DNA of 64,000 bases from Lysobacteraceae bacterium (lineage in GTDB: Bacteria > Pseudomonadota > Gammaproteobacteria > Xanthomonadales > Xanthomonadaceae), in contig JAEUPQ010000026.1 of NCBI GenBank assembly GCA_016789405.1, positions 62,001 to 126,000 on the forward strand, written 5' to 3'. Made by a program: the position numbers and the translations under genes. The notes beneath the pieces were generated by a model that ran no database searches, was not told the origin of the DNA, and worked only from the letters and a program-made list of their open reading frames with translations. Position 1 is the first letter of the stretch, and every line of letters starts with the position of its first letter. Below, piece by piece: positions 1 through 64,000 of this stretch.

Positions 1-2
1 AC

Positions 3-431
3 TGGGCGCACGCGCTGTTGCTCGTACTCATCATCTTCGTCTGGACGCCGCCGCATTTCTGGGCGCTGGCGATCTTCCGTCGCGACGACTACGCCCGCGC
101 GCTGGTGCCGATGCTGCCCGTCACGCATGGCGTGCAGTACACGCGCTGGCAGATCCTGCTGTACACGGTGCTGCTGGTGATCGTGACCGTGCTGCCGTAT
201 GCAGTGAAGATGAGCGGCCTATTCTATCTCGGCGGGGCGCTGGTGCTTGGCGCCGTGTTCCTCTGGTACGCCTGGCGCCTGCTCGATCCGCCGGACGAAT
301 TCTTCGCGATGCGCACGTTCAATTATTCGATCGTGTACCTCATGGCCCTGTTCGCCTTCCTGCTGGTCGACCACTGGCTGATGCCATGGCTGGCACCCGC
401 GCCCGCATTCGAGCTGCAACCGGCCGGCTGA
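3..431 (+). CDS. ctaB: Heme O synthase (protoheme IX farnesyltransferase), C-terminal part
   Basis: The gene is cut by the left edge of the window; the reading frame is open from base 3. The product belongs to the UbiA prenyltransferase family, whose CyoE/CtaB members add a farnesyl group to heme b to make heme O for terminal oxidases in the inner membrane. The visible 142 residues contain the family's TPPHFWALA stretch near the start, followed by the RRDDYARA loop and about four hydrophobic segments (around [20 protein letters not shown], the [18 protein letters not shown] stretch and the final [17 protein letters not shown] stretch). The protein ends with a short Ala/Pro-rich tail. The N-terminal part with the first Asp-rich motif lies outside the window. 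Family assignment is firm; whether it serves a bo3- or aa3-type oxidase cannot be told here. Confidence 0.93.
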
Positions 432-539
432 TCCAGCGACCTCCCTGCGGTTGACCGCGATTGCCCGTGTACGGAAGGTCACTCGACCCACCCCGGCCAC
501 GGCGCTACGCTTGGACGATCCAATGTCGAGGGTCGTTCC

Positions 540-1832
540 ATGCGCCGTACGTGCCTGTCGCTGCTGTGTGCCGCCGTTCTGTCCGTGAGCTTCACCGCCT
601 CCGCCCAGGCTGCGCCCGAGACACGCGGCAGTGTCGTCACTGCTGCGCGCATGCTCGATGTGCGCAGCGGGCGCATGCTGCGGAACGTGCAGATCCTTGT
701 CGAGAATGGCCGCATCAAGCAGGTCGCCAGCGATGGTCGCGCCGTGGATGGGGCTGCAGGGCTGCCGCGGCATGATCTCGGCGACATGACCGTGTTGCCG
801 GGCCTGATCGACATGCATGTGCACATCGACAGCGACCCGACCTTCAGCGGCTACTCCTATCTGCAATTCAACGACCGCTTCTGGTCCGCCGTGTCCGTGG
901 CGCATGCCGAAAAGACGCTGATGGCGGGCTTCACCACCATCCGCAATCTCGGCGCGGACGACTGGAACGATGTCGGACTGCAGCAGGCCATCGATCAGGG
1001 ACGCGTGATCGGTCCGCGCATCGTGCCTGCCGCGTATGCCTTCGGCGCGACGGGTGGCCACTGCGATTCGACGTACTTCCCGCCATCGATGCGCGATCGC
1101 AACGAATACAACGCCGACAATCCCGAAGAAGCGCGCCACTCCGTGCGCGAAGTGCGCAAGTACGGCGCGCAGGTCATCAAGATCTGCGCGACGGGTGGCG
1201 TGTTCTCGCGCAACACCGAGCCGGGCCAGCAGCAGATGACCCATGCCGAAATGAAGGCCGTGGCCGATGAAGCGCACATGTGGGGACTGAAGGTCGCCGC
1301 GCACGCGCATGGCGCCGCAGGCATCCGCGAAGCCATCCGCGCAGGGATCGACACCATCGAGCATGCCAGCCTGCTCGACGACGAAGGCATCCGTCTCGCG
1401 AAACAGCACGGCGCCTGGCTGTCGATGGACATCTACAACACCGACTACACGCAATCCGAAGGCCGCAAGAACGGCGTGCTCGAAGACAACCTGCGCAAGG
1501 ATCGCGAAATCGGCGAGATCCAGCGCGAGAACTTCCGCCGCGCGCACCAGGCAGGCGTGAAGATGGTCTACGGCACCGATGCCGGCATCTACCCGCACGG
1601 CGACAACGCGAAGCAATTCGCTGTCATGGTGCGCTATGGCATGACGCCGGTTCAGGCTATCCAGACGGCCACGATCAATGCCGCGGAAGCACTCGGTCGC
1701 AACGACATCGGCGTGATCGAAAGCGGGCGCCACGCGGATCTGGTCGCGGTGTCGGGTGATCCTTCGATGGATGTCACGAAACTGGAGCAGATCGGTTTCG
1801 TGATGAAGGGTGGGGCGGTGGTGAGGCGTTGA
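540..1832 (+). CDS. Secreted metal-dependent amidohydrolase (Xaa-Pro dipeptidase-like)
   Basis: A 430-residue amidohydrolase-superfamily protein with a signal peptide (about residues 1-25, cleavage near AQA-AP), so probably periplasmic or secreted. The TIM-barrel metal ligands are visible: HVH at residues 93-95, a lysine in IKICATGG (about residue 213) that is carbamylated in this family, AHAHG (about 257-261), HAS (about 275) and the catalytic Asp in YGTDAG (about residue 347). Related enzymes with this motif set hydrolyse N-acyl amino acids or X-Pro/X-Lys/X-Arg dipeptides, so a dipeptidase or carboxypeptidase role is the best guess, but substrate cannot be read from sequence. The ATG at 540 gives a complete signal peptide. 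It is separated by about 110 bases from ctaB and appears to be a single-gene unit. Confidence 0.85.
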   Translation: MRRTCLSLLCAAVLSVSFTASAQAAPETRGSVVTAARMLDVRSGRMLRNVQILVENGRIKQVASDGRAVDGAAGLPRHDLGDMTVLPGLIDMHVHIDSDPTFSGYSYLQFNDRFWSAVSVAHAEKTLMAGFTTIRNLGADDWNDVGLQQAIDQGRVIGPRIVPAAYAFGATGGHCDSTYFPPSMRDRNEYNADNPEEARHSVREVRKYGAQVIKICATGGVFSRNTEPGQQQMTHAEMKAVADEAHMWGLKVAAHAHGAAGIREAIRAGIDTIEHASLLDDEGIRLAKQHGAWLSMDIYNTDYTQSEGRKNGVLEDNLRKDREIGEIQRENFRRAHQAGVKMVYGTDAGIYPHGDNAKQFAVMVRYGMTPVQAIQTATINAAEALGRNDIGVIESGRHADLVAVSGDPSMDVTKLEQIGFVMKGGAVVRR

Positions 1833-2249
1833 TCGCTCTTTATCGCAGATCGATTTCGTCGGGAATCCATCCCGAAAGATTCAGTCCATCGGTGCATGTG
1901 ATGCTGCGCCATGCCGTTCATGCCGTTCAGCTGAACGGCTTGATGCGATTTCTTCATAACGTTCAGATTCAAGAATTCGTCGATGGTCGTCACGAATCCA
2001 ATCGCACCGAATTGCGCTACCTGTCGTGCTGATCGGCAGCGCACTATGTCCATCGCGCCTTCGGTGATATGTGAAATGGTGCATCGACGTGTCATTTACA
2101 TTCCGCAGACGTCCGCCAATAATGCGTTCCGCTGGAGAGGCGTTCGGCGTTCAGCATGTTTGCGCGCAGGCTTGTGACGGCCGTGCGGCGTGAGACAGGG
2201 ATCGTCGAAGCTGCCCTCTGATCATCAGACATCGGGCCAAGGAAGAGTC
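1833..2249. other. Intergenic region with an 18-bp perfect palindrome
   Basis: No convincing gene is seen between the amidohydrolase and the RHS gene. A perfect palindrome, GCCGTTCAG/CTGAACGGC, lies at 1922-1939 and is preceded by a second copy of its left arm, ATGCCGTTC, about 10 bases upstream. It could be a weak terminator stem for the amidohydrolase (a short T-containing run follows) or an operator. The region is lower in GC than its flanks and should carry the promoter of the RHS gene, but I cannot name a clear -35/-10 pair. Confidence 0.4.
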
Positions 2250-5200
2250 ATGCGGAACCTCAAGCGATTGCAGAAGACGTCGATCTTTGGCTGGGCACTG
2301 GCCGCTCTCGCGGTGTGGACCCCGGGAAGGGACGCTACGGCGCAGGCCGGTGATTTCGACTATTGCTACGCGGGAACCTGCCACTCGACGTTGGCGGCCG
2401 CCGAAGCTGCCATGAATGCGGCGCATCCGAACTATGCGGGTTACTTCGTTCCGACAAAGGGCGCCAGGGTCGGTACCGGCTATTCCGTGCTGCGTCCGCT
2501 TTACATCACATACACGGTGCCTGATCAGCCGGCGCTCGCTCTCGAAGCTGCCGCATACAACGCGTCTGCCGCACCCAATCCAGCGCCCAGTATGTGTTCG
2601 CCATCGGCGAATCCACGCTATCCGACCATGTGTGCGAATGAGTCAGATCTGGTCGCAGGCGTGGCGGCAAGCTATCAGAATGCGCATGGTGGCACGGTGA
2701 CATCCGAATTGCGGGGTGGGTATGGCAACCCCTATTTTTCATCTTCCGGACTTGGCTCGCCGCCGGCAGGCCAGCAGCCCTACGGCCAGTTGACACACAA
2801 CTTGCAGAACACCGCTTCGGGGGACCCACGGCGCTGGCTGAAGATCCGCGTCTTCAACTCCGAGGGTGTCAACACTTGGACGTTCGACATCCAGTTGTTC
2901 AAGATCAGCTCCTATGTATGCCGTGCGGGATTCGTCGGCATCACTGGCAGACATCCCAACTATCTCGACGGCACGCAGACGACCGTGCTCGATCCGCCGA
3001 ACTTGTGCCGAGCCACGATTGCCGAACAGACCATCACCACGCGACTTCGCCAGTCTTCCTGCCCTTCCACGCAGGCCGGCAATCCGCCATTCGGCATCAA
3101 TCCCTGCTATCCGGCGACTGGCGACAAGGCTCGTTTCGAAACCGACTTCGAGTTTGCGGGTCGCCCATTCTCGCGCACCTATCATTCCTTGCGTCAGTTG
3201 GGGCAGGAGCCACAATTCGCGCCGGGCTGGGTGCATGCATATTCTGATCGGATCTCGGGTAACCCAAGCGGTCTGTACGATCCGATGATGTGGACCAACG
3301 ACAGCGGCTATCTGGAGGTGTTCAAGCGCGTTGGCAACAGCAACCGCTTCGTTGCCGAAGGTAATGCCAAGCACCTGCTCGACGTCGAGCCGACCAACAC
3401 GCTGCCGCACAAGTACATCATCACCTCTGGCGACGGGAACACCCTGCGTTACTTCAATCAGGCTGGCCGTCTCATCCGGATCGAAGGTCGTGACAACGCC
3501 TGGAAGATCGAGTTCGCTTACGGCAATGGCCGACTGATCGCGGCGACTGACCAATTCGGTAGTGTGTTGACCTTCGAGTACCAGAACAATCGTCTGTCGA
3601 CGATCCGCTTGCCAGATGGCAATACGGTCTCTTACGGCTACGACGCAACCAGCAACTTGCAGTCTGTCGTCTATCAAGATGGCTCGAACAAGACCTACCA
3701 CTACAACGAGACCGGCCTCTCGGATGCGAACGATCCGCATGCACTGACCGGCATCACCGACAATGGTGTGCGTTATGCGACCTACGGCTATGACAACAAG
3801 GGGCGGGTGCGGTTGAGTCACTTTCACGCGCCAAGCGGCCAAGTCGAGAAGACCGAGCTGAGCTACACCGGAAACAATCAGGTGCAGGTCACGGATCGCC
3901 ACGGTGGTGTTCATAACCTGATGTTGTCCAACGACAGTGGCTATCGTCGTGTGTTGTCCACGACATCCTCGAATGGAACGACTTCGAACACCTACAACGG
4001 TGCTCTGGCGCTGCAGACCACAGATCGTCTCGGCCACGTCACGCGATATGAATACGACACCAATCGAGCCTATGTCAGCGCCCGTTATGACGGGTATGGC
4101 ACCAACGTCGAGCGCAAGACGGTCACCACGCGAGATGCGCTGTATCGGGCCACATCGATCCTCACCCAGGAGAAATCGGGTTCGAACTACGTCACCAAGC
4201 AGCAGCAGTCGTTTACCTACAACAGTTCAGGCCAGGTCCTGACCCGCACCACGATCGATCCGGCGACTTCGCAATCGCGGACGGTGACGACGAATTACTG
4301 CACACAAGCGGATGTGGATGCTGCCGTGTGTCCGCGTGTCGGTCTGGTGAAATCCGTTGATGGCGCAAGGACCGATGTCGCCGACATCACGACGTACACC
4401 TACCGCAATGCCGATCACCCGGATTGCGCAGCCTCGCCGACGACGTGCCAGTACCGCAAGGGTCAACTGTGGAAGGTGACCAATGCCGCAGGCCAGGTCA
4501 GCGAGATCCTGAGTCACGACGGCGCTGGTCGTGTCCTGTCGGCCAAGGATGCCAATGGCGTCGTGACCGATCTGGAATACGACGCGCGTGGTCGCATGCT
4601 CGCCAGCAAGGTGCGGGGCGCGAACGATGCGTCTGAAACCGACGACCGCATCACTCGAGTTGAGTACTGGCCGACTGGCCTCGTCAAGAAGGTCGCCCAG
4701 CCGGACGGCAGCTTCACCAGCTACGGCTACGACAGTGCGCACCGTTTGACGTCGATCGCGGATGCAGAAGGCAATTCCATCACCTACACGCTGGATGGTG
4801 CTGATAACCGCATCGGCGAGCAGGTCAAGGACGATCAGGGCGCGTTGATGCGCAGCCTCACCCGCACCTACAACACGCTGGGGCAACTGCAGTCGCAGAC
4901 CGATGCGTACGGCCGGGTGACCAGCTTCACTTACGACGCTGATGGGAATCTGGACCAATCCACGGACGCCTTGACGCGCGTGGCCGACAACAACACCGAT
5001 CCCCTGGGGCGCCTCAGCCGCACCCTGCAGGACATGAACGGCATCGCCGCCGAGACGAAGTTCACTTATGACGCGCTCGACAATCTGACACAGGTCAACG
5101 ATCCGAAGGGGCTGAACACCACCTACACCTACAACGGTCTCGGCGACCAGACCCAGCTGCAGAGCCCGGACACCGGCACGACCACCTATGCCTACGACAG

Positions 5201-7022
5201 CGCGGGCAACCGTGCGTCGCAGACCGATGCGCGCAGCGTCGCCACGACCTACGGTTACGACGCGCTGAACCGGCTGACCTCGGTGTCGGTGCCGACCTCG
5301 TCGCTCAACATCGGCTACGTCTACGACAGCACGCAGACGGCCTGCCAGTCGGGTGAGGGCTACAGTGTCGGCCGCCTGACCCGCATCAACGACGGCAGCG
5401 GCAGTACGGTCTACTGCTACAACCGCTTCGGCGATCTGGTCCGCAAGGTGCAGACCACCAACGGGCAGAGCTTCACCCTGCGCTACCAGTACAACGCTGC
5501 TGGCCAGTTGACGGGCATGGTGTATCCGGATGGCGCGTCGGTCGACTATGCCTACGATGCGCTGGGTCGCGTCAGCGAAATCGGCGCCACGCCGACCGGC
5601 GGCACCCGACAGGTCGTGCTGACCAATGCCACGTACTACCCCTTCGGCCCGGTGGCCGAGTGGAGCTACGGCAACGGCCGCCTGATGAAGCGCTCGCTCA
5701 ACCAGAACTACCAGCCCGGCTTCGTCGAGGTGGTGGGCGCGGGTGGCCTCAGTCTCGGCTACGAGTTCGACCAGGTCGGCAATCTCAAGCGTCTGCGCGG
5801 TGCCGACCAGGCCGATCCGCCGCGTCGCGTCTTCGGCTACGACGGCCTGAACCACCTGACCGAGAACCGCGACGGCGTCAGCAACGCGCTGCTGGAAGGC
5901 TATGCCTACGACAAGACCGGCAACCGCATCAGCGCGACCGTCGGCGCGACCACCACACCGTATAGCTATCCCGCCGGTAGCCACCGTCTCGACAGTGTCG
6001 GCGCCACCGCGCGCAGCTACGACAATGTCGGCAATACCACGCAGATCGGCGGCACGGCGAAGGAGTTCGTCTACAACGACCTGAACCGGATGAGCCAGTA
6101 CCGCGAATCCGGCGTGGCGAAGATGAATTACGTCTACAACGGTCGCGGCGAGCAGGTGCGCAAGCATCTGGGCAGCAGCGACACCTACAGCGTCTACGAT
6201 GAAGCCGGTCGCTGGGTCGGCGATTACAACGGCAGCGGCGCACCGGTGCAGCAGGTTGTCTGGTTCAGCGATCTGCCGGTCGCGGTGCTGGAGGGCGCGT
6301 CCACCGCGCAGAAGCTGTATTACGTCGAAGCCGACATGCTCGGCACCCCGCGCGTGGTCGTGGACCCTGTGCGCGGCGCGACCGGCACAGCGGTGTGGAC
6401 CTGGGATCTCGCAGGCGAAGCCTTCGGCAACACGGCGCCGAATCAGGATCCGGACGGTGACTCCACCGCGTTCGTATTCAACATGCGCTTCCCGGGGCAG
6501 CGGTATGACGCGGCGAGCGGGTTGAATTACAACTACTTCCGGGATTATGAGGCGGCGACCGGGCGGTATGTGGAGAGTGATCCCCAGGGGGTCTTTGGTG
6601 GTACCGCTACGTTCTCTTACGCGCATGGCTTGCCGATGAACCTAATTGACCCGTTTGGGCTGAGGCCGTGTCCTCCTGGAATGGTCCAGAATTCTATGCT
6701 TAGTACCCCTGTGCCCTGTTGGATAGACGACGGCGATGGTCGTGGAAGCGGTTATCCAAATGAAGGGCGTTGCGCCACTGCCGAGTGCGCTGCAGGAATT
6801 CTCCCGAATCCAATTTATTCGCCGAACACACTTTGTCAGATTGATTGCAACGTCAGATTTCAGTGGGTATGCACCGGAGGGACCGTTATTGGCGGCTCAT
6901 TGGGCACGCCTGCGACAGGTTATGTCGTTGGTGGAGGTTGCGTGTTGGCCAAATATTTTATTTGTCGCTGGTCCTGTAAAGACAAGGACGGCGACAGGTG
7001 CGAGATGATCAGGGATGAATAG
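2250..7022 (+). CDS. Exported RHS/YD-repeat protein with a variable Cys-rich C-terminal tip
   Basis: A 1590-residue RHS-family protein. I chose the ATG at 2250, which has GGAAGAG just upstream and begins a signal peptide (about residues 1-34, ending near TAQA); an in-frame GTG at 2190 would hide that signal. From about residue 290 there is a DUF6531-like entry segment (GDKARFETDFEF), then many YD repeats of the type xxYDxxGN, and the RHS core near residues 1357-1470 (ADMLGTPRVV, GLNYNYFRDYEAATGRYVES), ending at the typical IDPFGL. RHS shells enclose a C-terminal toxin that is swapped between strains. Here the 119-residue tip after DPFGL has 11 cysteines and a glycine-rich hydrophobic run (TGGTVIGGSLGTPATGYVVG). 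The DNA turns clearly AT-richer there, suggesting the tip was acquired separately. The stop overlaps the next small gene by 8 bases. Family is certain; toxic activity of the tip is inference. Confidence 0.9.
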   Translation: MRNLKRLQKTSIFGWALAALAVWTPGRDATAQAGDFDYCYAGTCHSTLAAAEAAMNAAHPNYAGYFVPTKGARVGTGYSVLRPLYITYTVPDQPALALEAAAYNASAAPNPAPSMCSPSANPRYPTMCANESDLVAGVAASYQNAHGGTVTSELRGGYGNPYFSSSGLGSPPAGQQPYGQLTHNLQNTASGDPRRWLKIRVFNSEGVNTWTFDIQLFKISSYVCRAGFVGITGRHPNYLDGTQTTVLDPPNLCRATIAEQTITTRLRQSSCPSTQAGNPPFGINPCYPATGDKARFETDFEFAGRPFSRTYHSLRQLGQEPQFAPGWVHAYSDRISGNPSGLYDPMMWTNDSGYLEVFKRVGNSNRFVAEGNAKHLLDVEPTNTLPHKYIITSGDGNTLRYFNQAGRLIRIEGRDNAWKIEFAYGNGRLIAATDQFGSVLTFEYQNNRLSTIRLPDGNTVSYGYDATSNLQSVVYQDGSNKTYHYNETGLSDANDPHALTGITDNGVRYATYGYDNKGRVRLSHFHAPSGQVEKTELSYTGNNQVQVTDRHGGVHNLMLSNDSGYRRVLSTTSSNGTTSNTYNGALALQTTDRLGHVTRYEYDTNRAYVSARYDGYGTNVERKTVTTRDALYRATSILTQEKSGSNYVTKQQQSFTYNSSGQVLTRTTIDPATSQSRTVTTNYCTQADVDAAVCPRVGLVKSVDGARTDVADITTYTYRNADHPDCAASPTTCQYRKGQLWKVTNAAGQVSEILSHDGAGRVLSAKDANGVVTDLEYDARGRMLASKVRGANDASETDDRITRVEYWPTGLVKKVAQPDGSFTSYGYDSAHRLTSIADAEGNSITYTLDGADNRIGEQVKDDQGALMRSLTRTYNTLGQLQSQTDAYGRVTSFTYDADGNLDQSTDALTRVADNNTDPLGRLSRTLQDMNGIAAETKFTYDALDNLTQVNDPKGLNTTYTYNGLGDQTQLQSPDTGTTTYAYDSAGNRASQTDARSVATTYGYDALNRLTSVSVPTSSLNIGYVYDSTQTACQSGEGYSVGRLTRINDGSGSTVYCYNRFGDLVRKVQTTNGQSFTLRYQYNAAGQLTGMVYPDGASVDYAYDALGRVSEIGATPTGGTRQVVLTNATYYPFGPVAEWSYGNGRLMKRSLNQNYQPGFVEVVGAGGLSLGYEFDQVGNLKRLRGADQADPPRRVFGYDGLNHLTENRDGVSNALLEGYAYDKTGNRISATVGATTTPYSYPAGSHRLDSVGATARSYDNVGNTTQIGGTAKEFVYNDLNRMSQYRESGVAKMNYVYNGRGEQVRKHLGSSDTYSVYDEAGRWVGDYNGSGAPVQQVVWFSDLPVAVLEGASTAQKLYYVEADMLGTPRVVVDPVRGATGTAVWTWDLAGEAFGNTAPNQDPDGDSTAFVFNMRFPGQRYDAASGLNYNYFRDYEAATGRYVESDPQGVFGGTATFSYAHGLPMNLIDPFGLRPCPPGMVQNSMLSTPVPCWIDDGDGRGSGYPNEGRCATAECAAGILPNPIYSPNTLCQIDCNVRFQWVCTGGTVIGGSLGTPATGYVVGGGCVLAKYFICRWSCKDKDGDRCEMIRDE

Positions 7023-7182
7023 TTTGTTGGGGTACTTGTTTTATAGTTTTGTTCTATTGGCGTTGATCGTCTTGTCTCTGGTCTTTCATCTTCCGGCCTG
7101 GCTGTTTGTGGTTTTGACTTGCATTGTCATTCTGATTTTTGCATGGAAGGCTAAAAATTCTCGTGACGATAATGGTTCTTAA
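7015..7182 (+). CDS. Small two-helix membrane protein, candidate immunity protein for the RHS tip
   Basis: A 55-residue frame starting with ATG at 7015, inside the last codons of the RHS gene, and ending with TAA at 7180-7182. The product has two hydrophobic helices (about residues 4-25 and 28-44) and a short polar C-terminus (KAKNSRDDNGS). By my count it is about 39% G+C, far below its surroundings and like the end of the RHS gene. The 8-base overlap implies translational coupling. In RHS and other polymorphic toxin systems the gene directly after the toxin tip usually encodes the immunity protein, and membrane immunity proteins often pair with membrane-active toxins. I recognise no family, so the role rests on position, composition and topology. 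It could be a chance frame, though the clean coupling and strong hydrophobic pattern argue against that. Confidence 0.6.
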   Translation: MNSLLGYLFYSFVLLALIVLSLVFHLPAWLFVVLTCIVILIFAWKAKNSRDDNGS

Positions 7183-7211
7183 AGGCCGTAAGGCGTAAGG
7201 CCGTAAGGCGC
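7182..7211. repeat. Two tandem copies of a 15-bp repeat
   Basis: AAGGCCGTAAGGCG plus one variable base occurs twice in direct succession (7182-7196 and 7197-7211), immediately after the stop of the small membrane-protein gene. It marks the border between the low-GC RHS tail and the following REP-rich stretch. Confidence 0.7.
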
Positions 7212-7219
7212 AATCGTAG

Positions 7220-7318
7220 GGCGGCACCCGCGTAGCGGATGCCGCCGAATTCTGATGCCGCGAAACTCCGATGAGATATGCGTGTTGTCATGGCGGGATC
7301 ACCTTCGGTGATCCCGCC
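7220..7318. repeat. Two REP-like hairpins downstream of the RHS locus
   Basis: The first palindrome, at 7220-7246, pairs GGCGGCA with TGCCGCC around CCGCGTAGCGG. The second, at 7292-7318, is a perfect 12-bp stem, GGCGGGATCACC/GGTGATCCCGCC, around a TTC loop. Both are followed or preceded by CGTAGGG/CCCTACG-type borders, which are typical of short scattered palindromes in this bacterial group. They may also stop transcription from the RHS operon. The remaining bases up to the REP cluster at 7540 show no gene. Confidence 0.6.
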
Positions 7319-7539
7319 CTACGCATGCCTTCTCGGTTGTCGGGGTTTTCTGACGGTGGTGCGGGATATTGCCTGATGTATTGGGTGCCGTATCGCGGGC
7401 GTAAGCGTGTACAAGTTGGGTAATTACCCGACACCCGGGCCTCGGCAGGAGCGGTTACGCGGCGAGTGTGTCGGGTTCGTTTTCGGTTGTCACTTCGTGT
7501 TCGGGAACGATGGGTGGCAAAGGCCATAACCCGCACATA

Positions 7540-7656
7540 GGGCGCGCCCCGGCGCGCCCGAATGCGAGCGATGCAAAACCATACCCGCACAAAGCGGCGC
7601 GCTTGAGCGCGCCCTATGTGCCAAAGAGTTGAGCATAGGGTGCGCCCCGGCGCACC
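7540..7656. repeat. Cluster of three REP palindromes upstream of the RAYT gene
   Basis: Three GC-rich palindromes sit in a row: GGGCGCGCCCCGGCGCGCCC at 7540-7559, a 31-bp unit at 7587-7617 (GCACAAAGCGGCGCGC, TTGA, GCGCGCCCTAT), and GGTGCGCCCCGGCGCACC at 7639-7656. The middle unit recurs with one mismatch at 8269-8299, on the other side of the RAYT gene and in the same orientation. Paired REPs around their own transposase are the expected arrangement of a RAYT locus. Confidence 0.75.
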
Positions 7657-7749
7657 TTTTGAGGTAGCGACAAACGGTTCGCGGAAATCTGACGTGACGT
7701 CGCGGCATTGCCTGACATCGGCGATGGTGGGGTGACGCCATGATGGGGT

Positions 7750-8250
7750 ATGCCTCGATATCGCCGCGAACCTGTGCCGGGCGGCACCTTCTTCTTCACC
7801 GTGAACCTGCTGGAACGGCGTCGACGACTGTTGATCGATCATGTCGATGACTTGCGTGCATCGTTTCGCGCCGCGCGGATCGCACAGCCGTTCGAGATGA
7901 TCGCGATCGTCATCCTGCCGGATCACCTGCACTGTCTCTGGCGGTTGCCGGATGGCGATGCCGATAACCCAGGGCGTTGGGCCCGGATCAAATCAGGATT
8001 CTGCCGCCGTCTGCCTGCATCCGAATACCGTTCTATTGTGCGGATTTCACGGCGCGAACGCGGCATCTGGCAACGTCGATTCTGGGAGCATCGGATCGAG
8101 GATGACGACGATCTGCGGTATCACGTCGACTACATCCACTTCAACCCGGTCAAACGTGGCCATGTGGCCGTGGTACGCGACTGGCCGTTTTCCTCGTTCC
8201 ATCGTTACGTGAGGCGAGGGGAGTTGCCGTTGGATTGGGCGGGGCCTTGA
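7750..8250 (+). CDS. REP-associated tyrosine transposase (RAYT), Y1/HUH family
   Basis: A 166-residue single-strand DNA transposase of the IS200/IS605-like Y1 class, the domesticated RAYT branch. It begins with the usual MPRYRR..PGGTFFFTVNL, carries the HUH motif as PDHLH (about residues 57-61), and ends with the family hallmark YHVDYIHFNPVKRG and a DWPFSSFHRYV stretch. The likely nucleophile is the Tyr in the helix around HVDYIHFNPVK. RAYT proteins bind and cleave REP palindromes as single strands and are thought to spread them. This copy is flanked by REP units at 7540-7656 and 8269-8299 and looks intact. It stands alone and is not part of an operon; it lies between the RHS locus and coaE. 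Confidence 0.92.
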   Translation: MPRYRREPVPGGTFFFTVNLLERRRRLLIDHVDDLRASFRAARIAQPFEMIAIVILPDHLHCLWRLPDGDADNPGRWARIKSGFCRRLPASEYRSIVRISRRERGIWQRRFWEHRIEDDDDLRYHVDYIHFNPVKRGHVAVVRDWPFSSFHRYVRRGELPLDWAGP

Positions 8251-8268
8251 GACACAAGGCCAGGCATC

Positions 8269-8299
8269 GCACAAAACGGCGCGCTTGAGCGCGCCCTAT
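8269..8299. repeat. REP unit that supplies the coaE stop codon
   Basis: This 31-bp copy (GCACAAAACGGCGCGC, TTGA, GCGCGCCCTAT) differs from the copy at 7587-7617 by one base. Its right end overlaps the 3' end of coaE, and the bases CTA at 8296-8298 read as the TAG stop of coaE on the minus strand. Confidence 0.8.
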
Positions 8300-8916
8300 A
8301 CGCAATGAAGTTGGGCGTATCGCCGATACTGCGCGTCGAGCATGGCCACATGCCGCTGCAGATCCTCCAGCGATCCCGCATTGACGATGACATCATCCGC
8401 GATCGTGAGCCGCTGCTCGCGCGTCACCTGCGCGGCGATCATGCGCTCCGCGAGCGCGGCATCGATGCCGTCGCGCTGGACCAGTCGCTGCCGTTGCGTT
8501 TCGACCGGCACGTCGACGACGAGAATTCGCTGCAGCCAGGGATAGACCGCGCGTCCGCCGACTTCAGTGAGCAGCGGGATAGCGGCGATAACGTACGGAC
8601 TGGTGGCGGCTTCGCACTGCCGGATGAGCAGTTCACGCACGCGCGGATGAATGATGCCCTCGAGCTGCCGACGTGCATCGGCGTCGTCGAAGACGCGCTT
8701 GCGCATGGCGGCACGATCGAGTTTGCCGTCGGCATCGAGCACATCGTGGCCGAATGTCGCGACGATCTCGGCCAGACCCGGGCTGCCCGGTGCGACGGCA
8801 TCGCGCGCGGCGATGTCGGCATCGGCGACCACGATGCCGAGGGCTTCGAATGCACGCGTGACCGCGGTCTTGCCCGAGGCGATGCCGCCGGTCAGCCCGA
8901 TGCAGTACGTCGCCAT
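8296..8916 (-). CDS. coaE: Dephospho-CoA kinase
   Basis: CoaE phosphorylates dephospho-CoA at the 3' hydroxyl of its ribose, the last step of coenzyme A synthesis, in the cytoplasm. The 206-residue product has the P-loop GGIASGKT at residues 10-17, the DADIAARD motif that binds substrate (about 32-39), IIHPRV (about residues 88-93), and the QRLVQRDG lid segment (about 142-149); length is normal for the family. The ATG at 8916 follows pilD by 7 bases, so it is the last gene of the pil operon, as in Xanthomonas. The stop codon lies inside a REP palindrome, so the last residues (near LHCV) may not be ancestral. Assignment is firm. Confidence 0.96.
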   Translation of the reverse strand: MATYCIGLTGGIASGKTAVTRAFEALGIVVADADIAARDAVAPGSPGLAEIVATFGHDVLDADGKLDRAAMRKRVFDDADARRQLEGIIHPRVRELLIRQCEAATSPYVIAAIPLLTEVGGRAVYPWLQRILVVDVPVETQRQRLVQRDGIDAALAERMIAAQVTREQRLTIADDVIVNAGSLEDLQRHVAMLDAQYRRYAQLHCV

Positions 8917-8923
8917 GGGCGAA

Positions 8924-9787
8924 TCAGTAGGGCAACAGGCGCTGGTACAGGGCGAGCAGGTCGCCGCCCCAGAGGAACACGATCCAGCCGGCTGCGGCGA
9001 GGTAGGGGCCGAAGGGGATCGGGATGTTGTGGTCCCGGCCCTTCGCGAACAGCCAGATCGAGCCGATGATGGCGCCGACGAACGAGGCCACCAGCACGAT
9101 GGGCAGCAGCGCCTTGTAGCCGGCCCACGCGCCCAAGGCGGCGAGCAGCTTGAAGTCGCCGTAGCCCATGCCGTCCTTGTTCGTGACGAACTTGTGCGCC
9201 TTGTAGACCAGCCAGAGCGACACGTAACCGAGAACGGCGCCAGCGATGGCGGCCTTGGCGGGCACGAAGAGGTTGTCGACGCTGGCGATCAGACCGAGCC
9301 AGAGCAGGGGCAGGGTGATCTCGTCAGGCAGCAACTGCTTGCGCACATCAATGCCCGCGCCCGCCACCAGGAAACAGCTCAGCAGCGAGGCACCGAAGCC
9401 CTGCCAGCCGAAGCCGAAGCGCCAGACGCTGGCCACGACCAGCAGCATCGTCAGCAGTTCGACGGCCGGATACTGGAACGAGATCGGCGTCCTGCAATTG
9501 CGGCACTTGCCGCCGAGCGCCAGCCAGCTGAAGACCGGGATGTTCTCGTACCACGACAGCTTGTGCTGGCAATGCGGGCAGTGCGATGGCTCGACCACGA
9601 TCCCCGGCGGTGGCGGATCGTACATGTCGTTGGGCAGTTCCAGTTCGTCGCGGGCGTCCCGCTTCCAACGCCATTCGAGCTTGCGCGGCAGGCGGAGGAT
9701 GACGACGTTGAGGAAACTGCCCACGAGGAGGCCGAGCCCGGCCGCGATCGGATAACCGAGGGCCGGGTTCTGGTCGAGGAATGCCAT
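8924..9787 (-). CDS. pilD: Type IV prepilin peptidase and N-methyltransferase
   Basis: PilD removes the leader of type IV prepilins and methylates the new N-terminal Phe; it is an inner-membrane aspartic protease of family A24. The 287-residue product has the N-terminal domain with a four-cysteine zinc site (C70, C73, C95, C98 in CPHC and CRNC) and the two catalytic aspartates D147 (GAGIDVRKQLLPD) and D211 (GMGYGDFKL), with about seven hydrophobic helices. It is encoded 26 bases after pilC and ahead of coaE. Both pilins in this window carry the matching processing site, G-FTLIEL. PilD may also process type II secretion pseudopilins encoded elsewhere. Confidence 0.97.
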   Translation of the reverse strand: MAFLDQNPALGYPIAAGLGLLVGSFLNVVILRLPRKLEWRWKRDARDELELPNDMYDPPPPGIVVEPSHCPHCQHKLSWYENIPVFSWLALGGKCRNCRTPISFQYPAVELLTMLLVVASVWRFGFGWQGFGASLLSCFLVAGAGIDVRKQLLPDEITLPLLWLGLIASVDNLFVPAKAAIAGAVLGYVSLWLVYKAHKFVTNKDGMGYGDFKLLAALGAWAGYKALLPIVLVASFVGAIIGSIWLFAKGRDHNIPIPFGPYLAAAGWIVFLWGGDLLALYQRLLPY

Positions 9788-9813
9788 CGATGCGTGGGTC
9801 CGGTCTTGTTCGA

Positions 9814-11073
9814 TCAGCCGATTGTGGCGGCGAGCTTGAAGATCGGCAGGTACATGCCAACGACCATGCCGCCTACGAGCACGCCGATGACGACCATGAT
9901 GAGCGGTTCCAGCAGGCTGGTCAGGGCGTCGACGGCGTTGTTCACTTCCTGCTCGTAGAACTCGGCGACCTTGAACAGCATGGTGTCGAGTGCGCCGGCT
10001 TCTTCACCGATCGCTGCCATCTGGATGACCATGTGCGGGAAGAGGTTGGCCTGCTTCATCGCCATGTTGACTGGATATCCGACCGACACGTCGTCGCGGA
10101 TACGCCACACCGCCTTTTCGTACACGGCATTGCCGGTTGCGCCGGCGACGCTTTCCAGCGCCTCAACCAATGGCACGCCTGCACGGAATGTCACCGCAAG
10201 CGTGCGCGAGAAACGTGCGATCGCCGAGTTGTGCATGATCAAGCCGATCACCGGCACTTTCAGGATCAACTTGTCGAGGGTATGGCGGAAATTCGCGGAT
10301 CGCTTGTAGGCGAAAATGAACGAGATCAGCGAGCCGACGACGACGAGGAGCATGGCCCACCACCAGGACACCAGCAGTCTGGACATGCTCACGATCATCT
10401 GCGTGAAGGCGGGCAGGTCCGCGCCAAAGCCCTTGAACACGGACTCGAATTGCGGGACGACATAGATCAGCATCACGGCGCTGACCAGGATGGCGACGAC
10501 GACGGTCATTGCCGGGTAGAACAGCGCCTTCTTGATCTTGCCCTTCAGGGTCTCGAGGTTTTCCTTGTAGGTCGCGATCGTGTCGAGCACGGTTTCGAGC
10601 ACGCCTGCCGATTCGCCGGCGCGCACGAGGTTGCGATACAGCTCGTCGAAGTAGATCGGGTGCTTGCACATCGCCTCGTAGATCGACGAGCCGCCCTCGA
10701 TGTCAGTTCTCACTGCATCGACCAGATTCTTCATGCGGACATTCTTCTGGCCGTTGCCGATGATTTCCAGCGACTGCACCAGCGGCACGCCGGACTTCAT
10801 CATCGTCGCGATCTGTCGACTGAAGATCGCGATGTCGCGCGCACTGATCTTCTTGCCGGCTGCGCCGAAAAGCGGCTTGGGCTTGGGCTTGACCACCGTC
10901 GGCGTGATGCCGATCCGGCGCAGTTCGGCGCGCAGCATGTTGGTGTTCTTCGCCTGCTGCTCACCCTTCATCTTCACGCCGCGCTTGTCGGTGCCCTCCC
11001 AGACATACAGGGGCATCGTGTTGCCGGCGCGTTCGGTGGGGGCGTTCTTGGCGACGGTGCGTGAGGCGGCCAT
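9814..11073 (-). CDS. pilC: Type IV pilus inner-membrane platform protein
   Basis: PilC is the GspF-family protein on which the PilB and PilT motors act. The 419-residue product has two T2SSF domains (about residues 80-200 and 285-405, each with the GESAG/GEEAG pattern: VRAGESAGVLE and AAIGEEAGALD) and three long hydrophobic helices, including TVVVAILVSAVMLIYVV and the C-terminal LIMVVIGVLVGGMVVGMY. The N-terminal part (VWEGTDKRGVKMKGE) is typical of the Xanthomonas version. The ATG at 11073 comes 3 bases after the pilB stop with AAGGAA upstream, so pilB and pilC are tightly coupled. No damage is visible. Confidence 0.97.
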   Translation of the reverse strand: MAASRTVAKNAPTERAGNTMPLYVWEGTDKRGVKMKGEQQAKNTNMLRAELRRIGITPTVVKPKPKPLFGAAGKKISARDIAIFSRQIATMMKSGVPLVQSLEIIGNGQKNVRMKNLVDAVRTDIEGGSSIYEAMCKHPIYFDELYRNLVRAGESAGVLETVLDTIATYKENLETLKGKIKKALFYPAMTVVVAILVSAVMLIYVVPQFESVFKGFGADLPAFTQMIVSMSRLLVSWWWAMLLVVVGSLISFIFAYKRSANFRHTLDKLILKVPVIGLIMHNSAIARFSRTLAVTFRAGVPLVEALESVAGATGNAVYEKAVWRIRDDVSVGYPVNMAMKQANLFPHMVIQMAAIGEEAGALDTMLFKVAEFYEQEVNNAVDALTSLLEPLIMVVIGVLVGGMVVGMYLPIFKLAATIG

Positions 11074-11076
11074 GGC

Positions 11077-12801
<1,725 letters not shown>

Positions 12802-12943
12802 TTTCGATGGCCCCTCGCCAGCGGATCCACGGTCGGATCATGCATTTACGACGATATCATCGAAAAGCTTGCAGGTGGAGGGCGTCGGCGGTCTCAGTGT
12901 GGCCATTCGAGACTTGGCGCACAGCCCCGGCAAGGCAGTGGTC

Positions 12944-13375
12944 TCAGCAACCGTTGGGGCGATAGATGGCCGCGACGGTCGAACTGCAGTCCCAGCGGCC
13001 CTCGCTGCTGCGGGTCAGCACCAGGTTCTCGCCGGCGACGTTCGGATTGCCGGCCAAGAGGCAGGTGATGGTCTGGCCGTTGGTGGCTGTCCAGCTCCCA
13101 CCGGGAGTGATGCTGCTGCATCGATCGGTACTGGTGTTCAGTCCAATATCGGTGGCGCTGAGCGGGCTGCCAGTATTGGTGCCGTTCTGGATGCCTTCCT
13201 CGAAGATCACGACCCCCCCGCGCAAATCCGCCAGACCGGCGGTGACTTGGGACTTTGCGACATAGATCTGGTAGGCGGGAAGCGCGATCGAGGCCAGTAT
13301 TGCAATGATCGCAACGACGATCATCAGTTCGATGAGGGTAAAGCCGTTCTGCGTACGCGTGGTGATGGGCATCAT
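12944..13375 (-). CDS. pilA: Second type IV pilin (PilA-like)
   Basis: A 143-residue type IVa pilin. I took ATG at 13375, with a CGAGG ribosome-binding site about 7 bases upstream, giving a short leader [11 protein letters not shown] and the processing site [19 protein letters not shown]. After the N-terminal helix come the pilin globular domain and two cysteine pairs (RCSS, TCLL, WDCSS and the terminal NGC). The tail RPNGC and the NPNV stretch resemble the other pilin gene just upstream, so they are tandem duplicates that have diverged. It lies 98 bases after that gene, behind a terminator-like hairpin, and so is probably expressed at lower level by read-through. It may be a minor or alternative subunit. 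Confidence 0.92.
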
Positions 13376-13417
13376 GGTATGCCTCGGCGGATCAGAGGGG
13401 CTTGGGGGCTGGAATGA

Positions 13418-13443
13418 AAAGGGGGTGCGTGAGCACCCCCTTT
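13418..13443 (-). terminator. Hairpin between the two pilin genes, terminator or attenuator
   Basis: An 11-bp stem AAAGGGGGTGC/GCACCCCCTTT with a 4-base loop lies 31 bases after the stop of the first pilin gene. Read on the minus strand it is followed by a T-rich stretch (CTTTTC). It should end most pilA transcripts and let a fraction continue into the second pilin and pilB, which suits the high demand for major pilin. Confidence 0.8.
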
Positions 13444-13473
13444 CCCACGAGCTGTCATACGACAAAGGCTTGA

Positions 13474-13902
13474 TTAGCAGCCGTTCGGGGTGTGCTCGGG
13501 AGCCAGGCCGCCGCCGGCAGCGCACGGCCACTGGCCATCATTGGTGCGGGTCAGGGTGATGGTCTTGCCGGTGACGTTCGGATTGCCACGCAGGGTGCAT
13601 TCGATGCCCTGGCCTGCGAGAGCGGCCCAGGTGCCGATGACCTTGATGTTGCTGCAGCGCGAATCGGCGGTCGGCGTGTAGAGGCCGAGCTGGGTCAGCG
13701 ACGGGGCACCGGCGCCATTGTCACCGCTCTGGATGCCTTCTTCATAGGCGGTGACGCCGCCACGAATGTCGGCCAGACCAGTCGTGGCCTGAGACTTCGC
13801 GACATAGTTCTGGTAAGCCGGCAGGGCGATGGCGGCCAGGATGGCGATGATCGCGACCACGATCATGAGTTCGATCAGGGTGAAACCTTGCTGCTTCTTC
13901 AT
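13474..13902 (-). CDS. pilA: Major type IV pilin
   Basis: A 142-residue type IVa pilin with leader MKKQQG, processing site G-F, the Glu5 residue (FTLIE) and the conserved hydrophobic helix up to [13 protein letters not shown]. The C-terminal domain has cysteines in RCSN, IECTLR, WPCAA and the terminal PNGC. GAGGGAT lies 6 bases before the ATG at 13902. It is the first gene behind the sigma-54 promoter at 14013-14027 and is followed by a strong hairpin, so it is probably the major subunit. The paralogue at 12944-13375 shares its plan but differs in most of the globular domain. Confidence 0.95.
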
Positions 13903-14012
13903 GGGAGATCCCTCGGGAGTGTTGGTGTTGCGAAGTATTCACGTGCCCTTGGCCAGTTCATTTCCGGGTCCTTGGGCGCCCGTGCTGCCGAGCACGTGCA
14001 GGCCAAGCTTAC

Positions 14013-14027
14013 GCACAACCCATGCCA
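14013..14027 (-). promoter_or_regulatory. Sigma-54 promoter of pilA
   Basis: On the minus strand TGGCATGGGTTGTGC matches the sigma-54 consensus TGGCAC-N5-TTGC closely: GG at -24 and GC at -12 have the required 10-base spacing, with two deviations outside these. Transcription would begin near 14001, leaving about 100 bases of leader before pilA. PilR, encoded at 18263-19699, is the expected activator. Confidence 0.82.
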
Positions 14028-14095
14028 AATGATGTGACGCGACTCCCGTCCCGGAGTGCGTCTCCGTATGCGAACTACTGCACACTTTTGCGGTG

Positions 14096-14167
14096 GTCAC
14101 AATATGACAAAAAACGTCAGATTGCGGCGAGGCTGACCACAACAGTCATTCGCGTGCCGATGGTCAC
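14096..14167. promoter_or_regulatory. Possible PilR binding sites upstream of the pilA promoter
   Basis: This AT-richer stretch holds several GTCA/TGAC elements: GTCACAATATGAC at 14096-14108, then CGTCAG, CTGACC, AGTCAT and GGTCACA up to about 14167. They lie about 70-140 bases upstream of the -24 element, where sigma-54 activators bind. PilR of Pseudomonas binds TGTC-type clusters, so the match is plausible but weak. The remaining bases up to 14321 (divergent promoter of the next gene, with TTTAAAT near 14296) hold no gene. Confidence 0.45.
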
Positions 14168-14321
14168 ATTATTTCGCGGTTTGGCACTGCTGCAGGCGAG
14201 ATGTGATCGCAGTAGTGTTTGCTGCATAGCAGCATGCATGGCGCCTGGCGATGGCGCGGGAACGGTCCGGCCTTTCGGCTATCCTTCACATCGCATTTAA
14301 ATAGATGAGTGGAGTTTGTAC

Positions 14322-17300
14322 ATGCAGATGCCTGTCGCCCGCCTGGAGCGAATGCTGCTTCTCCTGTTCGTCGCGTCCGGCTTCGCGGGGCTGGTGTACC
14401 AGGCCATCTGGTCTCATTACCTCGGACTGGTGCTGGGGCATGCGGCCTATGCCCAGACCCTGGTGCTGGCGATCTTCATGGGCGGCATGGCGCTGGGGGC
14501 GTGGCTTGTCAGTGCCAGGGGGGGGCGGTGGACGGGGCTCATCCGAACCTACGCGATCGTCGAGCTGATCATCGGCGTGACGGCACTGGTGTTCCATCCC
14601 ATGTTCGTCGGCTACATGTCCCTGTCGCAGGAGACGGTTCTGCCCGCGCTCGAAGGGGAGGCGACGATCCGCCTGTGGCAATGGGGCACCGCAGCGCTGA
14701 TGATCGCGCCGCAGAGCATCATGCTCGGCATGACGTTCCCGCTGATGAGCGGGGGCTACCTGCGCGTGGCGCCCGGGCAGGACGGCCAGATCCTCGGTGG
14801 CCTGTATTTCACCAACAGCATCGGCGCCGCCGTGGGTGCGCTGGTCGCGACCTTCCTGCTGCTCCCCTGGATCGGCATGCCGGGCGCGATCATCGTCGCT
14901 GGTGTCATCAACGTGCTGGTGGGACTGTTGGCATGGCGGATTTCCCTGCGCGCTGAAGTGACCGGGTCGATGCCGGGCGTTTCGCCATCGATCATGGTGT
15001 CGGAGAAGCCGGCTGCGGAAAACGATCCGGGATCATTGGGGCGGTTGTCGATGCTCATGCTCTTCGGCGCGGGCATCACCGGGGCGAGTTCATTCGTCTA
15101 CGAGATCGGCTGGATCCGGATGCTCAACCAGGCGCTGGGTACCACCGTGCATTCGTTCGAATTGATGCTGTCGGCCTTCATCCTGGGCTTGGCGTTCGGT
15201 GGTCTTTGGATCCGCAAGCGAAGCGCTCGCATCGTGGATCCGGTCAATGCTGCCGGTCTTGCCCAGGTGCTGATGGGCCTTGCAGCGCTGATCTCGCTCC
15301 CGCTGTTCGCCAATAGTTTCGCCTGGGTGGGCTGGCTGATGGAGCATTTGCCGAAGTCGGATGCCGGTTACAGCCTGTATGGTGTGGGCAGTGCGACCAT
15401 CGCATTGCTCATCATGTTTCCCGCCGCGTTCTTCGCGGGCATGACGTTGCCCCTGTTCACGATGATCCTGCTGCGGCGTGGCGCGGGTGAGCGCAGCATC
15501 GGCCGCATCTACGCAGCAAACACGCTTGGCGCCATCGTCGGCGTGATGCTTGCGGTGCACGTGCTGATACCCATGGTGGGTTTGCGCCTTGCGGTCACGT
15601 TTGCGGCTCTTGCGGACATCCTCCTGGGCCTGGTGTTGTTGCGCGGCTTTGCCGCAGAGTTCAGGCCGCGCTGGTACTTTGGTGCGCTGGCGGCGACCTT
15701 GCTGATCACGGCGGGCAGCCTGCTGCTGGGGAATGTGGATCCGCGTGCGCTGGCGTCCGGCGTGTTCCGGCATGGGTATGCAGAACTGGATTCGGCTGTG
15801 CGCGTGCGTTACCTGCGCGACGGCAAGACGGCGACGGTGTCCTACTACGAGGACGCTCATGGACTCGGGATCATCGCGACCAACGGCAAGCCCGATGCAT
15901 CGATCCAGTTGCGTCCCGAAGGCGTGCCGACCGACGACGAGTACACCATGGTGATGGCGGCGACCCTGCCGCTTGCCTTGCATCCGGATCCGAAGCGGAT
16001 CGCGATCATCGGCTGGGGTTCGGGCCTGAGTACGCACACCATTCTGGGCAGCGCCCATCCGGAAGTCGTGGATACGATCGAGATCGAGCCGGCCATGGTG
16101 CAGGGCGCGCGTCTTTACGGCGATCATGTTTCGCGCGGCTATTCGGACCCGCGTTCGAACCTTCGGCTGGACGATGCGCGTACGTTCTTCTCGTCGGGCG
16201 GCAAGCGCTACGACGTGATCGTGTCCGAGCCGTCCAATCCCTGGGTCAGCGGCGTGTCCAGCCTGTTCACGCGCGAGTTCTATGGCTTCCTCAGCGCGCA
16301 TCTCGACGACGACGGGGTGCTCGTGCAATGGATGCAGACGTACGAACTCAACGATCCGCTGTTCTACTCGATGGTCGCCGCGTTGATCGGCGAGTATCCG
16401 CATGTGCAGGCATACCTCACGAACAGCGCCGACGTGATCTTCATTGCATCGCACAAGCCGATCAGAAGCTTCGACGCCGGGCGACTGCGGGATCCGGCGC
16501 TCGTGCCGGGGCTCGAGCGGCTCGGCTTGACCAAGGCCGAGGAGCATGGTGTGCGTCGTTTTGCCGATCGCAGCGTGCTGGCAGCGCTCGTTGAGCTGTA
16601 TTCCGCACCCGTGCATACCGACTACCTCCCCAGTGTGGCCCTCAATGCGCCGCGTTCGCGATTCAAGGGCGAATCGGTGCAAAGCATTCGAACGCTGATG
16701 GCGGCAGGCATGCCCGTGCTGGAGCTCACCGGTGGGCGCACTCCCGTCCCGGTAGCGGCTGCCATCCGTGCCCCGCTGGGTAGCCTGGGGGCGACGGATC
16801 ACGCCAACGCGGGCCGCATCCGGGAGTTGATGCTGGGCGAAGGCGAGGGCGCCGGTCTCGACCCGGCCATCCGTGCCAAGGTCGACCTGCTGCTTGCGCC
16901 GACGACCCCGGTCGGACAGTGGCTGGATGCCGCCACCGTCGTAGCAGATTTCACTATCGGCTACCTGCCGCCGGAAGACCTGCGCGGGGTGTGGACAAGC
17001 CCTGCGTGGGTGGGGTCACGGGCATCCGATCCGCAGGTGTCAGCCCTGCTTGCGGCGTATGCCGCTGTATCCGACCGCGATGGTGCGGCCATGCACGCTG
17101 CGGGCCTCGCCGGGCTCAAGGTGCTGCAGGCAGGCAATTCGCCTCTGCTGGCGCGCGATCATCTTCTGGTGATTGCGATGCTGGGCGCATTGCAGCAGAA
17201 GCGATTCGATGATGCGCGCGCTGTCGAAACGACACATGGCGCATCGGTGCGGGTCAGCAATGCGTACTACGGCATGGCCCGCGGTTATCTGTCGGCCTGG

Positions 17301-17345
17301 TTGGCGACAAAAGGTGCGAGGCCCGAGGCGCCTGCTGGGAAATAG
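14322..17345 (+). CDS. Membrane-bound spermidine synthase-like fusion protein
   Basis: A 1007-residue protein of the type often named fused MFS/spermidine synthase. The ATG at 14322 has GGAG 7 bases upstream. The first 470 residues or so form about 12 hydrophobic helices with repeated pattern (SGFAGLVYQAIW and SSFVYEIGWIRMLNQALGT are the two family signatures). Around residues 560-680 follows an aminopropyltransferase-like Rossmann domain: IIGWGSGLSTH, the acidic TIEIEPAMV, DDARTFF and VIVSEPSNPWVSG. The last 300 residues or so look like a helical repeat region. No known substrate; whether it makes a polyamine is unproven, as the usual spermidine synthase residues are only partly conserved. 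It is transcribed away from pilA, between pilA and the pilin accessory gene, so it might modify something linked to pili or the envelope. Confidence 0.85.
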   Translation: MQMPVARLERMLLLLFVASGFAGLVYQAIWSHYLGLVLGHAAYAQTLVLAIFMGGMALGAWLVSARGGRWTGLIRTYAIVELIIGVTALVFHPMFVGYMSLSQETVLPALEGEATIRLWQWGTAALMIAPQSIMLGMTFPLMSGGYLRVAPGQDGQILGGLYFTNSIGAAVGALVATFLLLPWIGMPGAIIVAGVINVLVGLLAWRISLRAEVTGSMPGVSPSIMVSEKPAAENDPGSLGRLSMLMLFGAGITGASSFVYEIGWIRMLNQALGTTVHSFELMLSAFILGLAFGGLWIRKRSARIVDPVNAAGLAQVLMGLAALISLPLFANSFAWVGWLMEHLPKSDAGYSLYGVGSATIALLIMFPAAFFAGMTLPLFTMILLRRGAGERSIGRIYAANTLGAIVGVMLAVHVLIPMVGLRLAVTFAALADILLGLVLLRGFAAEFRPRWYFGALAATLLITAGSLLLGNVDPRALASGVFRHGYAELDSAVRVRYLRDGKTATVSYYEDAHGLGIIATNGKPDASIQLRPEGVPTDDEYTMVMAATLPLALHPDPKRIAIIGWGSGLSTHTILGSAHPEVVDTIEIEPAMVQGARLYGDHVSRGYSDPRSNLRLDDARTFFSSGGKRYDVIVSEPSNPWVSGVSSLFTREFYGFLSAHLDDDGVLVQWMQTYELNDPLFYSMVAALIGEYPHVQAYLTNSADVIFIASHKPIRSFDAGRLRDPALVPGLERLGLTKAEEHGVRRFADRSVLAALVELYSAPVHTDYLPSVALNAPRSRFKGESVQSIRTLMAAGMPVLELTGGRTPVPVAAAIRAPLGSLGATDHANAGRIRELMLGEGEGAGLDPAIRAKVDLLLAPTTPVGQWLDAATVVADFTIGYLPPEDLRGVWTSPAWVGSRASDPQVSALLAAYAAVSDRDGAAMHAAGLAGLKVLQAGNSPLLARDHLLVIAMLGALQQKRFDDARAVETTHGASVRVSNAYYGMARGYLSAWLATKGARPEAPAGK

Positions 17346-17354
17346 GTAGCGGCG

Positions 17355-17390
17355 CCGCCCTCCCCGTTTTGGAGGGGGGCTGTTTCGGTT
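17355..17390 (+). terminator. Terminator after the spermidine synthase-like gene
   Basis: GCCGCCCTCC pairs with GGAGGGGGGC (9 of 10 positions) around a 7-base loop and is followed by TGTTTCGGTTT. It begins 10 bases after the stop at 17345 and lies just beyond the 3' end of the convergent gene at 17401, which it may also serve. Confidence 0.7.
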
Positions 17391-17400
17391 TGCCTTCGGC

Positions 17401-18189
17401 TCAGCGCACCTTTGCGTCCGTGTCGGCCTTCTCGGCAGCCGTGAAGACCGGCCACGGGTTGAGTGCGACATAGCCAAGGATTCGTCCGTCCGCACGATCG
17501 ACCAGGACGCTTGCGCTGCCTCTGCTCGACTGGAGCGGCAGGAGGCCCGGGTCCGGCGTGTCTCGATATCGCTCGAAGGCGTTCTGCCACGCGGTTCGTT
17601 CGGCAGGCGGCGCTGACGAGATGACTTCGCGGGCCGTGAGTGCGTTTTTTACCGGCTCGCGATTGTCGGACGGATATGCGACGTATTTCGACGGGTCGAA
17701 CTGGATTTCCAGGCCGGTCATCGCCGCGATCATGGCTTCGAAGCGTGCCTTGCCGTCCTTCGGAAGCGGTGCAGACACGATTTCAGGGCCCAGCCATGGT
17801 GCGCGGCGGTATTCGGCTTGCGCCTTCTTGGCGCTCGCCGGATCGATCTCGTTCGCGAAGACCAGATGGAAGCGATCGCTTGTTCCGACAATATAGGCCG
17901 GGCGTGATTCCCAGACGGTGTGAAGGCCGAAGACCAGTGCTGCGATCTGCACGATCGCGATGAAGAGCAGGTCGAACTTCAGTCCCTTCTTGCCATGTCG
18001 ATAGATGATCAGCGTCAGCAGAGGGCCAAGCACCAGATCCACGCCGGCCAGCACCGACAGCAGTGTGCGCGCCTTGGCCATCTCGAACAATTCAGGCGGA
18101 TACCAGCGCCAGACCACAAAGGCAAAGACGCTTGCGAGGACGACGAAACTGATGGCGAAATGGATTCCGGAGGCTTTCCAGCGGGTCAT
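17401..18189 (-). CDS. TfpX/TfpZ-family type IV pilin accessory protein
   Basis: A 262-residue inner-membrane protein. Three hydrophobic helices (ISFVVLASVFAFVVW, LLSVLAGVDLVLGPLLTLII, LLFIAIVQIAALVFGL) occupy the first 95 residues and are followed by HTVWESRPAYIV and a soluble domain. The family motif VDLVLGPLLTLI..R.GKKGLKFDL is clear. TfpX and TfpZ of Pseudomonas aeruginosa act as accessory proteins needed for normal assembly of the pilin allele encoded beside them, so it probably helps surface display of one of the pilins at 12944-13902. It starts 73 bases after the pilR stop, with a hairpin between, and may have its own promoter. No strong ribosome-binding site is visible. Confidence 0.85.
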   Translation of the reverse strand: MTRWKASGIHFAISFVVLASVFAFVVWRWYPPELFEMAKARTLLSVLAGVDLVLGPLLTLIIYRHGKKGLKFDLLFIAIVQIAALVFGLHTVWESRPAYIVGTSDRFHLVFANEIDPASAKKAQAEYRRAPWLGPEIVSAPLPKDGKARFEAMIAAMTGLEIQFDPSKYVAYPSDNREPVKNALTAREVISSAPPAERTAWQNAFERYRDTPDPGLLPLQSSRGSASVLVDRADGRILGYVALNPWPVFTAAEKADTDAKVR

Positions 18190-18207
18190 GGCGGCACAAT
18201 GACAAGA

Positions 18208-18233
18208 GGGCTGCGCATGATTATGCGCAGCCC
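18208..18233 (-). terminator. Hairpin between pilR and the pilin accessory gene
   Basis: A perfect 11-bp stem, GGGCTGCGCAT/ATGCGCAGCCC, around a 4-base loop. On the minus strand it lies 30 bases after the pilR stop and is followed by CTCTTGTC, so it can act as a moderate terminator. Confidence 0.65.
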
Positions 18234-18262
18234 CCGGATTCCCGCAAGATCGTCCGCCCGGC

Positions 18263-19699
18263 TTACTCGATGCCCAGCTTCTTCAGCTTGTAGCGCAGGG
18301 CGCGGAAGGTGATGCCGAGCGCCGCGGCGGTCTTGGTCTTGTTGTAGCGGTGTTCCTGCAATGCCTGCTGGATCGCGTTGCGCTCGATTTCCTCGATGAA
18401 CGAGGGCAGGGCCGCTGTGCCAGCGGTGTCCCGCGGCGGCAGGCCTGCAGGTGCAGCTGCAGCGGGAATGGCCGCTGCGGGCACGCTGGCCGGCATCGGC
18501 GGGGGTGTTGCAGCAAGGGCCGGCGCGGGCTGGCTGGCTGCCTGGCTTGGGGCGGCATGCGGCAGGCGCAGGTCGCGCGCGTCGATCGTTTCGCCGTCGG
18601 CCATGGCCAGGGCACGCTCGAGGATGTTCTCGAGCTCGCGGACATTGCCCGGGAACGGGTAGGTCTCGAGTGCGGCGCTGGCCTCGCGGGACAGCACCGG
18701 GGCGCGGCGCTTCATGGCATAGGCCAGGCGCTTGAGGATGGCATCCGACAGGAGCGGCAGGTCGCCGGTGCGCTCGCGCAGCGGCGGCACGTCCAGCTCG
18801 ATGACGTTGATGCGGTAGAACAGGTCGTGGCGGAACTTGCCCTCGGCGACGAGGACGTCGAGATCCTTGTGCGTGGCCGACAGGATGCGCACGTCGACCG
18901 CAGCCTCGGCGTTGGCGCCGACCGGGCGGACGGTCTTTTCCTGGATCGCACGCAGCAGCTTGACCTGCATCGACAGCGGCAGTTCGGCGACTTCGTCGAG
19001 GAACAGGGTGCCGCCGTCGGCGACCTGGAACAGGCCGAGCTTGTCGGTATGCGCGCCGGTGAAGCTGCCCTTCTTGTGGCCGAAGAATTCGCTTTCCATC
19101 AGCTCGGAGGGGATGGCGCCGCAGTTGACCGGAATGAAGGGTCCGGCCGCGCGGGAACCCTGCGCATGGATCGTGCGGGCGACCAGTTCCTTGCCGGTGC
19201 CCGATTCGCCGCTGATGTGGACCGGGGCCTGGCTGCGGGCGACCTTGGCGATGGTGTCGCGCAGACCGACCATGGCCGGCGAATCGCCGAGCAGCAGGGT
19301 CGTGCCTTCGGGGTTGGCCTGGCGACGGGTGTTCAGGTCGAGTGCCTGGCGGACAAGGCCGCGCAGCACGGTCAGGTCCACCGGCTTGGTGACGAAGTCG
19401 AATGCGCCGCTCTTGAGGGCCTCCACGGCGGCTTCGACGTTGCCGTAGGCCGTGATCACGGCGACCGGCGTGGTCGGGAACCGGGTCGCGATCTCCGACA
19501 CCAGATCCAGGCCTGAGCCATCGGGCAGGCGCATGTCCGTCAGGCACAGGTCGTAGGCGACCGTGCTCAGCATTTCCCTTGCCACGGCGAGATTCGGGGC
19601 GGTGTCGGTCCGCAATCCCATGCGACCCAGCGTCACCACCAGAAGCTCGCGGATGTCGTGTTCATCGTCGACGATCAGCGCGCTGCGTTGCTCAGACAT
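18263..19699 (-). CDS. pilR: Sigma-54-dependent response regulator PilR
   Basis: PilR is the NtrC-type regulator that turns on pilA transcription with sigma-54. The 478-residue product has a receiver domain with D11-D12, the phosphorylation site D55 (CLTDMRLPD) and K106; an AAA+ domain with Walker A GESGTGKE (164-171) and the sigma-54 contact loop GSFTGA (211-216); an Ala/Pro-rich linker; and a Fis-type helix-turn-helix at the end (NKTKTAAALGITFRALRYKL). The ATG at 19699 has a strong GGAGG site 5 bases upstream. pilS precedes it by 80 bases. The sigma-54 promoter at 14013-14027 is the evident target. All key residues are present. Confidence 0.97.
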   Translation of the reverse strand: MSEQRSALIVDDEHDIRELLVVTLGRMGLRTDTAPNLAVAREMLSTVAYDLCLTDMRLPDGSGLDLVSEIATRFPTTPVAVITAYGNVEAAVEALKSGAFDFVTKPVDLTVLRGLVRQALDLNTRRQANPEGTTLLLGDSPAMVGLRDTIAKVARSQAPVHISGESGTGKELVARTIHAQGSRAAGPFIPVNCGAIPSELMESEFFGHKKGSFTGAHTDKLGLFQVADGGTLFLDEVAELPLSMQVKLLRAIQEKTVRPVGANAEAAVDVRILSATHKDLDVLVAEGKFRHDLFYRINVIELDVPPLRERTGDLPLLSDAILKRLAYAMKRRAPVLSREASAALETYPFPGNVRELENILERALAMADGETIDARDLRLPHAAPSQAASQPAPALAATPPPMPASVPAAAIPAAAAPAGLPPRDTAGTAALPSFIEEIERNAIQQALQEHRYNKTKTAAALGITFRALRYKLKKLGIE

Positions 19700-19779
19700 A
19701 GTGCCCTCCTGCGTCAACTTTAGCCCATTTGCGGCAGTCGCGACAGCCACTCATCCGGGACCGGATGCGCAAAGGGGCT

Positions 19780-21423
19780 TCAGGCGGGCAGGAGCGAGTG
19801 CTGGCCGGGCATCGTGATGCGGAAGCAGCAGCCCCCGCCCGGCAGCGGTACATGGTCCAGCGAGGCGCCATTGGCGCGGCACAGCTCCCGTGCGATGTAC
19901 AGGCCGAGGCCGGTGCCGTGCTCGGAGGTCGTGAAGAACGGCCGGAACAGCTGTGGGACCACCGATTCCGGGATGCCGGGCCCCCGGTCGATCACGTCGA
20001 TGACCGGCGTGTCGTCCAGGCGGTAGGCATGCAGGGTGATGCGTGCGGCCTGCCCCGGCATGTGTCCGTGGCGAAGCGCATTCTGCACCATCGCCATCAG
20101 GACCTGGTGCAGGTGGCGTGGATCGACCAGGGCGGAGACCAGTGGCTGGCTGACCGCGAGCGAGATGTTGTTGGTCTCGTCCGGCACGCTCTGCTTGAAT
20201 TCCTCGATGAAGTTGCGCAGGAACGCGACCAGTTCCAGGTGCTCCGCCGTGGCGCGTTCACGACGCGCGAGGCCCAGCACGCTTTCCACGATGGTGTTGG
20301 TGCGCTGGCATTGCTTGAGGATGATCTGCACCATCTGCCGGTCGACGTCGGGCAGGTCCTTCGACTCCTCCAGCAACTGCGCGGCGTAGCTGATCGCCGC
20401 CAGCGGGTTGCGGATTTCGTGCGCGAGGCTCGCGGAGAATCGGCCCATCGCCGCGAGCGTGAGCGATTCGGCGCGCCGCGACACCAGTGACGTGTCGTCG
20501 AGGAAGATCAGGGTGTTGTCGCTGTTGGCCAGCAGGCGCGCGAACCGCGGCACCACCTCGAACTGGTCGCCGCCGAGTCTCAGGGGGGTGTCGTTGGCGA
20601 GGCCGTTGCGCAGCCATTCGCTCAGTCGCAGGGCGAGTTCCGGTGCTGCTTCGGCGAGATTGCTGGTGCCTACGGCGCCTTCGCCCAGCAGCAGCATCGC
20701 CGCTTCGTTCGCCAGCTTGATCTGCGCCTCCCGGTCGACCAGCAATACGCCTGTGCGCATGCGCCGGATGATCAGTTCGTTGATTTCCGCGAGACGGATG
20801 GCTTCGGCGCCGCGCTGTTCCGCCAGCGCCTCGGTCGCCCGCATCTGGTTGCGCAACTGGTGGGTCAGCGCTGCGATCGCGAGATAGCTGACGGTGAACA
20901 TCATCAGTTCGGCGAACGGCCGCGGCGTCTGCTGTTCGACCAGCAGCGTCCACAGGAACGCTGCCGTCAGGCCGGCGCCCGCCAGAACGGCGACCCCCAG
21001 TGCCGCGCGAAGGGGCAGCAGCAGGGATGTCGCGCCGACATGGAACAGCAGCATCAATGCGACACCGGCGGTCGCGCTCGGCGACGCGTGCGCGACGAGC
21101 GAGGCGACGAGCACGTCGATGCAGATGCCGACGACCGTCGGGGTGGTCAGTCCGCGGGCGCGCCGGGCCATGACGAACAGCCCGATCGAGGTGACGAGAT
21201 AGATGATGGCGACGACCGCCAACTGCCCTTCGTGCCCAGGCTTCGGAACGAGAGCGGCGACCGGACCGAAGGTCAGCGTCACCAGCACGCCTGCCTGGAG
21301 GACCCGATACAGCGAGAACAGGGACAGTTCCCGGTGCTGGTAGTCGGGCCTGTCCGGACGGGTCTGGGGGCTGCGGCTCAATCGGCGGATCCGGCGGGGG
21401 TTGGAGCCAGTATAGGCGCGCAT
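19780..21423 (-). CDS. pilS: Sensor histidine kinase PilS
   Basis: PilS is the membrane partner of PilR. The 547-residue product has six hydrophobic helices between about residues 40 and 190, a PAS-like domain (about 205-310, [16 protein letters not shown]), the dimerisation and phosphorylation helix with H335 in [10 protein letters not shown], and a HATPase domain with the N box (VQNALRHG), DRGPGIP and [10 protein letters not shown] chose the ATG at 21423, which gives a short basic N-terminus before the first helix. It is transcribed away from sucC with about 170 bases between. Known PilS proteins sense the pilin level in the inner membrane and repress pilA when it is high. Confidence 0.95.
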
Positions 21424-21591
21424 CTGCCCTTCGCGCGCGGCTCCGACCAAGGTCCGGGGTAGCCCCCGGCCGATCCATGGGCGACAATATCGGCCTGTCC
21501 GCGGCGATCCGGGTCCTTCCGGCGCCGAGGCTCCCTGCGCCTGGTGAAGCACGTCCGGGTGTGGCACGTCTTTATCCCGTATGGAACCCAC

Positions 21592-22755
<1,164 letters not shown>

Positions 22756-22778
22756 TCCAGGACGAGAGGAAAGACAAC

Positions 22779-23654
22779 GTGAGCGTTTTGGTCAACAAGA
22801 ACACCAAGGTCATCGTCCAGGGCTTCACCGGCCAGCAGGGCACCTTCCACGCACAGCAGATGCTCGACTACGGCACCCAGGTCGTGGGCGGCGTCACCCC
22901 GGGCAAGGGCGGCACGCAGCACATCGGCCTGCCGGTCTTCAACACCGTCGCCGACGCCGTGAAGACCACGGGCGCCGATGCGTCGGTCATCTACGTCCCG
23001 CCGCCGTTCGCGGCCGATGCGATCCTCGAAGCCGCCGATGCCGGTATCAAGGTCATCGTGTGCATCACCGAAGGCATCCCGGTGCTGGACATGCTGCGCG
23101 TGAAGAACACGCTGAAGGGCTACGCGGACACCGTGCTGATCGGCCCGAACTGCCCCGGCGTGATCACCCCCGGCGAGTGCAAGATCGGCATCATGCCGGG
23201 GCACATCCACATGCCGGGCAAGATCGGCATCGTGTCGCGTTCGGGCACGCTCACGTATGAAGCCGTGAAGCAGACCACCGACGCCGGCCTCGGCCAGTCG
23301 ACCTGCATCGGCATCGGTGGCGACCCGATCAACGGCACCAACTTCATCGACGCTCTGACCCTGTTCCAGAACGATCCGCAGACCGAAGGCATCATCATGG
23401 TCGGCGAGATCGGCGGCTCGGCCGAAGAAGAAGCGGCCGAGTTCATCGCCAAGCACGTCACCAAGCCCGTCGTCGGCTTCATCGCCGGCGCCTCGGCGCC
23501 GGCCGGCAAGCGCATGGGCCATGCCGGTGCGATCGCGTCGGGCGGCCAGGGCACGGCCGAAGGCAAGTTCGCCGCGATGGAGAAGGCCGGTGTCACCACC
23601 GTGCGTTCGCCGGGCGACCTCGGCGCCGCGATCGCGAAGCGTCTCGCGAAGTAA
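22779..23654 (+). CDS. sucD: Succinyl-CoA synthetase, alpha subunit
   Basis: The 291-residue alpha subunit binds CoA and carries the histidine that is phosphorylated during catalysis. The start is GTG at 22779 with GAGAGGA upstream, yielding [18 protein letters not shown], the normal beginning. Visible elements are the CoA-binding segment ([12 protein letters not shown]), [29 protein letters not shown], and the active-site H248 in [10 protein letters not shown]. It forms one transcript with sucC and is followed by a strong terminator. Confidence 0.97.
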
Positions 23655-23678
23655 TCCTCGCGACATCGCAGTGACAGG

Positions 23679-23706
23679 ACGAAAGGCCGCGCAAGCGGCC
23701 TTTCGT
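23679..23706. terminator. Bidirectional terminator between sucD and metE
   Basis: A 12-bp perfect stem, ACGAAAGGCCGC/GCGGCCTTTCGT, with a GCAA tetraloop. It lies 24 bases after sucD and 17 bases beyond the metE stop on the other strand, and the A- and T-rich stem bases allow it to work in both directions. Confidence 0.88.
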
Positions 23707-23723
23707 CGTTTCGGGGCACCGCG

Positions 23724-26048
23724 TCAGGCGGGAACTCCCGTTGCTGCCTGCATCGGCTGCGCTTCGGCACGCAACCCGCGGGCCACCCCGACCATGATCT
23801 CCAGCGCGGCGCGCGTTTCAGGCCACTGGCGTGTCTTCAGGCCGCAGTCCGGGTTCACCCACAGCTGTGCGGCGGGCACCACGTCGCGAGCGCGGTCGAC
23901 GAGGGCACGCATCTCCTCGCCGTCGGGGACGCGCGGCGAGTGGATGTCGTACACGCCGGGACCGATGTCGTTCGGATATCGGAATTTCGCGAAGGCATCC
24001 AGCAGTTCCATGCGCGAACGCGAGGTCTCGATCGAGATCACGTCGGCGTCCATGGCGGCGATGGCGTCGATGATGTCGTTGAACTCGGAATAGCACATGT
24101 GGGTGTGGATCTGGGTGTCCGCGGCGACCTCAGCGCAGGTCAGGCGGAAGCAGTCGACGGCCCAGCGCAGGTAATCGTCCCAGGCGTCGCGTCGCAGCGG
24201 CAGGCCTTCGCGGAACGCCGGCTCGTCGATCTGGATCGCGCGGATCCCGGCCTTCTCGAGATCGAGCACTTCGTCTGCGAGTACGAGGGCGAGCTGGCGG
24301 CAGACATCCTCGTGCGGCAGGTCGTCGCGCACGAAGGACCAGCGCAGGATGGTCACCGGGCCTGTCAGCATGCCCTTCACTGGTTTGTCGGTGAGCGACT
24401 GCGCATGCGCGGACCAGCGCACCGTCATCGGTTCCGGACGCACCACGTCGCCGAACAGGATCGGCGGCTTCACGCAGCGCGTGCCGTAGCTCTGCACCCA
24501 GCCCGAGCGCGTGAAGACGAAGCCGTCGAGCAGTTCGCCGAAGTACTCGACCATGTCGTTGCGCTCGAATTCGCCGTGGACCAGCATGTCGAGCCCGACT
24601 TCTTCCTGGAATCGGATGCAGGCCTCGGTTTCCGCGGCGATGAACGTGTCGTAGGCGTCCCGGGCGACCTTGCCTGACTTGAACTTCGCGCGCATCTCGC
24701 GGACGTCGGGCGTCTGCGGGAACGAACCGATCGTCGTGGTCGGGAACGACGGCAGGCCCAGTGCCGATGACTGCAGCGGCTTGCGTTCGGTGTACGCATG
24801 GTGGCGCGTGGAAATGCGCTCGCGGCTTCCTGCGACCCGCGCCGCGACTTCGGGGCGATGTACCTTCGGCGACGCGCGGCGCGAGGCCTGCGCTTCGCGC
24901 GCGCGCTGGAGCGCGTCCGCCGCCTGCGGCAGGTCATCCAGTGCGTCGACGAGCGTGCGCAGTTCGCCGATCTTCTGCAGCGCGAAAGCGAGCCAGCCGA
25001 CGATGTCTTCGGGCAGCCCGCGTTCCACGCGCAGATCGATCGGCACGTGCAGCAGCGAGCACGACGGCGCGATCTGCACGCGGTCGCGGCCGAGCGCGGT
25101 CGCTGCGTATTTCGCCAGCACCAGTGCATCGTCGAGATTCGCGCGCCAGATATTGCGGCCGTCCACCAGGCCGAGGCTGAGCACGCGTCCGTCGCCGGCC
25201 TGCGAGAAACCGGCGCGCAGCACGCGGTCGAGCTGCGCCTTGCCGCGCACGAGGTCCAGGTGCAGCCCGTCCACGGGCAGGCGCGCCACCAGTTCGGTGT
25301 TCTCGCCCAGCGATTCGAACCAGGCGGTCAGCATCAGCTTCGGCCGGCGCGCGTCGCGCAGCACCCGATACGCACGCTCGTACGCGGCCTGCACCTCGGG
25401 CGTGGCGTCGAGCGCGAGGCAGGGCTCGTCGACCTGCACCCATTCGGCGCCGGCGTCGCGCAGGCGTTCCAGCAGCGCGGCATACGCCGGCAGCAGGCGA
25501 TCGAGCAGGGCGAGGCGGTCGCTGCCGTCGACGGTCTTCGACAGCAGCAGGAAACTCACCGGGCCGAGCAGCACCGGCCGCGCATCGTGGCCGGCTTTCT
25601 TCGCTTCGAGGAATTCGGCGACGGGCTTGTCGCCGCGCAGCGCGAAACGCTGGTCGCGATGCAGTTCCGGCACGAGGTAGTGGTAATTCGTGTCGAACCA
25701 CTTGGTCATTTCCAGCGCGCGCAGGTCGTGGCCGTCGCGCTGCAGGCCGCGCGCCAGCGCGAAATAGCCGGCCAGCGGGTCGGCATCGGCCAACGCGCGA
25801 TAGGCGTCGGGAATCGCGTCGAACAGGAAGGCGGTGTCGAGCACGTGGTCGTACAGCGAGAAGTCGTTGCAGGGCACGACGTCGGCACCGGCGTCGCGCT
25901 GTTGCTGCCAGTGGCGGTGGCGCAGCGCGAGCGCGGTGTCGAGCACGGCCTGCCGGTCGCTGCGACCCTGCCAGTAGGCTTCCAGGGTCTGCTTCAGTTC
26001 GCGACGGATCCCGATGCGCGGGAATCCGAGCGTGGTCACGGTGGTCAT
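23724..26048 (-). CDS. metE: Cobalamin-independent methionine synthase
   Basis: MetE transfers the methyl group of 5-methyltetrahydropteroyl-triglutamate to homocysteine without B12. The 774-residue product starts MTTVTTLGFPRIG at the ATG at 26048 (GAGGA 7 bases upstream). The N-terminal half has the usual GxRELKQTLEAYW and the C-terminal barrel the zinc ligands: His and Cys in HTHMCYSEFND, Glu in VISIETSRS and Cys in NPDCGLKTR. Length is typical. The gene is single, ends at the terminator shared with sucD, and has a cobalamin riboswitch in its leader at 26217-26430. B12 should therefore repress it, with a B12-dependent MetH taking over. Confidence 0.97.
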   Translation of the reverse strand: MTTVTTLGFPRIGIRRELKQTLEAYWQGRSDRQAVLDTALALRHRHWQQQRDAGADVVPCNDFSLYDHVLDTAFLFDAIPDAYRALADADPLAGYFALARGLQRDGHDLRALEMTKWFDTNYHYLVPELHRDQRFALRGDKPVAEFLEAKKAGHDARPVLLGPVSFLLLSKTVDGSDRLALLDRLLPAYAALLERLRDAGAEWVQVDEPCLALDATPEVQAAYERAYRVLRDARRPKLMLTAWFESLGENTELVARLPVDGLHLDLVRGKAQLDRVLRAGFSQAGDGRVLSLGLVDGRNIWRANLDDALVLAKYAATALGRDRVQIAPSCSLLHVPIDLRVERGLPEDIVGWLAFALQKIGELRTLVDALDDLPQAADALQRAREAQASRRASPKVHRPEVAARVAGSRERISTRHHAYTERKPLQSSALGLPSFPTTTIGSFPQTPDVREMRAKFKSGKVARDAYDTFIAAETEACIRFQEEVGLDMLVHGEFERNDMVEYFGELLDGFVFTRSGWVQSYGTRCVKPPILFGDVVRPEPMTVRWSAHAQSLTDKPVKGMLTGPVTILRWSFVRDDLPHEDVCRQLALVLADEVLDLEKAGIRAIQIDEPAFREGLPLRRDAWDDYLRWAVDCFRLTCAEVAADTQIHTHMCYSEFNDIIDAIAAMDADVISIETSRSRMELLDAFAKFRYPNDIGPGVYDIHSPRVPDGEEMRALVDRARDVVPAAQLWVNPDCGLKTRQWPETRAALEIMVGVARGLRAEAQPMQAATGVPA

Positions 26049-26140
26049 TGGTGTTGTCCTCATCAGTCTTGCGGATTGGATGAGGAACGAAGGCGGTGCG
26101 CGCGCACCTCCCTTGCGGGCGGCGTACGTGCGGGCGACCT

Positions 26141-26157
26141 TCGCCCCCTCGGGCGAG
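26141..26157 (-). promoter_or_regulatory. Hairpin in the metE leader after the riboswitch
   Basis: On the minus strand CTCGCCC-GAGG-GGGCGA lies between the riboswitch and metE. The same sequence occurs at 26915-26932 in the nrdA leader. It has no T-run, so it is more likely to sequester or pause than to act as a simple terminator. It is part of a longer shared segment (GGCTCGCCCGAGGGGGCGA). Confidence 0.55.
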
Positions 26158-26216
26158 CCGGCCGTGCACGGGATGCGCACGGTCCAGGTCAGTCGACGCG
26201 CATGGGCGCGCCGGCC

Positions 26217-26430
26217 GGGGCAGGTCTTCGGGCTGATGGGCTCGCGACCGTGGTCGCACCTACTGCGCGTCGCTTCCCGGCCGTCCCGTTGCGGGCGAAG
26301 CCAGTGCCAATGACGCGGGTCGTTCCCAATCACCGCTGCGGGGCAGCGCCGGAATGACGTCCGAAGACGCGCACCGGCTTCCCTTTTAATTTCATCTCTC
26401 CATGTGGATGAAGAGATGAAAACCTTCGGC
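26217..26430 (-). promoter_or_regulatory. Cobalamin riboswitch controlling metE
   Basis: Read on the minus strand, the leader has the elements of an adenosyl-/methylcobalamin aptamer: an irregular 5' stem with TTCATCTCT/AGAGATGAA, GGGAAGCCGGTG, CTGCCCCGCAGCGGTGA, the universal GGGAACG and CACTGG segments, and the final B12-box-like stretch (CATCAGCCCGAAGACCTGCC) at about 26220-26240. It precedes metE by about 170 bases. Repression of metE by B12 through this RNA is well established in other bacteria. The 89-base core at 26259-26347 is nearly identical to the plus-strand copy at 26660-26748. Confidence 0.9.
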
Positions 26431-26436
26431 GAGCGA

Positions 26437-26465
26437 ACGATAGGCGCCCCGGGACGGCGCGTCAA
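26437..26465 (-). promoter_or_regulatory. Promoter of the metE leader
   Basis: On the minus strand TTGACG (26465-26460) and TATCGT (26442-26437) are 17 bases apart. This places the start near 26430, just at the 5' end of the riboswitch. Confidence 0.65.
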
Positions 26466-26533
26466 GGCGCTGGAAAGCCGGGGTACGGCGGGATCCGGCG
26501 TGCTTGTCAAGCCTGCCGACAACAATATTTAGT

Positions 26534-26562
26534 GTTGACCATGTGAGTCGTGCACATTATGT
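26534..26562 (+). promoter_or_regulatory. Promoter of the nrdAB leader
   Basis: TTGACC (26534-26539) and TATGTT (26557-26562) are separated by exactly 17 bases. The start would be near 26569, just before the plus-strand riboswitch. The local AT-richness contrasts with the GC-rich leader. Confidence 0.75.
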
Positions 26563-26571
26563 TGTGCCCGT

Positions 26572-26790
26572 CGATGGTGCCTGCTCCTCGCCTGGAGCGG
26601 GCTGAAATGGGAATCCGGTAAGACTGGGGGGCCTCGGAGGCCATCCCGTCGAATCCGGAGCTGCCCCGCAGCGGTAGTTGGGAACGACCTGCGTCAATGG
26701 CACTGGCTTCGCCCGCAACGGGACGGCCGGGAAGCGACGCACAGTAGGAGCGGCTTAGCCGCATGCCCATGAGCCCGAAGACCTGCCTCG
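26572..26790 (+). promoter_or_regulatory. Cobalamin riboswitch controlling nrdAB
   Basis: The sequence runs GGTGCCTGCTCC...GGAGCGGGC, AAATGGGAATCCGGT, a GGGGGCCTC/GAGGCC stem, CTGCCCCGCAGCGGT, GGGAACG, CACTGG, GGGAAGCGACG and the B12 box CATGAGCCCGAAGACCTGCC ending near 26788. These are the conserved blocks of cobalamin riboswitches in the correct order. The first gene after it is nrdA, 240 bases downstream. Riboswitch control of a B12-independent ribonucleotide reductase is known (for example nrdABS in Streptomyces), so B12 should turn off NrdAB here. Confidence 0.92.
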
Positions 26791-26914
26791 ACCCTCGCCA
26801 ATCCGGCGTTGACAGGCCAACCGTCTCCGCGGGGAGCGAAGGTCGATGCGTCACGAAGACGGCCCGTCCGGGTCGCCGTGTCGTCGTCGGTCCTTCCATC
26901 CGCGTCGACGCAGG

Positions 26915-26932
26915 CTCGCCCGAGGGGGCGAG
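26915..26932 (+). promoter_or_regulatory. Hairpin in the nrdA leader after the riboswitch
   Basis: CTCGCCC-GAGG-GGGCGAG, the same element as in the metE leader at 26141-26157. The rest of 26791-27031 has no recognisable gene; it includes CACCGCCTTCG, which also occurs near the metE end of its leader, and GGGAGAG just before nrdA as ribosome-binding site. Confidence 0.55.
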
Positions 26933-27031
26933 GGCCGGTGACGTCGCGAATGCCCCAACCGGCCCACGTGGACCGGCGGTCGTGCGATCCACCGCCTTCG
27001 CTTTCTCTCCATTCGCCACCGGGAGAGACCC

Positions 27032-29488
27032 ATGACCACCGAAACCACCCTCCATTCCGCCGTCGACAGCTCGACGCGCGCCCCCGTCGCCATGCCCGCG
27101 TCTTCCCCCGACGCCGCACAGACCGGCTTCGCCCTGACCCCGCCGCACGCGCCGAACACGATGACCATCACCAAGCGCGATGGTCGTCGCGAGCCGGTCG
27201 ACGTCGGCAAGATCGTCCGTGCGGTGCAGCGCTGCTGCGAAGGACTGGACGACATCGATCCGATGCGCGTCGCGCTGAAGACCATCGCCGGCATCTACGA
27301 CGGTGCGACCACGCGCGAACTGGACGAGCTGTCGATCCGTACTTCGGCCGCGTTCACCGCCGACGAGCCGCAGTACGCGCGCCTTGCCGCGCGCCTGCTC
27401 GCGGCCTACGTCGACAAGGAAGTGACCGGGCAGGGCGTGCACTCGTTCTCGCAGTCGATCGCGCTGGGCGCGGAGCTGGGGCTCATCAACGATCGCGTGC
27501 GCCAGGCGGTGGAAACCCATGCGCGCAAGTTCAATGATGCGATCGACGTCGCGCAGACGCGGCGCTTCGAATACTTCGGCCTGCGCACGCTCTACGATCG
27601 CTACCTGCTGCGCCATCCCGTGCGCCGGCACGTGATCGAGACCCCGCAGCACTTCTTCATGCGCATCGCGGTGTCGCTGACCGAGACGCCCGGCGATGCG
27701 CTCGAACTCTACCGGCTGATGTCCTCGCTGGACTACATCCCCAGCTCGCCGACGATGTTCAACGCCGGCACGCGCCACGAGCAGCTGTCTTCGTGTTTCC
27801 TGCTGGATTCGCCGAAGGATTCGCTGGCCGACATCTACGCGCGCTACGGCGACGTCGCGCAGCTGTCGAAGTTCTCAGGCGGCATCGGCCAGTCCTACTC
27901 GCGCATCCGTTCGCGCGGCGCGCTGATCCGGTCGACGAATGGCCGCAGCAACGGCATCGTGCCCTGGCTGAAGACGCTGGATGCCTCGGTCGCCGCGGTG
28001 AACCAGGGCGGCAAGCGCAAGGGCGCGGCCTGCATCTACCTCGAAACCTGGCATGCCGACATCGAGGAGTTCCTCGAACTGCGCGACAACACCGGCGACG
28101 AGATGCGCCGTACGCACAACCTGAATCTCGCCAACTGGGTGCCGGACCTGTTCATGCGCCGCGTCGAGAGCGACGGTGACTGGTCGCTGTTCGATCCGAA
28201 CGTGGTGCCGGAATTCGTCGACCTGTGGGGTGAAGCCTTCGAGCAGGCCTATGTGCAGGCCGAACAGCAAGGGCTCGCTTCGCGTACGGTCAAGGCACGG
28301 GACCTCTACGCACGGATGATGAAAGTGCTTGGCGAGACCGGCAACGGCTGGATGACCTTCAAGGACGCCTCGAACCGCGCCTGCAACCAGGTGGGTCCCG
28401 GTCGCACGGTGCACCTGTCGAACCTGTGCACCGAGATCATCGAAGTCACGTCGGCGGAAGAGACCGCGGTCTGCAACCTCGGTTCGGTGAACCTGGCGCA
28501 GCACCTCGTCGAGGACGAACGCGGCGGCTACGCCTTCGACTTCGACAAGCTCGCCGAAACCGTACGTGTGGCCGTGCGCCAGCTCGACCGCGTCATCGAC
28601 CTCAACTTCTATCCGATCGAATCCACGCGCCGCTCGAACCTGCGCTGGCGCCCGGTCGGTCTCGGCGTGATGGGCCTGCAGGACGTGTTCTTCCGCATGC
28701 GCCTGCCGTTCGATTCCGCAGAGGCACTGGCGCTGTCGACGCGCATCGCCGAGCGCATCTACCTGCACGCGCTGGAAACCTCGTGCGAGCTGGCAGAGCG
28801 CAACGGCGCGCATCCGGCCTACGCCGAGACCCGCGCGGCGATGGGCGCGCTGCAGTTCGATCTGTGGGGCGTGAAGCCTTCGGACCCGGAGGCCTGGGCT
28901 GCGTTGAAGCCGCGCATCGCCGCGCATGGCTTGCGCAACTCGCTGCTGATCGCGATCGCGCCCACGGCGACCATCGCATCGATCGCGGGCTGCTACGAAT
29001 GCATCGAGCCGCAGGTCAGCAACCTGTTCAAGCGCGAGACGCTGTCGGGCGACTTCCTGCAGATCAACCGTTATCTGGTGTGGGAGCTGAAGCGCCTTGG
29101 CCTGTGGACCGATGCGACACGCGACGCGATCAAGCTCGCCGAAGGCTCGGTGCAGGGCATCGACGGGATTCCGGAGGTGCTCAAGTCCGTCTATCGCACC
29201 GCATGGGAATTGCCGCAGAAGGCGCTGATCGACCTCGCCGCCGCACGCGGCCCGTACATCGACCAGTCGCAGTCGCTCAACCTCTTCATGGAAAGCCCCA
29301 ACATCGGCCGACTGTCCTCGATGTACATGTACGCGTGGAAGTCGGGGCTGAAGACGACCTACTACCTGCGTTCGCGTCCGGCCACGCGCATCGCCAAGGC
29401 CACGGTGGCGGCCCAGCCGACCTACACGCCGCAGGAAGCCCTGGCCTGCTCGCTTGAAAATCCCGAAGCCTGCGAGGCGTGCCAGTAA
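27032..29488 (+). CDS. nrdA: Class Ia ribonucleoside-diphosphate reductase, alpha subunit
   Basis: NrdA reduces ribonucleoside diphosphates to deoxyribonucleotides, using a radical from NrdB. The 818-residue product begins with a Pro/Ala-rich stretch, then an ATP-cone (MTITKRDGRREPVDVGKIVRAVQ) that senses ATP/dATP, followed by the barrel with the active-site Cys pair partner in SSCFLLDSP, NLCTEI and AVCNLGSVNL, and the C-terminal redox pair in ENPEACEACQ. The ATG at 27032 has GGGAGAG 5 bases upstream. nrdB follows after 218 bases that contain a repeat element. A cobalamin riboswitch in the leader should shut the operon off when B12 is available for a B12-dependent reductase. Confidence 0.96.
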   Translation: MTTETTLHSAVDSSTRAPVAMPASSPDAAQTGFALTPPHAPNTMTITKRDGRREPVDVGKIVRAVQRCCEGLDDIDPMRVALKTIAGIYDGATTRELDELSIRTSAAFTADEPQYARLAARLLAAYVDKEVTGQGVHSFSQSIALGAELGLINDRVRQAVETHARKFNDAIDVAQTRRFEYFGLRTLYDRYLLRHPVRRHVIETPQHFFMRIAVSLTETPGDALELYRLMSSLDYIPSSPTMFNAGTRHEQLSSCFLLDSPKDSLADIYARYGDVAQLSKFSGGIGQSYSRIRSRGALIRSTNGRSNGIVPWLKTLDASVAAVNQGGKRKGAACIYLETWHADIEEFLELRDNTGDEMRRTHNLNLANWVPDLFMRRVESDGDWSLFDPNVVPEFVDLWGEAFEQAYVQAEQQGLASRTVKARDLYARMMKVLGETGNGWMTFKDASNRACNQVGPGRTVHLSNLCTEIIEVTSAEETAVCNLGSVNLAQHLVEDERGGYAFDFDKLAETVRVAVRQLDRVIDLNFYPIESTRRSNLRWRPVGLGVMGLQDVFFRMRLPFDSAEALALSTRIAERIYLHALETSCELAERNGAHPAYAETRAAMGALQFDLWGVKPSDPEAWAALKPRIAAHGLRNSLLIAIAPTATIASIAGCYECIEPQVSNLFKRETLSGDFLQINRYLVWELKRLGLWTDATRDAIKLAEGSVQGIDGIPEVLKSVYRTAWELPQKALIDLAAARGPYIDQSQSLNLFMESPNIGRLSSMYMYAWKSGLKTTYYLRSRPATRIAKATVAAQPTYTPQEALACSLENPEACEACQ

Positions 29489-29523
29489 CGCGGGCTCAAT
29501 CCCGCCAACACATTCACCGCCAC

Positions 29524-29659
29524 CGTAGAGCGGAGCTTGCTCCGCTCGAAAATGTCCGAAATACAGCGGAGCTTGCTCTGCTCGAAAATGTCCGAAATGC
29601 AGCGGAGCTTGCTCCGCTCGAACGTGTCGAAGACCAAGCGGAGCAAGCTCCGCTCTACG
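29524..29659. repeat. Inverted-repeat element with three 36-bp tandem units between nrdA and nrdB
   Basis: The element is bounded by an 18-bp perfect inverted repeat, CGTAGAGCGGAGCTTGCT (29524-29541) and its complement (29642-29659). Inside are three direct 36-base units starting at 29530, 29566 and 29602, each opening with the palindrome GCGGAGCTTGCTCCGC (the second has one change), separated by CGAAAATGTCCGAAATRCA. The third is more divergent. It resembles scattered palindromic repeats of this bacterial group. In the nrdAB transcript each unit can fold into a stem, so it may affect mRNA stability. Confidence 0.8.
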
Positions 29660-29706
29660 AAAAGCCACCCAACCTTCTCCCGCACGGGGGAGGCAGGAAC
29701 CAAGTC

Positions 29707-30717
29707 ATGACCATGCAACACCTGCTCGATCCCGGCTTCGCGCTCACACTGCGGCCGATGCGCTATCCGGCGTTCTACGAGATGTATCGCGACGCCATCC
29801 GCAACACCTGGACGGTGGAGGAGATCGATTTCGGTATCGACCTCAACGACCTCCAGCACAAGCTCTCGCCATCCGACCGACATCTGATCGAGCGTCTGGT
29901 CGCGTTCTTTGCGACCGGCGACAGCATCGTTTCCAACAACCTCGTGCTGAATCTGTACAAGCACATCAACGCGCCGGAAGCGCGGATGTACCTGTCGCGC
30001 CAACTCTACGAGGAGGCGCTGCACGTGCAGTTCTACCTCACGCTGCTCGACGCCTACATTCCCGACCCGCAGCGCCGGAACGAGGCCTTCGCGGCAATCG
30101 AGAACATTCCCTCGATCCGCGCGAAGGCCGACTTCTGCTTCCGCTGGATGGATTCGGTGCAGTCGCTCGACCGGCTGGAAACCCGCGACCAGCGTCGGCA
30201 GTTCCTGCTCAACCTGATCTGTTTCGCCTGCTGCATCGAGGGCCTGTTCTTCTTCGCCGCGTTCGCCTACGTCTGGTTCCTGCGCTCGCGCGGCCTGCTG
30301 CCCGGTCTCGCGGCGGGCACCAACTGGGTGTTCCGCGACGAATCCGGCCACATGGCCTTCGCCTTCGAAGTGATCCGCACCGCGCGACAGGAAGATCCGG
30401 GCCTGTTCGACGCCGGATTGGAGGGCGATGTTCGCCGGATGATGCACGAGGCGATCGAGGTGGAAGCCGCCTTCGCCGAAGACGTGCTGTCCGGCGGGGT
30501 GAATGGCCTCTCGCCGGGCGAGATGAAGCAGTACCTGCGCTATGTCGCCGACCAGCGCCTCGCGGCGCTCGGCCTTGCGCCGGAGTTCGGCGCGAAGAAC
30601 CCGTTCCCGTTCCTGGACCTGCAGGACGTGCAGGAGCTGACCAATTTCTTCGAGCGCCGGGTCTCGGCGTACCAGGTCGGCATCAGCGGCGCGGTGGCGT
30701 TCGACGATGCGTTCTGA
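29707..30717 (+). CDS. nrdB: Class Ia ribonucleoside-diphosphate reductase, beta subunit
   Basis: NrdB houses the diiron-tyrosyl radical cofactor. The 336-residue product has all expected ligands: D72, E103 and H106 in YEEALHVQFY, the radical Tyr Y110 (E-x2-H-x3-Y), a Glu in CCIEGLFFF, and Glu and His in FRDESGHMAF. The ATG at 29707 is preceded by AGGAA at about 9 bases and gives the standard N-terminus; an open frame extends upstream through the repeat element because its 36-base units keep frame, but that extension is repeat-encoded and unlikely to be translated. It overlaps the thioesterase gene by 11 bases. Confidence 0.96.
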   Translation: MTMQHLLDPGFALTLRPMRYPAFYEMYRDAIRNTWTVEEIDFGIDLNDLQHKLSPSDRHLIERLVAFFATGDSIVSNNLVLNLYKHINAPEARMYLSRQLYEEALHVQFYLTLLDAYIPDPQRRNEAFAAIENIPSIRAKADFCFRWMDSVQSLDRLETRDQRRQFLLNLICFACCIEGLFFFAAFAYVWFLRSRGLLPGLAAGTNWVFRDESGHMAFAFEVIRTARQEDPGLFDAGLEGDVRRMMHEAIEVEAAFAEDVLSGGVNGLSPGEMKQYLRYVADQRLAALGLAPEFGAKNPFPFLDLQDVQELTNFFERRVSAYQVGISGAVAFDDAF

Positions 30718-31108
30718 GCAGGTCGACGCACCTTGCCGGGACGCTCCTCGCGAAGCGCGGTTCTGGGAAATCGTCTTTCCCGATCATGCCAATCACCTGG
30801 GCACGCTGTTCGGCGGCCAGGCGCTGGCCTGGATGGACAAGGCGGCCTTCGTTGCCGCGACCCGCTACGCGCGGCACACGGTGGTGACGGCGCGCTCCGA
30901 GCAGGTCGACTTCCACATCCCCGTGCGACAGGGGCAACTGGTCGAGCTGGTCGCGCGCGTCGCCGAGGTGGGGCGCAGTTCGATGCAGGTCGACGTCGAG
31001 CTGCACACCGAGGACGCGCTCGCGGGAACCCGCCGGCTTTGTACCCGCGGCCGTTTCACGATGATCGCGCTGGACGGCGAGGGCAGGCCTGCCGCGATCG
31101 CCGGGTGA
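30707..31108 (+). CDS. YciA-type acyl-CoA thioesterase
   Basis: A 133-residue single-domain hotdog protein with the acyl-CoA thioesterase signature VFPDHANHLGTLFGGQALAW: the Asp/His and GG segments line the active site. Further conserved pieces are ARSEQVDFHIPV and the VELHTED strand. Such proteins hydrolyse acyl-CoAs and release CoA; chain-length range cannot be read. The ATG at 30707 overlaps the end of nrdB by 11 bases, so it is co-transcribed and probably translationally coupled, placing it by accident or design under the B12-controlled operon. Length is slightly shorter than the E. coli YciA type. Confidence 0.88.
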   Translation: MRSEQVDAPCRDAPREARFWEIVFPDHANHLGTLFGGQALAWMDKAAFVAATRYARHTVVTARSEQVDFHIPVRQGQLVELVARVAEVGRSSMQVDVELHTEDALAGTRRLCTRGRFTMIALDGEGRPAAIAG

Positions 31109-31190
31109 ACCGGCCGGTGAGCCGGCGGGCGAGGCGGCGGGTGACGGGAGCGGACGCTACACTGTGCGCCATCGCACAGTGGAGCCGCGC

Positions 31191-32825
31191 ATGACCCTCC
31201 GGATCGCCCTCGCCCAATTCGATTTCCCCGTCGGCGCGGTGCGCGCCAATGCCGAGCGGATCGCAATGATGATCGCGGAAGCCCGGGACGAACATGGCGC
31301 GGATATCGTGATGTTCCCGGAGCTGGCCCTGTGCGGTTATCCGCCGGAAGACCTGCTGATGCGTCCGGGGTTCCTGCGCGATTGCGCGCTGGCGATCGAG
31401 GATGTGGCCAAGGCCGCGACCGGGGGCATCGTTGCTGTCGTCGGCTGGCCGGAGGCCGCGGGCAGCATCGTCTACAACGCGGCCAGCGTGCTGCGCGACG
31501 GTCGCGTCGAGCATACCTACCGCAAGCGCGAGTTGCCCAACTATGCGGTGTTCGACGAGCGCCGCTATTTCGATGTCGACCCGGACCGCGAGGATTGCGT
31601 GTTCGAGGTCAAGGGCGTGCCGGTCGGCCTGATCATCTGCGAAGACCTCTGGTTCGCCGAGCCCATCGCGAGCACGGTCCGCAACGGCGCGCAGTTGGTG
31701 CTGGTGCCGAACGCCTCGCCGTTCGAGCGCGACAAGCATGCGCAGCGCGATGCCCTGCTCGCGCAGCGCACCCGGGAAACCGGTGCGGCGATCGCCTACC
31801 TCAATGTGGTCGGCGGTCAGGACGCGCTGGTGTTCGACGGCGCGTCGGTCGTCGCCAACGGCGATGGCAGCGTGCATCCGGCGGCGGCAGCGTTCACCGA
31901 CCAGTGGCTGGTCGTCGATTACGACAGCGAGGAGCGGAGTTTCCTGCCGGTGCAATGGGTCGACGACGGCGACGAAAGCCGCGATGCCCTGGCCTGGCGC
32001 GCGATCGTCCGCGGCATCCAGGACTACTGCCGCAAGAACGGCTTCACGAAGACCTGGCTGGGCCTGTCCGGCGGCATCGACTCGTCGATCGTGCTGGCGC
32101 TGGCCGTCGATGCGCTGGGTGCGGACAACGTCACCGCCGTGCGCCTGCCGTCGCGCTACACGGCCGAGCTGTCGAACGACCTCGCCGACGAGCAGTGCCG
32201 CGCGCTGGGCGTGAAGTTGCTGACGGTGCCGATCGAGAAACCGTTCCAGGGGTACCTCGATGCGCTGTCGCAGGCGTTCGAGGGCAAGGCCGTCGACGTC
32301 ACCGAGGAGAACCTGCAGTCGCGCACGCGCGGCGCGATCCTGATGGCGCTGGCGAACAAGCTGGGCGGGCTGCTGTTGACCACCGGCAACAAGAGCGAAT
32401 ATGCGGTCGGCTACGCCACGATCTACGGCGACATGTGCGGCGGCTACGCGCCGATCAAGGACCTGTACAAGACCGAGGTCTTCTCGCTGTCGAGGTGGCG
32501 CAACACCGTCGGCGGCGCGCCGGTCATCCCGCCCGCCGTCATTTCTCGACCGCCGACCGCGGAGCTGCGCGAGAACCAGAAGGACGAGGATTCGCTGCCG
32601 CCCTATGACGTCCTCGACGCGATCCTGCTGCGGCACGTCGACCAGGAGCAGTCGCGGGACGAAATCGTGCATGCCGGCTTCGACGCGGCCACCGTCGACC
32701 GCGTGCTGAAACTCGTGCGCATCTCCGAATGGAAGCGCCACCAGGCGGCGCCCGGGCCGAAGGTCTCGCGGCGCGCGTTCGGTCGCGAGCGGCGCTATCC
32801 GATCACCAACGGTTACATCGCCTGA
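31191..32825 (+). CDS. nadE: Glutamine-dependent NAD+ synthetase
   Basis: NadE makes NAD+ from deamido-NAD+, ATP and glutamine. The 544-residue two-domain product has an N-terminal nitrilase-type glutaminase with catalytic E44, K112 and C150 (FPELALCGY, YRKRELPNY, LIICEDLW) and a C-terminal synthetase with the PP-loop GLSGGIDSS and GNKSEYAVGYATIYGDMCGGYAPI. I chose the ATG at 31191, with GGAG 7 bases upstream; 9 upstream in-frame residues lack support. It forms a small operon with the next gene. Ammonia from glutamine is passed through the internal tunnel known in this family. Confidence 0.96.
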   Translation: MTLRIALAQFDFPVGAVRANAERIAMMIAEARDEHGADIVMFPELALCGYPPEDLLMRPGFLRDCALAIEDVAKAATGGIVAVVGWPEAAGSIVYNAASVLRDGRVEHTYRKRELPNYAVFDERRYFDVDPDREDCVFEVKGVPVGLIICEDLWFAEPIASTVRNGAQLVLVPNASPFERDKHAQRDALLAQRTRETGAAIAYLNVVGGQDALVFDGASVVANGDGSVHPAAAAFTDQWLVVDYDSEERSFLPVQWVDDGDESRDALAWRAIVRGIQDYCRKNGFTKTWLGLSGGIDSSIVLALAVDALGADNVTAVRLPSRYTAELSNDLADEQCRALGVKLLTVPIEKPFQGYLDALSQAFEGKAVDVTEENLQSRTRGAILMALANKLGGLLLTTGNKSEYAVGYATIYGDMCGGYAPIKDLYKTEVFSLSRWRNTVGGAPVIPPAVISRPPTAELRENQKDEDSLPPYDVLDAILLRHVDQEQSRDEIVHAGFDAATVDRVLKLVRISEWKRHQAAPGPKVSRRAFGRERRYPITNGYIA

Positions 32826-32840
32826 TCGCGGCGCGGAACC

Positions 32841-33299
32841 GTGCGCTGGCATACCGCCGACTTCGATGCGTTGTCCTGGCACGACGTGCATGTGCATGGA
32901 TTCCGCATGGTCGAGAACGGTGATGGCACCGCCGAGTTGCAGCTCGACATCGATTTCATCCTGGAACGCATCCACGACGGGAATGGCGGGATCCGCTTCC
33001 GCATCGCCCAGGCGATGCTGCAGTTCCACGAGGTGTTCGGGCTGCGCTTCGCGCTGGATTACGTCGCCTGCAGCGCCGGGATGAGTGCGTTCGCGATCGG
33101 TGGCATCACGCGCGTCCCGTTACGCGAGGTTGAAGACGACGCGGGCGAACGCGAAGACACCGGTCCGTGGCGCTGGCGCATCGACGTGAACTGGCCCGAG
33201 GGCTTCCTGGAGTTCGAGGCGACGGGTTTCAGCCAGTGGCTGGTCGGCGAGATCCTCAAGCTGGATGGACAGAGCCTGCGGCCGGCCGATCGCATGTGA
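32841..33299 (+). CDS. Conserved-looking protein of unknown function
   Basis: A 152-residue soluble protein with no signal or membrane segment, starting at a GTG at 32841, 16 bases after nadE. The sequence is rich in Trp, Phe and acidic residues (MRWHTADFDALSWHDVHVHG, PWRWRIDVNWPEGFLEFEATGFSQW) and looks like an all-beta domain with alternating hydrophobic residues. I do not recognise a family. The tight spacing to nadE suggests co-expression. It is followed by a bidirectional terminator, so the unit ends here. Codon use matches its neighbours, so it is very likely a real gene. Confidence 0.75.
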   Translation: MRWHTADFDALSWHDVHVHGFRMVENGDGTAELQLDIDFILERIHDGNGGIRFRIAQAMLQFHEVFGLRFALDYVACSAGMSAFAIGGITRVPLREVEDDAGEREDTGPWRWRIDVNWPEGFLEFEATGFSQWLVGEILKLDGQSLRPADRM

Positions 33300-33334
33300 T
33301 GCGGGCTCGGACCCACGACGCGCGGCCATGAAAA

Positions 33335-33360
33335 AAGCCGCCGGTTTGCACCGGCGGCTT
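33335..33360. terminator. Bidirectional terminator
   Basis: An 11-bp perfect stem, AAGCCGCCGGT/ACCGGCGGCTT, with a TTGC loop and flanking runs of A (33331-33336) and T. It separates the gene ending at 33299 from bamD, which ends at 33395 on the other strand. Confidence 0.92.
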
Positions 33361-33394
33361 TCGTGTTCATCGGTCCACGCGGGTGGCGGCGGCG

Positions 33395-34294
33395 TCAGTC
33401 GCCCTTGCGCTTCTTGCGGTCGCGATCGAGCGCCGACTTCTCGCTGGCGAACGGATTGAGCTTGCGCAGGTTCGACGGGTGGTTGGGCCACTTGTCGCCA
33501 TCCGTCAGCCAAGGATGCCGGGGCGCGCTCTGGCGCAGCTGTTCGCGTGCGCTGTTGGCCAGTGCGGTGTTGCCCAGTTCCGTGTAGGCCACGCCCTTCA
33601 CCGCGATGCCGTCGGCATCGTATTCGCTCTGCGGGTAGGTTTCGGCCATGTATTCGGCGCGTTCGATCGCCGCGACCCAGGCGCCACGGCGCAGGTAGTA
33701 CAGGGCGGTTTCGATCTCGTGTCGCGCGAACAGGTCGCGCAGGTCGCTCATGCGCTTGGTCGCGTCGGCGGCATAGCGCGAGTTCGGATAGCGCTCGACC
33801 ACCAGCTTGAAGTCGTTGTAGGCCTGCTGCGGCGTGGCCAGGTCGCGACGGCTGGCGTCGAGCTTCCACACGCGCTGCAGGAACACGGTGTCGCGGCTGG
33901 AGTTGACCAGGCCGCGCAGGTAATAGAGGTAGGCCGCGTTGCGGTGCGTCGGATAGGTGCGCAGGAAGCGGTCGATCGTGGAGATCGCGTCCTCGTTGTT
34001 GCCCATCTTGTACTGCGAGTAGGCGGTTTCAATCAGTGCCTGCTCGGTGTACGCGCCGTACGGGTACTGCGCGATGAGGCGCTTGAAGGTGCGCACGGCC
34101 GCGTCGTAGTTGCGGTTGGCGACCGAACGCTGGGCCTTGGTGTAGAGCTCGGTGACCGGCACACCCTCGTTTTCCTTGTCGTCCTTGAAGGCGCCCTTGA
34201 GCTTGGCGCAACCGGAGGTGCCCACGGCGAGGGCCAGGACCAGCAGCAGGGAAGGACGCAGGAGGGCGGACAGGGACAGGCGGAGGTGGGGCAT
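33395..34294 (-). CDS. bamD: Outer-membrane assembly lipoprotein BamD
   Basis: BamD is the essential lipoprotein of the BAM complex that inserts beta-barrel proteins. The 299-residue product has a lipoprotein signal (LVLALAVGTSGC, lipidated Cys about residue 29) and five TPR-like repeats, including the typical ELYTKAQRSVANRNYDAAVRTF, YPYGAYTEQA, and MRALVNSS-like RGLVNSSRD. The C-terminus is basic. It is transcribed away from rluD, the classical bamD-rluD divergent arrangement. The TonB receptor in this window (50915-53341) would be one of its clients. Confidence 0.95.
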   Translation of the reverse strand: MPHLRLSLSALLRPSLLLVLALAVGTSGCAKLKGAFKDDKENEGVPVTELYTKAQRSVANRNYDAAVRTFKRLIAQYPYGAYTEQALIETAYSQYKMGNNEDAISTIDRFLRTYPTHRNAAYLYYLRGLVNSSRDTVFLQRVWKLDASRRDLATPQQAYNDFKLVVERYPNSRYAADATKRMSDLRDLFARHEIETALYYLRRGAWVAAIERAEYMAETYPQSEYDADGIAVKGVAYTELGNTALANSAREQLRQSAPRHPWLTDGDKWPNHPSNLRKLNPFASEKSALDRDRKKRKGD

Positions 34295-34441
34295 GCGGGC
34301 TGCTGCTGGACGGATGAGCGGGCGATAATACCAGTCCCGGCGGGCGTGCCCCGTTAACCCGGCCCAACCGGCCGACCGGTCCCCGCCCCGAACGCCGCAG
34401 TCCGACCGCGGCGTCCCGCTTGCTGCTCGCCTGGAGTCCCG

Positions 34442-35440
34442 ATGACCACCTCCCCCCGTCCTGCCGCCGCCCCGGAATCCGCGCCGCGGACGGCCGTCGT
34501 GCCCGATGGCGCGTCCGGCCGCCGTTTCGACGCCGTGCTGGCCGAGCTCTTCCCCGAATACTCCCGGTCGCGGCTGGCCGAATGGATCAAGTCCGGCGAC
34601 GCCCTGCTGGACGGGCGCGAGGTCCGGCCGCGCGATCCGGTGCGCGGCGGCGAGACCGTCACCCTGACCGTGGTGCTGGAGATCCAGACCCGTTCCGAGC
34701 CCGAGGACATCGCGCTGGACATCCTGTACGAGGACGCCGACGTCTTCGTGCTGAACAAGCCGGCCGGTCTGGTGGTGCATCCCGGCGCCGGCAACCCGGC
34801 GGGCACCCTCGTCAACGCGCTGCTGCATCGCGACCCGGCGCTGGCCGCGCTGCCGCGAGCGGGCATCGTCCACCGCCTCGACAAGGACACCTCCGGCGTC
34901 ATGGTGGTCGCACGCACGCTGCCGGCGCACACCGCGCTGGTCGAGCAGCTGTCGGCGCGCGAGGTCCATCGGCAGTACCTCGCCGCGGTGCTGGGCGCGC
35001 TGGTCTCCGGTGGCACGGTCAACGCGCCGATCGACCGTCACCCGCGCGACCGCCTGCGCCAGGCCGTGCGCGAGGACGGCCGCGAGGCGATCACCCACTA
35101 CCGGCTCCGCGAGCGCTTCCGTGCCCATACGCTCCTGGAATGCAGGCTCGAGACCGGGCGCACCCACCAGATCCGCGTGCACATGGCGCACACCAAGCAT
35201 CCGATCGTCGGCGACCCGCTCTACGGCGGGCCGCTGAAGCTGCCCAAGGGCGCGACCACCGAACTGGTCGAGTCGCTGCGCGGCTTCAAGCGCCAGGCGC
35301 TGCATGCCGAGACCCTGGAATTCGCGCATCCGGTCAGTGGCGAACCGATCCGCTGTTCGGCGCCGATGCCGGCCGACATGCAGGCCCTGGTCGCGACCCT
35401 GCGCCAGGACACCGCGGAGGCCGAGGAGCGCGCCCGATGA
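34442..35440 (+). CDS. rluD: 23S rRNA pseudouridine 1911/1915/1917 synthase
   Basis: RluD makes the three pseudouridines in helix 69 of 23S rRNA. The 332-residue product has an N-terminal S4 domain (about residues 23-80, [22 protein letters not shown]) and the catalytic domain with [18 protein letters not shown] (the catalytic Asp at about residue 145), [12 protein letters not shown] and [11 protein letters not shown]. The first 20 residues are Pro/Ala-rich. It is divergent from bamD, and its stop overlaps the pgeF start in ATGA, so the two are translationally coupled, as in many proteobacteria. Confidence 0.95.
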
Positions 35441-36213
35441 GTCACGCGCTGCTGCAGGCCGATTGGCCCGCGCCGCCCGGCGTGCATGCGTTCACGACGC
35501 TGCGCCACGGTGCGGGTGCCTCGCAGGCACCCTTCGACCACTTCAACCTGGGCAACCGTTACGCCGCCGATGGCGATGACCCGATGGTGGTCGAGCGTAA
35601 TCGCGCCGAGCTGCTGCGGGTCGCCGGTCTGCCCGCCGAGCCGCACTGGCTGCGGCAGGTGCACGGGATCGATGTAGTGCGTGTCGACGGCCCCGGGCTG
35701 GGCGCCGAGCCTGCCGCGGATGCGTCAGTCACCTCGACCCCTGGCACCGTGCTCGCCATCCTCACCGCCGACTGCCTGCCGGTGATGTTCGCCGCGGACG
35801 ACGGCAGCGAAGTCGCTGCAGCACACGCGGGCTGGCCGGGACTGTCCGCCGGGATGCTGGAAGCCACCGTCGCAGCGATGCGCACCCCGCCGGCGCGCGT
35901 GATGGCGTGGATCGGCCCCGCCGCCGGGCCGGAGCGCTACGAGATCGGCGCAGAAGTCCGCGATCGTTTCCTGGCCTGGGACACCTGCGTGGAGACCGCG
36001 TTCGTCCCGACCCGCCCGGGTCACTGGCGCGTCGACCTGTTCGCGATCGCGCGCGCGCGCCTTGCTCGCGCCGGGGTGTCGCGGGTGCATGGCGGCGGCG
36101 TGTGCACGCTCTCTGACCCGCAGCGCTTCTTCTCGCATCGTCGCGATGCCCGTACCGGGCGCATGGCGACGCTGGTGTGGATCGAGCCGTCCGCGGATTC
36201 GACTCCGGCGTGA
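35437..36213 (+). CDS. pgeF: Peptidoglycan editing factor PgeF (YfiH family)
   Basis: A 258-residue CNF1/YfiH-like protein. The conserved metal/active-site residues are visible as H76 (LRQVHG), C113 (LTADCLPV) and H130 (AHAGW). In E. coli, PgeF removes wrongly incorporated amino acids from peptidoglycan precursors; other members have been called multicopper polyphenol oxidases. The ATG at 35437 overlaps the rluD stop by 4 bases. Its stop at 36211-36213 directly abuts the last base of the convergent otsA with no gap, so neither gene has room for a separate terminator. Confidence 0.92.
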
Positions 36214-37617
36214 TCACGCTACGGCGCGCGCCCCGTCGATGCGATCGTTCGCCGGCGCGCTGAGCGCTTCGAGGAAGCGCCGGCGCCAATGGGTGATGTC
36301 GTGGCGCTCCAGCGTGTCCATCATCGACCGCCAGCGCTCGATGCGCTCGGCGAGCGGCATGCCCAGGCCTGCATCGATCGCGTCGGCCACGCCGTCGTAG
36401 TCGTAGGGGTTCACGATCAGGGCTTCGGGCAACTCGTGTGCCGCGCCTGCGAAGCGGGAGAGCACGAGGACTCCAGGATCCGCGGGATCCTGTGAGGCGA
36501 CGAATTCCTTCGCCACCAGGTTCATGCCGTCGCGCAGTGGCGTGACCAGGCCGAGACGCGCGATGCGGTAGTAGCCCGTCAGGACGTCGTGGGCGAAGTT
36601 CCGGTTGACGTAGCGAAGGGGCGTCCAGTCCGGTTCGGCGTGGCGACCGTTGATGTGGCCGGTCAGCTCGGCCAGTTCGCGGCGCAGGGTCTGGTACTCG
36701 GGCACGTCGCTGCGCGACGCGGGCGCGATCTGCAGGTAGGTGAGCCGGCCACGATGCCGAGGGTGGCGCTCCAGCAGTCGCGACACGGCGCGGAAGCGGT
36801 CGGGCAGGCCCTTTGAGTAATCCAGTCGATCCACGCCGATCGCGAGCGCGCGATCGCCCATGCTGGCGCGCAGGCGGCGCATGCTGGTGCGCCGCACGCC
36901 CTCGGCCGACTGCCTGGCGATCTGCGCGGTATCGATGCTGATCGGGTAGTGCTGCGTGCGGAAGCGGCGGCCGTCCTGGTTTTCCAGCCAGTCGCCTTCC
37001 AGTGCGCGACCTTCTCCGAACAGGCGCACGTAGTCGCGGAACCGCTCCACGTCGCGCCGGGTCTGGAAGCCGACCAGGTCGTAGGCGCCCAGCGCACCGA
37101 AGAGTTCGCGATGGCCCGGAAGCGACGAGACCAGGTCCGGCGAAGGCAGCGGCACGTGCAGGAAGAAGCCCATCCGGCAGCCGATGCCGCGCTCGCGCAG
37201 GTGCCGGCCCAACGGGATCAGGTGGTAGTCGTGCACCCAGACCGTGTCGTCCTCGCGCAGCAAGGGCGCCAGGCGTTCCGCGAACAGCGCGTTCACGCGC
37301 TGGTAGCCGGCATGCGTTTCGCGCGTGTAGTCGACCAGGTCGGGCCTGAAATGCAGCATCGGCCAGAGGCTGCGGTTCGCGAAATTGTTGTAGTACGCAT
37401 CATGGTCTTCGTTCGAGAGGTCCATGGTGACGAAGCGCAGGTCCCCGTCGCGCACTTCATGCAGTGCACCGGATGCCTCGCGCACGCGCTTGCCGCTCCA
37501 GCCGAACCACAGGCCGCCGTGTTCGCGCAGCGCCGCGCTCAATGCCACAGCCAGTCCGCCGGCGCGGGCTTCCTGCGGCAGGGCAACGCGGTTCGAGACG
37601 ATGACGAGGCGGCTCAT
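36214..37617 (-). CDS. otsA: Trehalose-6-phosphate synthase
   Basis: OtsA joins glucose from a nucleotide sugar to glucose-6-phosphate. The 467-residue GT20 product shows [10 protein letters not shown], the donor-loop [38 protein letters not shown] and [13 protein letters not shown], all in the expected order. Its ATG at 37617 overlaps the stop of the GH15 gene by 4 bases (ATGA). It is the last gene of the otsB-GH15-otsA operon. Trehalose protects against osmotic and drying stress. Confidence 0.96.
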
Positions 37618-39410
37618 ACCATTTCCCGCCAGGGTCGGCTCAGGCGCATCGCGGCGACGATCAGGCCGACATGCGAATAGGTCTGCGGGAAATTCCCCCA
37701 GGCCTCGCCGTCCTCGAACGACTGGTCCTCGGAAAGCAGGCCCAGCGGGTTGCGGCGCTCCAGCACGCGCTCGAAGAGCGCGCGTGCCTCGTCCATGCGG
37801 CCGATCGCAGCGAGGGCGTCGATGTACCAGAAGATGCAGATGGTGAAGCTGGTCTCCGGCGTCCCGAAATCGTCCGGCGCCACGTAACGGAACAGCGCGT
37901 CGCCACGCCTGAGTTCGCGGCCGATGGCTTCGACCGTCGCGACGTATCGCGGATCGTCGCCGGTGACCATTCCGATGTCCTCGAGCAACAGCAGGCACGC
38001 GTCGAGACGCTCGCCGTCCAGCACGTCGACGAAGTGGCCGCGGGTCGCGTTCCAGCCGCGATCCATCACGAGTGCGCGGATCGCGTCGGCGCGTGCGCGC
38101 CAATGCGCTTGGCGATCATCCAGGCCAAGGCGGACCGCGATCTTCGCGAGGCGGTCGCAGGCAGCCCAGCACATCGCCGTCGAATAGGTGTGCACCTCCG
38201 CGCGGCCGCGGAACTCCCACAGGCCAGCGTCAGGCTGGTCGTGCAGCGCCCAGGCGCGGTCGCCCAGGCGTTCGAGCCGCACGAACATCGTCTCGTCGCC
38301 CGGTGCGCTCAACCGCTGGTCGAAGAACAACTGCGTCGAGGTCATCGCGACGCTGCCGTAGGCATCGTGCTGGGGCTGGATCCAGGCCAGGTTGCCGCGC
38401 CGCACCGGTCCCATGCCGCGATAGCCCGCCATCGCCTCGACGACGTGCTCGTGGAGTTCGCGCTCGAATGCGATGCCATACACCGGCTGCAGGTTGCCGG
38501 CATCGTCGACGGGCAGGTTCGAGATATAGCGCAGGTAATCTTCCATGGTGCGGGTGGCGCCCAGCCGGTTGAGTGCGCGCACGACGAACGCGGCATCGCG
38601 CAGCCAGCAGTGGCGGTAGTCCCAGTTCCGTCCGCTGTCGGGCGCTTCCGGGATCGAGGTCGTCATCGCGGCGACGATGCCGCCGGTGTCTTCGTACTGG
38701 CACAGCTTCAGGGTGATCGCGCTGCGGATCACCGCATCCTGCCATTCGAAGGGGATCGACAGGGTGCGGGTCCATTCGTGCCAGTAGTCGCGCGTGCGCT
38801 GCTCGGCATCCTTCGCGAAGCGCGCGATCGGCTGCGCGAGCGTTTCGTCCGGGCCAAGGACCAGGTTCAGTTCGCGATCCAGCACGAACGGCAGCGCGTC
38901 CAGCAGCATGCGCACGGGTGCGTCGCTGGTCAGCCGCAGCACCATGTCGTCGAGCAGGAAACGCAGGTGGTTGCTGCCCCAGGTACGCTCGGGCACGCGT
39001 TCGCCCCAGCCGGCCAGAGGCTCGACGCAGACGCGGATCCGCGGGCGGCCTTGCAGCGGGCGGATGCGTCGCACCAGCATGACCGGGCGATAGAAGCGCT
39101 CGTGGTCGCGCCAGCGCGGCGCGAAGTCGACGATCTCGACCGCACCGCCGTCGTGATCGTGCAATACGGTGCGCAGCACCGCGGTATTGCCGAGGTAAGC
39201 CTGTTCCGCGTGCGAGAAGCGCTCGATCTCGATGGTGTGCACGCCGCCGCCGATGCGTGGCGACAGCAGGTCGCAGAAGACGGGGTCCCCGTCGAATGCC
39301 GGCAGGCACGACCAGACCACGCGCGCCCGTGGATCGATCAGCGCGCTGATGCTGCAGTTGCCGATGATGCCGAGATCGAGCGTGGCGCGGTCGTGGAGTG
39401 CTTCGGTCAT
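37614..39410 (-). CDS. GH15 family glycoside hydrolase (glucoamylase/trehalase-like)
   Basis: A 598-residue protein with the N-terminal beta-sandwich (LGIIGNCSISALIDPRARVVWSCLP) and the (alpha/alpha)6 barrel of GH15. The motif GRNWDYRHCWLRDAAFV holds conserved residues around the first catalytic Glu region, and EDQSFEDGEAWGNFPQTYSH near the end holds the second acid region. Bacterial members of this type include glucoamylases, glucodextranases and the mycobacterial alpha,alpha-trehalase. Its place between otsB and otsA, with 4-base overlaps on both sides, suggests action on trehalose or on glucans that feed it. No signal peptide is seen, so it is cytoplasmic. The substrate remains open. Confidence 0.9.
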   Translation of the reverse strand: MTEALHDRATLDLGIIGNCSISALIDPRARVVWSCLPAFDGDPVFCDLLSPRIGGGVHTIEIERFSHAEQAYLGNTAVLRTVLHDHDGGAVEIVDFAPRWRDHERFYRPVMLVRRIRPLQGRPRIRVCVEPLAGWGERVPERTWGSNHLRFLLDDMVLRLTSDAPVRMLLDALPFVLDRELNLVLGPDETLAQPIARFAKDAEQRTRDYWHEWTRTLSIPFEWQDAVIRSAITLKLCQYEDTGGIVAAMTTSIPEAPDSGRNWDYRHCWLRDAAFVVRALNRLGATRTMEDYLRYISNLPVDDAGNLQPVYGIAFERELHEHVVEAMAGYRGMGPVRRGNLAWIQPQHDAYGSVAMTSTQLFFDQRLSAPGDETMFVRLERLGDRAWALHDQPDAGLWEFRGRAEVHTYSTAMCWAACDRLAKIAVRLGLDDRQAHWRARADAIRALVMDRGWNATRGHFVDVLDGERLDACLLLLEDIGMVTGDDPRYVATVEAIGRELRRGDALFRYVAPDDFGTPETSFTICIFWYIDALAAIGRMDEARALFERVLERRNPLGLLSEDQSFEDGEAWGNFPQTYSHVGLIVAAMRLSRPWREMV

Positions 39411-40165
39411 GCGAGTCCTTCGTCCAGTGGCAGGGCGAGCCAGGCGTGCACGGACCCCGGATCGCGGAGGGAGAAGCGCGCTGCGCTGTCGGCACGCGTA
39501 CCGACCAGCACGCTGGTGCCGCCGCGTGCGTTGACTTCGAGGAAGCCCGGCTCATCGGTCAGGTCGTCGCCGAGGAAGACCGGCTGGCGACCGCGGAATG
39601 GCGGATGTTCGAGCAGGGCTGCGATCGCGCTGCCCTTGTCGCGGCCGGCAGGGAGCAGTTCGATGACGCAGTGCCCGGGTTGCAGGCGATAACCGGGCAG
39701 TCGATCGAGCGCGTGTACCGCAAAGGCGTGCAGTGATGGCGCGGCTTCAGGCGCATTGCGCCAATGCAATGCGATGGTCACGCCCTTGTCCTCGATCAGT
39801 GCGCCCGGATGTCGGTCGCACAGGGCGCGTGCCGCTTCGATGACCACCGCCATGCCGGGGGGCGCTTCGATGCTTCGATGCGTGTGCTGTCCGATGCGGA
39901 GTTCGTGCCCGTGCAATCCGGCGACCGGAAGCGACAGCGGATCGAACAGCGCATCGATCGAACGCGTTGCCCGCCCGCTCACGAGTGCCAACGCGCCTTC
40001 GAGCCACGTGCTCAGCCTGTGCAGCCGGAACCGAAGCGCATCCGGAACGATCACGCGTTCGGGCGATGATGCGAATTCGATCAGGGTTCCGTCGATGTCG
40101 AGGAACAGTGCGCAGTCGGCGCGCAGCACAAGCGGAGGTGGTCGGATTGAATCCAGGCCATCCAT
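39407..40165 (-). CDS. otsB: Trehalose-6-phosphate phosphatase
   Basis: OtsB removes the phosphate from trehalose-6-phosphate. The 252-residue HAD-superfamily product has the nucleophile motif FLDIDGTL (D23, D25), the SGR of motif II (ALVSGRATR), and VFLGDDLTDEPGF of motif IV, with a conserved Lys in GRDKG. The ATG at 40165 begins the operon, and its stop overlaps the GH15 start by 4 bases. The order otsB first, otsA last is less usual than otsBA in enterics but common in this group with the GH15 gene between. Confidence 0.95.
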   Translation of the reverse strand: MDGLDSIRPPPLVLRADCALFLDIDGTLIEFASSPERVIVPDALRFRLHRLSTWLEGALALVSGRATRSIDALFDPLSLPVAGLHGHELRIGQHTHRSIEAPPGMAVVIEAARALCDRHPGALIEDKGVTIALHWRNAPEAAPSLHAFAVHALDRLPGYRLQPGHCVIELLPAGRDKGSAIAALLEHPPFRGRQPVFLGDDLTDEPGFLEVNARGGTSVLVGTRADSAARFSLRDPGSVHAWLALPLDEGLA

Positions 40166-40376
40166 GGGCCAAGCATAGTCCTCGCGACGTTACGGAAACG
40201 TCAATGCAGGCGCGCGTCACGTTCCGTGCACGATGCCAGCGCGTCGATCGTGGGCGTACAATTCCGTCGTCGCGACGGAACTCCGGTGGTACGCGCGTCG
40301 TGCGATCTGCATCGCGCGGCATCGGCCCCGGGCACTGTCGATGCGGCATGTGTCATTGAAAAGAGGGATTCCAGGC

Positions 40377-40922
40377 ATGTCGACGAAGACAGATTCGCAA
40401 GCACCGCTTTTCCCGGTACTGCTGGGGGATGCGTTCGATGCCTTGCCGGCGCCGTTGCGGATCCTGCATCTGCGCGAAGGCCGCGCCCTGTGGCGCGGCG
40501 AAGTCGAAGTCGCGCGGGGGCGCAGCCTGTTGTCGCGCTTCTGTGCATGCGTCACGCGCCTGCCGCCGCCCGGTACGGGACCGATCGAGGTGGAGATCAT
40601 CAGCGACGGCGGTCGCGAACAATGGATCCGTCACGTTGCCGGACACGCGATGCGTTCGCGGCTGTGGGCCGGCGACGGCTTGCTCAACGAGCGCCTGGGC
40701 CTGGTCGATTTCCGTTTCCGGCTGTCCAGCGTCGATCGTGACATCGTGTGGACCGTCGCCGGCGTGCGCGTGTTCGGCCTGCTGCCGCTGCCGGTCGGCT
40801 GGTTCTCCGAAGTGCGCGCGCGCGAGTCGGCCGAAGACGGCCGCTATCGATTCGAAGTCGTCGCCGCGCTGCCACTGGCCGGGCCGCTGGTGCACTACCG
40901 TGGCTGGCTGGAGGTCGAATGA
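40377..40922 (+). CDS. DUF4166 domain protein
   Basis: A 181-residue protein matching the DUF4166 pattern: PLFPVLLGDAFDALP, LHLREGRALWRGEVEV, LPPPGTGPIEVEI, REQWIRHV, LNERLGLVDFRFRL, and the terminal HYRGWLE. DUF4166 is often fused to, or encoded near, saccharopine dehydrogenase-like proteins, and one such gene lies 450 bases away at 41372-42481. I selected the ATG at 40377, as the preceding 48 in-frame residues are basic and show no conserved pattern. The stop overlaps the next gene's ATG by 4 bases. Function is unknown. Confidence 0.85.
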   Translation: MSTKTDSQAPLFPVLLGDAFDALPAPLRILHLREGRALWRGEVEVARGRSLLSRFCACVTRLPPPGTGPIEVEIISDGGREQWIRHVAGHAMRSRLWAGDGLLNERLGLVDFRFRLSSVDRDIVWTVAGVRVFGLLPLPVGWFSEVRARESAEDGRYRFEVVAALPLAGPLVHYRGWLEVE

Positions 40923-41368
40923 ACGGAGCGCAGCATCCTTCGCCCGCGACGGGCGCGGTCATCGTCTTCGACGGCGTCTGCGTGCTGTGCAATGGCTGGG
41001 TGCGTTTCTTGCTGAAGCATGATCGTCGCAAGCGCTATCGCTTTGCCGCGATGCAGGATGCGGCGGGCCGCCGGCTGCTCGCCGAGAACGGGCTCGACCC
41101 CGACGATCCGGTTTCGTTCCTGCTGATCGAATACGACATCGAGAGCGATCACGGCGCATCTCCGCGCGTGTCCACCGACACCACCGCCATCCGGCGCGTG
41201 ATCGCCGGTCTGGGCGGCCTCTGGCGCGTCGCGCGCCTCGCCGCGTTGTTGCCGGGTTTCGTGCGCGACCCGCTGTATCGCCTCGTTGCGCGCAATCGCT
41301 ATCGCCTGTTCGGCAAGCACGACGCGTGCATGGTGCCGGCGCCGGAGGAACGCGTGCGGTTCCTCTGA
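40919..41368 (+). CDS. DCC-family thiol-disulfide oxidoreductase-like protein
   Basis: A 149-residue DUF393/DCC family protein. The name-giving motif is VIFDGVCVLCNGWV, with two cysteines in CVLC (residues 21-24), a thioredoxin-like active-site pair. Further family features are FAAMQDAAGRRLL and the terminal YRLFGKHDACMVP with a third Cys. It is coupled to the DUF4166 gene through ATGA and converges with the saccharopine dehydrogenase-like gene, 3 bases away. Disulfide chemistry is inferred from the motif; the partner is unknown. Confidence 0.88.
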   Translation: MNGAQHPSPATGAVIVFDGVCVLCNGWVRFLLKHDRRKRYRFAAMQDAAGRRLLAENGLDPDDPVSFLLIEYDIESDHGASPRVSTDTTAIRRVIAGLGGLWRVARLAALLPGFVRDPLYRLVARNRYRLFGKHDACMVPAPEERVRFL

Positions 41369-41371
41369 GGG

Positions 41372-42481
41372 TCAGGCTTCGCGCAGCGTTGCTGTCATCG
41401 CGAACCCGTCCAGCGCCGCCATGAATTCCTCCAGCGTGAACAGGTCCAGGCAGGGGCGCGCGCCACCGCCGGACAGTTCGCCGCGTGCGAGCTTGCGCGC
41501 CAGCACGATCGCGGCGGTGGCGGGGATCTGCGGGCCGTCGCCTTCGCGCGCGACGAGGGTCCAGTCGAGCGCGAGCGGCCTGCCGTCGGTGCCGATGCCG
41601 CGCATCGTGACCTGCATGAATCCGGTGTCGCTGCCGATGTCCTGCCAGAACTCGCTCATCGCGAACAGCGGTCTCGCCAGCGGCACCATGCTGGGCAGCA
41701 GGCGGGCGCGCACGGCCCAACTGGCCAGCCACAGGCCGAAATGCATGCGTCGAAGTTCGAGTCCGGCACGGAAGTCCAGCGTGCGCAGGTTCGGGTAACG
41801 CACGGGCAGCACGTCGAGATCGGGTACTTCGCAGCGCGCCACCCAGCGTGCGCCGACGCCGGGGACCTTGATCCGCTTCAGCGACTGCCAGCCATGCGCG
41901 GTGCGCCACGCGCCGTCGCGCAGGATGCGGAACGGGTGCCCGACGTAGCCGAGGATCGACAGCGTCGTCGCCCAGCCGCGCGGCGTGCGGTTGCCGGGCG
42001 CGATGGCGGTCTCGACGTGCTCCAGTCGCGAGAAGCGATCGAGATGCGCGGCGATGACGGCCGCATGCAGGCCGGGGACGCTGCTCGCGCCCGAGACCAC
42101 CCAGCGGTTCGCTGCGTGCGCCTGTTCGTCCAGTGCGCCGATGCCGCCCACGAAGGCGCGACCGTCCGCCAGGTCGACGCAGTGCGCGCCGATGGCCAGC
42201 GCGGCTTCCGCGACGCGATAGTCGCGGCCCTGGAACGGCCCGGCGGTGTCGATCACGAGGTCTGGACGCAGCGCGGCGAGGCGTTCGTCGAACTCCGTGG
42301 CGGCGGTGTCGATTGCGGCCGTCTCGAGTTGCGCGAGCGGGCCATCGATGCCGGCCACCAGGCGCTCGGCGCGCGCGCGGTCGCGACCGGCGACGATCAC
42401 GGTCAGGCCGGCGTCGCGGGCGAGCGTGCGTGACAGGCGACTGCCGAACAGGCCATAGCCGCCGAGGACGAGGATGCGCAT
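41372..42481 (-). CDS. Saccharopine dehydrogenase-like NAD(P)-binding protein
   Basis: A 369-residue protein with an N-terminal Rossmann fold, MRILVLGGYGLFGSRLSRTLA, followed by VIVAGRDRARAERL and DLVIDTAGPFQGRDY, as in the saccharopine dehydrogenase/trans-acting enoyl reductase group. The second half, around RNPRGWATTLSILGYVG-like ATTLSILGYVGHPFRI, matches the relatives that often carry a DUF4166 domain. I chose ATG at 42481, where the Rossmann strand begins; the 21 in-frame residues upstream are basic and unlikely. The reaction is unknown. Together with the DUF4166 and DCC genes it forms a compact functional neighbourhood. Confidence 0.85.
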   Translation of the reverse strand: MRILVLGGYGLFGSRLSRTLARDAGLTVIVAGRDRARAERLVAGIDGPLAQLETAAIDTAATEFDERLAALRPDLVIDTAGPFQGRDYRVAEAALAIGAHCVDLADGRAFVGGIGALDEQAHAANRWVVSGASSVPGLHAAVIAAHLDRFSRLEHVETAIAPGNRTPRGWATTLSILGYVGHPFRILRDGAWRTAHGWQSLKRIKVPGVGARWVARCEVPDLDVLPVRYPNLRTLDFRAGLELRRMHFGLWLASWAVRARLLPSMVPLARPLFAMSEFWQDIGSDTGFMQVTMRGIGTDGRPLALDWTLVAREGDGPQIPATAAIVLARKLARGELSGGGARPCLDLFTLEEFMAALDGFAMTATLREA

Positions 42482-42564
42482 GTGGCGATGATAGCCGGGC
42501 ATCGCCGTGCGGGGGCGTCGTGAACCGGGTTTGATCCGGGTCAAGCCCGGGAAGGCGCCCAGGG

Positions 42565-42592
42565 CTTGGAATTGTCGTGCAGGCCCCTATGT
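42565..42592 (+). promoter_or_regulatory. Heat-shock (sigma-32-type) promoter of clpB
   Basis: CTTGGAA at 42565-42571 and CCCCTATGT at 42584-42592 are 12 bases apart and match the sigma-32 consensus CTTGAAA-N11-16-CCCCATNT with one change in each block. Transcription would start near 42598, about 45 bases before clpB. Confidence 0.75.
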
Positions 42593-42641
42593 CATGGACA
42601 TCGCGGCCCGGCCGCCCTTCATTTCTTCGCGGAGTCCCGCC

Positions 42642-45227
42642 ATGCGCATGGACAAACTCACCTCGCGGTTCCAGCAGGCCATCGCCGACGCCCAGTCGCT
42701 GGCCGTCGGTCGCGACCACAACGTCATCGAGCCGGTGCATCTGCTCGCCGCGCTGCTCGACCAGCAGGGCGGCGGCACGCGTCCGCTGCTGGCGCAGGCC
42801 GGCGTCAACGTGCCCGTGCTGCGCGAGCGCGTCGGCGAAGCGATGGAGAAGCTGCCGAAGGTCTCCGGGCAGGCCGGCAGCGTCGGCGTCGGCAACGACC
42901 TGGCGCGCATGCTCAACCTCACCGACAAGCTGGCGCAGCAGCGCGGCGATGCCTTCATCGCCAGCGAACTGTTCCTGCTCGCGCTGCTGGACGACGGCAG
43001 CGAGGCTGGACGCGCGTTCAAGGCCGCCGGCGCGAACAAGGCGAAGCTCGAAGCCGCCATCGACGCCGTGCGCGGCGGCGAGAAGGTGCAGAGTGAGAAC
43101 GCCGAGGAACAGCGCCAGGCGCTGGAGAAATACTGCATCGACCTGACCGCGCGCGCCGAATCGGGCAAGCTCGATCCGGTGATCGGCCGCGACGAGGAGA
43201 TCCGCCGCACCATCCAGGTGCTGCAGCGGCGCACCAAGAACAACCCCGTGCTGATCGGCGAGCCCGGCGTCGGCAAGACCGCCATCGTCGAAGGTCTCGC
43301 GCAGCGCATCGTCAACGGCGAAGTGCCCGAAGGCCTGCGCGGCAAGCGCGTGCTCTCGCTCGACATGGGCGCATTGATCGCCGGTGCGAAGTTCCGCGGC
43401 GAATTCGAGGAGCGGCTCAAGGCCGTGCTCAGCGACCTGTCCAAGAACGAAGGCCAGATCATCCTGTTCATCGACGAGTTGCACACGATGGTCGGCGCAG
43501 GCAAGGCCGAAGGTTCGATGGATGCGGGCAACATGCTGAAACCTGCATTGGCCCGCGGCGAACTGCACTGCATCGGCGCGACCACGCTGGACGAATACCG
43601 CAAGTACGTCGAGAAGGACGCCGCGCTCGAGCGCCGATTCCAGAAGGTGTTCGTCGGCGAGCCGAGCGTCGAGGACACGATCGCGATCCTGCGCGGCCTG
43701 AAGGAGAAGTACGCCGTGCACCATGGCGTCGAGATCACCGATCCGGCAATCGTCGCTGCAGCGACGCTGTCGCATCGCTACATCGCGGATCGCCAGTTGC
43801 CGGACAAGGCCATCGACCTGATGGATGAGGCGGCATCGCGCATCCGCATGGAGATCGACAGCAAGCCCGAGGAACTCGACCGAAAGGAACGTCGCCTCAT
43901 CCAGCTCAAGATCCAGCGCGAGGCGCTGAAGAAGGAGAAGGACGACGCCTCGAAGCAGCGCCTGGCCGATCTCGAAGCAGAGATCGCCACGCTCGAACGT
44001 GCGTTCAATGATCTGGAAGAGATCTGGAAGGCCGAGAAGGCGGCGGTGCAGGGCACCACCAAGGTCAAGGAACAGATCGAGGCAGCGAAGCAGGAGCTCG
44101 AATCCGCGCAGCGCCGGCAGGACTACGCGAAGATGAGCGAGATCCAGTACGGCCGCATCCCGGAGCTGGAAAAGCAGCTGCATGCCGCGCAGCAGGCCGA
44201 GACGCAAGGCTTCCAGCTGCTGCAGGACAAGGTCACCGACGAGGAGATCGCGGAAGTCGTGTCGCGCTGGACCGGTATCCCGGTGAGCAAGATGCTCGAG
44301 GGCGAGCGCGAGAAGCTGCTCAAGATGGAGCAGGCGCTGCACGGCCGTGTCGTCGGCCAGGAAGAGGCGATCCGCGTGGTGTCGGACGCGGTGCGCCGTT
44401 CTCGCGCCGGACTGAGCGACCCGAACCGGCCCAGCGGTTCGTTCCTGTTCCTCGGTCCGACCGGCGTGGGCAAGACCGAGCTGTGCAAGGCGCTCGCCGA
44501 GTTCCTGTTCGATTCAAGCGACGCCATGATCCGCATCGACATGAGCGAGTTCATGGAGAAGCACGCGGTGAGCCGCCTCGTCGGCGCGCCTCCGGGTTAT
44601 GTCGGCTACGAGGAAGGCGGCTATCTCACCGAAGCGGTGCGTCGCCGTCCCTACAGCGTGATCCTGCTCGATGAAGTCGAGAAGGCGCATCCGGACGTGT
44701 TCAACATCCTGTTGCAGGTGCTCGATGACGGCCGCCTCACCGATGGACAGGGCCGCACCGTCGACTTCCGCAACACCGTGATCGTGATGACCTCGAACCT
44801 GGGCTCGCAGATGATCCAGGAGCTGTCCGACAACGACACGCCGGAGGGCTACACCAAGATGAAGGCGGCGGTGATGGGGGTGGTGCAGGCGCACTTCCGG
44901 CCCGAGTTCATCAATCGTCTCGACGACATCGTGGTGTTCCATCCGCTCGACAAGGCACAGATCCGCGAGATCGCGAAGATCCAGCTGCGCGGACTGGAAA
45001 AGCGGCTGGGCGAGCGCGGCATCCGCCTGTCGCTGGCCGAGGCGGCGCTGGATTTCCTCGGCAATGTCGGCTTCGATCCGGTCTACGGCGCCCGCCCGCT
45101 GAAGCGCGCGATCCAGCAGCAGATCGAGAACCCGCTTGCGCAGAAGATCCTCGGCGGCGACTACGGGCAGGGCGATACCGTGCGCGTGGATGCCGAAGGC
45201 GGGCGCCTGGTGTTCGGCACGGCCTGA
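42642..45227 (+). CDS. clpB: ATP-dependent disaggregase ClpB
   Basis: ClpB is a hexameric AAA+ chaperone that dissolves protein aggregates with DnaK. The 861-residue product has the N domain ([14 protein letters not shown]...HNVIEP), first AAA module with GEPGVGKT, the coiled-coil M domain (about 405-525, rich in Glu/Lys, [14 protein letters not shown]), and second AAA module with GPTGVGKT and the pore loop [17 protein letters not shown] lies 7 bases before the ATG at 42642. It stands alone, preceded by a heat-shock-type promoter, and is complete. Confidence 0.97.
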
Positions 45228-45244
45228 CGCCAGCATCGACAGCA

Positions 45245-45278
45245 GCCGGGATGCGTAGGCTGAGCCGCGCATCCCGGC
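45245..45278. terminator. Hairpin after clpB
   Basis: An 11-bp stem, GCCGGGATGCG/CGCATCCCGGC, with a 12-base loop (TAGGCTGAGCCG), 18 bases after the clpB stop. No T-run follows, so it may be a REP-like palindrome that protects or ends the transcript rather than a classical terminator. Confidence 0.55.
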
Positions 45279-45653
45279 CATGTGGCATCAGTGGCCCGTG
45301 ACGAGGGGCCTGCCGTTCCTCGGCAGGACCGGCCTGCGGTTGCCTCCCGGGAACGCGTGTCCCGAGAAGCGCGCACCGAAGGCCGCCAACTGCGAGAGCG
45401 ATGCGGTCTTGCGTAGGCTGACGACATGCCAGGCGACGTCCTCGCTGCAGGGCGGCGTGGTCGGCGAGCCGGCGAACTGGTGGATCGCCCTCGCTGACAC
45501 CGTTCGTCGGCTCGCGCATGGGACAGCGGGATCGGAGGTGGGGATGCCACTGCCCTGCAAGCCCCGTCGCCTCTCGGGGCGCGGCGCCCAGCCCTCGGAT
45601 TTCTGGCAGGATATGGGCCGGACCGCCACCGGCGGCCCTGTTCCGGGGGACCC
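45279..45653. other. Intergenic region, no convincing gene
   Basis: About 375 bases between clpB and the EAL gene. A plus-strand frame from 45280 to 45747 (155 residues; includes GEPANWWIALADTVRR) is open but has no ribosome-binding site, runs into the next gene and shows no domain, so I do not call it. A small GCCTGCCG..CGGCAGG palindrome lies near 45310. The promoter of the EAL gene should be at the right end. Confidence 0.4.
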
Positions 45654-47885
45654 ATGCACGAATTCTGGCGCAGCTGGCGAGGCAGAGTTCTGGGGCTCGG
45701 CGGACTTGCGCTGGCCCTGCAGCAAGTCCCGGTGCCTTACGAGCTGAGTTTCCCGGGCTCCAGCACCGCGCCGGCGGCCGCCTCCCTCGTCCATCTGCAT
45801 GCCGGCCTGCTGCTGGCGGTCGCGCTGCTCGATCGCGACCGTCGCGTGCTGCTCGGTTGCAGCCTGGTCGCGCTGGCGGGCTGGTTCGTCCGTGCATGGT
45901 GGCTGGAATACGAGAGCGGATTTTTCGCCCTGGGCGCCGTGAATGCGGTTGCGGTCTACCTGTGGACGCTGCTGTGCGCGCACTGGATGGGCTGGCCGCG
46001 GGCCGCCTGGGACCAGCGGGTCAGGCGCGAGGACCTGCCGCGCATGCTCCTGATCGGACTGTTCGTGTATCCGACCGGGATGGTGCTCAGCTGGGGCGTG
46101 ATCAACGTCGTCGAAAGCGCTCCGGTGCAATGGCTCAATGCGGTGCAGATCCTGTTCGCCAAGCATTTCGGCGTGGCGATCATCACCTTCCCGCTGGTGT
46201 TGGCCTGGACGGAGCGGCACCGGGCTGCGGAACGCCTGTCGCCCCAGCACCTGCGGTGGGCCGTGGTGTTCGGCGTGTTCCTGGTGGCCAGCCTGTGGAT
46301 CGGCGTGACGATGCGCACCCAGCACCCGGATGCCGGGGCGCGCGGCATCGTGCTGATGGACTACCGCTTCACCCTGTTCGCAGCGCTGGCGTGGTGCATG
46401 CTGCGCCTGCGTCCGCTGTTCGCGATGCCGCTGCTCTCGGCCACGTTGTTCGCGCTGGTGTATTCGCTGTCGGGAACGGCAGTGTCGGGCGCGACGCCCT
46501 TCGGCTTCCTCAACCTGCTGCACCTTGCCGTCGAGCTGAACATCCTGCTGGTGGCGATGCTCTACTTCAACCTGGTCGATCGCGATGCCCGCGACCTGTC
46601 CGCGCAGCTCATCGCCGAGTCGCGACGCGATGCGACGACGCGCCTGCCCAATCTCAACGCGCTGTCCCACCGACTCCTGTCCACGCCGACGCCGCGATGC
46701 GAGATCGGATGCCTGGTGCTCGACCAGGCGGACGAACTGGTGCACGGCATCGGACTCGCCAGCCAGACCCGGTTGATGAACATCGTGGCCGGCGGCATGG
46801 CCGATCTGGTCGAGGCCTACTGCATCGGCACCGGGCAATTCGCGCTGCTGCCGCTGAATCCCGACGGCGACGGCGGCATCTGGGCGCGCGTCATCGCCAG
46901 GGTCGAACAACTCGAACTGGAAAACGACCGCCAGCCGATCCGCTTGCTGCCCTACGTCGGCGTGGCCGAATGCAGGCCCGACGACCAGGAGGCCATCGAT
47001 TCCGCGCTGATGCGCGCATCGCACCTCGCGCACGAGGCGCGGCGCCGAAACGAGCTGCAGCCGCTGTATGCGAGCGACGACGCGGCGGTGGTCGGCGAAC
47101 GTCTGCACGAGGCTGCCGAGGCGTTGTCCTGCCTGCGCGGCGAACGCGTGGTCCTGCACGTGCAATCGATCGTGCCGCTCTGTGCGAAAGAGACCGTCCC
47201 GCCGGGCGAACTGCATGGAGAGGTGCTGTGCAGGCTGCGCCGCAGCGACGGCACGCTGCTGATGCCGGATCGGTTCATGCGCGCCATCGAGGGCGCGGGG
47301 CGCGGCGTCGAACTCGATCTTGCTGTGATCCGGACGCTGTTCTCGTGGTTGCGCATGCATCCCCAGGAAGCGGCGCGGATCGGTCGCCTGGCCGTGAATC
47401 TCACCGGACAGAGCCTGGCGTCCTCCGGTTTCCGCGCGCAGTTGCTGGAAATGCTGGCATCCCCTCCGATTCCGCTGTCGCGCCTGTGTTTCGAGATCAT
47501 CGAAACCGCGGCGATCTCCAGCCCCGCGGAAACCTACGCATTCCTCGGCGCGCTGCGCGCCCGCGGCTGCCTGATCGCAGTCGACGACTTCGGCGTGGGC
47601 ATGCAGAGCTTCGGCAGGCTGAAGGAACTGCCGGTCGACCTGATCAAGATCGACGGCTCCTTCGTCCGCAATGTCACGCAGCGCGGCAAGGACCACGCGA
47701 TGGTCGAGGCCACGGTCGTGGTGGCACGTGCCTTCGGTGCGATGACCGTGGCCGAATACGTCGAGGACGAGGCCACGATGCGTTGCCTGCGCGAGCTAGG
47801 CGTCGATTGGGTGCAGGGCTACCTCATCGGCCGGCCGGTGCCGATCGATGAGGCGTTTCCGCGCGAGGTCGTGACCTCGCGTTGA
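45654..47885 (+). CDS. Membrane-anchored EAL phosphodiesterase with degenerate GGDEF domain
   Basis: A 743-residue signalling protein. The first 310 residues hold about eight to ten hydrophobic helices, a possible sensory membrane domain. A GGDEF-like domain follows (about 325-460), but its signature is GTGQF (about residue 392), so it should not make c-di-GMP. The C-terminal EAL domain (about 495-740) has EVL in place of EAL, NLTGQSL, FEIIE, VDDFG (about residue 643), IKIDGSFV and YVEDE; the catalytic acids and Lys appear kept, so it probably hydrolyses c-di-GMP. The inactive GGDEF may serve as a GTP sensor. GGGGGA lies shortly before the ATG at 45654. c-di-GMP would tie it to pilus function encoded in this window, though no direct link is shown. 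Confidence 0.88.
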   Translation: MHEFWRSWRGRVLGLGGLALALQQVPVPYELSFPGSSTAPAAASLVHLHAGLLLAVALLDRDRRVLLGCSLVALAGWFVRAWWLEYESGFFALGAVNAVAVYLWTLLCAHWMGWPRAAWDQRVRREDLPRMLLIGLFVYPTGMVLSWGVINVVESAPVQWLNAVQILFAKHFGVAIITFPLVLAWTERHRAAERLSPQHLRWAVVFGVFLVASLWIGVTMRTQHPDAGARGIVLMDYRFTLFAALAWCMLRLRPLFAMPLLSATLFALVYSLSGTAVSGATPFGFLNLLHLAVELNILLVAMLYFNLVDRDARDLSAQLIAESRRDATTRLPNLNALSHRLLSTPTPRCEIGCLVLDQADELVHGIGLASQTRLMNIVAGGMADLVEAYCIGTGQFALLPLNPDGDGGIWARVIARVEQLELENDRQPIRLLPYVGVAECRPDDQEAIDSALMRASHLAHEARRRNELQPLYASDDAAVVGERLHEAAEALSCLRGERVVLHVQSIVPLCAKETVPPGELHGEVLCRLRRSDGTLLMPDRFMRAIEGAGRGVELDLAVIRTLFSWLRMHPQEAARIGRLAVNLTGQSLASSGFRAQLLEMLASPPIPLSRLCFEIIETAAISSPAETYAFLGALRARGCLIAVDDFGVGMQSFGRLKELPVDLIKIDGSFVRNVTQRGKDHAMVEATVVVARAFGAMTVAEYVEDEATMRCLRELGVDWVQGYLIGRPVPIDEAFPREVVTSR

Positions 47886-47888
47886 GGA

Positions 47889-48548
47889 TCAGTCCGCCGT
47901 GTCCCGTGCTAAGGATTCCAGCGCCGCCACGCGGTTTTCCAGTGCTTCGATCCGCGCCAGCAACGCATCCTGCGCCTGTGCGTCGTGGATTCGCGCCGCA
48001 GGCGTGTCGTCGTCGCGTTCCGGCATCACCGGTTCGCCGCACAGCAGGTGTGCGTAGCGATCTTCGCGCTGCCCCGGGCCGCGCGGCATGCGACGGACCA
48101 TGGGCGTTTCGCGCTCCGCCAGTCGATCGAGGGCGTGGCGCACATCGTCCGTTCCGGCGAAGCGATGCATGCGTTCGCTGCGCGACAGCAGTTCATGCAG
48201 CGTCTGCGGACCACGCAGGAACAGCAGGGCCATCAGGCTGCCTTGTGCGGGCGTGAGGTCGAACACGCGGTCGATGCGATGGTAGTAGCGCTCCGCGCGC
48301 GCACCATATTCGGACTTGACGAGGCCGCGGGGTTCGAGCTGGCGCAGCGCGTGCCCGATCTCGCCGGCGGACAGGTTGGTCACCGGCTCGCGCGCGGTTT
48401 TCTGGTTGCAGGCCAGGACGAGGTTGTTCAGCGTCAGCGGGTAGACGTCGGGTGTCGTCGCGGCCTTTTCGGCCAGGCTGCCGAGGATGCGGGCCTCGAC
48501 CTGCGTCAGCGTGGGGGCGGCGGGGGCGGTGTCCTGGGGGGTATCCAT
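47889..48548 (-). CDS. yceH: YceH family protein (DUF480)
   Basis: A 219-residue protein of the YceH/UPF0502 family, with two winged-helix domains: the first with [37 protein letters not shown] (shown here only in part as [16 protein letters not shown] and [11 protein letters not shown]), the second with [20 protein letters not shown] coiled coil ([17 protein letters not shown]) closes the protein. It may bind DNA, but its role is unproven. It converges with the EAL gene, 3 bases away. Start at the ATG at 48548. Confidence 0.93.
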
Positions 48549-48670
48549 GCGGGGTCATCCGGGGCCGGGGGAGATTGGCCGGGGATTCTAGCGGCTTGAT
48601 GAACGATTCATCCCCGATCCGGCAAGCTCCCCCCGTCGCGGGACGCTCCCGCCCCACAGGAGACACTTCC

Positions 48671-49108
48671 ATGCGCCATGCATTCCCCCGAGGCCTCGCG
48701 CTGTGCGCGGCCCTGATCCTCAGCCCGGCCGCGATGGCCGGCGGCGACCTGACCTGCAAGATGAATTACAACCTCTCCGGATGGTCGGCGTTCTACAAGA
48801 CTGCGTCGGGCACGGGCACCGTGCACTGCAGCAACGGCCAGAGCCTGTCCGTGCGGATCAAGACGAAGGGCGGCGGCGTGACCTTCGGCAAGTACAAGGT
48901 GGTCAATGGCTTCGGCGAGTTCGCCAACGTCGGCGATATCCGCGAAGTCCTGGGCAGCTACGCCACTGCCGAAGCGCATGCATCGGCCGAAAAGAGCGCG
49001 TCCGCACAGGCGATGACCAACGGCGAGGTGTCGCTGGCGTTGTCCGGCAAGGGCAAGGGCTGGTCGCTGGGCGTGGCCTTCAGCAAGTTCACCATCGAAG
49101 CGAACTGA
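48671..49108 (+). CDS. Exported protein of unknown function
   Basis: A 145-residue protein with a signal peptide (about residues 1-23, cleavage after AMA) and an AGGAGA ribosome-binding site before the ATG at 48671. The mature part is small and glycine-rich, with a Cys pair (C28 in LTCKM and the Cys in VHCSNG), alternating hydrophobic residues and repeated patterns such as SGWSAFYKTASGTGTV, GGGVTFGKYKVV and GKGKGWSLGVAFSKFTIE. This resembles a beta-rich lipid-binding or EipA-like envelope fold, but I do not recognise a family. It lies alone between yceH and the antiporter gene and converges with the latter, 6 bases away. Confidence 0.75.
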   Translation: MRHAFPRGLALCAALILSPAAMAGGDLTCKMNYNLSGWSAFYKTASGTGTVHCSNGQSLSVRIKTKGGGVTFGKYKVVNGFGEFANVGDIREVLGSYATAEAHASAEKSASAQAMTNGEVSLALSGKGKGWSLGVAFSKFTIEAN

Positions 49109-49114
49109 TCCGCT

Positions 49115-50773
49115 TCAATTGCGCGGCGCCGCCTGCATCCGCCGGTACGGCGGCGCCGCCATCACCATTTCGCTCAGCGAATGCGCCAGCGCATGCTCGG
49201 CGAGGATCGCGGCATCGGCGCCGCGTTCCAGCAGGTGCTTCACGGCGGCATCGCTGTGCGCACGTGCCAGCACGGGAATGGGCGTCGAACCGGACTTGAG
49301 GCGCTGAACGACCTTGCCGGCCTCGAGCGGATCGGGCAGCGTCAGGACCGCCAATGCAGCGTGTTCCGGCGACGCTTCGGACAGCACGTCGTCGTCCGCG
49401 GCATTGCCCCGGACCGCCTGGTGCCCGGCGCTGCGCGCGGATTCGATGCGATCCGGGTCGGTATCGACCACGACGAAAGGCACGCCATCGCGGGCCAGCA
49501 GTTCGGCGAGCTTGATGCCGACGCGCCCGTATCCGATGAGCAACACGTATTCGAGAGGCGGAGGCGCATCGATCGTCGATGCCTGCGGTACGACGACTTT
49601 TCGTTGCTGGCGGCGTGCCAGCAGCGCGAACAGCAGCGGATTGAGCATGATCGACAGGATCGCGCCGGCAAGCACCAGGTCGCGGACCTGTTCATCCATC
49701 ACCTCGAGCGACACGCCCAGTCCGACCAGGATGAAGGAGAACTCGCCGATCTGCGCCAGGCTCGCGGCGATGGTCAGCGCGATCTCGTTCGATTTGCCCA
49801 GCAGGCGCACCACGGCCCAGGCCGCCAGCGATTTGCCGACGATGATGATGGCGAGGGTCTCCAGCACCTGCAGCGGCTGTTCGACCAGGATCATCGGATC
49901 GAACAGCATGCCGACCGAGACGAAGAACAGCACGGCGAAGGCATCGCGCAGCGGCAGCGAATCCTCGGCGGCCTTGTGTCCGAACGGCGACTCGTTCAGC
50001 AGCATGCCGGCGAAGAAGGCGCCGAGCGCGAACGACACGCCGAACAATTCGGCCGCGCCGAAGGCCACGCCCATCGCGCAAGCCAGCACGAACAGGGTGA
50101 ACAGTTCGCGCGAGCCGGTGCCGGCCACGCGTTCCAGCATCCAGGGCAGCACGCGGCGCCCGACGATGAGCATCAAGGCGATGAAACCGCCGACCTTCAG
50201 CAGCGTCGTGAGCAGCGCGGCGCCGAGGCTGCCGTTTCCGTCGTCGCCGCCATTGCTGGCCAGGGCGGGCACGAGGACCAGCGCAAGCACCATCGCAAGA
50301 TCCTCGACCACCAGCCAGCCGACCGCGATCCGTCCGCGTTCGCTGTCGAGCAGTCGCGCGCTTTCCAGTGCGCGCAGCAGCACGACCGTGCTGGCCACCG
50401 ACAGCGACAGGCCGAACAGCAGGCCCTCGGCATCGGACCAGCCCAGGCGCGTGCCGAGGAACCAGCCCATCACGGTAGCCGCGCCCATCTGCACGAGGGC
50501 GCCGGGAACGGCGAGCTTGCGCACCGAGATCAGGTCGCGCATCGAGAAATGCAGGCCCACGCCGAACATCAGCAGGATCACGCCGATCTCGGCCAACTGC
50601 GGCGCCAGGGTCTGGTCGCCGACGAAGCCGGGCGTGTACGGGCCGACGAGGACGCCGGCGAGCAGGTAGCCGACGATCGGCGATAGGCGAAGGCGGATGG
50701 CCAGGAGGCCGAAAACGAACGCGAGCACGAAGCCCACGCACAACATGGCGATGAGTGAGGTGTGGTGCGGCAT
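49115..50773 (-). CDS. Kef/YbaL-type cation:proton antiporter
   Basis: A 552-residue monovalent cation:proton antiporter-2 protein. About 12 helices form the first 385 residues, with the typical LSPIVGYLLAGVLVGPYTPGF and GVLLHF-like LLMFGVGLHFSMRDL. A TrkA-N/RCK domain (about 410-530) begins with VLLIGYGRVGIKLAELLA, a Rossmann motif that binds NAD(H). The overall plan is that of E. coli YbaL, related to KefB/KefC, without the glutathione-gated linker. It probably exports K+ or Na+ in exchange for protons in the inner membrane. ATG at 50773 chosen because the first helix starts right after it. Confidence 0.92.
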   Translation of the reverse strand: MPHHTSLIAMLCVGFVLAFVFGLLAIRLRLSPIVGYLLAGVLVGPYTPGFVGDQTLAPQLAEIGVILLMFGVGLHFSMRDLISVRKLAVPGALVQMGAATVMGWFLGTRLGWSDAEGLLFGLSLSVASTVVLLRALESARLLDSERGRIAVGWLVVEDLAMVLALVLVPALASNGGDDGNGSLGAALLTTLLKVGGFIALMLIVGRRVLPWMLERVAGTGSRELFTLFVLACAMGVAFGAAELFGVSFALGAFFAGMLLNESPFGHKAAEDSLPLRDAFAVLFFVSVGMLFDPMILVEQPLQVLETLAIIIVGKSLAAWAVVRLLGKSNEIALTIAASLAQIGEFSFILVGLGVSLEVMDEQVRDLVLAGAILSIMLNPLLFALLARRQQRKVVVPQASTIDAPPPLEYVLLIGYGRVGIKLAELLARDGVPFVVVDTDPDRIESARSAGHQAVRGNAADDDVLSEASPEHAALAVLTLPDPLEAGKVVQRLKSGSTPIPVLARAHSDAAVKHLLERGADAAILAEHALAHSLSEMVMAAPPYRRMQAAPRN

Positions 50774-50849
50774 CCCCGCAATATACGCGATGGCCTGCGC
50801 CGATCCTGTCCCCGGGTTCAGGTAGGCGCCGAAAATCCGCAAACGAACG

Positions 50850-50874
50850 GGGCGCCGTCACCGACGGCGCCCCG
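50850..50874 (-). terminator. Terminator of the TonB receptor gene
   Basis: An 11-bp stem, GGGGCGCCGTC/GACGGCGCCCC, with a 3-base loop. On the minus strand it lies about 40 bases after the receptor stop and is followed by GTTCGTTTG. Confidence 0.78.
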
Positions 50875-50914
50875 GGTCGCATCACTGGTCCGTCACCGTG
50901 TCGTTACCGGCGCG

Positions 50915-53341
<2,427 letters not shown>

Positions 53342-53548
53342 CAGCAATGCATCCATGTGTGGGGGGAGGGTCCTGACCGTCCGGGTGTAGCACGCACCCC
53401 GGAGGGGGTCAATCCAACCATCCGCATGAAGCGATGCCGGTCACGGCGCCGGCCAGGTCCGTGTCGCCAGCCGATTCCCCGCTGCCCCGGCGAGCAGCGT
53501 AAAATCGCCGACCGGCCGGCTTTCCCGGCAGCGCACTTCGCCATCCCC

Positions 53549-55408
53549 ATGATTTCCTTCCGCAATTTCGCCCTTCGCCGGGGCGAGCGCCTGCTCCTGT
53601 CCGATGTCGACCTCGCCCTGCATGCCGGATGGCGCGTGGGCGTGGTGGGCCGCAACGGCACCGGCAAGTCCTCCCTGTTCGCCGCGCTGATGCGCGACAT
53701 CGAGCCTGACAAGGGGGACCTGGACCTGCCCGGCAAGGCGCGCATCGCCAGCGTGGCCCAGGAAACGCCGTCGCTGCCCGATCCGGCGCTGGACTTCGTG
53801 CTCAGCGGCGACGCCGAAGTGCACGCAGCGGTGCAGGCCGAGGCGAATGCCTTCGCCGCCGAGGATTGGGAAGCGGTGGCCGAGGCCCACCAGCGGCTGG
53901 AGGAGGTCAACGGCTACGACGCCAGTGCGCGCGCCGGACGCCTGCTACATGGCCTGGGCTTCCCGGCCGAGACCCATCCCAAGGCCGTGTCGGACTTCTC
54001 CGGCGGCTGGCGCGTGCGCCTGAACGTGGCGCGCGCGCTGATGACGCCCAGCGACCTGCTGCTGCTCGACGAACCCACCAACCACCTCGATCTCGATGCC
54101 GTGGTCTGGATGGAAGAATGGCTGCGCCGCTACCCCGGCACGCTACTGGTGATCTCGCACGATCGCGAGTTCCTCGACAACGTCACCACCCACACGCTGC
54201 ACCTGCACGACGGCAAGGCCAAGCTCTACGCCGGCAACTACACGCAGTTCGAGCGCCAGCGCGCCGAGCACCTGCGACAGCAGAACATCGCGTTCGAGAA
54301 GGAACAGGCCGAGCGCGCGCACCTGCAGAAGTTCATCGACCGTTTCAAGGCCAAGGCCAGCAAGGCCAAGCAGGCGCAGTCGCGCATGAAGCGCCTGGAA
54401 AAGCTGGCCGGCACCGAAGCGGTGCGCGCCGAGCGCGAGTTCCGCATCGAATTCCCGGCGCCGGCGAGGATGCCGTTCGCGCTCATGCGCCTCAACGACG
54501 CGAATTGCGGCTACGGTGCCGACGCCACGATCCTGCACGACGTGGGCTTCGGGCTGGAGGCCGGCGACCGCATCGGCCTGCTCGGTCCGAACGGCGCAGG
54601 CAAGTCGACGCTGGTCAAATCGCTGGTCGGCGAGCTGTCGCTGCTCTCGGGCGAGCGCTATGCGCACCCCGATCTGCGCATCGGCTACTTCGCGCAGCAC
54701 ACCGTCGAATCGCTGGTCGAAGGCACGTCGCCGATCGACCACCTGCGCGAGCTGTCGCCTGATTCGCCGACCCAGGCGTTCCGCGACTTCCTCGGCAAGT
54801 GGTATTTCCCCGGCGATCGCGCGTTCGAGGTGATCGACGGTTTCTCCGGCGGCGAGAAGGCGCGCCTCGCGCTGGCGCTGATCGCTTGGCGCCAGCCGAA
54901 CGTGCTGCTGCTCGACGAACCGACCAACCATCTCGACCTGGACATGCGCGAGGCCCTGGCCGAAGCGTTGAGCGACTTCGACGGGGCGATCGTCATGGTG
55001 TCGCATGACCGGCACCTCATCGGCCTGGTCTGCGACAAGTTCGTGCGCGTCGCCGACGGCGTGGTCGAACCCTTCGACGGCGACCTCGACGAATACGCCG
55101 CGTGGTTGCGCACGCGCAGCGGCAGCGAGCAGAAGAAGGCCGAAAGCAAGGCGACGAAGCCGGTCGAGGTTGCACCGCCGGCGCCGCCCGCGCCACCCGC
55201 GAAGAAGATCAACCCGCACAAGCTCGCAAAGGCCGAGGCGCGCGTCGCCGAAATCGAAGCGAAGCTCGCGGACATCGAGACATCCCTGGCGGATCCTGCC
55301 GCCTACGCCGATGGCGGCAAGCGCGCCAACGACCTCGGTCGAGAGCAGCAGGCGCTGCGCGCGCAGCTGGAATCTGCCGAAGCGGAGTTGCTGTCGCTCT
55401 ACGAATGA
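53549..55408 (+). CDS. yheS: ABC-F ATPase YheS
   Basis: A 619-residue soluble ABC-F protein with two ATPase modules and no membrane domain. The first has Walker A GRNGTGKS (34-41), signature FSGGWRVRL and DEPTNHLDLDA; the second has GPNGAGKST, FSGGEKARL and DEPTNHLDLDM. A basic linker (FKAKASKAKQAQSRMKRL) lies between, and a C-terminal coiled coil follows a Pro/Ala-rich stretch (VAPPAPPAPPAKK-like). ABC-F proteins bind the ribosomal E site and help stalled ribosomes. The start MISFRNFALRRGERLL matches E. coli YheS. No clear ribosome-binding site is visible. Confidence 0.93.
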   Translation: MISFRNFALRRGERLLLSDVDLALHAGWRVGVVGRNGTGKSSLFAALMRDIEPDKGDLDLPGKARIASVAQETPSLPDPALDFVLSGDAEVHAAVQAEANAFAAEDWEAVAEAHQRLEEVNGYDASARAGRLLHGLGFPAETHPKAVSDFSGGWRVRLNVARALMTPSDLLLLDEPTNHLDLDAVVWMEEWLRRYPGTLLVISHDREFLDNVTTHTLHLHDGKAKLYAGNYTQFERQRAEHLRQQNIAFEKEQAERAHLQKFIDRFKAKASKAKQAQSRMKRLEKLAGTEAVRAEREFRIEFPAPARMPFALMRLNDANCGYGADATILHDVGFGLEAGDRIGLLGPNGAGKSTLVKSLVGELSLLSGERYAHPDLRIGYFAQHTVESLVEGTSPIDHLRELSPDSPTQAFRDFLGKWYFPGDRAFEVIDGFSGGEKARLALALIAWRQPNVLLLDEPTNHLDLDMREALAEALSDFDGAIVMVSHDRHLIGLVCDKFVRVADGVVEPFDGDLDEYAAWLRTRSGSEQKKAESKATKPVEVAPPAPPAPPAKKINPHKLAKAEARVAEIEAKLADIETSLADPAAYADGGKRANDLGREQQALRAQLESAEAELLSLYE

Positions 55409-55433
55409 CCCCTGGATGCCGGGTGCCCGGGCG

Positions 55434-56006
55434 TCAGTCCGGTGCGCATTCCAGGTGGGCCAGGCATTCCTCGTCGGGGAGCTGCAGGGCGCGGTAGGGC
55501 GACTGATAGAGCGCGTAGAGGGTCTTCTCCTCCAGGTCGATGCGGTCGCCCAGCAACGAAGCGATCACGTCGAGGTCGCGGATGAAGGCGTCCCGATTGG
55601 CGGCGGTCACCGGAATCTCGGTGTAGTGCCTCGTGAAGAGGGTGACGAGCCGTGCGATGCCTGCCATCCGCGCGCTGGTACGGTCCAGTCGCTCGGCGAT
55701 GAGTGGATCTTCACGGAAGGCATGGGCGACATAGGCGTAGAAGTGCAGGTTCTCTTCTTCGATATGCCGGTGCAGGTCGTTGCGGAAGCGGGCGAGGGTG
55801 CCGGGGATCTTGGCGAACTGACGGTGCTGCGCGTGGTCTTCCAGCCGGCCCAGGGAGTCCTGCAGGCTGGCGTGGTCGGACGTCAGGTGCTTGATGAGAG
55901 TCGGGTCGTAGGTGGCGGGAGCCCGGGCGTCGGTGCCGGCTATGCAGGCCATGCCGTACCCGCGGGCAGTGCGATCGTCGGTGTCGCGGAGTTCGAGGGA
56001 GAACAT
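55434..56006 (-). CDS. Hemerythrin-like (HHE) domain protein
   Basis: A 190-residue protein with a single four-helix hemerythrin-like domain. Candidate metal ligands are the His residues in LIKHLTSDH, the Glu/His pair in HRHIEEENLHFYAYV, the His in LFTRHYTEI, and the Glu in DLEEKTLYALY. The first 40 residues (FSLELRDTDDRTARGYGMACIAG) form an extra N-terminal stretch. Such proteins bind non-heme iron and act in oxygen, nitric oxide or iron sensing or storage; which applies is unknown. It converges with yheS, 25 bases away. Family level call only. Confidence 0.78.
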   Translation of the reverse strand: MFSLELRDTDDRTARGYGMACIAGTDARAPATYDPTLIKHLTSDHASLQDSLGRLEDHAQHRQFAKIPGTLARFRNDLHRHIEEENLHFYAYVAHAFREDPLIAERLDRTSARMAGIARLVTLFTRHYTEIPVTAANRDAFIRDLDVIASLLGDRIDLEEKTLYALYQSPYRALQLPDEECLAHLECAPD

Positions 56007-56799
56007 GGGCTCCGTCCCTTGGGCGACTGCATGCCCAGCTGGCTGTGCGCATCGATGCTTTCGACTCGTCCACGGCCTCGATGCGCAATCGTCCGTGTTG
56101 TCCTGAACGACGTCGTCGGACGCGTTCCGGATGCAAAGACAGCAAGAGCAGTGCCAGTGTGCTGCGTGGAATTGCAGGCGTCGTCGCATATCCGGATGTT
56201 CATGACACCTGCATCGAACAGGCTGCGGCGCGTGTGGACACCATACCTCGGCCCCGCATGAATTGCCTGAAAGATACGGAAACTGGGTGATTCCACTGGT
56301 CTGCATGAGTGTTTTCCCGCAGCCCGGCATCGCGCTTCCGACACGTTGCGGACCTGCATATCGATGCCAGGGGGAATCCCGGCTGGGCACGGTGCGCTGG
56401 ATGTGGCGCGCGGTGACGCGCAGCGGCAGATTGCGTCCGGATCCACGCGAGGTCTTGCCGCGTCGTGGAAATCGAAGGACGCGAAGGGACATTCGCGTCA
56501 GTTCGATAGCGGGACTGTATCGTTGCGTGAAATCGAATCGATGTTCCATTGCCACGTTCAGGCTGGATGTTGGCGCCTGCGGATCTCGCCGAGGGGCCTC
56601 CACGGAGCAGTCAGAGGTTGCCAGCGCGAATGGGCCCTGGCGTGGCCGTCGGGTTATCATTCGCGGCCAGATTTTCCGGGATGGTCCTGCCTCGGTCGCG
56701 AGGACCGGACGCCATGCGTCCGTCGCCGGTTTCGCGTTGTCGCCGCAGCCGGAAACCATCGATATGAGCCTGTTTTCCACGAATAGAGTCGGGGGTTTG
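56007..56799. other. Long intergenic region, no convincing gene
   Basis: Nearly 800 bases without a supported gene lie between the hemerythrin-like gene and the unknown secreted protein. Frames in it have no ribosome-binding site or coherent hydrophobic pattern. The base composition is lower in GC than in its neighbours, which suits regulatory or decayed sequence. The frame of the following gene extends through it up to 56263, but that part is basic and unstructured and is unlikely to be translated. Confidence 0.4.
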
Positions 56800-58908
56800 A
56801 TGCGCAAGCTTGTTGTCGGGGGACTGGTGATCGGTTTGGCGGCTGTCGTGTGGGCGTCGTCGGGGCCAATGTCCGTGCCGGGCGCGTCTTCCCCGTCGTG
56901 GACTGGGTCGAGCAAGTCGGATGAGCGTTCGAAACTTCCCCGCCCGCGTCCCATCGGGAGGCCTTCGCATGTTTCTGCATCCCAGGCACTGAACGAGAAT
57001 TCCCTGCCTGCGAATGGCTCCGCGCCGAGGCTGCCTCCGCTGTCGGTGCGCCTGGCCGGCAGTATCGACCCCGTCGGCGGGAACGCTTCAGCGGTTGTGG
57101 TCCGCGTCGACGGGCAGTCCGTCCCGGTCACGCTTTCGGGCGACGGCTTCATCGCGAACCTCGACCGTGTGTCCCGGCATGCGATGGTGGATATCCAGGT
57201 CTCGAAGTCCGGCGCTGCATTCACTGCGTTGGCCGGAAGCGTGCTGCAATTGAAGAGACAGGCGGGTCCAGATGGCACCGTGGTGCCTTCCGAGAATCCG
57301 TCGTTGCGCGTATCGCCGCTGAGTACGGCCGTCCGTTTCTTCGTGATGCGCGAATTGGGTGGACGCCTGCCCATCACGGACCGCGAACTGGATTCCGCAT
57401 TGCATGCGATCTTTCCCGACGATCTTGGTCCCGCCATGAACATGCTGCATCTGACCGCTGCGGGTCAGATCGCATTGCCGGCTGGTTATTCGAACGGGCA
57501 TGCCTTGCTCGCCAACCAGACCGATTATCGCATTTGGGTGGATCTGAACCGGAATCTCGTTCGTTCATTCGAAACGAGGCTCCGCGAGCAACCCGGCGCA
57601 CCATTCGCGCCTGTGGACACGGAGCGGAGCTGGTTGTCGCTAGGCCGAATCCCCCTGGGGGGCGCGTTGAACTTTGCGACGACTTCCGAGGCGCTGCTCA
57701 AGACGCCGTCCGGCTATGAGGCCCATTCATTCCCGGGACGCCGCAATGCGTCGTTCAGTCGACAGCTGTTGTCGGATGGAGACCTCGAACTCACGCCGAT
57801 CGGTGCCGTCTACCGGGATACGGTCGTATCGAAGCCCTTCTTGGCGGGCAACTATATCGATGTGATCCAGCGAAGAACGGTCGCCTCCGAGCGTTATCGA
57901 CGCATCTTCATTGGTGATCGAAGCGCCTTGTGGTTGCGTACCCGGGTCGAGTCCGTGGGTTACCCGGACTATCCCTCGCAATTGCCCGAATACGTGACAA
58001 CGACCGTAGTCATCGCAATGGCCGATTTCGACAGGACGCTGATTCCCTTCGAGCCTGCGCAGTTGTCCGGCCGACGCGGCATGCAGATGTTCTGCCCGGG
58101 GCCGATCAGCTTGGCGGGGCAACGTCCCGACCTGTTGCCATGCCAGTACGCAGTCCACGTGATGGGGGCATCCGGCAGCGGTACGATCGAAGGGGTTGGC
58201 AGCACCGTCGATGAGTTGTTTCGACCAATCGTGCCCACGGCCACTGCAGCGTTCCAGTGGACGCTGGAGGCAGACGGCGGTCTTCGCGTTTCCGGACCGG
58301 GCTATTCGTTCAAGGCCTGGCGGCTCGGGCTCGGCGATGGACTGATCGAGCCCATCATGTATGTGGCAACCGCCCAGGATGCGAACGGGTCTTACAGCCA
58401 TGCTGGCCGCAGTCTGATTCTGGATTCCTCCGGGCAGACGGGCTTTTCGCAGGACGACCCGCTCGGGCAATGGAAATATGCGTCGTTTGGCGACGAGCGG
58501 GGCGAATATGCCTATCACGAAAACTCGCCCTTGGTTTCAACGACTTTCGAGCGAGCCGCTGACGGCAATGGCTGGCGGCGCGATACCTTGTCGGACGGGA
58601 ATGCAGTTTCCGTCATCACGTATCGTTCGAGCTGGCAATTGTGGAGTGGCCAACTATACGAAACGCGTTATCAGGCCAACATTCCAACCGGAATTCCGGG
58701 CACGAGCGGTTTCCATACTTGCGAGCAGGCCTTCGCCCAGGGGGCGACCGTTTGTGCTCCACTGCGTGTTCGGCATTTTCGCCCGTTCGCCAAGGTCGGA
58801 AATCGCTGGTATGGCATTGAGGATGACTACCTGCGGACCAGCGGCCTTGGTGCAACGCCCATCACCTTCACGCGGCTTTCACGCGCGAACGTCTACCGAC
58901 CGATCTGA
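56800..58908 (+). CDS. Large secreted or anchored protein of unknown function
   Basis: A 702-residue protein. I chose the ATG at 56800 (GGGGG upstream), which gives a clear signal or anchor segment, LVVGGLVIGLAAVVWASSG; an ATG 36 bases upstream is a second option. After a Pro/Ser-rich linker (SSPSWTGSSKSDERSKLPRP) comes a beta-rich domain (LPPLSVRLAGSIDPVGGNAS, VVVRVDGQSVPVTLSG), then a long middle part with few features and two or three Cys near the end (TSGFHTCEQAFAQGATVC). It ends 5 bases before the FmdB gene. I do not recognise it. Codon use is somewhat less GC-biased than the flanking genes, hinting at a different history. Confidence 0.7.
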   Translation: MRKLVVGGLVIGLAAVVWASSGPMSVPGASSPSWTGSSKSDERSKLPRPRPIGRPSHVSASQALNENSLPANGSAPRLPPLSVRLAGSIDPVGGNASAVVVRVDGQSVPVTLSGDGFIANLDRVSRHAMVDIQVSKSGAAFTALAGSVLQLKRQAGPDGTVVPSENPSLRVSPLSTAVRFFVMRELGGRLPITDRELDSALHAIFPDDLGPAMNMLHLTAAGQIALPAGYSNGHALLANQTDYRIWVDLNRNLVRSFETRLREQPGAPFAPVDTERSWLSLGRIPLGGALNFATTSEALLKTPSGYEAHSFPGRRNASFSRQLLSDGDLELTPIGAVYRDTVVSKPFLAGNYIDVIQRRTVASERYRRIFIGDRSALWLRTRVESVGYPDYPSQLPEYVTTTVVIAMADFDRTLIPFEPAQLSGRRGMQMFCPGPISLAGQRPDLLPCQYAVHVMGASGSGTIEGVGSTVDELFRPIVPTATAAFQWTLEADGGLRVSGPGYSFKAWRLGLGDGLIEPIMYVATAQDANGSYSHAGRSLILDSSGQTGFSQDDPLGQWKYASFGDERGEYAYHENSPLVSTTFERAADGNGWRRDTLSDGNAVSVITYRSSWQLWSGQLYETRYQANIPTGIPGTSGFHTCEQAFAQGATVCAPLRVRHFRPFAKVGNRWYGIEDDYLRTSGLGATPITFTRLSRANVYRPI

Positions 58909-58913
58909 CAGCC

Positions 58914-59204
58914 ATGCCCATCTACGCATTCGAATGTGAAGCTTGCGGTCACGCCTTCGACCGTCTCCAGAAAATGTCCGACCCTGATCCGACCGAGTGC
59001 CCGTCCTGCGGTGAGCCGCGGGTCAAGCGCCAGTTGACCGCGCCGTCGTTCCGACTTGCCGGCGGTGGCTGGTACGAGACCGATTTCAAGAAGGACGGCG
59101 ACAAGAAGCGCAACCTTGCCGAGTCGTCGGCCGGTGGTGCGAAACAGGAATCGTCGGCGCCGGCAGCGCCCCCGCCTGCGCCTTCCTCGTCGTCGTCGAC
59201 ATGA
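58914..59204 (+). CDS. FmdB-family zinc ribbon protein
   Basis: A 96-residue protein with an N-terminal zinc ribbon: MPIYAFECEACGHAFD and CPSCGEP supply the four Cys ligands (CxxC ... CxxC). The rest has the family's KRQLTAPSFRLAGGGWYETDFK and an Ala/Pro/Ser tail. In this bacterial group an fmdB-like gene commonly lies near aspS, as here. Function unknown; a regulatory or RNA-binding role is often guessed. Its stop overlaps the lipoprotein ATG by 4 bases. Confidence 0.9.
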   Translation: MPIYAFECEACGHAFDRLQKMSDPDPTECPSCGEPRVKRQLTAPSFRLAGGGWYETDFKKDGDKKRNLAESSAGGAKQESSAPAAPPPAPSSSSST

Positions 59205-59872
59205 GCCTTCGCGACCTGCGTTGCGCGGTTGCGCTTTCGTTGTTGCTGGGAACCCTGGCCGGTTGTTCGGCCATGCCTGCCCGCAAGAGCGGGGATGTCG
59301 ATGCACGCACGTCACCACGGGCGCTGCCGGAAGCGGCAGACGCCCTGCTGGCAGGCCTGGCCCGCCACTGCGGGCGGGCCTATGCCGGCACGGTGGAAAC
59401 CGACGTGCCTGAAACCGCCGACTCGCCATTCGCAGGCAAGTCGCTGGTGATGCATGTCCGTGAATGCGGGCGCGACGTGGCGCGCGTGCCGTTCCACGTC
59501 GGCGAGGATCGTTCAAGGACGTGGGTCTTCACGCGCAACGCCAGCGGGTTGCGTCTCAAGCACGATCACCGTCATGCAGACGGCAGTGCCGATGCCCTGA
59601 CGATGTACGGCGGGGATGCCGCGTCCGCCAGCGTGCCGGGCGAACCCGTGTCGAGGATCGCGTTCCCGGCGGACGCCGAGTCGATCGCGATGTTCAGGGC
59701 GAGTGGGCGCGAGGTGTCGGTGACCAATGTCTGGGCCGTCGAGTTGTCCGACCATCGTTTCGTGTACGAGTTATCGCGTCCCGGCGGGCGACTGTTCCGC
59801 GTGGTCTTCGATCTCGACCGGCCGGTGGCTGCGCCGCCGCCGCCATGGGGCGCGACCGACGCCGCGCAATGA
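59201..59872 (+). CDS. Putative lipoprotein
   Basis: A 223-residue protein with a lipoprotein signal: a hydrophobic stretch and the lipobox LAGC (Cys at about residue 22). The mature part has a Cys pair (RHCGRAY and VRECGRD) and mixed beta strands, with VTNVWAVELSDHRFVYELSRPGGRLFRVVFDL near the end in part shared with predicted envelope proteins. No known family is evident. It is coupled to the fmdB-like gene by ATGA and followed by a strong terminator. Confidence 0.82.
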   Translation: MSLRDLRCAVALSLLLGTLAGCSAMPARKSGDVDARTSPRALPEAADALLAGLARHCGRAYAGTVETDVPETADSPFAGKSLVMHVRECGRDVARVPFHVGEDRSRTWVFTRNASGLRLKHDHRHADGSADALTMYGGDAASASVPGEPVSRIAFPADAESIAMFRASGREVSVTNVWAVELSDHRFVYELSRPGGRLFRVVFDLDRPVAAPPPPWGATDAAQ

Positions 59873-59888
59873 TCAGCCGCCTCAAACG

Positions 59889-59920
59889 ACAAGCCCCGCC
59901 GAAGCGGGGCTTGTGCGTTT
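59889..59920 (+). terminator. Terminator after the lipoprotein gene
   Basis: An 11-bp stem, ACAAGCCCCGC/GCGGGGCTTGT, around a CGAA loop, followed by GCGTTTTG. It begins 17 bases after the lipoprotein stop. Confidence 0.85.
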
Positions 59921-59946
59921 TGAGCGAGCGATGCGTCCGCGCGTGG

Positions 59947-60876
59947 TCAACGCGCGCCGAAGCGGGCCCGACAGCCTCGATTGACCCACAGGCCATTGCG
60001 CCAGTCGTAGCCCCAGCTGCTGCCTTCGATGCAGGGGCTGTCCGACAACTGCTGGATCAAGCGCGGCATGCCGCGGTTCCGGTCCCAGGCGCAGGTGGTG
60101 TAGCGGTTGTTCTCGCTGGTGCAGGTCACGCTGTAGTCGCTGTCGCCACCGCCGTTGCGGTTGACGCGGAAGATGCCGCGGCATCCGTTGTCGACCCAGA
60201 GATAGCCGTTGCGCAGGCCCCAGTTCTGGCCCTGGCGGCAGGCGGTGTCCGACAACTGCCGCACCAGCACGGCATTGCCGTAGAGGTTGCTGCCGCACTG
60301 CCGATAGCGGCCGTCGGCACTCTCGCAGCGGATGTCCTGGCCCGGGCCGCCGCCGTTGTCCCAGCGCGCTTCGCGGAATTCGGCACGGCAGCCGCCGCGG
60401 ACCCAGACCTGTCCGTTCGAGCTGGACCAGTTCTGTCCTTCATTGCAGGGGGTTCCGGAGAGCTGGCGCACCAGCTCGGAGCGGCCGCGCCAGGGCGTAC
60501 GGCAGGTCTGCTGGCGCTTGTCCTGGCTCTCGCAGCGGACCGTCTGGCCATTGCTTTGGCCGGGTGGATAACCGCCGCCGTCGTAGCCGAGCGATTCTGC
60601 GATGTCGGCCTTCACGCGGCTGAAGGTCCAGCGCGAGAGGCGCACCTGGTCGAGATAGAACCGCATCTGGTCTTCCGGAATGCGGCGCCCGTTGGACTGC
60701 TCGGAATATTCGAGCGAGATCACGCGACGCTGCTCGCCGGGAGACAGCTCCCACAGCCGCTCCGGCGCGTAGGCGCGGGTTCCGACCTGGGCGTGTATGG
60801 CGGTGGTCGGCAGGGCCGCGAGCGCGGCACCCGCCAGGGTTGCAGACAGCAACAACGGGATCGTGAACCTCGTCAT
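59947..60876 (-). CDS. DUF3011 protein, longer copy
   Basis: A 309-residue exported protein with a signal peptide (MTRFTIPLLLSATLAGAALA). ATG at 60876 chosen because GGGAGA lies 7 bases upstream; a second ATG 15 bases earlier lacks a site. After a region unique to this copy (RRIPEDQMRFYLDQVRL) there are three DUF3011 modules, each with the pattern C-x-S...C...QLS...C..G..W...WV..GCR, four Cys per module. The modules probably form disulfide-bonded beta sheets in the periplasm. Role unknown. A shorter paralogue lies 66 bases upstream on the same strand. Confidence 0.88.
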   Translation of the reverse strand: MTRFTIPLLLSATLAGAALAALPTTAIHAQVGTRAYAPERLWELSPGEQRRVISLEYSEQSNGRRIPEDQMRFYLDQVRLSRWTFSRVKADIAESLGYDGGGYPPGQSNGQTVRCESQDKRQQTCRTPWRGRSELVRQLSGTPCNEGQNWSSSNGQVWVRGGCRAEFREARWDNGGGPGQDIRCESADGRYRQCGSNLYGNAVLVRQLSDTACRQGQNWGLRNGYLWVDNGCRGIFRVNRNGGGDSDYSVTCTSENNRYTTCAWDRNRGMPRLIQQLSDSPCIEGSSWGYDWRNGLWVNRGCRARFGAR

Positions 60877-60942
60877 GCGTGCATCTCCCATCGGTGGAGC
60901 GGAAGGAAGCGTCCCTGCGGTCGTCGGGGACGCGGGTAGGGG

Positions 60943-61608
60943 TCAGCGTACCCCGAAACGGCCACGGCAGCCTTCGTCGACCCAGAGGCCGGCTTTCTTG
61001 TCATAGCCCCAGCTGCGGCCCTGGATGCAGGGCGATTTCGACAGCGTCTCGAGCAGGCTCGGCTTGCCCTTGCGCGCATCCCAGGCGCAACTGGCGCGAC
61101 GCCCGCTCTCGCTGGCGCAGGTCAGGCTGTACTTGCCGCTGCTCTCGCCGATCCGGAATTCGCCGCGGCACCCCTTGTCGACCCAGATCGAGCCGTTCCG
61201 CAGGCCCCAGCTGACGCCCTGCTGGCAGGGCGTGCCCGAGAACTGGCGGATGAGGTCGGGGTTGCCGTAGAGATTGCTGCCGCAGGTCTTGTACTTGCCG
61301 TCGTTGCTCTCGCACTTGATGGTCTTGCCGCTGAACTTCGGGCCGAATTCGGCGCGGCAGCCGCCCGAGACCCAGACCTTGCCGGGTGTCTCGCCCCAGG
61401 TGCTGCCCTTGACGCAGCGCGTGTCCGAGAGCTGCCGGGTCAGGTCGCTCTGGCCGGGCCACTTGGTGTCGCAGCTCTCGCGGCGGTTGTCCTTGCTCTC
61501 GCAGCGCACGTTGTCCTTGCTGCCGAACTGGGCATGGACCTCGGGCGAGGCCGACCAGCCGAGGGCGCCGATCGCGCAGAGGGACAGGATCCGGAAGATG
61601 GCGTGCAT
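60943..61608 (-). CDS. DUF3011 protein, shorter copy
   Basis: A 221-residue exported protein with a signal peptide ([26 protein letters not shown] cut near VHA-Q; shown here in words only for the core) and three DUF3011 modules starting at [26 protein letters not shown] and [13 protein letters not shown], each ending in WV..GCR. GAGGA lies 7 bases before the ATG at 61608. The middle module is closest to the middle module of the longer copy (both CGSNLYGN), which supports tandem duplication. It lies first in a two-gene unit transcribed away from aspS. Confidence 0.85.
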
Positions 61609-61737
61609 GGGGAAATCCTCGGTTGGTTGGGGGAGCGCGCCCGGCAGGCGGGGCGCCAAAGCACTCGGACGGCGCAACCGCTAAAATGGCGGGTCCTTCC
61701 GGCCTTCGCCGGGCGATCCTACCCCGGAGCTTCCCCC

Positions 61738-63501
61738 ATGCGCACCCATTTCTGCGGTCTCGTTCATGAGACCCTCATCGGCCAGACCGTCACCGTTTGC
61801 GGCTGGGTCAACAAGGCCCGCGTGCAGAGCCATCAGGCCTTCGTCGACGTGCGCGACCATGAAGGCATCGTGCAGGTGCTGGTGGAAAGCGACCAGCCCG
61901 AACTGTTCGCCGCGGCGGGTGCCCTGGGCGCGGAAGACGCCATTCGCGTGACTGGCGTGGTCCGTGCGCGCTATGCGCCGAACGACAAGATCAGGAGCGG
62001 CAAGGTCGAGATCGTGCCGACCGCGATCGAGGTGTTGAACAAGGCCGAGGCGCTGCCGTTCCACGCGCACGAGAATCCGGGCGAGGAAGTGCGCCTGAAG
62101 TATCGCTACCTCGACCTGCGTCGTCCGGAAATGCAGCACGCCATGCGCACGCGCATCCGCCTGGTGCAGTCGCTGCGCCGCTGGCTGGACGAGCGCGGCT
62201 TCCAGGACGTCGAGACGCCGATCCTGACCAAGGCCACGCCCGAAGGCGCACGCGACTTCCTGGTGCCGGCGCGCATGCATCCGGGCGAGTTCTATGCGCT
62301 GCCGCAGTCGCCGCAGCTGTTCAAGCAGATCCTGATGATGGCGGGCTTCGACCGCTATTACCAGATCGCGCGCTGCTTCCGCGACGAGGCCCTGCGCGCC
62401 GATCGCCAGCTCGAATTCACCCAGCTCGACATGGAGTTCGCCTGGGTGTCCGAGCGCGAGGTGCAGGACACCACCGAAGAGATGATCCGCACGGTGTTCC
62501 GCGAAACCATCGGTGTCGAACTCGATGCGGAATTCCCGCGCATGACCTACGCCGAGGCGATGCGCCGCTACGGTTCCGACAAGCCCGACCTGCGCATCGC
62601 GCTGGAGTTCGTCGACGTCGCCGACCTGGTCAAGGGATGCGAATTCAAGGTCTTCACCGATTGGGCGAACCACGAGGACGGCCGCGTCATCGCGCTGCGC
62701 GCGCCGGGCGCTGCCGCGCTCAGTCGCAAGCAGATCGACGACTGCGGTGCGCATGCTGCCAAGTACGGCGCGAAGGGCCTGGCGTGGATGAAGATCGACG
62801 ACGCGGCCAAGGGCCGCGAAGGCATCACCTCGCCGATCGCCAAGTTCCTCGACGACGCCACCCTCGCGGCCATCGTGCAGGCGACGGGTGCGCAGACCGG
62901 CGATGCGATCTTCTTCGGCGCGGCGGACTACAAGACCGCCAGCGACTTCATGGGCGCCCTGCGCCTGAAGCTGGGCAAGGACCTGAACCTCGTCGAGGAC
63001 GGCTGGCGCCCGCTGTGGGTCGTCGACTTCCCGATGTTCGAATGGGACGCCGAAGCGCAGCGCTACGTCGCCCTGCATCATCCCTTCACCGCGCCCGCCG
63101 TCGATGACATCGGCGACCTGCGCGCGAACGCGAAGACGGCGGTGTCGCGCGGCTACGACATGGTGCTCAACGGCAACGAGATCGGTGGCGGCTCGATCCG
63201 CATCCACAACTCGGCGATGCAGAGCGCGGTGTTCGACCTGCTGGGCATCGGCAGGGAAGAAGCGGAGCTCAAGTTCGGCTTCCTGCTCGACGCGCTGAAG
63301 TACGGCGCGCCGCCGCATGGCGGCATCGCCTTCGGCATCGATCGTATCGCCGCGCTGATGGCCGGCACCGAATCGATCCGCGACGTGATCGCCTTCCCGA
63401 AGACCACCACTGCGCAGTGCCTGATGACCGGTGCGCCGTCGCCGATCCCCGACGCGCAGCTGGCCGAAGTGCACGTGCAGGTCCGCCCGGTCGAATCCTG
63501 A
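61738..63501 (+). CDS. aspS: Aspartyl-tRNA synthetase
   Basis: AspS charges tRNA-Asp with aspartate. The 587-residue bacterial-type class II enzyme has the N-terminal anticodon-binding OB fold ([14 protein letters not shown]), motif 1 ([17 protein letters not shown]), motif 2 with [16 protein letters not shown], the GAD insertion domain (about 300-420), and motif 3 ([16 protein letters not shown]). GGAG lies 8 bases before the ATG at 61738; TAAAAT at 61682-61687 may be part of its promoter. Whether it also charges tRNA-Asn cannot be decided here. Confidence 0.97.
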
Positions 63502-63704
63502 GGCAGGTCCGTTTCGCGTGACGCTTCCCGTGCCTGCGCTCGGCCAGGAAGCGCGGACGTCGCGCGTGCCGTGATGTCCGCAACCTGCGGGCTTCGGCGA
63601 ATCCATGAGGCCATCCCTCGTTCGGATGGCAGCCTTCGCACGCGGCGTCGCCGTCACGGCGATGCCGCGTGCGCCAAGACATGGATCTCAAGGAGTCAAG
63701 TACG

Positions 63705-63950
63705 ATGTCGAAAGCAAGAAAGCACTGGAAGAAGCTCTTCGTCGCAATGGCAGGCATGGCTGTGGTGGGCGCTGCGGTTGCAGCGATCCCGGCGCCGGGC
63801 ACCTACTGGCAGGAACGGACGTTCTACAACAGCAGCGGCACGGCGATCGGAGGCGTGTACTACGAGTGCAGCGGCCACGTGTCGCGCTGGGGCAACACGA
63901 GTGGCTCCGGCTACATGAAAGTGCAGCAGGGTCCCTGTTCGGACGACTGA
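63705..63950 (+). CDS. Small exported Cys-containing protein (DUF6289-type)
   Basis: An 81-residue protein with a signal peptide (KKLFVAMAGMAVVGAAVA) and a mature part of about 50 residues with TYWQERTFYNSSG, GGVYYECSGHVSRWG and a final PCSDD, thus two Cys that may pair. The pattern (aromatic Y..Y, then ECxG, SRWG, C near the end) resembles DUF6289 peptides common in this bacterial group. AGGAG precedes the ATG at 63705 by 9 bases. I assign the family with moderate certainty and no function. The 200 bases before it show no other gene. Confidence 0.7.
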   Translation: MSKARKHWKKLFVAMAGMAVVGAAVAAIPAPGTYWQERTFYNSSGTAIGGVYYECSGHVSRWGNTSGSGYMKVQQGPCSDD

Positions 63951-64000
63951 AGCAAGCTGTAAGTGATGCCATGTCGTTCGCGTCCGCCGAGAGGGCCGAC

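Follow-up and report, generated by a model that had tools for sequence, protein, structure and literature searches.

The 64-kb window, which here means the whole stretch of DNA that was analysed, contains the gene order sucC-sucD-metE, two riboswitches, nrdA. The metE gene, coding for the B12-independent methionine synthase, extends from 23724 to 26048 on the reverse strand and matches TIGR01371 with 1044.5 bits (cut-off 929.95). On the forward strand, nrdA (27032-29488) codes for the alpha subunit of class I ribonucleotide reductase (RNR; TIGR02506, 719.2 bits, cut-off 341.05). An earlier note on this DNA had named these two genes of B12-independent isozymes as the riboswitch targets, and the two models confirm the identification. 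The nrdB gene, coding for the beta subunit, follows at 29479-30717 on the forward strand. Its start is uncertain; the best model, PRK07209 (cut-off 309), gave a lower score of 254.5 bits and aligns from residue 91 onward. A 36-bp tandem repeat of 3.5 copies (29529-29655) lies inside the nrdB frame, ahead of the part covered by the NrdB model (from about residue 90). This repeat region may be non-coding, with the nrdB start further downstream. When one of them is inverted, the start regions of metE (26028-26052) and nrdA (27028-27052) show 84% similarity; they code for MTTVTTL and MTTETTL, respectively.

The region between metE and nrdA was searched with covariance models (cmscan with Rfam gathering thresholds, 31.5 bits for RF00174). 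A full-length cobalamin riboswitch (RF00174, model positions 1-189) was found on each strand, and these are the sole Rfam matches in the window. The metE aptamer occupies 26202-26443 on the reverse strand (93.5 bits, E 5.9e-22) and the nrdA aptamer 26557-26804 on the forward strand (85.4 bits, E 1.2e-19). The presence of two complete riboswitches, one per strand, as proposed from the letters, is thus verified. The pair spans 26202-26804, the interval of 26217-26790 first proposed running from B12 box to B12 box. Each aptamer carries the B12 box CCCGAAGACCTGCC towards its 3′ end, and the leaders extend to the start codons at 26048 (metE) and 27032 (nrdA). No SAM riboswitch was matched by Rfam within the 64-kb window. 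The genome contains four RF00174 elements, the remaining two preceding genes of TonB-dependent B12 receptors.

A consensus scan of positions 25900-27100 gave two sigma-70-like sites, for a mean of 0.1 in shuffled sequences. One, TTGACG-17-TATCGT (26437-26465, reverse strand, 9/12), is positioned to serve metE, and the other, TTGACC-17-TATGTT (26535-26563, forward strand, 9/12), to serve nrdA. The promoters do not overlap, their -35 hexamers being about 70 bp apart. In an alignment, the metE hexamers recur in a genome of the same genus, G115, and the nrdA promoter is also found in the nrdA leaders of the genus. The claim that each riboswitch has its own promoter therefore agrees with the consensus matches. 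Both strands of the same region were scanned for intrinsic terminators and no terminator-like site was found (shuffle mean 0.7). Intrinsic termination was consequently rejected as the mechanism.

The nrdA promoter also carries a pair of NrdR-box-like sites, CAATATTTAGTGT (26523-26535) and CATTATGTTGTGC (26555-26567), which together cover 26523-26567 on the forward strand with a spacing of 32 bp. They score 22/26 against what we take to be the NrdR box consensus. The pair overlaps the promoter hexamers, the second box lying on the -10. In the NrdR regulon, paired AT-rich palindrome-like boxes stand about 31-32 bp apart. A pair was observed upstream of 41 nrdA aptamers, with a spacing of 32 bp in 39 of them and of 31 bp in two. 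Scores were 18-22 of 26 in 40 of these leaders and 13 in the last one (G212); the corresponding stretches before 30 of the 70 metE aptamers scored 9-14. The shuffles used for comparison preserved base composition only, and promoter conservation adds to the score because the second site coincides in part with the -10 hexamer. Overall, nrdAB is probably under the control of NrdR as well. In the open-licence literature, no paper was found that brings together NrdR, a B12 riboswitch and nrdAB.

Downstream of the aptamers, and outside the RF00174 model, the two leaders follow a common plan: a hairpin (hairpin 2) comes first, then a CYUUCGYU box, and finally a Shine-Dalgarno hairpin adjoining the start codon. 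Hairpin 2, CGCCCGAGGGGGCG, is located at 26142-26155 on the reverse strand in the metE leader (motif and family pattern) and at 26917-26930 on the forward strand in the nrdA leader (motif match). The motif CGCCCGMGGGGGCG occurs twice in the window, both times in these leaders, for an expected number of 0.02. On the metE side (26058-26093, reverse strand), the box CCTTCGTT (26086-26093) is followed by the Shine-Dalgarno hairpin CCTCATC/GATGAGG (26058-26085). On the nrdA side (26995-27028, forward strand), the box CCTTCGCT (26995-27002) is followed by the hairpin TCTCTCC/GGAGAGA (27004-27028). Loop L5 of the aptamers reads CCCCG, and GGGG-bearing hairpins were recognized downstream by eye. In the nrdA leader, hairpin 1, CTCCGCGGGGAG (26825-26836, forward strand, found by eye), is a candidate L13 partner of L5. 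The hairpin-1 pattern is present in 34 of the 70 metE leaders of the family and missing from that of the window. In the latter (26049-26201), B12 box and start are 170 nt apart, most metE leaders of the family being longer, mostly 203-257 nt.

Across the family, the hairpin-2 pattern is present in 68 of 70 metE leaders; in 66 of 70, the box is succeeded by a helix that takes in the Shine-Dalgarno region. This helix has at least 4 pairs in all 66 leaders, and just 4 pairs in four of them. As a control, a helix of at least 5 pairs was found after a random 8-mer at 836 of 1400 positions. The helix count is therefore weak by itself, and the argument rests on the position of the helix and on paired changes of its arms. 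Such changes were observed in 14 of the 66 helices, with CCTGC(G)/(C)GCAGG in 13 cases and CCTCTTG/CAAGAGG in one. In 66/66 metE leaders, 8-12 pairs are possible between the box and the 3′ arm of hairpin 2, whereas such pairing occurred in 187 of 14982 control windows (1.25%). Ten such pairs are also possible in all 17 nrdA leaders of the NrdA subclade to which the window belongs (identity of at least 84%; the next genome is at 77%).

These 17 nrdA leaders all show the metE-like plan. Box and helix are present in the five nrdA leaders of the genus; among 40 others, two are positive (G101 and G008), both inside the NrdA subclade. A further set of loci among L038-L094, which gave no hits, is left out of this count, since in several of them (for example L076, L082, L085, L087, L089, L090 and L093) the gene begins elsewhere than at base 6001 and another stretch was read. 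Ten nrdA leaders outside the subclade look different by eye. Since, among the nrdA leaders compared, the plan was seen inside the subclade, the nrdA riboswitch seems to join an aptamer of nrdA type to a platform like that of metE, which it would have obtained by exchange or by convergence. The hairpin/box/Shine-Dalgarno platform constitutes a new anatomy, and it suggests translational OFF switches.

With the aptamer left out of the fold, the predicted probability of the Shine-Dalgarno helix was 0.97 in the metE leader and 0.96 in the nrdA leader. In the minimum-energy fold of the metE leader, the Shine-Dalgarno hairpin and the box helix coexist. Hairpin 2 and the box helix are balanced in the metE leader (0.45 each); in the nrdA leader hairpin 2 reaches 0.94 and the box helix 0.03.

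The genome was then searched for the B12-dependent counterparts of the two isozymes. As the earlier note had anticipated, a metH gene is present (PF02965, 425 bits, cut-off 25), in the form of a 269-amino-acid piece whose best NCBIfam matches are MetH models, below their full-length cut-offs. B12 uptake genes, which the note had proposed to look for, were found as two TonB-dependent receptors above the TIGR01779 cut-off, each behind an RF00174 element. A cob(I)alamin adenosyltransferase gene (TIGR00708) is present. The expectation of an nrdJ gene was not borne out in the 94.45%-complete draft, in which the sole PF02867 match is nrdA itself. The note had held that a genome lacking metH and nrdJ would speak against its reading; on paper, half of this holds, because the draft contains no nrdJ. 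A search of the draft with PF13597 for nrdD gave no match either. Among ten genomes of the same genus, seven have PF02867 matches, all with one of nrdJ type (checked with TIGR02504 in two of them), and four of these seven also have nrdA. No PF02867 match was found in the other three (G228, G189 and G216, 75-86% complete). In three genomes of the genus (G013, G061 and G204), an nrdJ-type match goes along with no metE or nrdA match at the cut-offs used, so that these bacteria may need B12 for growth.

Taken together, the data make it likely that the locus consists of two separate, promoter-bearing riboswitches, juxtaposed, each acting as a translational OFF switch for its isozyme gene. With plentiful B12, each riboswitch would repress translation of its own gene, metE or nrdAB, and MetH and, if present, NrdJ would take over. 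Judging from the riboswitch class and the targets, metE and nrdAB are probably switched by B12 at the same time. The aptamers, their targets, the consensus promoters and the leader plan are directly visible in the sequence; from them we infer B12 binding, the OFF sign and the coupling. According to the accessible part of one study, the corrinoid riboswitches known up to then were repressors, save one activating case (PMC10653944). As a precedent, the available text on the Mycobacterium tuberculosis metE switch describes a translational OFF switch in which a kissing hairpin is combined with an anti-TIR and a TIR (PMC11260477). In the coupling that we favour, upon B12 binding, loop L5 would kiss a GGGG-bearing downstream hairpin; hairpin 2 would then stay closed and the Shine-Dalgarno hairpin would stand. 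When B12 is missing, the 3′ arm of hairpin 2 would pair with the box and disturb the Shine-Dalgarno hairpin. This detailed coupling is a tentative model that we rate as somewhat less probable than not. Its simple reading is weakened because the Shine-Dalgarno hairpin is predicted in folds without the aptamer and coexists with the box helix in metE, and because the box helix is improbable in the folded nrdA leader.

Two other readings of the regulation have to be weighed against translational OFF switching of both genes. The riboswitches may act mainly on transcription, through Rho-dependent termination in the leaders, the Shine-Dalgarno hairpin being secondary. The length of the leaders from aptamer to start (150-230 nt) and the lack of an intrinsic terminator in 25900-27100 would fit this view, as would M. 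tuberculosis metE, for which the available text reports B12-enhanced termination beside translational control and suggests Rho (PMC11260477). The presence of a Shine-Dalgarno hairpin beside the start codon, conserved with paired changes, argues against it, and we regard a mainly transcriptional mode as unlikely. The other reading takes the absence of nrdJ and nrdD at face value, as the single PF02867 match and the negative PF13597 search would allow. The B12 riboswitch would then control the sole RNR of the cell; unless growth were limited by B12, such a switch would need to act partially or as an activator. However, the seven genomes of the genus with any PF02867 match all have the nrdJ type. 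Genomes of the genus share a block in which nrdJ stands with genes for a TSCPD protein, a DegP-like protease, an AI-2E transporter, a HAD hydrolase, an M17 peptidase and a GDSL lipase. This entire block has no near-identical match in the draft, where only short or divergent matches were obtained. The syntenic contig that comes nearest, C25, measures just 6.7 kb, and its beginning corresponds to a point about 11 kb away from the position of nrdJ in G115. The missing block and the fragmentary contig point to an assembly gap, which probably accounts for the absence of nrdJ from the draft; true loss of nrdJ and nrdD appears improbable.

In order to situate this arrangement, 247 genomes, evenly drawn from the family, were searched for metE (E up to 1e-100) and nrdA (E up to 1e-200). 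The two genes were detected in 70 and 149 genomes, respectively, and both in 43. An RF00174 element lies upstream of metE, on the same strand, in 70/70 cases. The available text of a study of Xanthomonadales names MetR or SamR as the regulator of metE and does not mention a B12 riboswitch (PMC4239095). In the genomes having both genes, RF00174 precedes nrdA in 34 of 43 (16/20 and 15/20 in two sets, plus G016, the present genome and G115). metE and nrdA are less than 20 kb apart in 30 of these 43 genomes, in all three orientations: convergent in 15, tandem in 13 and head to head in 2, the present genome and G115. In 3 genomes they share a contig at a distance of more than 20 kb, and in 10 they were found on separate contigs. 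Thus, metE and nrdA are frequently neighbours but seldom divergent, the latter as the earlier note had supposed. Each riboswitch is of an ordinary type within the family, and the head-to-head arrangement amounts to a rearrangement at this locus rather than a novel mechanism. We found no description of a divergent metE/nrdAB pair of B12 riboswitches in the open-licence literature, as far as its accessible text goes. The rearrangements of this isozyme cluster could be studied across the family. In one genome (G130), a TPP riboswitch (64.5 bits, L193:1326-1419) was observed downstream of metE.

Three genomes of the genus (G137, G089 and G156) have the order sucD-riboswitch-nrdA without a metE match, their suc genes being named by eye. 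The simpler reading is that metE was gained in the present lineage rather than lost from these three. The metE aptamers of the present genome and of G115 are 93% identical, and the window nrdA aptamer shares 81-87% identity with those found before nrdA elsewhere in the genus; these identities indicate that two separate, older riboswitches were juxtaposed. In the ancestor of the present genome and G115, metE, with its riboswitch already attached, would have ended up between sucD and the nrdA riboswitch. In a later step, a stretch of the nrdA aptamer would have been copied into the metE aptamer. An alternative is that one of the two riboswitches originated on the spot by inverted duplication of the other, in either direction. 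An inverted repeat of 99 nt, whose arms lie inside the metE aptamer (26255-26353, reverse strand) and the nrdA aptamer (26654-26752, forward strand) and are 93% complementary, could suggest this, as could the similar blocks of the leaders and start regions. However, RF00174 precedes every family metE, the metE aptamer has its close counterpart in G115, and 93 of the 194 columns beyond the shared segment are different between the window aptamers. With a riboswitch on 70/70 metE genes and strong divergence outside one segment, in-place inverted duplication was rejected as most improbable.

The juxtaposition of two older riboswitches leaves the shared segment to be accounted for. In an alignment of the window aptamers, a 63-column segment, picked after the inverted repeat had been seen, contains 3 differing columns, as compared to the 93/194 elsewhere (Fisher p 2e-11). 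Such near identity suggests gene conversion between the aptamers. The metE aptamers of the present genome and G115 differ at 8/65 positions in the segment and at 15/180 elsewhere. A loop extension, CCCGCAACGGG, is present in 7 of 107 aptamers, which are exactly the five nrdA and the two metE aptamers of the genus. Since CCCGCAACGGG is carried by the nrdA copies even in genomes without a metE match, the copying most plausibly went from nrdA to metE.

We then looked for signs of exchange across the family. In a multiple alignment, identity within a genome exceeded that across genomes by 5.2 points in the present genome, 10.6 in G115 and 14.7 in both G217 and G116. Since in the latter two the genes are in tandem, the divergent layout is not required for aptamer similarity. 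This alignment superseded a pairwise comparison with lenient gap costs, which inflated the within-genome identities (75-88%) and showed no excess for the window pair. For the segment, the mean within-genome identity was 0.697, versus 0.621 with shuffled partners (maximum of 5000 shuffles 0.665), kinship being ignored in this comparison. In 7 of 34 genomes, the top-ranking nrdA aptamer was that of the genome itself, the median rank of the own copy being 6.5 of 37. Family-wide backing for conversion is therefore mixed, G158 appearing as the clearest independent case. In the open-licence literature, as far as its accessible text goes, gene conversion between riboswitches was not found described. 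A broader idea, which we put forward as a speculation with the balance against it, is that the opposed riboswitches evolve in concert, conversion copying aptamer segments, and perhaps, earlier, the whole expression platform, between the operons. If so, methionine and DNA-precursor synthesis would keep the same B12 set point.

Overall, the locus joins components that are common in the family in an uncommon layout, with a conserved platform and hints that the copies have exchanged sequence, and a function can be proposed from these features. Two classical B12-independent isozymes are placed under two B12 sensors within one 1-kb intergenic region. The near-twin aptamers, residing in one cell, offer a test of a shared set point and of sequence exchange between riboswitches for the same ligand. 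The conserved hairpin/box/Shine-Dalgarno platform, outside the Rfam model, provides a concrete and mutable model for metE control in the family.

Several known systems resemble parts of the locus. As in the NrdR regulon, a box pair with 32-bp spacing lies on the window nrdA promoter, although NrdR itself is not a riboswitch. The nrdABS operon of Streptomyces reportedly has a single riboswitch. It is described, in the part of the source available, as being under a cobalamin riboswitch, the title of the cited study referring to transcription (Borovok 2006, in PMC5962746). It shares with the window a class I RNR operon with a B12 riboswitch, whereas the platform here looks translational. As far as the accessible text goes, the M. 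tuberculosis metE switch (PMC11260477) has in common with the present one the RF00174 aptamer and the metE target, and the leader plan resembles its kissing hairpin/anti-TIR/TIR; here, in contrast, an opposed nrdAB riboswitch lies about 110 bp away. The SAM-cobalamin tandem at metE of Priestia megaterium, as presented in the available text (PMC9600662), likewise associates RF00174 with metE, whereas the window has no SAM riboswitch match and a second, opposed riboswitch for nrdAB. A similar layout was found in Oleiagrimonas sp. C23AA, which belongs to another NCBI family, the Rhodanobacteraceae, and where an opposed RF00174 pair (L045:5011-5651; 76.9 and 93.0 bits) has nrdA on one side. The gene opposite nrdA is there not metE but that of a TonB-dependent B12 receptor (btuB, TIGR01779).
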